Source of the DNA: a virus
DNA length: 20,832 nt
Virus record (IMG/VR): IMGVR_UViG_3300044619_002120
Span: 1 to 20,832 of that record
Reading direction: 5' to 3' (one strand)
The notes under the pieces were generated by a model. The model was not told the origin of the DNA. It made no database searches and saw only the letters and a program-made list of their open reading frames with translations. This document shows positions 1 through 20,832 of this stretch, in pieces. Each line of letters starts with the position of its first letter. Within the stretch, counting starts at the first letter, position 1. A program made the position numbers and the translations under genes.

Positions 1-175
1 CGAGTTCGTCCCGATAGTATTTGGCGAGGGTGTCGATGCAGATGCCAAGCTCTGCGGCGATCACTTCCTGTGTCGTGCCGACAGCGGCCCACGTCCGCAC
101 CTTGGCGCGAAGCTCGTCCGTCGCCTCATATGGCGGCCGACCCATTTTTTTACTACCGACAATGTCATCGGCCAT
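1..175 (-). CDS. Partial helix-turn-helix phage protein, possibly terminase small subunit-like
   Basis: The first 58 residues of a minus-strand gene that runs off the left edge. The ATG at 175 is preceded by GGAG at a good distance. An in-frame ATG ten codons later, giving MGRPPYEATDE, is an alternative start. Residues 11-58 contain the GRPPYE..TDE..AKV opening followed by a helix-turn-helix (QEVIAAELGICIDTLAKYYRDEL, about residues 36-58). This arrangement is common in small DNA-binding proteins encoded next to terminase genes of proteobacterial phages, so a small terminase or a regulator is plausible. That assignment rests on remembered family features. The C-terminal part that would decide it lies outside the window. 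It lies downstream of the gene at 273-632, beyond a GC hairpin. Confidence 0.6.
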   Translation of the reverse strand, partial: MADDIVGSKKMGRPPYEATDELRAKVRTWAAVGTTQEVIAAELGICIDTLAKYYRDEL

Positions 176-243
176 CTGCATGCTCCGCTTCGTGGCAGGA
201 CTACCAGCCCACAGCAGATAACACCCAGCCGGCCGAACGACAA

Positions 244-265
244 GGGGCGGCACTGTCGCCGCCCC
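244..265 (-). terminator. GC-rich hairpin after the 273-632 gene, candidate terminator
   Basis: A perfect 8-base stem (GGGGCGGC at 244-251, GCCGCCCC at 258-265) with a 6-base loop starts 8 bases past the minus-strand stop codon. Read on the minus strand it is followed by TTGTCGTT, a weak T-rich tail, so it could work as an intrinsic terminator or attenuator before the helix-turn-helix gene. The same two arms occur at 1360-1381. Confidence 0.5.
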
Positions 266-272
266 GTGCTGC

Positions 273-632
273 TCAGGCGTTGTTCTCGGCGAGGAAGGCG
301 TTGCCGCGCTCGATGGTCTTGCGAATGCCGCTGACGATAGCCCACAGCTCGTTGGGGTTGACGCGCTTGCGATCATAACGAGCGAGTGCATACAGCCTCT
401 CGTTGTAATAGCCGGTGTCGCCGTAGGCGAGGTAGCCGCGACCGAAGGCCAGCAGCCGGCTGCCCAGTTCCGACCACTCAGCGCGGATGCCGTTGTCGTT
501 GAAATAGTGGAACGTGGCGAGGGCGTGGTTGCTGTAGCGCTTGGCAGCTTCTTCGGCGGTGATGTTGTCGGACACCGGGCCGCTCTTCGGGGCGGCGTCG
601 ATTTCGGCGAGGAGGGTGTCGAGGTCGGTCAT
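273..632 (-). CDS. Hypothetical protein, first gene of the leftward arm
   Basis: A 119-residue protein starting MTDLDTLLAEID. An in-frame ATG at 680 exists, but the ATG at 632 is preferred because CGGAGACACC lies just upstream, as it does before the genes at 1050 and 1401. The protein is rich in aromatic residues in its middle (HYFNDNG, YLAYGDTGYYNERLYALARY) and has no recognised catalytic motif, signal peptide or membrane segment. It is transcribed divergently from the 1050 gene from a shared control region with near-identical leader sequence, which suggests expression at the same time as the rightward early genes. Function unknown. Confidence 0.75.
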   Translation of the reverse strand: MTDLDTLLAEIDAAPKSGPVSDNITAEEAAKRYSNHALATFHYFNDNGIRAEWSELGSRLLAFGRGYLAYGDTGYYNERLYALARYDRKRVNPNELWAIVSGIRKTIERGNAFLAENNA

Positions 633-693
633 GTCGGTGTCTCCGTTTGCGTTGTTGATGACCTCTTCTCTCACATGCAACGCACCGTTGCAA
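633..693 (-). promoter_or_regulatory. Leftward promoter/leader, class I copy
   Basis: Read on the minus strand: TTGCAA (693-688), 7 bases, TTGCAT (680-675), then GAGAAGAGGTCATCAACAAC and CGGAGACACC before the ATG at 632. Spacing from TTGCAA to CATCARCAAC is 33 bases, identical to the rightward copy at 988. No convincing -10 hexamer sits at the usual distance, so calling it a promoter is inference from the repeated architecture. The conserved leader itself is seen directly. Confidence 0.55.
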
Positions 694-713
694 GCGATAT
701 TTTACGAAGCGCT

Positions 714-977
714 GCAGCATCTGCAGCACGACGCATCACGCTGCATCTTCAGCTTCCGGGGCTGGTCATCACACCATGGATTTTTACAGCGCAGCACAGC
801 ATCTGCTCGGTGCAGCATTTGCAGCAGTGGGGGGCACCCCCTACGGGGGTGTACCCCCTCCGTGCTGCAGAAATGCTGCATTACCCGACCTGCACCATTT
901 GCAGCATGATGCATCTTGCTGCACCGTGCTGCTAATGCTGCATGCTGCAGCATGTGTAAAAAAGTGCTCATGCTGCA
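714..977. repeat. Array of TGCWGCA repeats in the divergent control region
   Basis: Twelve exact copies of TGCWGCA lie in 264 bases. TGCAGCA starts at 714, 722, 811, 820, 900 and 946; TGCTGCA starts at 863, 874, 917, 936, 943 and 971. Several extend to TGCAGCAT/ATGCTGCA. Near-matches add to the cluster (CGCAGCA at 790, TGCTGCT at 927). All four copies left of 841 read TGCAGCA; six of eight to the right read the reverse complement, so the array is roughly mirror-symmetric around the central G/C hairpin. No gene is seen between 633 and 1049. Such a cluster could be an operator array for a repressor, or iterons of a replication origin; the sequence alone does not choose. Confidence 0.8.
829..858. 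other. Alternating G/C-tract hairpin at the centre of the divergent region
   Basis: Runs of G, C, G and C alternate here. CACCCCC (835-841), TAC, GGGGGTG (845-851) is a perfect 7-base stem with a 3-base loop. GGGGGT (845-850), GT, ACCCCC (853-858) is a competing 6-base stem using the same G run. It lies almost exactly midway between the start codons at 632 and 1050. It may be a cruciform, a transcription insulator between the two arms, or a protein-binding palindrome. Confidence 0.6.
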
Positions 978-987
978 AAAATAGGTG

Positions 988-1049
988 TTGCAACCCCACG
1001 TTGGATATGAGAGAAGAGGTCATCAGCAACGACCAACCGGAGACACCCA
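988..1049 (+). promoter_or_regulatory. Rightward promoter/leader, class I copy
   Basis: TTGCAA (988-993), 7 bases, TTGGAT (1001-1006), then GAGAAGAGGTCATCAGCAAC (1011-1030) and CGGAGACACCC before the ATG at 1050. It is an inverted, near-identical counterpart of the leader at 633-693. The GGAG at 1039-1042 is the ribosome binding site. As in the leftward copy, no standard -10 hexamer is obvious 17 bases after TTGCAA. Confidence 0.55.
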
Positions 1050-1349
1050 ATGACCATCCTGAACGCCAGCACCTTCGAAGCCACCGGCACTGAACTGTGG
1101 GGCAGCACTGACCGCACTCGCGAAATCGGCACCGTTGAAGCCACACTCGGTCGTGAAACCAAGCGCGTTAACGCGGTGCGCTACGACGATGGCAGCATCG
1201 TTTCGTGGGACTTCACCGGACGCTATCGCACCAGCACAAAGCGGTGGCCCGCCACTGTTAGCCTGAAGAATGACGGATCGGACTGGGTGTGGTTTGGCAA
1301 GGATCATTACAGCCGCAACTGCCAAAAGACTGGTCTCAGCTTTAAGTGA
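1050..1349 (+). CDS. Hypothetical protein, first gene of the rightward arm
   Basis: A 99-residue protein starting MTILNASTFEATGTELWGST. The ATG is fixed by the GGAGACACC site 8 bases upstream. It is rich in Thr, Ser, Arg and Trp, with alternating patterns (NAVRYDDGSIVSWDFTGRY, then a tail with DWVWFGKDHY) that suggest a small beta-rich fold. No known motif, signal peptide or membrane segment is visible. It is not similar to the 273-632 protein although the two share leader sequences. Being first after the divergent region, it is probably expressed early; small phage proteins in this position often act on the host, but that is inference. Confidence 0.75.
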   Translation: MTILNASTFEATGTELWGSTDRTREIGTVEATLGRETKRVNAVRYDDGSIVSWDFTGRYRTSTKRWPATVSLKNDGSDWVWFGKDHYSRNCQKTGLSFK

Positions 1350-1359
1350 CCAACAGCCG

Positions 1360-1381
1360 GGGGCGGCCACCGCGCCGCCCC
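1360..1381 (+). terminator. GC-rich hairpin between the 1050 and 1401 genes
   Basis: GGGGCGGC (1360-1367), a 6-base loop, and GCCGCCCC (1374-1381) form a perfect 8-base stem 10 bases after the stop codon at 1349. The arms are identical to those at 244-265. There is no T-run after it, so it is more likely an attenuator or an mRNA-end stabiliser than a full terminator; the next ribosome binding site follows immediately. Confidence 0.4.
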
Positions 1382-1400
1382 ACCCACCGGAGACACCGCC

Positions 1401-1631
1401 ATGACCGCCTACCGCAACATCGACGCCGACAAGGCCCACCGCAGCTTCACGCGCCTCAAGGGCCGGCAGGTGCGTATCCTGCAGCGCCACCTGCTCGCGG
1501 CCGTTGACCGCGTCATGACGGCCCGCGCCTTCTTCGACCACTCCGGCGACAAGACCCTGCTGCTCCGCAGCCTGTCCGAGGTCTACGCCCTCAACGCCGT
1601 GAAGCGTGAGCTGCGGGCGGAGGGCTACTGA
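1401..1631 (+). CDS. Hypothetical small basic protein
   Basis: A 76-residue, Arg-rich helical protein (MTAYRNIDADKAHRSFTRLKGRQVRILQRHLLAAV...). The ATG at 1401 follows CCGGAGACACCGCC, the same leader type used at 632 and 1050. No domain is recognised. The charge pattern (RSFTRLKGRQVRILQRH, KRELRAEGY) would suit nucleic-acid binding, but no defined motif supports this. The stop at 1629-1631 is one base from the next ATG, so the two genes are probably translated together. Confidence 0.7.
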   Translation: MTAYRNIDADKAHRSFTRLKGRQVRILQRHLLAAVDRVMTARAFFDHSGDKTLLLRSLSEVYALNAVKRELRAEGY

Positions 1632-1632
1632 C

Positions 1633-2457
1633 ATGACCCGCCCCGGCCGTCTGCTTACCACCTTCATGGATGTCAGCCGGAAGCGGGGCTCGGCATCGGG
1701 TGCTGAACACGCGAAGCTGCGCGACCTGCTCAATTTTACTGCGCGCCATGCCGTCAAGTTTATTAGCCCGCAGAGCGTCAAGCTGGACGAGAGCAAGCCA
1801 ATGCTGCTGTCGGACTTGCGGCCGCCCTACCCGGTCACTGCGCTGGAAGGGGAAATGTTCGGCGTAAAGGGTGCCGCCGGGCTGATCATCGCGCGTGACA
1901 CCGGCGAGCACGTTGAGCTGAACTTCATCTGCCGCATGCACGAGAGCGCGCGGGCGCTCGCTCCTGAATTACACGAGTGGCTTTTCACGGCGGTGACATG
2001 CCGTATCCGGTACAGCGACGCGTCGTTCCATGAGCCGTGGCAACTGGAGCTGAAGGACTTTTCGCGGCGGCATCCGTGGACAGAGCCAAGGGACACTAAA
2101 AGCTACGCGCCGTTTTTGAATTTGTATGGAGGCGTGTGCCAGATATTGGCCAACCACGATGTGGAGACAACGGACGTGCTGGCTGACGCCAAGGAGGCGC
2201 GCTCGCGGCGCATCAGGGACAAGGCCCCGCTCTTCACGTACAAGACGCTGACAATCGGCGCGCCCAAGACGCGGCCAGCCGGCAAGGGCGGGGGCACGCA
2301 CGCGTCGCCGCGAGCCCACCTGCGCCGGGGCTTTTACCGAACCAGCAAGAAGGGCGTGCGCCACTGGGTGCAGGCGACGGTGGTCAAGGGCGACACACCC
2401 GGCTTCGTCCACAAAGACTATAAAATTGAACAGCGAAAGGAGACGACCAATGACTAA
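1633..2457 (+). CDS. Conserved phage protein, AcrVA2-like candidate
   Basis: A 274-residue protein. The start MTRPGRLL at 1633 is preferred to an upstream in-frame ATG at 1606 that would overlap the previous gene. Features from middle to end: a helical segment FLNLYGGVCQILANHDVET, a charged stretch (AKEARSRRIRDKAPLFTYKTLTIG), a Gly/Lys linker, then a C-terminal tail SPRAHLRRGFYR..KKGVRHWVQATVVKG...GFVHKDYKI from residue 225. Tails of the H-x-RRG-x-x-R ... W-V ... V type occur in many phage proteins and at the end of AcrVA2, an anti-CRISPR protein against Cas12a. The order of segments is also similar, but overall identity is evidently low, so function is a hypothesis only. Its last 8 bases overlap the next gene. 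Confidence 0.7.
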   Translation: MTRPGRLLTTFMDVSRKRGSASGAEHAKLRDLLNFTARHAVKFISPQSVKLDESKPMLLSDLRPPYPVTALEGEMFGVKGAAGLIIARDTGEHVELNFICRMHESARALAPELHEWLFTAVTCRIRYSDASFHEPWQLELKDFSRRHPWTEPRDTKSYAPFLNLYGGVCQILANHDVETTDVLADAKEARSRRIRDKAPLFTYKTLTIGAPKTRPAGKGGGTHASPRAHLRRGFYRTSKKGVRHWVQATVVKGDTPGFVHKDYKIEQRKETTND

Positions 2458-2647
2458 CCGCATAGCCATCATCGTCATCTGCACCCTCGGTGTCGTCCTC
2501 GGCCTGCTGCTGTGGGTGTGCGCGTGGGAGGAGAAGGCCCGCCAGCGCGCCAAGGCCTATTGTCAGGACCACCAGATGGTGCTGGTGGACACGGCCGCAG
2601 GCGAGCGCTGCGCCCCCCTATGGGCACTGGAAAGGACATCACGATGA
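2450..2647 (+). CDS. Small single-pass membrane protein
   Basis: A 65-residue protein, MTNRIAIIVICTLGVVLGLLL..., with one strongly hydrophobic N-terminal helix (about residues 4-25). A charged segment WEEKARQRAKAYC follows, then a short tail with a second cysteine (GERCAPL). The ATG at 2450 follows AAGGAGACGACCA; an in-frame ATG eight codons earlier lacks this. With Lys/Arg after the helix the tail may stay in the cytoplasm, but the paired Cys could also suit the periplasm. It overlaps the next gene by ATGA at 2644-2647. Function unknown; a lysis accessory or superinfection-exclusion role is possible but not shown. Confidence 0.75.
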   Translation: MTNRIAIIVICTLGVVLGLLLWVCAWEEKARQRAKAYCQDHQMVLVDTAAGERCAPLWALERTSR

Positions 2648-2760
2648 CGAGCAACAACTGGCTGGCTTTAGCTATCCTCGCCCTCGTGGGCACGGCCGCC
2701 TACATCATCATTCGGCAGCCGCCCATCACCCTCGACGACCTTGATGACACAGACTGGTAA
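2644..2760 (+). CDS. Tiny single-pass membrane protein (38 residues)
   Basis: A very short gene starting in the ATGA overlap with the gene before it. The product MTSNNWLALAILALVGTAAY... has one hydrophobic helix (about residues 6-23) and an acidic tail, PPITLDDLDDTDW. AAGGAC lies upstream as a plausible ribosome binding site. Overlap, ribosome binding site and clear membrane helix support it despite its length. Together with the 2450 gene it forms a coupled pair of small membrane proteins. Function unknown. Confidence 0.6.
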   Translation: MTSNNWLALAILALVGTAAYIIIRQPPITLDDLDDTDW

Positions 2761-2765
2761 AGATC

Positions 2766-3095
2766 ATGACATACGTGCACCCCGATCCCGAGACGACGAA
2801 GGGCGACATCGATTTCCACGTCAATCTCGATGACGTTGAGACGCTCATCAACAAAGCCGTCTCGCGGTGGCTGCGTGAGCAGCGCCTCGAAATCTACCTC
2901 ATGGACGGCCACATCGTCGTCTTCCTTGAGGACGCCTTCGCCGACAACGGCGAGCATTACACCTACCGCATACCTTACGCCGAGTTCTTTGATGAGCGTA
3001 ACGAAGAGCCGCCGGACCTTCGGGACTTTCTTCTGCTCGGTCTGAAGGTCTATCGCGAGCGGTACGGCCACGACCCCGAAGAGGATGACGCATGA
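2766..3095 (+). CDS. Hypothetical acidic protein
   Basis: A 109-residue acidic protein (MTYVHPDPETTKGDIDFHVNLDDVETLINKAV...). It starts 5 bases after the previous stop; the upstream GTAAAG is a weak ribosome binding site, so translation probably relies on coupling. The central part (LEIYLMDGHIVVFLEDAF) looks like beta strands, and the end is highly acidic (GHDPEEDDA). No domain recognised. It overlaps the next gene by ATGA. Confidence 0.7.
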   Translation: MTYVHPDPETTKGDIDFHVNLDDVETLINKAVSRWLREQRLEIYLMDGHIVVFLEDAFADNGEHYTYRIPYAEFFDERNEEPPDLRDFLLLGLKVYRERYGHDPEEDDA

Positions 3096-3535
3096 CCCGC
3101 AAACCCATCATCCACAATCGTCGCTTCTGGTGGCTGTACCCTGACGGCCGCCGCGAGCGCATCTACGCCAACGAGCGGCTCAGGAGCCAAATCTCGCAGC
3201 ACGCAGCCGTAGAGGCGCGCGTGGCCAAGGAGGAGGCACCGCCGCGTCGCACCCACAACCCGCCCCGGCCGCCCGGCACCATGCCGACGCTGCCGTCCGA
3301 CAGCCGCGACATCGGCAACCGGACGCTCAGCGAGCTGGCCCACGACTACGGCTGGGGCTCAGTGGCGCGCTGCACGGCGGCGCTCAAGGCGCAACGCCCG
3401 ACCGTCTATGAGGCTGCCCGCGCCAACGGCCGGGCGCGGGGTCGTGCTAATTTGACGCGAGAGCCATTGCAAGCCGCCATTGCATCTGTCACACTATCCT
3501 ACTCAGCCACAGGAGAGACCAATGAGCATCAGTGA
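3092..3535 (+). CDS. Hypothetical basic protein
   Basis: A 147-residue, strongly basic protein starting MTRKPIIHNRRFWWLYPDGRRERIYANERLR, coupled to the previous gene by ATGA at 3092-3095. A proline/arginine-rich linker (about residues 50-65) separates the N-terminal part from a C-terminal segment (RTLSELAHDYGWGSVARCTAALKAQRPTVYE) that could form a small helical, possibly helix-turn-helix, unit. Nucleic-acid binding is plausible from charge, but no family was recognised. The last 14 bases overlap the next gene, and its 3' end carries the candidate promoter at 3467. Confidence 0.7.
   Translation: MTRKPIIHNRRFWWLYPDGRRERIYANERLRSQISQHAAVEARVAKEEAPPRRTHNPPRPPGTMPTLPSDSRDIGNRTLSELAHDYGWGSVARCTAALKAQRPTVYEAARANGRARGRANLTREPLQAAIASVTLSYSATGETNEHQ
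3467..3521 (+). promoter_or_regulatory. Candidate promoter/leader inside the 3' end of the 3092 gene
   Basis: TTGCAA (3467-3472), 7 bases, TTGCAT (3480-3485), then TACTCAGCCAC (3500-3510) and AGGAGAGACCA before the ATG at 3522. Box spacing (13 bases start to start) and distance to the leader (33-34 bases) match the other copies at 693, 988, 6243 and 12360. The leader is the most divergent of the five. CTATCCT at 3494-3500 may serve as the -10 region. Confidence 0.45.
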
Positions 3536-3779
3536 AATCATCAACCCGTGGGGCGCACTGCGTGAGGCCAAGTGGCTCGCCGCCAGCCAGCAGCGCGAGA
3601 TCGAGGCCCTGTACGTGAAGCTCGGCGAGGCCGAGACCAAAGCGTCCGAGGCCGCGACCAACGAATTGGTCATCCGCGTCCTGCGCTCCAAGCTCGAACG
3701 GCTGGAGGACACCCTCAAGCAGGCCTTCTTCCGCGACCCCAAGACTGGCCGCTTCGGGGCCAAGGGCGTGCGGAAATGA
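3522..3779 (+). CDS. Hypothetical coiled-coil protein
   Basis: An 85-residue, mostly helical protein (MSISEIINPWGALREAKWLAASQQREIEALYVKLGEAE...) with heptad-like spacing through most of its length, ending DPKTGRFGAKGVRK. The ATG at 3522 follows CAGGAGAGACCA, close to the leader before the 6302 gene; an in-frame ATG at 3480 has no such site. It overlaps the next gene by ATGA. A structural or adaptor role is possible; function unknown. Confidence 0.7.
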   Translation: MSISEIINPWGALREAKWLAASQQREIEALYVKLGEAETKASEAATNELVIRVLRSKLERLEDTLKQAFFRDPKTGRFGAKGVRK

Positions 3780-3946
3780 TCGCCGAGGCACTCGACCTCT
3801 TCGCCCAGCGCGATCGGCTGGAGGCCGAGCTGGCTGCCGTCAATGACCGGCTGGCCAAGCTCAAATCGCAGTACATGGAGAAGACGCGCCTCTTCGGCAT
3901 TCGAGACGAGCGCTTCCGCCACGAGATCAGTAGAGAAAACGCATGA
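3776..3946 (+). CDS. Hypothetical small coiled-coil protein
   Basis: A 56-residue protein (MIAEALDLFAQRDRLEAELAAVNDRL...) starting in an ATGA overlap with the previous gene and ending in another with the next. The sequence is a single amphipathic helix with Leu/Ala heptads up to about residue 35, then a charged tail RLFGIRDERFRHEISRENA. Its position immediately before the Cro-like regulator may mean co-regulation, but no partner can be named. Confidence 0.65.
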   Translation: MIAEALDLFAQRDRLEAELAAVNDRLAKLKSQYMEKTRLFGIRDERFRHEISRENA

Positions 3947-4179
3947 CCCGCATTGACGCCATCAACCTCGCCATCAGCAAGGGCGGCGGCATCGTGCGTT
4001 TTGCCCGCAGCATGGGCGTGTCGCATCAGGCCGTGTACGCATGGAAGCGGCGCGGCTGGGTGCCGGTGGACAAGGCCGTCGTGATCGAGGGGGCTTACGG
4101 CATCCCGCGCGATGATCTGATGAGCCCTGACCTCGTCCGCGCGCTCGCCGTACCGAGTGCAAGCGCCGACCTGCTGTAA
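3943..4179 (+). CDS. Cro/YdaS-like helix-turn-helix regulator
   Basis: A 78-residue DNA-binding protein. The helix-turn-helix covers about residues 14-40 (GGIVRFARSMGVSHQAVYAWKRRGWVP), followed by DKAVVIEGAYGIPRDDLMSPDLV. This matches the pattern of YdaS/Cro-type phage repressors: short, one HTH, and a PRDDLxPDL-like end. It probably binds operator DNA as a dimer and could control the repeated promoter/leader elements or the TGCWGCA array, but no operator has been shown. It is coupled by ATGA to the preceding gene and lies directly before the primase-helicase. No CI-like partner or integrase is present, so a lysogeny switch is not supported here. Confidence 0.8.
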   Translation: MTRIDAINLAISKGGGIVRFARSMGVSHQAVYAWKRRGWVPVDKAVVIEGAYGIPRDDLMSPDLVRALAVPSASADLL

Positions 4180-4200
4180 ACTTCCGTGGAGGACGACGAC

Positions 4201-6237
4201 ATGGCGAGCGTCAGGGCGATTGCGCCCAAAATCCGCGCCCTTGAGGTGCCGGAGGAACTGCGGATGGTGCCGGCATGGCTCATCTGGCGCTTCGAACAAT
4301 ACCCCAACGAATCCAAGCCGCGCAAAGTCCCGTACTGGACCGACGGCACGATCCGCCACGGTCAGCAGGGTTCACCGACCGACCGCGCACGCCTGACCAC
4401 GTTCCCCGCAGCGCGCGATGCGGCTGCGCGCATGGGCTATGACGGCGTGGGCTTCGCCCCGATGCCAGACTTCGGCTACACGTTTCTGGACTTTGACAAC
4501 TGCGTTGGCCCGAGCGGCGAGATACCCACTGAGATCGAGCAGATCGTCGCCCGGACGTATGCCGAGTTCAGCCCATCGGGTAAAGGCATCCGCGCCGCGT
4601 TGAAGGGCAATCTGGGCAACCACAAGAGCAAGGCAGCGCCCGACCGCTACGGCTTTGAGACGTTCTCTACGTCAATGTTCGTGACGTTCACGGGCAACAT
4701 CCTCCCCGCCTGCGAGATGATCGGTCTTGAGAACACGGTGGCCGAGGTGGACCAGCACGTCATCGACCTGTGCGAGCGCCGCTTCGGTGGCTCCCTCACC
4801 AACAACGTCGTTGACCCCGACGACTTCATGGCCGGCCGCGAGCCTCGGCTGGGCCTGACGATCAACGAGATGGAGGCGCTGGTCAACAGCCTCGACCCGA
4901 GCATGGGTCGCGCGGACTGGATCCGCGTCGGCATGGCGCTGAAGCATGAGACGGACGGCGGTGACGACGGCTTCGAAATCTGGGACGAGTGGTCACAGGA
5001 CGGGGACACGTACCCCGGCACCGAGGCTCTGCGCTACCAGTGGGAGAGCTTCCGAGCTGCACCGGGCAAGCGGCAGACTACCATGGCCTCGGTGATCAAG
5101 ATGGCGAAGGACGCCCAGAGCCGCCCTAGCTCGGCGGCGAGCGTGGCCGAGGCGGCCGACGCACTCGTCGCTGATCTGGATGCACCCGAGGGCGTGCACA
5201 CGCCACCCGGCTACACCGGCAAGTTCCCTGTCCTGTCGGCCGACGAGATCAGCTCGCAGAGGCCGACAGACTGGCTGATCAAGGGCGTACTCCCAGCCGC
5301 CGACATCATCACGATCTACGGCGCGTCTGGCTCAGGCAAGAGCTTCGTCGTCCTTGATCTAGCCGCCGCTATCGCCACCGGCGCGCCGTGGCGCGGCTGC
5401 AAGGCGCGCAAGGGCCGCGTGGTCATCATCGCCGCCGAGGGCGCGGGCGGCTACGGCAAACGCATCAAGGCGCTGGCGCAGCACCGGGGCATCCCGTTGG
5501 CCGATCTCGACATTGGCGTGATCGTCGTGCCGCCCAACCTCATGGAGGAGGGCGACGTGACTGAACTGGCCGCGTCGATCAAGGCCGTGGGGGACGTGTC
5601 GTTTGTCGTGGTGGATACATTCGCGCAGGTGACGCCGGGAGCCAATGAAAACACGGGCGAAGACATGGGCCGCGCTCTGGCCAACGTGCGCGTACTGAGC
5701 GACGTGACGGACGCAACGGTCGGTCTCGTACACCACTCAGGCAAAGACGCCAGCAAAGGCGCTCGCGGCTGGTCGGGCATCAAGGCCGCCATGGACGCCG
5801 AGATTGAGATCACGCGCGATGAGAACACGGGCGCACGCGCCATCCGGCTGAGCAAGATGAAAGACGGCGAGGATGGAACGACATGGGGCTTTAAGCTGGA
5901 GACGATCCTGCTCGGCCTCGACGACGACGGTGACGACATCACGAGCTGCGTTGCGGTCGAGGATGACGTGCGCCCGGCGGCTGTTGAGGACAAGAAAAAC
6001 GTGAAGCGTCGCGGCCGCCTTGAGACCCACCTGCTGGAGGTAATGGCGACATTCCCGACGGATGCAATTGTTCGCGCGGAGGACCTGATCCGCAAGGCTT
6101 GCGATATGTTACCAGCGCCCGATGCAGGCAAACGTGACATCCGCCGCCAGTCAGTTGTCCGGGCAATTCAGAACCTTAGCAGGGAGAAGGACGGCCCACT
6201 GCGGATGGAAAACGGGATCGTAATTTTTTACGAATAG
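4201..6237 (+). CDS. Primase-polymerase / RepA-like helicase
   Basis: A 678-residue multidomain replication protein. The ATG at 4201 is preferred over an in-frame GTG at 4186, because GGAGG at 4188-4192 is then the ribosome binding site. N-terminal part: primase-polymerase-like, with an acidic motif FLDFDN (95-100) and EFSPSGKGIR (122-131). Middle (about 220-295): a PriCT-2-like helical domain (ADWIRVGMALKHE...WDEWSQ). C-terminal: RecA-type ATPase of the RepA helicase family with Walker A GASGSGKS (374-381), Walker B FVVVDTF (about 466-472) and LVHHSGKDASKGARGWSG. It should make primers and unwind DNA at the phage fork. Several similar phage proteins fuse these activities. A separate primase or DnaB-type helicase is not seen in the window. 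Confidence 0.9.
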   Translation: MASVRAIAPKIRALEVPEELRMVPAWLIWRFEQYPNESKPRKVPYWTDGTIRHGQQGSPTDRARLTTFPAARDAAARMGYDGVGFAPMPDFGYTFLDFDNCVGPSGEIPTEIEQIVARTYAEFSPSGKGIRAALKGNLGNHKSKAAPDRYGFETFSTSMFVTFTGNILPACEMIGLENTVAEVDQHVIDLCERRFGGSLTNNVVDPDDFMAGREPRLGLTINEMEALVNSLDPSMGRADWIRVGMALKHETDGGDDGFEIWDEWSQDGDTYPGTEALRYQWESFRAAPGKRQTTMASVIKMAKDAQSRPSSAASVAEAADALVADLDAPEGVHTPPGYTGKFPVLSADEISSQRPTDWLIKGVLPAADIITIYGASGSGKSFVVLDLAAAIATGAPWRGCKARKGRVVIIAAEGAGGYGKRIKALAQHRGIPLADLDIGVIVVPPNLMEEGDVTELAASIKAVGDVSFVVVDTFAQVTPGANENTGEDMGRALANVRVLSDVTDATVGLVHHSGKDASKGARGWSGIKAAMDAEIEITRDENTGARAIRLSKMKDGEDGTTWGFKLETILLGLDDDGDDITSCVAVEDDVRPAAVEDKKNVKRRGRLETHLLEVMATFPTDAIVRAEDLIRKACDMLPAPDAGKRDIRRQSVVRAIQNLSREKDGPLRMENGIVIFYE

Positions 6238-6242
6238 GGGGC

Positions 6243-6301
6243 TTGCAATGTGAGATTGATAAGTCCATATGGTGTGTATCAGCAACCCAAGGAGAGACCC
6301 A
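6243..6301 (+). promoter_or_regulatory. Promoter/leader, class II copy
   Basis: TTGCAA (6243-6248), exactly 17 bases, CATATG (6266-6271), then GTGTATCAGCAAC (6274-6286) and AAGGAGAGACCC before the ATG at 6302. TTGATA at 6256 occupies the second-box position. The copy at 12360 has the same -35/-10 spacing and leader, and both are preceded by A/T-rich sequence and GGGGG. The pattern fits a sigma70-like promoter with start near the ATCAGCAAC segment; the start site is inferred. Confidence 0.7.
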
Positions 6302-6616
6302 ATGGCTACCCAGCCCAACACCATCGACCTCGCCGCCTCGGTCGTAGACCGCCTCGGCAACATCAAGGCCCAGATCGCCGAACTGAAGGCGGTCGAGGCC
6401 AACCTGATCGCGCTCATCGTCAACATGGGCGACACTGCCATTGACGGCAGCCTGTTCCGCGCCACGGTGTCGGAAGTGGCCGAGCGCCAGTCGCTCGACG
6501 CCAAGGCCGCCGAAGCCAAGCTCCGCGAGCTGGGCGTGGACGGCCGCTGGTTCAGCAAGAACCAGAAGGTCAGCAAGGGCTACACGACCGTCAAGGTCGT
6601 GGCGCGCAAGGCCTGA
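6302..6616 (+). CDS. Conserved small phage protein of unknown function
   Basis: A 104-residue protein. The ATG at 6302 follows AAGGAGAGACCCA; an in-frame ATG at 6269 lies inside the promoter and is rejected. The N-terminal half is a helix (DRLGNIKAQIAELKAVEANLIALIV), followed by DGSLFRATVSEVAERQSLDAKAAEAKLRELG and a strand-like end (TTVKVVARKA). This layout is seen in short proteins of many proteobacterial phages, usually near replication genes, without a known role. As the first gene after a strong candidate promoter it heads the cluster that runs to the GapR-like gene. Confidence 0.75.
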   Translation: MATQPNTIDLAASVVDRLGNIKAQIAELKAVEANLIALIVNMGDTAIDGSLFRATVSEVAERQSLDAKAAEAKLRELGVDGRWFSKNQKVSKGYTTVKVVARKA

Positions 6617-6620
6617 TCCG

Positions 6621-6788
6621 ATGATCAAGGCAGCCAACTTCTACAAGCTCGGCAAGGGCCGCGCGATGGTCCAAATCGAGATCATCGACGCGGGACGCCG
6701 CACCCACCTGTGTGAACACGCCGTCGAGGGCAAGCGCGAGGCCCGCCTCGTTGCCGCCCAGTACGACGCCCAGCCATGGAACTTTTGA
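6621..6788 (+). CDS. Hypothetical small protein
   Basis: A 55-residue protein (MIKAANFYKLGKGRAMVQIEIIDAGRRTHLCEHAVEGKREARLVA...) starting 4 bases after the previous stop and ending one base before the next ATG. It has alternating strand-like segments and a basic middle. No domain recognised. Its place in a tight run of genes and a reading frame bounded by coupled starts support it as real. Confidence 0.6.
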   Translation: MIKAANFYKLGKGRAMVQIEIIDAGRRTHLCEHAVEGKREARLVAAQYDAQPWNF

Positions 6789-6789
6789 C

Positions 6790-7068
6790 ATGAACGACCG
6801 CAACTATTGGCGCACCTGCGACACGTCGCGCCTGATCGACGACGCTCGCGACAGCGGCCACGAACTGGCCATCGTGCTGGGCGAGCGCCTGAAGGACATG
6901 GACGTGGAGGCCCGCGAGGAGCTGGCCGAGTGGCAGCAGAAGGCCCACGACCTGCAGATCGACTGCAACCAGCTCGACGACAAGATCTATGAGCTGCACG
7001 CCGAGATTGAGCAATTGGAACTGATGATCGCCGAGCGCGACCGTCTCATTGAGGAACTGAAGAAATGA
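6790..7068 (+). CDS. Hypothetical coiled-coil protein
   Basis: A 92-residue acidic protein (MNDRNYWRTCDTSRLIDDARDSGHELAIVLGERL...). From about residue 30 to the end it is a long heptad helix (LQIDCNQLDDKIYELHAEIEQL, then LMIAERDRLIEELKK), so it probably forms a parallel or antiparallel dimer. The ATG at 6790 follows the previous stop directly; an in-frame ATG far upstream lies within another gene. It overlaps the next gene by ATGA. Function unknown; small coiled-coil proteins near replication genes may be scaffolds, but this is not shown. Confidence 0.7.
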   Translation: MNDRNYWRTCDTSRLIDDARDSGHELAIVLGERLKDMDVEAREELAEWQQKAHDLQIDCNQLDDKIYELHAEIEQLELMIAERDRLIEELKK

Positions 7069-7430
7069 TCAAGATCGAAGTGACAGGCAACAGCCTTGGC
7101 GAACTGGCCGACAAACTGATTGCCATTGGTAACAGCTTGCGGGACAGCGACAACGACCGCATCGCCAGCAAGGCGTGGGCGGAGGAGCGCAAACAAGCGA
7201 AGGACGAAGCGGCCTACGCGCCGCCGGCTGAGCCTGCAGCACCCGTGACCGACGCACCCGCGCTCAGCTTCGAGAAGGACGTGGCACCCATCGTGCTGCG
7301 CGCCGTGGCCACGAAAGGCAAGCCGTTCGTCGAGGGCATCATGACCCAGTTCGGCGTCGAGCGCGCCTCGCAACTGCCTGCGGAGCGCTGGCCGGAGCTG
7401 ATCACCCACCTCGAAGAGAGCCCCTTCTGA
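7065..7430 (+). CDS. Conserved phage protein of unknown function
   Basis: A 121-residue protein. The N-terminal part (MIKIEVTGNSLGELADKLIAIG) is followed by an Ala/Pro-rich linker (about residues 50-66) and a C-terminal module (VLRAVATKGKPFVEGIMTQFGVERASQLPAERWPELITHLEE). The module resembles a short helical C-terminal unit seen in several phage proteins of the form G-K-x2-V-x2-I-x3-FG-...-L-x2-L. No enzymatic motif is visible. It is coupled by ATGA upstream and by TGATG to the DUF2800 nuclease downstream, suggesting a role with that protein in DNA replication or recombination. Confidence 0.7.
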   Translation: MIKIEVTGNSLGELADKLIAIGNSLRDSDNDRIASKAWAEERKQAKDEAAYAPPAEPAAPVTDAPALSFEKDVAPIVLRAVATKGKPFVEGIMTQFGVERASQLPAERWPELITHLEESPF

Positions 7431-8602
7431 TGGCACACGCCAAGCTCAGCCCATCGGGCGCGCACCGCTGGATGGCGTGCCCCGGCAGCGTCGCCCTTGA
7501 GGCGGCGTTCCCTGATCAGAGCAGCTCCTACGCCGCCGAGGGCACGCTGGCGCACACGCTGGCCAGTGAGTACCTCGACGGCACGGGGCAGCACCCGTTC
7601 AAGCGCGTCGGCGAGCAGCACGACGTGGACGGCTTCACCTTCACCGTGACCCAGAGCATGGCCGACTACGTAGACGACTACTGCCGCCTCGTCATTGACT
7701 ACGGCGAGCGCGGCTTGCTGCTGGTCGAGCAGCGCGTGCCCATCGGCCACATTACGGGCGAGGACGGTGCCGGCGGCACCAGCGACGCCATTGTGGTGGA
7801 CACGGCCAACCGCGCGCTGTTCGTGATCGACCTTAAGTTTGGCATGGGCGTCAAGATCGATGCGGGCGATAACCCGCAGCTCATGCTGTACGCGCTCGGC
7901 GCACTGGAGCAGTGTGATCAGCTCGGCGAGTACGATCAGGTCTGCATGGTGATCCACCAGCCGCGCCTCAACCACGTCTCCGAGCATTGGATTTACGTGG
8001 GCGACCTGTGGGCCTTTAAGCGGCGGGTGACCGAGGCGGCTGAAGCCACGCGCCAGCCCGACGCACCGCTCGTGCCCGGTGAGAAGCAGTGCCGGTTCTG
8101 CAAGGCCAAGGCCGTGTGCCCGGCCCTTGCCGCCGAGGTGGCAGAGGTCGTCAGCGGCAGCGCAACGCTCGATGAGTTCGTCGCCCCAGACACGACGACG
8201 GGCGACAACTATTTGTCCGTGGCCATGTCGAAGGTGGAGCTGGTCGAGCACTGGTGCAAGGCCGTCCGCGCCGAGGTCGAGCGCCGCCTGCTGGCCGGGC
8301 AGACGGTGGACGGCTTCAAGCTGGTCGAGGGCCGCAGGGGCAACCGCAAGTGGAGCAGCGACGCCGAGGTCGAGGCGCTGTTCAAGAGCTTCCGCCTGCG
8401 TCAGGACGAGATGTACGACTACAGCCTGATCTCGCCGACCAAGGCGGAGAAGCTGCTCAAAGACACACCCAAGCGCTGGGAGAAGGCCGAGGCCTTGATC
8501 TCCCGCGCCGAGGGCAAGCCATCTGTGGCACCCGCCACGGATAAGCGGTCAGCACTGACCGTTCAATCAGTCGCGGACGACTTCCGCGATTTAATCGCAT
8601 AA
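7430..8602 (+). CDS. DUF2800 family PD-(D/E)XK nuclease, Cas4/AddB-like
   Basis: A 390-residue protein. It opens KLSPSGAHRWMACPGS, then EGTLAH (E37, H42), GTSDAI (D119) and IDLKFG (D134-L135-K136), the expected acidic and lysine residues of a PD-(D/E)XK exonuclease. Cys17 together with Cys221, Cys224 and Cys230 (CRFCKAKAVC) gives the one-plus-three cysteine arrangement that holds an iron-sulfur cluster in Cas4 and AddB. Such proteins usually degrade DNA ends for recombination or replication. It sits directly upstream of a DUF2815 gene, its usual partner in phage genomes. Start is fixed by the TGATG overlap with the preceding gene. Confidence 0.88.
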   Translation: MAHAKLSPSGAHRWMACPGSVALEAAFPDQSSSYAAEGTLAHTLASEYLDGTGQHPFKRVGEQHDVDGFTFTVTQSMADYVDDYCRLVIDYGERGLLLVEQRVPIGHITGEDGAGGTSDAIVVDTANRALFVIDLKFGMGVKIDAGDNPQLMLYALGALEQCDQLGEYDQVCMVIHQPRLNHVSEHWIYVGDLWAFKRRVTEAAEATRQPDAPLVPGEKQCRFCKAKAVCPALAAEVAEVVSGSATLDEFVAPDTTTGDNYLSVAMSKVELVEHWCKAVRAEVERRLLAGQTVDGFKLVEGRRGNRKWSSDAEVEALFKSFRLRQDEMYDYSLISPTKAEKLLKDTPKRWEKAEALISRAEGKPSVAPATDKRSALTVQSVADDFRDLIA

Positions 8603-8614
8603 GAGGATAATTGC

Positions 8615-9193
8615 ATGACTGCTAAGACACAAATCCGCATCAAGAACGTCACCTTGTCGTTCCCTGCGATTGCTGAGCCGAAGGCCTTTGGGGAGAATAC
8701 CCCCGCCTACGGCGCGAAGTTTGCCATCAAGCCGGGCAGCGAACAGCAGAAGGCCATCGAGGCTGCTATGCTGAAAGTTGCCAAGGAAGAGTGGAAAGAC
8801 GAGGGCGAGAGCATCCTGAACAGGCTTATCGAGGACGGCAAGGTCGCCTTTGTGAAGAAGGTTTACCGAAAGAAGACGGGCGAGGTTTACGCAGGCTTTG
8901 AGGGCATGCACTACCTGTCTACTCGGAACGCCAAGACACAGCCGACTGTGTATGATCGGCGCAACGAAGAGGTCTTGGGCAAGAGTGCAATTGAGCAGCA
9001 GGCTCACAGCGGTGCCGTTGTCACAGCCTCGCTTGACGTATGGGCGCAGGACAATAAGTGGGGCCGGCGCATCAACTGCTCGCTGCGCGGCATTATGCTG
9101 ACTGGCGAGGGTGAGAACTTCAGCGGCTCAACCCCGGCATCCGCCAATGATTTTGCTGACTTGGCCGCTCTCGACGCGGACGACTTCCTGTGA
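8615..9193 (+). CDS. DUF2815 family single-stranded DNA-binding protein
   Basis: A 192-residue protein (MTAKTQIRIKNVTLSFPAIAEPKAFG...) matching the DUF2815 pattern: an early strand IRIKNVTLSFPAI, then AYGAKFAIKPGSEQQKAIEAAM, a central GMHYLSTRNAKTQPTVYDR, and an acidic end DFADLAALDADDFL. An acidic C-terminal tail is typical of single-strand binding proteins, where it recruits partners such as polymerase or helicase. It should coat phage DNA at the fork. The ribosome binding site is AGAGGATAA, 6-7 bases from the ATG. It overlaps the next gene by GTGA. Codon choice is less GC-biased than in its neighbours. Confidence 0.85.
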   Translation: MTAKTQIRIKNVTLSFPAIAEPKAFGENTPAYGAKFAIKPGSEQQKAIEAAMLKVAKEEWKDEGESILNRLIEDGKVAFVKKVYRKKTGEVYAGFEGMHYLSTRNAKTQPTVYDRRNEEVLGKSAIEQQAHSGAVVTASLDVWAQDNKWGRRINCSLRGIMLTGEGENFSGSTPASANDFADLAALDADDFL

Positions 9194-9444
9194 GCGGGGA
9201 GGGCCACAACAGCGCAGGCGAGCAACTGCGCCTCCTGATCGAGCGCATCGAGACGCTCGAAGAGGAGAAGAAGGGCGTCGCGGGTGACATCAAGGACATA
9301 TACACCGAGGCCAAGGCCCGTGGGTATGATGGCAAGATACTTCGCGAGATCGTCCGCATCCGCAAGATGGCTCAAGACGACAGGGATGAGCACTTCGCCG
9401 TGCTCAGCACCTACGCCAAGGCTATTGGCATGGACCTCCTGTAG
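9190..9444 (+). CDS. GapR-like DUF2312 protein
   Basis: An 84-residue protein starting at a GTG within a GTGA overlap (MSGEGHNSAGEQLRLLIERIETLEEEKKGV...). It has the DUF2312 signature: GEGHNS at the start, a helix rich in EEEK, DIKDIYTEAKARGYDGKILREIVRIRK and a C-terminal helix. In Caulobacter the family member GapR is an essential chromosome-associated protein that binds overtwisted DNA ahead of forks and stimulates topoisomerases. A phage copy may relieve supercoiling during phage replication, or interfere with host GapR. The family is largely alphaproteobacterial, which supports the host assignment. Confidence 0.9.
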   Translation: MSGEGHNSAGEQLRLLIERIETLEEEKKGVAGDIKDIYTEAKARGYDGKILREIVRIRKMAQDDRDEHFAVLSTYAKAIGMDLL

Positions 9445-9453
9445 GTCTATATA
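9425..9453 (+). promoter_or_regulatory. Candidate sigma70-like promoter before the DNA polymerase gene
   Basis: TTGGCA (9425-9430), 17 bases, TATATA (9448-9453). Spacing and hexamers are close to consensus. It lies over the end of the GapR-like gene and the start of the structured gap. If used, transcripts would begin near 9460, within the first hairpin, so the second hairpin would be near the RNA 5' end. Confidence 0.4.
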
Positions 9454-9456
9454 ACG

Positions 9457-9497
9457 GGCGTGCCTGCCCTGTTGACCCCCAGTGGGGCAGGCACGCC
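9457..9497 (+). terminator. Strong 13-base-pair hairpin, terminator-like
   Basis: GGCGTGCCTGCCC (9457-9469) and GGGCAGGCACGCC (9485-9497) pair perfectly around a 15-base loop, 12 bases after the GapR-like stop. There is no T-run after it (only TCTGTTCT), so termination may be partial or factor-dependent. The arms are far longer than chance would give. Confidence 0.6.
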
Positions 9498-9577
9498 TCT
9501 GTTCTGGTGAGCCGCGCGTGGGTGCGGGTCTCCTCGCGTTGCTGATACACGAAGCGCGCGGCTCTCCCGAACAGAGG
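9496..9577 (+). promoter_or_regulatory. Long hairpin enclosing the DNA polymerase ribosome binding site
   Basis: The arms at 9496-9518 (CCTCTGTTC, 4 bases, GAGCCGCGCG) and 9555-9577 (CGCGCGGCTC, 4 bases, GAACAGAGG) form a 23-position stem with only two mismatches and a 36-base loop. GAGG at 9574-9577, the polymerase ribosome binding site, lies in the 3' arm and would be masked when the hairpin is folded. The polymerase ATG is 5 bases past the stem. The loop holds GTTGCTGATACAC (9538-9550), an inverted copy of the leader used elsewhere in the genome. Confidence 0.65.
9526..9550 (-). repeat. Inverted copy of the phage mRNA leader
   Basis: On the minus strand this reads GTGTATCAGCAAC, then GCG and AGGAGACCC. 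The leader at 6274-6300 reads GTGTATCAGCAAC, then CCA and AGGAGAGACCC; the first 13 bases are identical there and at 12391-12403. No TTGCAA box sits at the matching distance upstream, and no minus-strand open frame of useful length follows, so it does not look like a working minus-strand gene start. Confidence 0.75.
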
Positions 9578-9582
9578 ACATC

Positions 9583-11541
9583 ATGAGCACACTGTACCTC
9601 GATCTCGAAACATTCTGCGAAACCAAGATCACCTACGGCGCGTACCGCTATGCGGAGGACGCCGAGGTGCTGTTGGTGGCGTGGGCGTGGGACGACGAGC
9701 CCGTTAGCGTCTGGGACACGCAGGACATGCCGCGCTGGCGTGATGCGCTCCAGATGATGATCGACACCGCAGATCGCATCGTGATCCACAACAGCAACTT
9801 CGACCGCACCGTCCTGCGCGAGCAGCGCGTCCACATCCCCGTGGAGAAGATCGCCGACACCATGGTGCTGGCCCTGCAGCACAGCCTGCCCGGCTCGCTG
9901 GGCCAGCTCTGCGACGTGCTGCACGTGCCGCAGGACAAAGCTAAAGACAAAGCCGGCAAGAAGCTGATACACCTGTTTACGAAGCCAAGGGCCAGCAACG
10001 TGAAGGTACGGAGAGCCACCCGTGACACACACCCCGCCGAGTGGGATGCCTTCGTCGAATACGCCCGGCTGGATGTGGACGCAATGCGAGACGTACTTGG
10101 ACGACTGCCGCCTTGGAACAATTGTGATCATGAGCGGCACCTGTGGCGGTGTGACCAAGGAATTAACGACCGTGGCGTTGCCGTGGATACTGTTTTCGCC
10201 CGAGCTGCTCTTCGAGCTTTCGACCGAGCTGGACGATCTCTGGCCACTCGTGCCTCCGCTCTGACGGGCGGCAGCGTCACGTCCGCCACGCAGCGCCAGC
10301 GCCTGCTCGACCACCTCAAGGACGCTCACGGCTTCGAGACCGAGGACCTGACGCGCGCCACGCTCGGCAACCTGCTCGGCGGTGACCTCGATCCGCAGGT
10401 GCGCGAGCTGCTGGAGATACGGCAGCAGGCTGCCGCCACGAGCCCGGCCAAGTACAGCGTGCTGCTCAACGCCACGAACCGAGACGGCCGCCTGCGCGGC
10501 CTGATCCAGTTCTGCGGCGCGGCGCGCACTGGGCGCGATGCCGGCCGCCTGTTCCAGCCGCAGAACCTGCCGCGCAGCCCCGACTGGTTCGACGATGACG
10601 TGCAGGCGATCACGGTCGCGGCCATGAAGGCGGACTGTGAGCACCTGATTTGGGACAACATCAGCGAGCGCTGCGCGTTCGCCGTGCGCGGGGCGCTGGT
10701 CGCCCCTGAGGGCAAGAAGCTGGTCATCGCCGACCTGTCCAACATTGAGGGGCGCGTCTTGGCGTGGCTGGCCGGCGAGGACTGGAAGGTCGCGGCGTTC
10801 AAGGCCTATGACCGGGGCGAGGGGCACGACCTGTACAAGGTCACCGCCGGCCGCATCCTCGGCAAGGACCCCGGCGACATCACCAAGGCCGAGCGGCAAC
10901 TGCAGGGTAAGGTGCCCGAGTTGGCCGGCGGCTATCAGGGCGGCGTGGGCGCATACCGGGTGATGGGCGGGAAGGTGTTCGACGCGATGACGGACGAGGC
11001 CATCCAAGAAATCGTCTCGGCGTGGCGCAAGGCGCACCCGCGCACGCGCAACCTGTGGTACGACATGGAGGCGGCCGCGCGGTCAGCCATCAACAATCTG
11101 GGCGAGAGCTTCGGCGACCGGATCATATTCGACGTGAAGCCCGACGCGCAGGGCATCGCGTGGCTGCGGATGAAGCTGCCGAGTGGCCGCTACCTGTGCT
11201 ACCCGCGCCCGGAGGTGTCGGACAGCGGCAGCCTGAGCTACGAGGGCATCAACCAGTACACGCGCAAGTGGCAGCGCCTCGACACCTACGGCGGCAAGCT
11301 GGTCGAGAATGCCGTGCAGGCCATCGCCCGCGACGTGTTCATGTCCGGCATGCTGCGCGCCGAGGAGGCCGGCTACAGCGTCTGCATTCGCGTGCACGAC
11401 GAGCTGGTCTGCGAGACGCCGGACGAGCCGGCCTACACCAGCGAGGGGCTGGCCGCGCTCATGTCCACCAATCCGGGCTGGTCGGTCGGCCTGCCGCTTG
11501 CCGCCGCCGGGTTCGAGGCGTACCGTTACCGCAAGGACTGA
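9583..11541 (+). CDS. Family A DNA polymerase with 3'-5' exonuclease
   Basis: A 652-residue phage-type polymerase. The exonuclease domain has motif I DLET (D7, E9), motif II NSNFD (D74) and motif III Y160-x3-D164 (YARLD). The polymerase domain has motif A DLSNIEGR (D384, E389), an O-helix-like motif B with R438, K443 and Y451 (ERQLQGKVPELAGGYQGG), and motif C HDE (605-607). All key residues are present, so it should be a proofreading replicative enzyme. No 5'-3' exonuclease domain is present, as is usual in phage versions. The ATG at 9583 follows GAGGA. Expression may be controlled by the hairpin at 9496-9577. Confidence 0.95.
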   Translation: MSTLYLDLETFCETKITYGAYRYAEDAEVLLVAWAWDDEPVSVWDTQDMPRWRDALQMMIDTADRIVIHNSNFDRTVLREQRVHIPVEKIADTMVLALQHSLPGSLGQLCDVLHVPQDKAKDKAGKKLIHLFTKPRASNVKVRRATRDTHPAEWDAFVEYARLDVDAMRDVLGRLPPWNNCDHERHLWRCDQGINDRGVAVDTVFARAALRAFDRAGRSLATRASALTGGSVTSATQRQRLLDHLKDAHGFETEDLTRATLGNLLGGDLDPQVRELLEIRQQAAATSPAKYSVLLNATNRDGRLRGLIQFCGAARTGRDAGRLFQPQNLPRSPDWFDDDVQAITVAAMKADCEHLIWDNISERCAFAVRGALVAPEGKKLVIADLSNIEGRVLAWLAGEDWKVAAFKAYDRGEGHDLYKVTAGRILGKDPGDITKAERQLQGKVPELAGGYQGGVGAYRVMGGKVFDAMTDEAIQEIVSAWRKAHPRTRNLWYDMEAAARSAINNLGESFGDRIIFDVKPDAQGIAWLRMKLPSGRYLCYPRPEVSDSGSLSYEGINQYTRKWQRLDTYGGKLVENAVQAIARDVFMSGMLRAEEAGYSVCIRVHDELVCETPDEPAYTSEGLAALMSTNPGWSVGLPLAAAGFEAYRYRKD

Positions 11542-11542
11542 T

Positions 11543-12079
11543 ATGAACACCGCCAGCGCGTCACTACCCCATCACCAATACGTCTGGGTCGATCAATCGT
11601 TCATCCGCGAGGGCGGTGAGGGGTACGAACAGGCGGTTTGGTTCGGTCTGCACAGCCACCCCGGCCGCGCGTGGGGCTGTACTGTGATGCTTGAGTGCGG
11701 TGCCGTGTATAGAAATCTGCCCCCACACGCCCTCGCGTTCAGCGCCGAGCCTGACGACTGGACGTTGCCACAGGCTCAGATGTGGAATTGCTACGGCCGG
11801 GACTTCTCGCTCTTGAGCTACACGTTTCTCAGTGGGCTGCAGGCGCGCAGCACGGCCGGCATATTGTGTGACTACCTCTTCACGGCGGTGCCCATCGGCG
11901 ACGGCTACAGCGAACACCCGAGCCAGAGCAAGGAGTTCATGTTCATGCGGACAAAAGGTGAACGCTTGTTGATCCTGCCGACCAACAAGCTGCGCTTCAT
12001 CGACAAGAGCTTCACCGTCGAGGGCGAGCGGCCGAGGCTGAAGCTGTCCGACACGGTGTGGAGCTGCGAGGAGCAGTGA
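11543..12079 (+). CDS. Hypothetical protein between polymerase and VRR-NUC genes
   Basis: A 178-residue protein (MNTASASLPHHQYVWVDQSFIREGGEGYEQAVWFGLHSHPG...). The ATG lies one base after the polymerase stop; longer in-frame starts would lie within the polymerase gene. It is rich in aromatic residues and has a regular strand-like pattern (GRAWGCTVMLECGAVYRNLPPHALAF, KGERLLILPTNKLRFIDKSF), suggesting a globular beta-rich fold. Five cysteines are scattered with no zinc-binding spacing. No family recognised. It overlaps the VRR-NUC gene by GTGA, so it may be co-translated with replication proteins. Confidence 0.7.
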   Translation: MNTASASLPHHQYVWVDQSFIREGGEGYEQAVWFGLHSHPGRAWGCTVMLECGAVYRNLPPHALAFSAEPDDWTLPQAQMWNCYGRDFSLLSYTFLSGLQARSTAGILCDYLFTAVPIGDGYSEHPSQSKEFMFMRTKGERLLILPTNKLRFIDKSFTVEGERPRLKLSDTVWSCEEQ

Positions 12080-12372
12080 CGCCCGCAGGCAAGCTGCAGG
12101 AGCACCTGAAGCGCGTCGTCCAGAAGAGTGGCGGGCAATACCGCAAGGCGCGCTGGGAAGGCCGCAGGGGCTGCCCTGACTGCTTCATCTGGTGGGAGTG
12201 GCCGCGCGCCGCCTTCATCGAGATCAAGGCCGACGGCGACCGGCTCAGCGGCCACCAGCAGCGCGAGATCGAGCGCATGCGCGGCGACGGCGTCCCGGTC
12301 TTCATCGCCCGTTCGATTGAGGAGATCGACGAGATTGTAAAAAAAGTTCGGGAGGGGGGTTGCAATGCCTGA
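12076..12372 (+). CDS. VRR-NUC domain nuclease
   Basis: A 98-residue protein matching the small phage VRR-NUC type of PD-(D/E)XK nuclease. Key residues: E9 in the first helix, GCPD (32-35, catalytic D35), E49-I50-K51 (IEIK) and Q61 (SGHQQ), then DGVPVFIARSIEEIDEIV. The GTG at 12076 within a GTGA overlap, with GAGGAG just upstream, is preferred to a GTG at 12058. Related proteins cut branched or flap DNA and usually lie between polymerase and SNF2-type helicase genes, as here. Its 3' end overlaps the promoter at 12360. Confidence 0.88.
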   Translation: MTPAGKLQEHLKRVVQKSGGQYRKARWEGRRGCPDCFIWWEWPRAAFIEIKADGDRLSGHQQREIERMRGDGVPVFIARSIEEIDEIVKKVREGGCNA

Positions 12373-12422
12373 TTGCATGCGCCATATGCTGTGTATCAGC
12401 AACGCAAACAGGAGTTACCCAA
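12360..12422 (+). promoter_or_regulatory. Promoter/leader, class II copy
   Basis: TTGCAA (12360-12365), 17 bases, CATATG (12383-12388), then GTGTATCAGCAAC (12391-12403), CAGGAGTTACCCA and the ATG at 12423. TTGCAT at 12373 forms the second box, 13 bases from the first. Apart from the 17-base spacer it is nearly the same as the element at 6243, including a preceding A-run and GGGGGG. It starts inside the end of the VRR-NUC gene. Confidence 0.7.
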
Positions 12423-12653
12423 ATGTTCGATTATCGCAACGAAGACGCCGAGTACGAGTTTAACGCTCGTTACGATTACGTTCGCGAAGCCTACGGCGAC
12501 ACGGCTGAGTTTAACAAGGGCGAAGCCTATTACGATTATCTCGACGAGTGCGCTTACGAGGGCGTTGAGCCTCTGGGTCGCGCTGCTTGGGAAGCCGATT
12601 GCGCCGCTCGCGCACTTCCGTCTTACGACGACGAAGCTGATTTTCCGTTTTAA
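12423..12653 (+). CDS. Very acidic small protein
   Basis: A 76-residue protein (MFDYRNEDAEYEFNARYDYVREAYGDTAEFN...). It has 21 Asp/Glu against about 6 Lys/Arg and many Tyr residues, giving a strongly negative charge along its length. The ATG at 12423 follows CAGGAGTTACCC; upstream in-frame starts lie within the promoter. Codon use differs from neighbours (more GAT, TAT, CGT and other lower-GC choices). The composition recalls small DNA-mimic proteins that block host DNA-binding enzymes, but composition alone proves nothing. A dedicated promoter suggests a need for high or timed expression. Confidence 0.75.
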   Translation: MFDYRNEDAEYEFNARYDYVREAYGDTAEFNKGEAYYDYLDECAYEGVEPLGRAAWEADCAARALPSYDDEADFPF

Positions 12654-12672
12654 TTAGCAACGGAGACCTAGC

Positions 12673-12882
12673 ATGCAGATCGTCATCAACACCGACTACG
12701 ACCTGACCCCCGCCGGCAAGCGCGCCGCCCGCGTCGTGCAGACCTCGCGCGGTGGCCGCCAGCTTCGCTGGTACGTCGGCGGCCGCCTGTACTGGAAGGG
12801 CGCTCCGTCTGAGCACACCACCGAGTGGCTCGCAGGCGAAGGTGGCCCGCTCCACCGGCCGCAGCCTTGGGAAGCACTGTGA
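12673..12882 (+). CDS. Hypothetical small protein before the helicase
   Basis: A 69-residue protein (MQIVINTDYDLTPAGKRAARVVQTSRGGRQLRWYVGGRLYWKGAPSEHTTEWLAGE...). It is basic in its first half with strand-like segments and a proline-rich end. The ribosome binding site is AACGGAGACC, about 6 bases from the ATG, part of an AGCAACGGAGACC leader similar to other phage starts. The stop overlaps the helicase GTG as GTGA. No domain recognised; co-translation suggests a link to the helicase. Confidence 0.65.
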   Translation: MQIVINTDYDLTPAGKRAARVVQTSRGGRQLRWYVGGRLYWKGAPSEHTTEWLAGEGGPLHRPQPWEAL

Positions 12883-14237
12883 CCTTCAAGCCGCACGACT
12901 ACCAGCAGGAGGCCCTCGCGCACCTGTACAAGGAGCGCAGGGCCGCCCTGTGGATGCCCATGGGCGGCGGCAAGACCGTCACCACCCTGACGGCGCTGGA
13001 GGCGCTCTCCGTGGTCGAGGACGTGTACCCGGTGCTGGTGCTGGCACCGCTGCGCGTCGCGCGCTCGACGTGGCCGGACGAGGTCAAGAAGTGGCCGCAC
13101 CTGTCGCACCTGCGCGTCAGCGTCATCACCGGCACGCCTAAGCAGCGTCAGGCGGCGCTCGACGCGCCGGCTGACATTTTTACAACGAACTACGACAACC
13201 TCGTCTGGCTCCGCGAGACGCTTGGCGACGCGTGGCCGTTCATCACCGTGGTCGCCGACGAGTTCACCCGGCTGAAGAGCTTCAGGCTGCGTCAGGGCGG
13301 CTCACGGGCGCGTGCGCTGGGTCAGGTGGCCCACACGCACGTCACGCGCTTCATCGGCCTGACAGGCACGCCTGCACCCAATGGCGTTAAAGACCTGTGG
13401 GGTCAGTCGTGGTTTTTGGATCGGGGAGAACGGCTAGGCCACACCTTCTCCGCCTTCAGCGAGCGCTGGTTTCGCAAGGGCTACGACGGCTACAGCCTCG
13501 TGCCCTACGACCACACGCAGGAGGAGGTGCAGGAGCGGCTCAAGGACATCTGCCTGACCGTGCGCGGCCTGCCCGTTGATGAGCCCATCACCAGCCCGAT
13601 CTACATCGACCTGCCGCCTGCGGCGCGCCGCGCGTATGACGACATGGAGGAGGAGATGTACGCCGTCATCGGCGCGGAGGGCGTCGAGGCGGCCAACGCG
13701 GCGGTGCGGACGCAGAAGTGCCTGCAGCTCGCCAACGGGGCGCTGTACACGGATGAGTATGGCAGTTGGGAGGCGGTGCACGATGCCAAGCTGGAGGCGC
13801 TGGACAGCGTCATTGAGGAGGCCAACGGCGCGCCCGTCTTGGTGGCCTACAATTTCAAGCACGACTTGGCCCGGCTACGCAAGCGCTACCCTAAAGGCCG
13901 GGTGCTGGACGCTGACCCTGATACGATCAAACGGTGGAACCGGGGGGAAATCGAACTACTTTTCGCTCACCCTGCATCGGCAGGCCATGGTCTGAACCTC
14001 GCGGACGGGGGCAACATCCTCGCCTTCTACGGGGTCAACTGGAACTTGGAAGAGCACATGCAGATCATTGAGCGCATCGGCCCGATGCGGCAGGCGCAGG
14101 CCGGCTATGATCGGCCGGTGTTCGTCTACCCGATCCTCGCCCGCGACACGGTGGACGACCTCGTCATAGACCGGCTCACGTCGAAGAAGAGCACGCAGGA
14201 AATCCTGCTGGAAGCACTGAAACGGAGGAAGAAATGA
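12879..14237 (+). CDS. SNF2-type DEAD-like helicase
   Basis: A 452-residue superfamily 2 helicase. The GTG at 12879 (VTFKPHDYQQEALAHLYKE) sits in a GTGA overlap and is preferred to an upstream ATG at 12825 that would add residues encoded inside the previous gene. Motif order: Q-like HDYQ at 6-9; motif I PMGGGKT (27-33); motif Ia LAPLRVARSTWPDE; motif II DEFT (127-130); motif III TGTPAPNG; motif V HPASAGHGLNL; motif VI QIIERIGPMRQ. This is the phage SNF2 group that typically accompanies VRR-NUC and DUF2815 genes. It probably remodels or unwinds DNA during replication or recombination. It overlaps the next gene by ATGA. Confidence 0.9.
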   Translation: MTFKPHDYQQEALAHLYKERRAALWMPMGGGKTVTTLTALEALSVVEDVYPVLVLAPLRVARSTWPDEVKKWPHLSHLRVSVITGTPKQRQAALDAPADIFTTNYDNLVWLRETLGDAWPFITVVADEFTRLKSFRLRQGGSRARALGQVAHTHVTRFIGLTGTPAPNGVKDLWGQSWFLDRGERLGHTFSAFSERWFRKGYDGYSLVPYDHTQEEVQERLKDICLTVRGLPVDEPITSPIYIDLPPAARRAYDDMEEEMYAVIGAEGVEAANAAVRTQKCLQLANGALYTDEYGSWEAVHDAKLEALDSVIEEANGAPVLVAYNFKHDLARLRKRYPKGRVLDADPDTIKRWNRGEIELLFAHPASAGHGLNLADGGNILAFYGVNWNLEEHMQIIERIGPMRQAQAGYDRPVFVYPILARDTVDDLVIDRLTSKKSTQEILLEALKRRKK

Positions 14238-14620
14238 TACCGGATTACGTTGAACCTTGCGACAACTGCGGCGCTCAGTTCACCATCAAGGGGGGCTATA
14301 GCGCCAGCTTTTACGCTCCGCCCGGGGGGCATCCCGTTGAGATTAACCCGGAGCCGGCCAAGCTGACCGGCGGTAGCGCCGACTACTACAAGGTGCGCGT
14401 CGAGCGGCCCACGTCCGGCGGCGAGCCGTACACGGCCGAGTGCAATGACATCATCGAGGCGCTGCAAATGGAGTACGACGTGGCCAACGCCTTCAAGGCA
14501 GCGTGGCGCGTTGCTGCACTGCGGCAGGGCCGGGGCAAGCCGGGTCAGGACAGCGCGGTCTACGACGGCGAGAAGATCGTCTTCTTCGGCCAGCGGATCA
14601 TTGAGAGGGCGAAGCCGTGA
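14234..14620 (+). CDS. Conserved phage protein with N-terminal CxxC and DUF3310-like helix region
   Basis: A 128-residue protein coupled to the helicase by ATGA. The N-terminus has CDNCG, a single CxxC pair, possibly half a metal site. The C-terminal half, ADYYKVRV...PYTAECNDIIEALQM...FKAAWRVAALRQGRGKPG, resembles in layout the DUF3310-type proteins related to T7 gene 1.7 (AEC-x-D-I-I-E-A-L, then FKA-x-WR and a KPG turn). Proteins of that kind may process nucleotides. The similarity is by eye and could be superficial. Position at the end of the replication module fits a nucleotide-metabolism role. Confidence 0.65.
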   Translation: MIPDYVEPCDNCGAQFTIKGGYSASFYAPPGGHPVEINPEPAKLTGGSADYYKVRVERPTSGGEPYTAECNDIIEALQMEYDVANAFKAAWRVAALRQGRGKPGQDSAVYDGEKIVFFGQRIIERAKP

Positions 14621-14835
14621 GCGAACTACGTTACATGCCGCTGATCAGCCCGAAGCGGGCGAGTAAAGCCATGTCTGAAGCGCTGTACGACTTTCAGTTG
14701 CACTGTTCGGCCAACCGCATCGGGTGCGCCTCAGAGCAAGAAATCCGCGATTACATCGGGGAGCATTTTGGCCCGGAATTGGCGGCTAAGTTCAAGACGG
14801 CTTATCTAGTCCCTTCACCCTCAGATCATCGATAA
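14617..14835 (+). CDS. Hypothetical small protein, last of the rightward module
   Basis: A 72-residue protein starting at GTG in a GTGA overlap (MSELRYMPLISPKRASKAMSEALYDFQLHCSANRIGCASEQEIRDYIGEHFGPELAAKF...). Mostly helical, no domain recognised. Its last 44 bases overlap the 3' end of the convergent minus-strand gene, so both proteins have their final residues encoded by the same DNA. The coupling and matching frame support a real gene; the tail could be non-conserved. Confidence 0.6.
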   Translation: MSELRYMPLISPKRASKAMSEALYDFQLHCSANRIGCASEQEIRDYIGEHFGPELAAKFKTAYLVPSPSDHR

Positions 14836-16024
14836 GCCGCAAAACGTCTTCGGTGATTATGGTGCTTTGCGGCTTCATCTGAAACGCGCGCAACGGCGAC
14901 GCCACGCCTTTCTTGACCCCAACCGGGAAGTCAAAAGGCGTGGTGTAGCCGTATTGCTTCATCAATTCGGGAAAGAGCGACAGCGCGCCGAGGCCGCTTT
15001 CCTCAAGAACGGCGCGACCTTCACCGGGGACACCAGAACGATACGACGGGTGTTTGCTGTCCGACACGCCAAACCTCGTATCAATCTCGCCGAGGTTCCG
15101 CAGCGAAAGCAACGGGGCACCGATTTGCTCGAGGTCGGTTGTCCCGTAGACCGCTTCGCCTGTGCCAAGACCGCCTCGCTCGCGGTACTTGTCCAACAGT
15201 TTGTTCAACTGGCCGCGCGCTTTGCCTCTGGCGCGCATGAATGTCTGGTAGCCCTCGGGGTCTTCAAACCCCCGCCAGTCGGGCAAAACAGCCTTGATGT
15301 CACTCGCCAGCGCGGCTTTCTGCGGCACGTCGAGAGCTGCATCGGCATAAGCGTACTGCAGGCCGCGCGGCTGATGCGAGAACATGGACGACAGCGGGCC
15401 CATTGACCAAGGCGCAAAGAGCGCGGGCTTGCCGGTCTCGCGCTCAATTTGCCGCGCCAGAGCAAGGTGGGCTTCTGCGTTTGCCTTGTCCGCCGCCCAC
15501 ACCTCGCCGGGGTTCTCAAACATGAAGCCTTGGCCGCCCTGCCGCGAGAACGGGCGATCAAGGCGCACGTCGTTTACGGCAAGGACATCGTCGCCCGCAG
15601 CCGAAAGATCTGACATTGACGTGAGAATGCCGCGACCCTCTAAATCGTAAATGCTTTCGACCGGGGGCTTCTCGATGGCGCGCGGCTGAATTTCCAGCTC
15701 CAGATCGCGGATTTTCTGCTGTTCTTTTTTCCGCTTCTCAATGCGCGGATCGGTCGCCACCTGCGCCGGCTTTACGGTGTAAGCCGATGGGCGCGGCGGC
15801 GCGGCGTTGGGCTTGCCGGCATCCATGAACTTATCGGCCATTGCCTGCCACTCGGCCAGTGGCGCGTTGCGGTCAACGTACCCGGCTACGCGGCGCGCCA
15901 TCTCTGGGCCGTACTCCCGATCAATCAAAGTCGCCGGATTAATCGGCGCAGCGACCTTTGCCGCAGCCTTCTTGGTCGCGGCCTTCTTGACCCCCTTCAC
16001 CGCCAGTTTGCTGACAATGCCCAT
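14792..16024 (-). CDS. Probable internal virion protein with shared N-terminal tag
   Basis: A 410-residue protein. Residues 1-25 (MGIVSKLAVKGVKKAATKKA...) are lysine/alanine-rich and nearly repeat the start of the next gene upstream (16024-16977). A charged helical linker follows (RIEKRKKEQQKIRDLELEI). The main domain has SIYDLEGRGILTSMSDLSAAGDDVLAVNDVRLDRPFSRQGGQGF, PGEVWAADKANAEAHL and GKPALFAPWSMGP; similar blocks occur in large multi-domain virion proteins of marine and alphaproteobacterial podoviruses. No enzyme motif recognised. It is coupled by TAATG to the gene before it and is the last gene of the minus-strand block in this window. Confidence 0.75.
   Translation of the reverse strand: MGIVSKLAVKGVKKAATKKAAAKVAAPINPATLIDREYGPEMARRVAGYVDRNAPLAEWQAMADKFMDAGKPNAAPPRPSAYTVKPAQVATDPRIEKRKKEQQKIRDLELEIQPRAIEKPPVESIYDLEGRGILTSMSDLSAAGDDVLAVNDVRLDRPFSRQGGQGFMFENPGEVWAADKANAEAHLALARQIERETGKPALFAPWSMGPLSSMFSHQPRGLQYAYADAALDVPQKAALASDIKAVLPDWRGFEDPEGYQTFMRARGKARGQLNKLLDKYRERGGLGTGEAVYGTTDLEQIGAPLLSLRNLGEIDTRFGVSDSKHPSYRSGVPGEGRAVLEESGLGALSLFPELMKQYGYTTPFDFPVGVKKGVASPLRAFQMKPQSTIITEDVLRLIDDLRVKGLDKPS
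14798..14839. terminator. Inverted repeat at the convergent gene junction
   Basis: CGGCTTATC (14798-14806) and GATAAGCCG (14831-14839) pair perfectly around a 24-base loop, exactly where the plus- and minus-strand modules meet and overlap. There is no T-run on either side, so it is at best a weak bidirectional terminator or a block to opposing polymerases. Confidence 0.35.
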
Positions 16025-16027
16025 TAC
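15991..16027 (-). repeat. Repeated gene start, copy 1
   Basis: Thirty-seven bases covering the TAATG junction and the first codons of the 410-residue virion gene. They match 16944-16980 with one mismatch (position 16018 against 16971). The protein encoded is MGxVSKLAVKG. Similarity continues weakly for about ten more bases into each gene. Confidence 0.85.
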
Positions 16028-16977
16028 ACTCGGCCTCCGACCGCAAACTCTCGCATGGCTTTAACAACGTCGCTGTGCGTCGTAACCTCGTCGCCAGCTT
16101 TGTCCCAAATAGAATGATGGGCGAGGTGCTGGTAGTACGGATCGAGTTCCGGCGGCAGCTTCAGCCTGAGAGCTTTCTGGCGTGCCGACAGACGCTCGAC
16201 GCCTTCAACGCCGCCAGCACCGCCCTTGCGGGCTAGATACGGCGACGCTTCGCGCGTCGGCCGGCCGGTGTTGAGGATTATCTGCCGCGCGTCCAGCGTC
16301 GGCTGGTCACCGCGCCCGATGAGCGACGCCAGAAAGCCGGACTTGCTCGGGCCGACGCCCCGGATGTCTTTAGTGAACACACGCCAATCTGCCGGCGGGC
16401 TGGCCTGCTCGCGCGCTGCGGCGATGAGATCAGAGGCCTGCCCCTCGCGGCCGGGCAGGTTCTGCGCCGCCCACTGCAGCGCGTCCTGCAGGTCGTTGTG
16501 CTTCCCGAAGGGGCGCATCCCTGTCACCGCGTCGGCGACAGCGCGCTCATCGATCCGGCCGCGCTGCGCGGCGTCGAGATACGATTGCCCAGCCGGCGTG
16601 CCCAGCCACTCGCTGAACGCGCCTTCCGGGCGCACTTTGCCCGACACGCCTTCTGGTAGCTGCAGCCCGGCCTTTCGCAGCAGCTCGGCTTCAGCAGCGC
16701 GGCGCTGGATGCTGGAGCGCGTGACGGTGAAGGCCTTGATGATATCGCGCGCCGACAGGCCGCCGGATGCGGCACGGCCCGCCTGCTCGGCCATGAAGCG
16801 GCCGAAGTCGAGCACGTGCTCTGGAACGGACGAGAGACCGCCCAGTGCCTCTTGCACTTCCGCCAGCGGCCGCCACTGCCAATCGTTGATTACACGGGCG
16901 GGCGGGTCAGCGTAAGGCGCGGCTTTTTTGGCGGCCTTCGTCGCCCCCTTCACCGCCAGTTTGCTGACAACGCCCAT
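16024..16977 (-). CDS. Probable virion protein with HhH-GPD-like motif
   Basis: A 317-residue protein starting MGVVSKLAVKGATKAAKKAA, the same tag as the gene that follows it. The middle has ARDIIKAFTVTRSSIQRRAAEAELL. At 204-229 it has DIRGVGPSKSGFLASLIG...PTLDARQ, which has the look of a helix-hairpin-helix of the DNA glycosylase (HhH-GPD) type: G-V-G-P-x-K hairpin followed about 20 residues later by a conserved Asp (D229). It ends LPPELDPYYQHLAHHSIWDKA. The flanking genes and TAATG coupling place it with virion or ejection proteins. Whether it has glycosylase activity or only a DNA-binding fold is open. Confidence 0.72.
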   Translation of the reverse strand: MGVVSKLAVKGATKAAKKAAPYADPPARVINDWQWRPLAEVQEALGGLSSVPEHVLDFGRFMAEQAGRAASGGLSARDIIKAFTVTRSSIQRRAAEAELLRKAGLQLPEGVSGKVRPEGAFSEWLGTPAGQSYLDAAQRGRIDERAVADAVTGMRPFGKHNDLQDALQWAAQNLPGREGQASDLIAAAREQASPPADWRVFTKDIRGVGPSKSGFLASLIGRGDQPTLDARQIILNTGRPTREASPYLARKGGAGGVEGVERLSARQKALRLKLPPELDPYYQHLAHHSIWDKAGDEVTTHSDVVKAMREFAVGGRV

Positions 16978-16980
16978 TAC
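16944..16980 (-). repeat. Repeated gene start, copy 2
   Basis: The matching copy of the repeat at 15991-16027, at the TAATG junction and start of the 317-residue gene. Near-identity at third codon positions points to recent copying or gene conversion rather than protein-level convergence. Confidence 0.85.
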
Positions 16981-17492
16981 GCCTTGCGCTTCTTTACAGC
17001 CAGACCACCGCGAGCCTTCGCGGCGCGGGGAACGGCCTTCATCACACCGCGCGAAAGCAGCGGGCCGGCCACGGGGATCGCCGACAGGCCGGAGACAACC
17101 GCCGCCTGTTCAAGCATGCTCGCCAGCTCCTCGTCACCGGCCGCACGGGCGGCGCGTGCCTGCTCCCGCACATCAGCGAAATCGCGCATGCCAGAGAGCG
17201 GCGCGAGTAGAGCGTCCACGGCAAAACCCGAGGGGTCCTCCGCCACCGCTTCGTACATCATCCCGCCGAAGGTCTTGAGGTCGCCGGGGATGGCAGAAGG
17301 GTTGCCGGCGCGGCTTGCCAGATACCGACCGGCCGTACCGAGCGCGTCGCCCACACCGCGCCGCAGATACTCGGGGCTCTCAAGCATACGTTCAAGAGCG
17401 CTCATTTGCTTGGCGCGGCGCTTGTCTTCAGGGCTGCCGCCGCGCTGCAGGCGCTGCGGCGTCACGGCGAAGGGGAAGTCGGTGGAGCGCAT
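16977..17492 (-). CDS. Hypothetical virion-module protein
   Basis: A 171-residue protein (MRSTDFPFAVTPQRLQRGGSPEDKRRAKQM...), coupled by TAATG to genes on both sides. A helical, charged middle (FADVREQARAARAAGDEELASMLEQ) is followed by a hydrophobic segment AAVVSGLSAIPVAGPLLSRGVM (about 129-150) and a basic end GGLAVKKRKA. The hydrophobic glycine/proline segment could insert into membranes, as in ejection proteins. No family recognised. Its position between two probable internal virion genes suggests it belongs to the same structure. Confidence 0.7.
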   Translation of the reverse strand: MRSTDFPFAVTPQRLQRGGSPEDKRRAKQMSALERMLESPEYLRRGVGDALGTAGRYLASRAGNPSAIPGDLKTFGGMMYEAVAEDPSGFAVDALLAPLSGMRDFADVREQARAARAAGDEELASMLEQAAVVSGLSAIPVAGPLLSRGVMKAVPRAAKARGGLAVKKRKA

Positions 17493-19699
17493 TATCGCGG
17501 GCCTCCGGGCATGGTGGACAGGCCGCTCAGGCCGAGGTCAGGGATGACAAGCTCGCCGGGGTCTTCAAGCTCTTCCTTCTCCAGCTCGGGCGATGGCGCG
17601 ATGGTGCGGGCGGCCGCCGTACCTGCACGGGTCGCGCCGCTCTCGAACGCTGCCTCACGAGCAGCGCGGACAGGCGCGGCACGCTCAAGGGCAGTCAGCA
17701 CCTCGTCGATCTCCTGCGGAGAGCCGGCGCTGAGCATCTTGGCAAGCTGGTTGAACGTGGCGCGCGACACGTTGGCGTTCCGCATATTGGCGGTCGCCTG
17801 CATGGCGCGGCGGAAGATGTTGCCCGGCGTAGGGTTGAGGATCAGGTCAACCGCAGCGGGAACGTCGCCCTGCGCGATGCGCTCCTCAATTGCTTGCTTC
17901 TCCGCCGCGCGGCCGAAGGTTTGGCTGCCGCCCATGACGCGGCTGCCTTCCTTGAACAGCGCAGCCTCGCGCTTGAGCGCGGCGTCCAGCACGGTGAACT
18001 CGCCCGGATCGGTGACGGCCTGCAACGACTTGCGAAGGTTTGGCGTGTTGATGATCTCATCGGCGAAGTTGCGCGTGCGCGACGTGTCCTCAAAGCGCTT
18101 CATCAGGTTCTGCACGAAGCCGGTCTTGAATGCCTGCAGCTCGCCCGGCGAGTACTCGCGCGCCAGCTTGCCGACTTCCTGCCAGCGCAGTTTGTTGGCG
18201 GCGCGCCCGGCCTCCAGCGCCTCCTTGATTTCAATGTCGCCCTTGTACTGGGCGCGAGCAGCCCGATACTCCGCCGGCCCGACCTTATCGAGGCGATCAA
18301 CGAAGGCGTTCCGCAGTTCCTTGACCTTGTCCGCTTCGCCGCCCTGTCCCGACGCAAAGAGGGCCGACACGCGGCTATCCAAGGCGCGCTTGACGGCGTC
18401 CAGCGAGCGCAGGTCAGGCACCGACTTACCCGTGGCCTGCAGACCAATAAGGCTGCCTTCCGCGTCCAGCACAGGCTCCATGAACTCCTTCATGGCGTAC
18501 TGCGCCGGGTCTTCGCCGCGCAGTGCCGCCGCCGCCATCTCGTCGCGAGACATACTCAGCGCATCTTGATACGCTGACTGGATGCGGGGATTGTTCAGTG
18601 CTTGCAAGATGAGCGGGTCGCGCACCTCCGGCGCGGCGGCATAAGCCGCGCCGTAGCGGGTATTGGCGTTCTGCCGCAGCGTGTCGAGGATGCGCTCTTC
18701 GGCGGCGAAGTAGTCCGGCGTGCCCGGAAAAGCCATGTCGATCTGCGTCTGCACGCGGCGCGGCGCACCGGCCTGCTGCTCCGCGAGAGTGGTGGCGAGT
18801 GCAGCGCGCGAGGTTGACGGCTCGCGCATGACGGTCTCAGTCAGCGTGGCCAGTTCAGGCGATGCGGTGCCCAGCGTGGTGGGCACGCCGTACCGGCGCT
18901 CAAGGTCAAGGCGCGTGCGTAGATCGGCCGGAGGCCCCTCAATACGACCAGCCAAGATGTCGGCGGCGGTCTCTGCCGCGCGGGCCTCGTCGCCGCCACC
19001 GCGAGCGCGGTAGGCGTCACGGGCAAATTGCGCGCCGCGTCCCCCGCCGAACATAGCGCCCCCCAGCACGCCGCCAAGGCCAGCGCCCGCGAGGCCCATG
19101 GTGGCTCGCTCTTCTGCGCCTTCCCCTGCACCGATGCCCGATATCCCGCCCTGCACGGAGCCGGTGGCCATGGTGCGCGCCAGCGGTGACGCCAGCTTGC
19201 TAATGCCCGTCGCAGCCTGCGCGGTCTTACCCAACAGCCCTACGCCGGGGATGAACATTGGCGCGATGCCGCCGGCCACGTTCAGCGCCATCGCAGCGCC
19301 CGGCTCAGCCTCGGCGAAACGCGCCCGGCTCTGGCGGATGTCGCGCAGAATTTCGTCATAGCTCTTGTCGGAGAAGGGAGCGCGGGCAGCCGCCTCTGCC
19401 TCGTCGCTGAACTCAAACAGAGCGCCGCCCGCCAACTCGCGAGCGCCGCCCGCCACCATCTCACCGGCCGTGAGGTCAGGCGCGGGCTGCGCGATGCGCG
19501 GTGCCGTGACCACGATCTCGGGCGCTTCAGCGCCGGATCGCGTGTAAGGCATCAGCAACTCGTCCAGCTCTTCGTCCGAGAGCTGCCCGGTTTGCGCGTC
19601 GGTTTTGCCATACTCGCCGACGAGATAATCAAGTTCCTCGTCGCGCAACTCTTCTACGCGACGTGGGTATGGGATGTTGACGCGAAGCGGCTCAGCCAT
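17492..19699 (-). CDS. Large probable internal virion / DNA ejection protein
   Basis: A 735-residue protein. The N-terminus has two DEELDxL repeats (RDEELDYLVGEY and LSDEELDELLM), then a TonB-box-like peptide EIVVTAPR (61-68). Next come glycine/alanine-rich hydrophobic stretches (ALNVAGGIAPMFIPGVGLLG and ATMGLAGAGLGGVLGGAMFGGG, between about 135 and 225) fit for membrane insertion. The long remainder is helical and charged, ending in an acidic, proline-rich tail. This build resembles podovirus ejection proteins that leave the head and form a channel through the cell envelope. No lysozyme or transglycosylase motif was seen. It is coupled by TGATG upstream and TAATG downstream. Confidence 0.72.
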   Translation of the reverse strand: MAEPLRVNIPYPRRVEELRDEELDYLVGEYGKTDAQTGQLSDEELDELLMPYTRSGAEAPEIVVTAPRIAQPAPDLTAGEMVAGGARELAGGALFEFSDEAEAAARAPFSDKSYDEILRDIRQSRARFAEAEPGAAMALNVAGGIAPMFIPGVGLLGKTAQAATGISKLASPLARTMATGSVQGGISGIGAGEGAEERATMGLAGAGLGGVLGGAMFGGGRGAQFARDAYRARGGGDEARAAETAADILAGRIEGPPADLRTRLDLERRYGVPTTLGTASPELATLTETVMREPSTSRAALATTLAEQQAGAPRRVQTQIDMAFPGTPDYFAAEERILDTLRQNANTRYGAAYAAAPEVRDPLILQALNNPRIQSAYQDALSMSRDEMAAAALRGEDPAQYAMKEFMEPVLDAEGSLIGLQATGKSVPDLRSLDAVKRALDSRVSALFASGQGGEADKVKELRNAFVDRLDKVGPAEYRAARAQYKGDIEIKEALEAGRAANKLRWQEVGKLAREYSPGELQAFKTGFVQNLMKRFEDTSRTRNFADEIINTPNLRKSLQAVTDPGEFTVLDAALKREAALFKEGSRVMGGSQTFGRAAEKQAIEERIAQGDVPAAVDLILNPTPGNIFRRAMQATANMRNANVSRATFNQLAKMLSAGSPQEIDEVLTALERAAPVRAAREAAFESGATRAGTAAARTIAPSPELEKEELEDPGELVIPDLGLSGLSTMPGGPR

Positions 19700-20439
19700 C
19701 AGCGCGGCCCTTTCGTCTCTGCCCTGCGGCGCTTCTCACGCATCAGGTCTTCGTAGGTGAAGGGGCTGCCGCCCATGGCCGCCTGCTTGCGCGCAACGTC
19801 GAGGCCGGTTGCCAGCTTATCAACGTACTTCTGCAGTTCGCGCTTGAACTGCGCCTCGCTCATGCCGGTGCCAAGGTTAGCCAGTCCAGCAAGCGCAGAC
19901 TTACTTTCGAACTCCGAGATCGCGCCCGCGCCCTTGAGTGCTTCAAAGGCCGGCGTGAAGGCTTCAGACATCGCGCCCTTTAGCGCGGTTGCGTAGTCGC
20001 CGGCCGGCGTGCCGGGGATATTAAAAACACCGAAGCCGCCCTTGAGCGGGTTAGGTAAGCCGGTAGCCGCCTCGAAGCCGGGGTTCTTCAGCAACTCTTG
20101 CGCCGACTGGAACGCGCGGGAAACGCTCTGCTCCACTTTGGGCAGCGCAAACTCTTGCTCGGCAGCCTTCGCGCCGATCACCTCACCACGCTTCAGCATC
20201 ATCGCTTCGCGCGTCTTCTGCGCTGCGGGCTTGGGTGCCTCGGGCACCGGCTCTTTAAGCTGCCGATTGAGGCGCGCTTGATCCATGTCGAGGCGACGAC
20301 GTTGAGCGTCGATGTCTGCATACGTTTTTGTCAGATCAGCAAGACTTTTCTGTTGCGCCGTAGCGTATCCCGGACCCCGGATTTCGCCGCCGGAGGTAAC
20401 GGGTCTGGCACCTGCTTTGATGTAGGGGTCTTCAGCCAC
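19699..20439 (-). CDS. Probable internal virion protein, coiled-coil
   Basis: A 246-residue protein starting at GTG 20439 (VAEDPYIKAGARPVTSGG...), two bases after the previous stop, with TTTTGGAG upstream. An in-frame ATG at 20487 lies inside the preceding gene and is rejected. A heptad helix (KSLADLTKTYADIDAQRRRLDMDQARLN) is followed by a middle region and a C-terminal unit FEALKGAGAISEFESKSALAGLANLGTGMSEAQFKRELQKYVDKL. The latter pattern (ALKGAGAISEFE...) recurs at the end of virion-associated proteins of several alphaproteobacterial phages. It is followed by the 735-residue gene through a TGATG overlap. Confidence 0.72.
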   Translation of the reverse strand: MAEDPYIKAGARPVTSGGEIRGPGYATAQQKSLADLTKTYADIDAQRRRLDMDQARLNRQLKEPVPEAPKPAAQKTREAMMLKRGEVIGAKAAEQEFALPKVEQSVSRAFQSAQELLKNPGFEAATGLPNPLKGGFGVFNIPGTPAGDYATALKGAMSEAFTPAFEALKGAGAISEFESKSALAGLANLGTGMSEAQFKRELQKYVDKLATGLDVARKQAAMGGSPFTYEDLMREKRRRAETKGPR

Positions 20440-20440
20440 G

Positions 20441-20832
20441 TCACATCTCCAAAATGCGGCCGTCAACCGTGCGGAACTTTTTCCCACGATTGGCAGGGTC
20501 TTGGCTCATAACAGCAACCTGTTCTGCCGTGTACACTGGAAGTTTCATGATCTCTTGCAGATTAACGAGGCTGCCGCCTTCGGGCACCACGCGATAGTCA
20601 GGCTTGTTCGCGTCCTCTTGCGCTTTGGCATACCGCGCCCGCAGTTCCTGCAAGTCCAGCGCAGTCTTGATCTCGGCATCCCCCACGCCTATGCGCGCCA
20701 GACCCAGCTTCTCCATGTCGGCGGCGCGTGCCTCCTCGGCGGCGCGCTTGTCCTTCTCGAACTGCTGGAAGACGGGCATGACGTTGGACAGTACGCCGCC
20801 GAAACCCGGCACGCGGGTCGGCTGGGCGAGGG
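20441..20832 (-). CDS. Partial virion-module protein, 5' end outside the window
   Basis: At least 130 residues of a minus-strand gene open to the right edge (reading LAQPTRVPGFGGVLSNVMPVFQQFEKDKRAAEE...). A GTG at 20812 is possible, but no ribosome binding site precedes it, so the gene probably starts outside. The visible part has a charged helical segment (EKDKRAAEEARAADMEKLGLARIG, ALDLQELRARYAKAQEDA) and a C-terminal EIMKLPVYTAEQVAVMSQDPANRGKKFRTVDGRILEM. The function is not recognised. The stop lies one base from the next gene's start. Confidence 0.68.
   Translation of the reverse strand, partial: LAQPTRVPGFGGVLSNVMPVFQQFEKDKRAAEEARAADMEKLGLARIGVGDAEIKTALDLQELRARYAKAQEDANKPDYRVVPEGGSLVNLQEIMKLPVYTAEQVAVMSQDPANRGKKFRTVDGRILEM

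Follow-up and report, generated by a model that had tools for sequence, protein, structure and literature searches.

TGCWGCA repeats mirrored around a bulged hairpin: a possible replication origin in phages related to Caulobacter phages

The DNA analysed here is the 20,832-bp virus record IMGVR_UViG_3300044619_002120 (its whole length is called the window below), a phage fragment with linear ends. Close to its left end, a cluster of short TGCWGCA repeats lies between two divergent leaders, and in the window and its five longest relatives this place is the divergent junction between a replication arm and a terminase/structural arm. The features are collected in Table 1; the GapR-like protein among them is phage-encoded. 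Relatives were collected by scanning viral contigs in IMG/VR, where the central pattern of the array was found in 46 stretches and its left core in 55, and the alignment of the array comprises ~30 distinct sequences. Several contigs have two names (L122 is G003, L126 is G009, L129 is G004, L116 is G001 and L120 is G002); L131 is Caulobacter phage RW (MK929790), L154 is PotUPM1, and L078 is given together with G004. G002 and G003 repeat their first ~127 bases at or near the end, which fits a circular assembly, and the ends of G001 share a longer, imperfect overlap. The group consists of Caulobacter-phage-related phages, mostly metagenomic, which are apparently virulent. An integrase search that was positive in 14/14 control genomes found none in nine relatives, and no close prophage was found in the GTDB genomes scanned, so that a lysogeny switch is less likely.

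Table 1. Features of the array region and the replication arm in the window.
Feature	Position	Strand	Basis
Left leader; promoter-like TTGCAA-N7-TTGCAT at 675-693	650-703	-	mirror comparison, motif scan
TGCWGCA array, 12 sites	713-977		motif count and shuffles; kept in relatives
Left core, CAGCGCAGCACAGCATCTGCTCGG then TGCAGCATTTGCAGCA, adjoins hairpin	787-826		alignment of relatives
Central hairpin; outer stem 829-833/854-858, inner stem 834-841/845-852	829-858	+	folding, hairpin scan
Right core, TGCTGCANAAATGCTGCATT...CTGCACCATTTGCAGCA, mirrors left pair	863-906		conserved in relatives
A/T-rich stretch between array and right leader; candidate unwinding element	953-987		base composition
Right leader, mirror of left; TTGCAA-N7-TTGGAT at 988-1006	978-1031	+	mirror comparison, motif scan
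Cro/YdaS-like HTH protein, just upstream of primase-helicase; candidate array binder/regulator	3943-4179	+	homology
Primase-helicase: fusion of PrimPol, PriCT_2 and RSF1010-RepA-type helicase; candidate initiator, helicase, primase	4201-6237	+	homology, fold
C-terminal domain of primase-helicase, predicted winged helix	5986-6237	+	AF2 mean pLDDT 84; H-E-H-H-E-E
Enc34-type SSB	8615-9193	+	homology; conserved
GapR-like DNA-binding protein, beside SSB and PolA	9190-9444	+	homology; conserved
DNA polymerase A family (PolA)	9583-11541	+	homology; conserved

An earlier note on this DNA had described a dense, local array of twelve repeats at 714-977, between divergent leaders, and all of this holds, except that the first base is 713, one base earlier. 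The sites start at 713, 722, 811, 820, 863, 874, 900, 917, 936, 943, 946 and 971. This iteron cluster is far beyond chance. Of 16 copies of TGCWGCA in the window only four lie elsewhere; dinucleotide shuffles of the whole window contain on average 5.0 copies (maximum 10), and shuffles of the 265-bp segment contain on average 0.96 (maximum 6 in 5000), with none reaching twelve. The note had also proposed counting the motif genome-wide and in relatives. The array is again the densest TGCWGCA cluster in five relatives (54-60 kb), where the next densest 265-bp stretch has 2-3 copies. The motif is thus infrequent outside the array in the window and in these five genomes, and the array is kept in the ~30 distinct IMG/VR sequences, so that neither outcome named in the note as refuting it occurred. 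A cluster of short repeats kept among relatives is what is expected of an iteron origin. The segment looks non-coding, as the note had it: indels that vary widely in length distinguish the relatives there.

Within the conserved element, which is 250-330 bp in size, the core CAGCATCTGCTCGGTGCAGCATTTGCAGCA, hairpin, TGCTGCANAAATGCTGCATT...CTGCACCATTTGCAGCA is nearly invariant in the ~30 aligned sequences. This constancy contrasts with the primase-helicase, which has an identity of 70-80%, and with the genes next to the array, which differ. The small terminase subunit (terS), encoded to the left of the array, is replaced by sequence-unrelated proteins in the otherwise similar G003, G009, G004, G001 and G002.

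The array is mirrored, as the earlier note had claimed: TGCAGCA is found at 713, 722, 811, 820, 900 and 946 and TGCTGCA at the remaining six sites, so that all four left copies read one way and six of the eight right copies the other. TGC-W-GCA is near-palindromic and the orientation of a site therefore hangs on one base. Stronger evidence for the mirror comes from the long inverted arms 713-747/908-942 and from the two leaders, which are mirrored and 80% complementary. Each leader contains a copy of TTGCAA-N7-TTGNAT, and the window has two more, at 3467-3485 and 12360-12378, while 100 shuffles contain none. Among relatives there are 61 distinct copies, 98% of them with an A 24 bases downstream. 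The motif looks like a phage-wide promoter element. It does not need the array, since the copies at 3467 and 12360 have no TGCWGCA nearby. In some relatives the left leader is lost while the array core is kept. A sigma-70 scan gave nothing usable and found no promoter-like site within the segment.

The earlier note had the layout of the array right but missed the hairpin at its centre. This G/C-rich hairpin lies between the mirrored repeat pairs and has a 5-bp outer stem, an 8-bp inner stem, the loop TAC (842-844) and a one-base bulge, A853, on its 3' side. Inner stems in relatives can be entirely different: the window has GCACCCCC/GGGGGTGT, L155 has TACCCC/GGGGTA, L088 has CCTTCT/AGAAGG and L035 has ATAAAC/GTTTAT, and the alternative stems of relatives include GGGGTACCCCTAAAGGGGTAACCCC, GGGGGCCTTCTTTTAGAAGGCTCCCCC and AGGGTATAAACGTAGTTTATAACCCT. 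These versions have no sequence kinship, yet each is fully paired. In four hairpin versions, read on the strand towards the replication arm, the 3' side is one base longer; the preferred alignment puts this single base at the same place, while RNAfold favours a G-T pair over the bulge in some variants of the third type. Pairs were counted in an alignment made by hand, because MAFFT misaligns the unrelated stems. In this alignment of five versions 30/30 inner cells pair, and among the 120 permutations only the true pairing achieves this. The alignments thus suggest a hairpin that is conserved in shape and not in inner-stem sequence, and the changes on both sides of the stem point to a structure that is read as a single strand. 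A short hairpin kept in structure beside iterons is also what would be expected of an RSF1010-type ssi priming hairpin.

It is worth adding that a hairpin with a one-base bulge is no rarity genome-wide (on each side about 4 per 57 kb), and what counts here is therefore its place and conservation. In L078/G004 an ORF has been inserted in place of the centre, and after it comes a new palindrome, flanked by TGC repeats, whose bulge is on the other side. The ORF inserted into the array (L078/L129, G004 44,480-45,058) encodes 192 aa and has no Pfam or PHROG match. The motif GTGG, known as a primase start from NrS-1, occurs at the hairpin base but is not invariant; it was not used as evidence because it is absent in L089 and L093.

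An A/T-rich region adjoins the repeats, as in iteron origins. The stretch next to the right leader is 63% A+T, whereas the window as a whole has 36%. In relatives, the 36 nt to the left of the right-hand TTGCAA box have a mean of 67% A+T over 47 regions (background 38%), and 0.15% of background windows of this length reach that value. The GC skew, which the earlier note had proposed for mapping the replication start, does not support the array: the minimum of the detrended cumulative skew is 22-29 kb away in five genomes, although skew may follow transcription instead. The corresponding peak is 7.3-8.3 kb from the array in 5/5 relatives, in at least G001 and G003 on the late-arm side. Neither a DnaA box nor an IHF site was found in the array; RSF1010-type origins are not known to need DnaA.

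Both sequence profile and fold match the 678-aa primase-helicase of the replication arm to NrS-1-like PrimPol and to RSF1010 RepA. The helicase part belongs with the RepA-family hexameric helicases (profile match 9.5e-7; Foldseek TMt 0.66). The full-length model is moderate (mean pLDDT 66). The last 83 residues form the predicted winged helix, which matches many winged helices at Z about 8, and such matches indicate fold only, not function. The replication genes are present wherever the array is, provided that the contig reaches them. Phage RW keeps the module and has no TGCWGCA iterons. The recognition-helix core of the Cro-like protein, HQAVY, is identical in this array-less phage, so the protein is not a distinguishing partner of the array.

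The earlier note had left the choice between an operator for both arms and an iteron origin. The evidence now leans to an origin, because the hairpin is kept in structure, the flank is A/T-rich, the replication module is conserved together with the array and no integrase was found. The promoter-like copies at 3467 and 12360, with no TGCWGCA nearby, weaken a pure operator. We give about an even chance to the reading that the iteron-plus-hairpin element is the phage replication origin. A phage protein would bind the TGCWGCA iterons to the left and right of the hairpin; the best candidate is the C-terminal winged helix of the primase-helicase, and the alternative is the Cro-like protein. The A/T-rich flank would then melt and the RepA-type helicase domain would load, and the exposed hairpin, kept in shape, may mark the place where PrimPol primes, in the manner of the RSF1010 ssi hairpins. 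Against an origin stand the position of the GC skew minimum, the absence of DnaA boxes and IHF sites from the array, the RW module that does without TGCWGCA iterons, and L078/G004, where the centre is taken up by the inserted gene and a different palindrome with the bulge on the opposite side.

Parts of such a system are known from elsewhere. In RSF1010, iterons are followed by unwinding by RepA and then by priming at short stem-loops; in pRN1, a stem-loop origin is combined with a PrimPol-helicase-winged-helix protein; and in phage P4 the alpha protein, which acts at repeats, joins primase, helicase and a C-terminal winged-helix origin-binding domain, its primase being of the Toprim type (PMC4234260). 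The region studied here resembles RSF1010 oriV (RepC iterons, RepA helicase, RepB' primase) in its iterons, A/T-rich stretch and short hairpin, and in pairing a RepA-family helicase (1g8y/1nlf) with a primase. Here, however, the very short 7-bp sites are arranged as mirror images with a single bulged hairpin in the middle, the helicase is fused to the primase, and no RepC homologue was seen; the iterons of RSF1010 are direct and longer, and the plasmid has two ssi sites. The likeness to P4 ori/alpha lies in the repeats and in one protein with primase, helicase and predicted C-terminal winged helix, whereas the domains here are PrimPol and RepA-type instead of Toprim-type, binding by the winged helix is putative, and there is no sequence match to P4. 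As in pRN1 (BIP-1), a stem-loop is kept in structure and not in sequence and the protein layout is analogous, but the ~100-nt stem-loop of pRN1 lies downstream of rep, with no iterons and an SF3 helicase, whereas here iterons and a 30-nt hairpin lie at a divergent junction. In RW, the divergent region is at the same place on the map, a hairpin is flanked on either side by TTGCAA...TTGCA leader boxes, and the replication module is homologous. It differs in lacking the TGCWGCA array, and its hairpin is unrelated in sequence, has a weaker outer stem and was missed by the strict scan. The published end of RW (position 2940) lies in this divergent non-coding region (2721-3217), beside the hairpin, and GTTTTGGCACT...TGCC-TAA is present there twice. 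BLAST of the array gave no plasmid match and, among phages, one short match to the O-like gene of PotUPM1, which has C/GCA-rich repeats of its own; this was judged to be low-complexity convergence. That gene (4481-5344 in this Pseudomonas phage) has CCCCCGCA/GCTGCA repeats inside it, which may be the phage's own origin.

An unlikely alternative to an origin is that the array is a multi-site operator or enhancer-like hub, where a phage DNA-binding protein on TGCWGCA switches both divergent promoters and the hairpin or cruciform is part of the architecture. The array sits exactly between the two mirrored promoter-like leaders, near-palindromic TGC-W-GCA is the type of site used by dimeric regulators, and the Cro-like protein is conserved. 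An operator should, however, accompany each promoter-like copy, and no TGCWGCA is near those at 3467 and 12360. RW, which lacks the array, has the same HQAVY helix core, some relatives keep the array core despite the loss of the left leader, and an operator does not explain a stem kept by two-sided changes with a one-sided bulge.

It is improbable that the terminase recognises the array, near as it is to terS, as a site of packaging or as a genome terminus (pac/cos or a concatemer junction). The published end of RW, with its 2,940-bp terminal repeat, lies in the corresponding divergent region, six bases beyond the inner stem of the hairpin, but the RW ends may be an assembly choice, and in SR18 the annotated repeat ends inside terS instead. 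None of 55 contigs stops at the hairpin, though a terminal-repeat genome need not. A packaging site should be conserved together with the small terminase subunit, and here terS is swapped while the core is kept, with no visible homology among the terS of near-identical array cores (window/G003, G009/G004/G001, G002), which disfavours recognition by the terminase.

It is just as improbable that the segment encodes an RNA, be it a structured non-coding one, a leader or a terminator. Its folding is very stable (z about -7 and -6 on the two strands), and both-sided changes with a one-sided bulge suit a single-stranded molecule. Short inverted repeats by themselves lower the folding energy, however, the leaders point outwards with no promoter-like site found inside the segment, and an Rfam search gave no family at gathering score. 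As there is no T-run after the hairpin, it is not an intrinsic terminator. A partition centromere (parC/parS-like) is very improbable: clustered short repeats flanking promoters do occur in par systems, but the window proteins scanned include no ParA, ParM or ParB homologue and there is no sign of a lysogenic or plasmid state.

Returning to the reading as a replication origin, a more tentative proposal is that it would represent an origin class, with short near-palindromic iterons mirrored round a bulged hairpin held in shape, and a single protein that combines initiator (the winged helix), RepA-type helicase and PrimPol. If true, this would provide an origin for an apparently virulent group of Caulobacter-phage-related phages, and it would unite iterons, priming hairpins and PrimPol-helicase-winged-helix proteins, which are known separately, in one compact system. 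The swaps of the hairpin for unrelated stems would then be a natural experiment showing which features a priming site needs.

Follow-up and report, generated by a model that had tools for sequence, protein, structure and literature searches.

The window analyzed here, the whole stretch of viral DNA examined, is 20,832 bases long and comprises its entire IMG/VR source record. From left to right it encodes a primase-helicase, an exonuclease, a Gp2.5-like single-stranded DNA-binding/annealing protein, a GapR-like protein, a family A DNA polymerase, a VRR nuclease, and a helicase. Ahead of the polymerase gene lies a structured leader, whose parts are as follows.

9425-9453, plus strand: predicted polymerase-operon promoter (-35 TTGGCA at 9425-9430, 17 bp, -10 TATATA at 9448-9453), with TTGGCN-17-TATANN recurring in relatives
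9457-9497, plus strand: hairpin 1, GGCGTGCCTGCCC / GGGCAGGCACGCC, located at the transcript's predicted 5' terminus and sharing its final two bases with P1; read from the sequence, with equivalent hairpins of different stems in relatives
9496-9504, plus strand: 5' strand of P1, CCTCTGTTC, pairing with 9569-9577; compensatory changes
9509-9518, plus strand: 5' strand of P2, GAGCCGCGCG, pairing with 9555-9564; compensatory changes
9524-9537, plus strand: P3, a small apical hairpin (GCGGG-TCTC-CTCGC) that holds the anti-Shine-Dalgarno bases CTCC/TCCT; 77.7% of cells paired, double changes in four of five pairs
9538-9550, plus strand: J3/2, the single-stranded anti-tag segment GTTGCTGATACAC, with conserved core GTTGCTGAT at 9538-9546; mostly unpaired in the predicted fold, complementary to the tag and covarying with tags
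9555-9564, plus strand: 3' strand of P2, CGCGCGGCTC; compensatory changes
9569-9577, plus strand: 3' strand of P1, GAACAGAGG, including the polymerase Shine-Dalgarno (SD) sequence AGAGGA at 9573-9578; compensatory changes and the unpaired probability of the SD
9583-11541, plus strand: DNA polymerase (family A; Pfam DNA_pol_A, PHROG 17), its ribosome binding site (RBS) buried by P1

The predicted +1 of the polymerase operon falls near 9460, within the 5' arm of hairpin 1, and the leader RNA probably starts at the conserved TTGGCN-17-TATANN promoter, which stands directly upstream of hairpin 1 in most relatives. The conserved C-terminal codons (A-L/I-G-M/L-D-L) of the GapR-like gene just upstream contain the predicted -35 (TTGGCN), and the 17-bp spacing is retained in most relatives, so conservation of this -35 may be partly coding; a consensus promoter scan did not pick this promoter up. 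Hairpin 1 was considered as a terminator and rejected, since the tail that follows it is only pyrimidine rich and a terminator scan found none there. Because that scan also found no U-tract terminator 3' of the main hairpin, a stable small RNA would need processing. In the predicted fold the polymerase SD (AGAGG) has an unpaired probability of 0.00 to 0.01, and the RNA segment GUUGCUGAU (J3/2), between P3 and P2, is single stranded. The 36-base loop described in an earlier, sequence-only reading of this DNA lies exactly at 9519-9554.

A nine-base tag in other mRNA leaders

The sequence-only reading had claimed that 13 bases of this loop are exactly complementary to two other leaders, and they are: GTTGCTGATACAC at 9538-9550 on the plus strand is the reverse complement of both 6274-6286 and 12391-12403. 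A search for it with up to two mismatches returned four matches against 0.18 expected, a number never reached in 100 shuffles, and an independent repeat finder paired 6274-6295 with 9529-9550 (22 nt, 91%). We also recovered the reported 9-base match at 1022-1030, where ATCAGCAAC is present, and the pairing of 23 of 25 loop bases with the 6274 leader around a 2-base bulge, which resolves into 13 + 1 + 9 pairs with AGGAG pairing to CTCCT. The length of the exact match, however, is partly fortuitous, and the conserved element is only the nine bases ATCAGCAAC, hereafter the tag. The GTGT preceding it falls 5' of the predicted +1, and in relatives this stretch does not follow the loop; of 58 leaders, 13 match the loop of their own phage at base -1 to the tag, a frequency of 0.22 compared to 0.23 for the loops of other phages. 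Since the leaders are complementary to the loop no farther than the predicted +1, the 13-mer of the window is probably the 9-mer plus four bases matching by chance. The promoters and tags of the other leaders in the window, the tags read from the sequence, are listed below.

6243-6271, plus strand: predicted recombination-operon promoter, TTGCAA-17-CATATG, its -35 at a spacing equivalent to that at 57 of 67 distinct tag sites
6278-6286, plus strand: tag ATCAGCAAC, the predicted first 9 nt of the recombination-operon mRNA, followed by SD AGGAG at 6290-6294 and ATG at 6302
12360-12388, plus strand: predicted promoter, TTGCAA-17-CATATG, of a downstream operon (small genes, then the helicase), with the same tag-promoter spacing
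12395-12403, plus strand: tag ATCAGCAAC, followed by SD AGGAG and ATG at 12423
1022-1030, plus strand: tag ATCAGCAAC before the leftmost operon, which leads to the primase-helicase, followed by SD GGAG and ATG at 1050
651-659, minus strand: tag variant ATCAACAAC before a divergent minus-strand gene (ATG at 632), with one mismatch to the window's loop

The identified genes of these tagged operons are replication and recombination genes. Record-wide, ATCAGCAAC occurs in several copies per phage and the reversed pattern is almost absent. The -35 of a TTGCAA-17-N6 promoter starts 33 to 36 nt upstream of the tag at the 57 of 67 sites, and because most copies have this spacing, the tag is predicted to form the first nine nucleotides of the mRNA, with an SD and a start codon following. 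The flanks of the leaders diverge while the tag is invariant within each phage.

Repeats of several kinds occur in the window. The repeat finder showed that the promoter-leader cassettes at 6236-6290 and 12353-12407 are 78% alike, and in the divergent promoter region at 650-1031, 54-nt inverted promoter-leader copies (80%) surround a segment in which TGCAGCA/TGCTGCA repeats are frequent and which may be an operator region. Farther right, a 50-nt direct repeat, 92% identical, lies at 15978-16027 and 16931-16980, at the borders of consecutive minus-strand open reading frames (ORFs).

Conservation of the hairpin and concerted change of loop and tags

Scans of IMG/VR for polymerase relatives yielded a few hundred loci, in which we counted more than 50 different versions of the hairpin; a pattern scan of the same database for GTGTATCAGCAAC returned genuine relatives together with many unrelated matches. 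More than 50 related phage sequences have the hairpin ahead of their polymerase operon, its outer stem burying the operon's SD. Across 44 aligned phage sequences, 97.2% of the P1/P2 cells are paired, and both-sided (double compensatory) changes occur in 17 of the 21 P1/P2 stem pairs. The covariation score of the whole structure was 0.389, compared to 0.176 for shuffled alignments and at most 0.129 with the partner strand slid, and RNAalifold, unprompted, returned the same main stems. As in a translational operator that sequesters an SD, the polymerase-operon SD is held in the conserved stem in every aligned relative. A covariance model search found one hairpin per record and also recovered three contigs outside the training set (L458, L405, and L461).

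The hairpin heads the polymerase operon, either just before the polymerase or before a gene for a 97- to 99-amino-acid (aa) helix-turn-helix (HTH)-like protein or another preceding gene. The 97- to 99-aa protein, with the C-terminal sequence GRVSEILHGKR, lies between hairpin and polymerase in six loci (L007, L010, L021, L097, L103, and L142); it looks like a DNA-binding protein, and the copy in L097 belongs to PHROG 23243, whose function PHROG gives as unknown. In two others (L004 and L017) the hairpin is followed by a different, 214-aa gene that is nuclease-like by eye. One polymerase gene (L023, 5957-8883), with a tblastn match of 2883 nt, exceeds those of its relatives by about 300 codons, which may be an intein or other insertion.

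The element is absent from polymerase relatives, bacterial and viral, at about 52% identity or less. A scan of bacterial genomes returned no prophage with it, and the one close match (L305) showed no hairpin in the 417 bases 5' of its polymerase gene. We found no cultured phage carrying the element, no Rfam family at gathering score in six loci, and no description of a hairpin/tag system of this kind in the open-access literature.

The sequence-only reading had proposed to look in related phages for leaders that change while the loop does not. Leaders and loop instead change together, across seven loop/tag classes.

Loop GTTGCTGAT with tag ATCAGCAAC: the pair found in the window
Loop TTGCTTGAT with tags ATCAAGCAA: G009, G020, and G021
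Loop GTTGTTGGT with tag ACCAACAAC: L235, L236, L238, L243, L246, L249, L252, and L414
Loop GTTGTTGAT with tag ATCAACAAC: L278
Loop GTTGCTGAG with tag CTCAGCAAC: L218, L258, and L266
Loop GTTGCTGAC with tag GTCAGCAAC: L226
The wholly different loop GGTTGTCCC with tag GGGACAACC: L455 to L460

Counting only core 9-mers followed by an SD and an ORF, by exact matching with no wobble scoring, we found 72 own-tag RBS sites in 31 sequences versus 16 sites for tags of other classes in 186 sequence/tag combinations, and several of those 16 are one base off the phage's own tag. By these RBS criteria 29 of the 31 sequences have one to six own-tag sites, and L273 and L252 have none. Matching 9-mers from the whole loop (29 nt) to all RBS windows was rejected as too noisy (92 own sites, compared to 31 on average and 65 at most in shuffles; 64 in the sense orientation): GC-rich anti-SD words match everywhere and the window's loop was mislocated in it, which leaves the core 9-mer test as the clean one. 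On a maximum-likelihood polymerase tree, 10 labels (tag classes plus unassigned rows) require at least 10 changes, and the ATCAGCAAC class is not one clade. Because the sequences are related, the class is the proper unit of counting, and the seven classes imply at least six concerted replacements of loop and tag. A degenerate member (L461) has loop GTTGCTGGT and carries ACCAGCAA(C) at or just inside three start codons (2530, 5450, and 16097; one as GGAGACCAGCAACATG); it may represent an eighth class, one whose tags fall within the beginning of the coding sequence. For the loops of L253, L229, and L405, no tag site was found in the available sequence, two of these being short contigs.

In relatives the tag stands beside many more start codons than the sequence-only reading had listed. 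As for a trans-acting small RNA, one seed matches several unlinked mRNAs per genome. A few copies are intercistronic, overlap the stop codon of the upstream gene, and have no promoter (G001:35673 and G004:24201). The GGGACAACC clade has its tag right at the RBS, and a recognizable promoter precedes only one of the four copies there. The RBS of the polymerase operon is itself tagged in many relatives, where the tag is internal to the mRNA and the match is longer than the 9-mer, and it co-changes with the loop beyond the 9-mer (GATAC with GTATCAGC, GATAAC with GTTATCAGC, and GATCC with GGATCAGC). Other relatives, like the window, have an untagged polymerase RBS and keep the tag in the remaining leaders. 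The loop motif is always on the unpaired, antisense strand of the compensated RNA stem.

Predicted action of the leader and alternative explanations

Seed pairing has a calculated energy of about -9 to -16 kcal/mol (-11.7 kcal/mol for one), and the extended loop-leader duplexes in the window, which cover the target SD, reach about -27 to -31 kcal/mol; opening the loop costs 6.9 kcal/mol, and P1 and P2 remain folded at -42.3 kcal/mol with the entire loop held open. Cofolding of hairpin and leader gave fortuitous external pairings only, in a model that excludes pseudoknot-like loop contacts. We consider it probable that the polymerase leader is a structured antisense RNA that represses the other replication operons in trans, in the manner of the c4 RNA discussed below; the fold, the buried SD, the tags, and their joint change with the loop are what the comparison shows, and pairing in the cell, repression, and the predicted transcript are what we infer from it. 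The leader, about 9460-9580, would keep P1 and P2 folded and the polymerase SD buried, and J3/2 (GUUGCUGAU) would serve as the seed for AUCAGCAAC, the 9-nt tag with which the phage's other replication and recombination mRNAs begin. The duplex would then spread through the apical hairpin, whose CUCC would cover the GGAG of the target and block translation of the tagged mRNAs. Where the polymerase RBS is tagged, as in many relatives, other copies of the RNA could provide autoregulation. The acting form may be the intact mRNA leader or a processed fragment of about 115 nt.

The sequence-only reading had proposed a trans RNA switch in which pairing silences the other mRNAs, opens the polymerase hairpin, or both. 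The co-change of loop and leaders in seven classes speaks for such a switch, and silencing is the half that fits better, since pairing covers the SD of the targets, although the effect is a prediction. Repression of the tagged mRNAs is the simplest outcome because P1 and P2 stay folded while the duplex covers the target SD. Opening of the polymerase hairpin fits poorly: neither arm of the inner stem finds complementary sequence in the tags, and the only structure that pairing can displace is therefore P3, the small hairpin at the apex. For the same reason we regard as unlikely a control running in the opposite direction, in which early tagged mRNAs bind the loop, help to open the SD stem, and so activate translation of the polymerase in the manner of a loop-initiated toehold switch. 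The loop is accessible and, with the SD buried in every aligned relative, something must free it, but with P1 and P2 still folded when the loop is open, pairing alone would not do so, and the conserved anti-SD of the loop would be needless.

Promoter linkage bears on a further alternative, that the 9-mer is a site for a phage DNA-binding protein, placed at promoters and inverted in the hairpin, and that loop and tag change together when the specificity of the protein alters. The near-fixed spacing of 57 of 67 tag sites from a promoter and the DNA-binding-like protein encoded right after the hairpin in several relatives are in keeping with this, and since so many tags follow one promoter type, there is some probability that the tag acts at the DNA level where transcription starts. 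Promoter-free RBS tags, in one clade and at a few intercistronic sites, nevertheless favor RNA pairing; the RNA stem is kept with wobble pairs and compensation around a motif that is always unpaired and antisense, complementarity ends at +1, and the polymerase RBS tracks the loop beyond the 9-mer, all of which makes a DNA site as the full explanation distinctly unlikely. The co-change of RBS tag and loop in many relatives could also mean that the loop pairs only in cis with the RBS of its own operon, through an alternative fold or pseudoknot, and that the match to other leaders is secondary. This we judge very improbable, as the window and other relatives keep leader tags with the polymerase RBS untagged. 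A cis pseudoknot was rejected on geometry: once the 21 pairs of P1 and P2 have formed, the linker of a few nucleotides from P1 to the tag would be too short to reach J3/2. The remnant of an inverted leader copy, which the sequence-only reading had named as the rival to its switch, would be neutral, with the leaders homogenized by duplication of cassettes. The repeated promoter-leader cassettes suit it, but it explains neither the seven co-changing classes nor the compensated stems, and leader flanks diverge around a tag that stays invariant within a phage; we give it almost no credence.

Relation to known systems and implications

Among known systems, the hairpin and tags would work most like the c4 RNA of phages P1 and P7, an antisense RNA with complementary sequences in its loops that pairs around an RBS and blocks translation (PMC12197685). 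The likeness lies in a loop sequence complementary to the RBS region of its target. One RNA here matches several operons in trans, in contrast to c4, and its own stem hides the SD of a DNA-polymerase operon; it also heads that operon and has replication and recombination targets, whereas c4 targets an antirepressor in immunity. Even at E values up to 10, the c4 family was absent from the Rfam matches. c4 RNA is cut from the transcript that it regulates, and a tagged polymerase RBS would allow comparable processing from a regulated transcript here. The CI RNA of satellite P4 presumably belongs with c4 as the closest known system. Trans-encoded bacterial small RNAs share with this leader a short accessible seed, several RBS-adjacent targets, and a genomic location distinct from them; in contrast, the RNA here is an mRNA leader, its targets belong to its own phage, and they share a single exact tag that varies together with the seed.

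Phages T4 and RB69 have an autoregulatory DNA-polymerase hairpin at the gene 43 RBS, and there too a hairpin adjoins the RBS of a phage DNA-polymerase gene; the loop described here, however, matches other mRNAs, and the first gene after it is sometimes a small HTH-like or other gene rather than the polymerase. By polymerase, the closest cultured phages are Caulobacter phages RW, KcrB, RLK, and GB2A (58%). The gap before the polymerase gene of phage RW holds two hairpins, the second of which buries the SD (L515, 11900-12010), but its loop is tiny, no anti-tag loop of this kind was seen, and the covariance model search did not match this leader. The two-hairpin leader of RW is perhaps the ancestral form, and a cultivable one.

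To our knowledge, phage antisense RNAs mostly act on one neighboring target. The patterns in these genomes point to an undescribed RNA-to-RNA control system, and we lean toward viewing it as a phage-wide RNA barcode: nine shared nucleotides at the 5' end or RBS of replication mRNAs, read by one polymerase-operon RNA that would set all of them together, with concerted change at least six times giving orthogonal codes in related phages. Such codes would perhaps avoid cross-talk in co-infected cells. A single structured leader appears to coordinate replication operons throughout a lineage of phages, and in several of its branches the compensatory-mutation experiment has already been run by evolution. 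The natural seed/tag pairs would offer a ready-made set of orthogonal RNA regulators, and covarying RNA-RNA target networks of this kind can be found from phage metagenomes alone.
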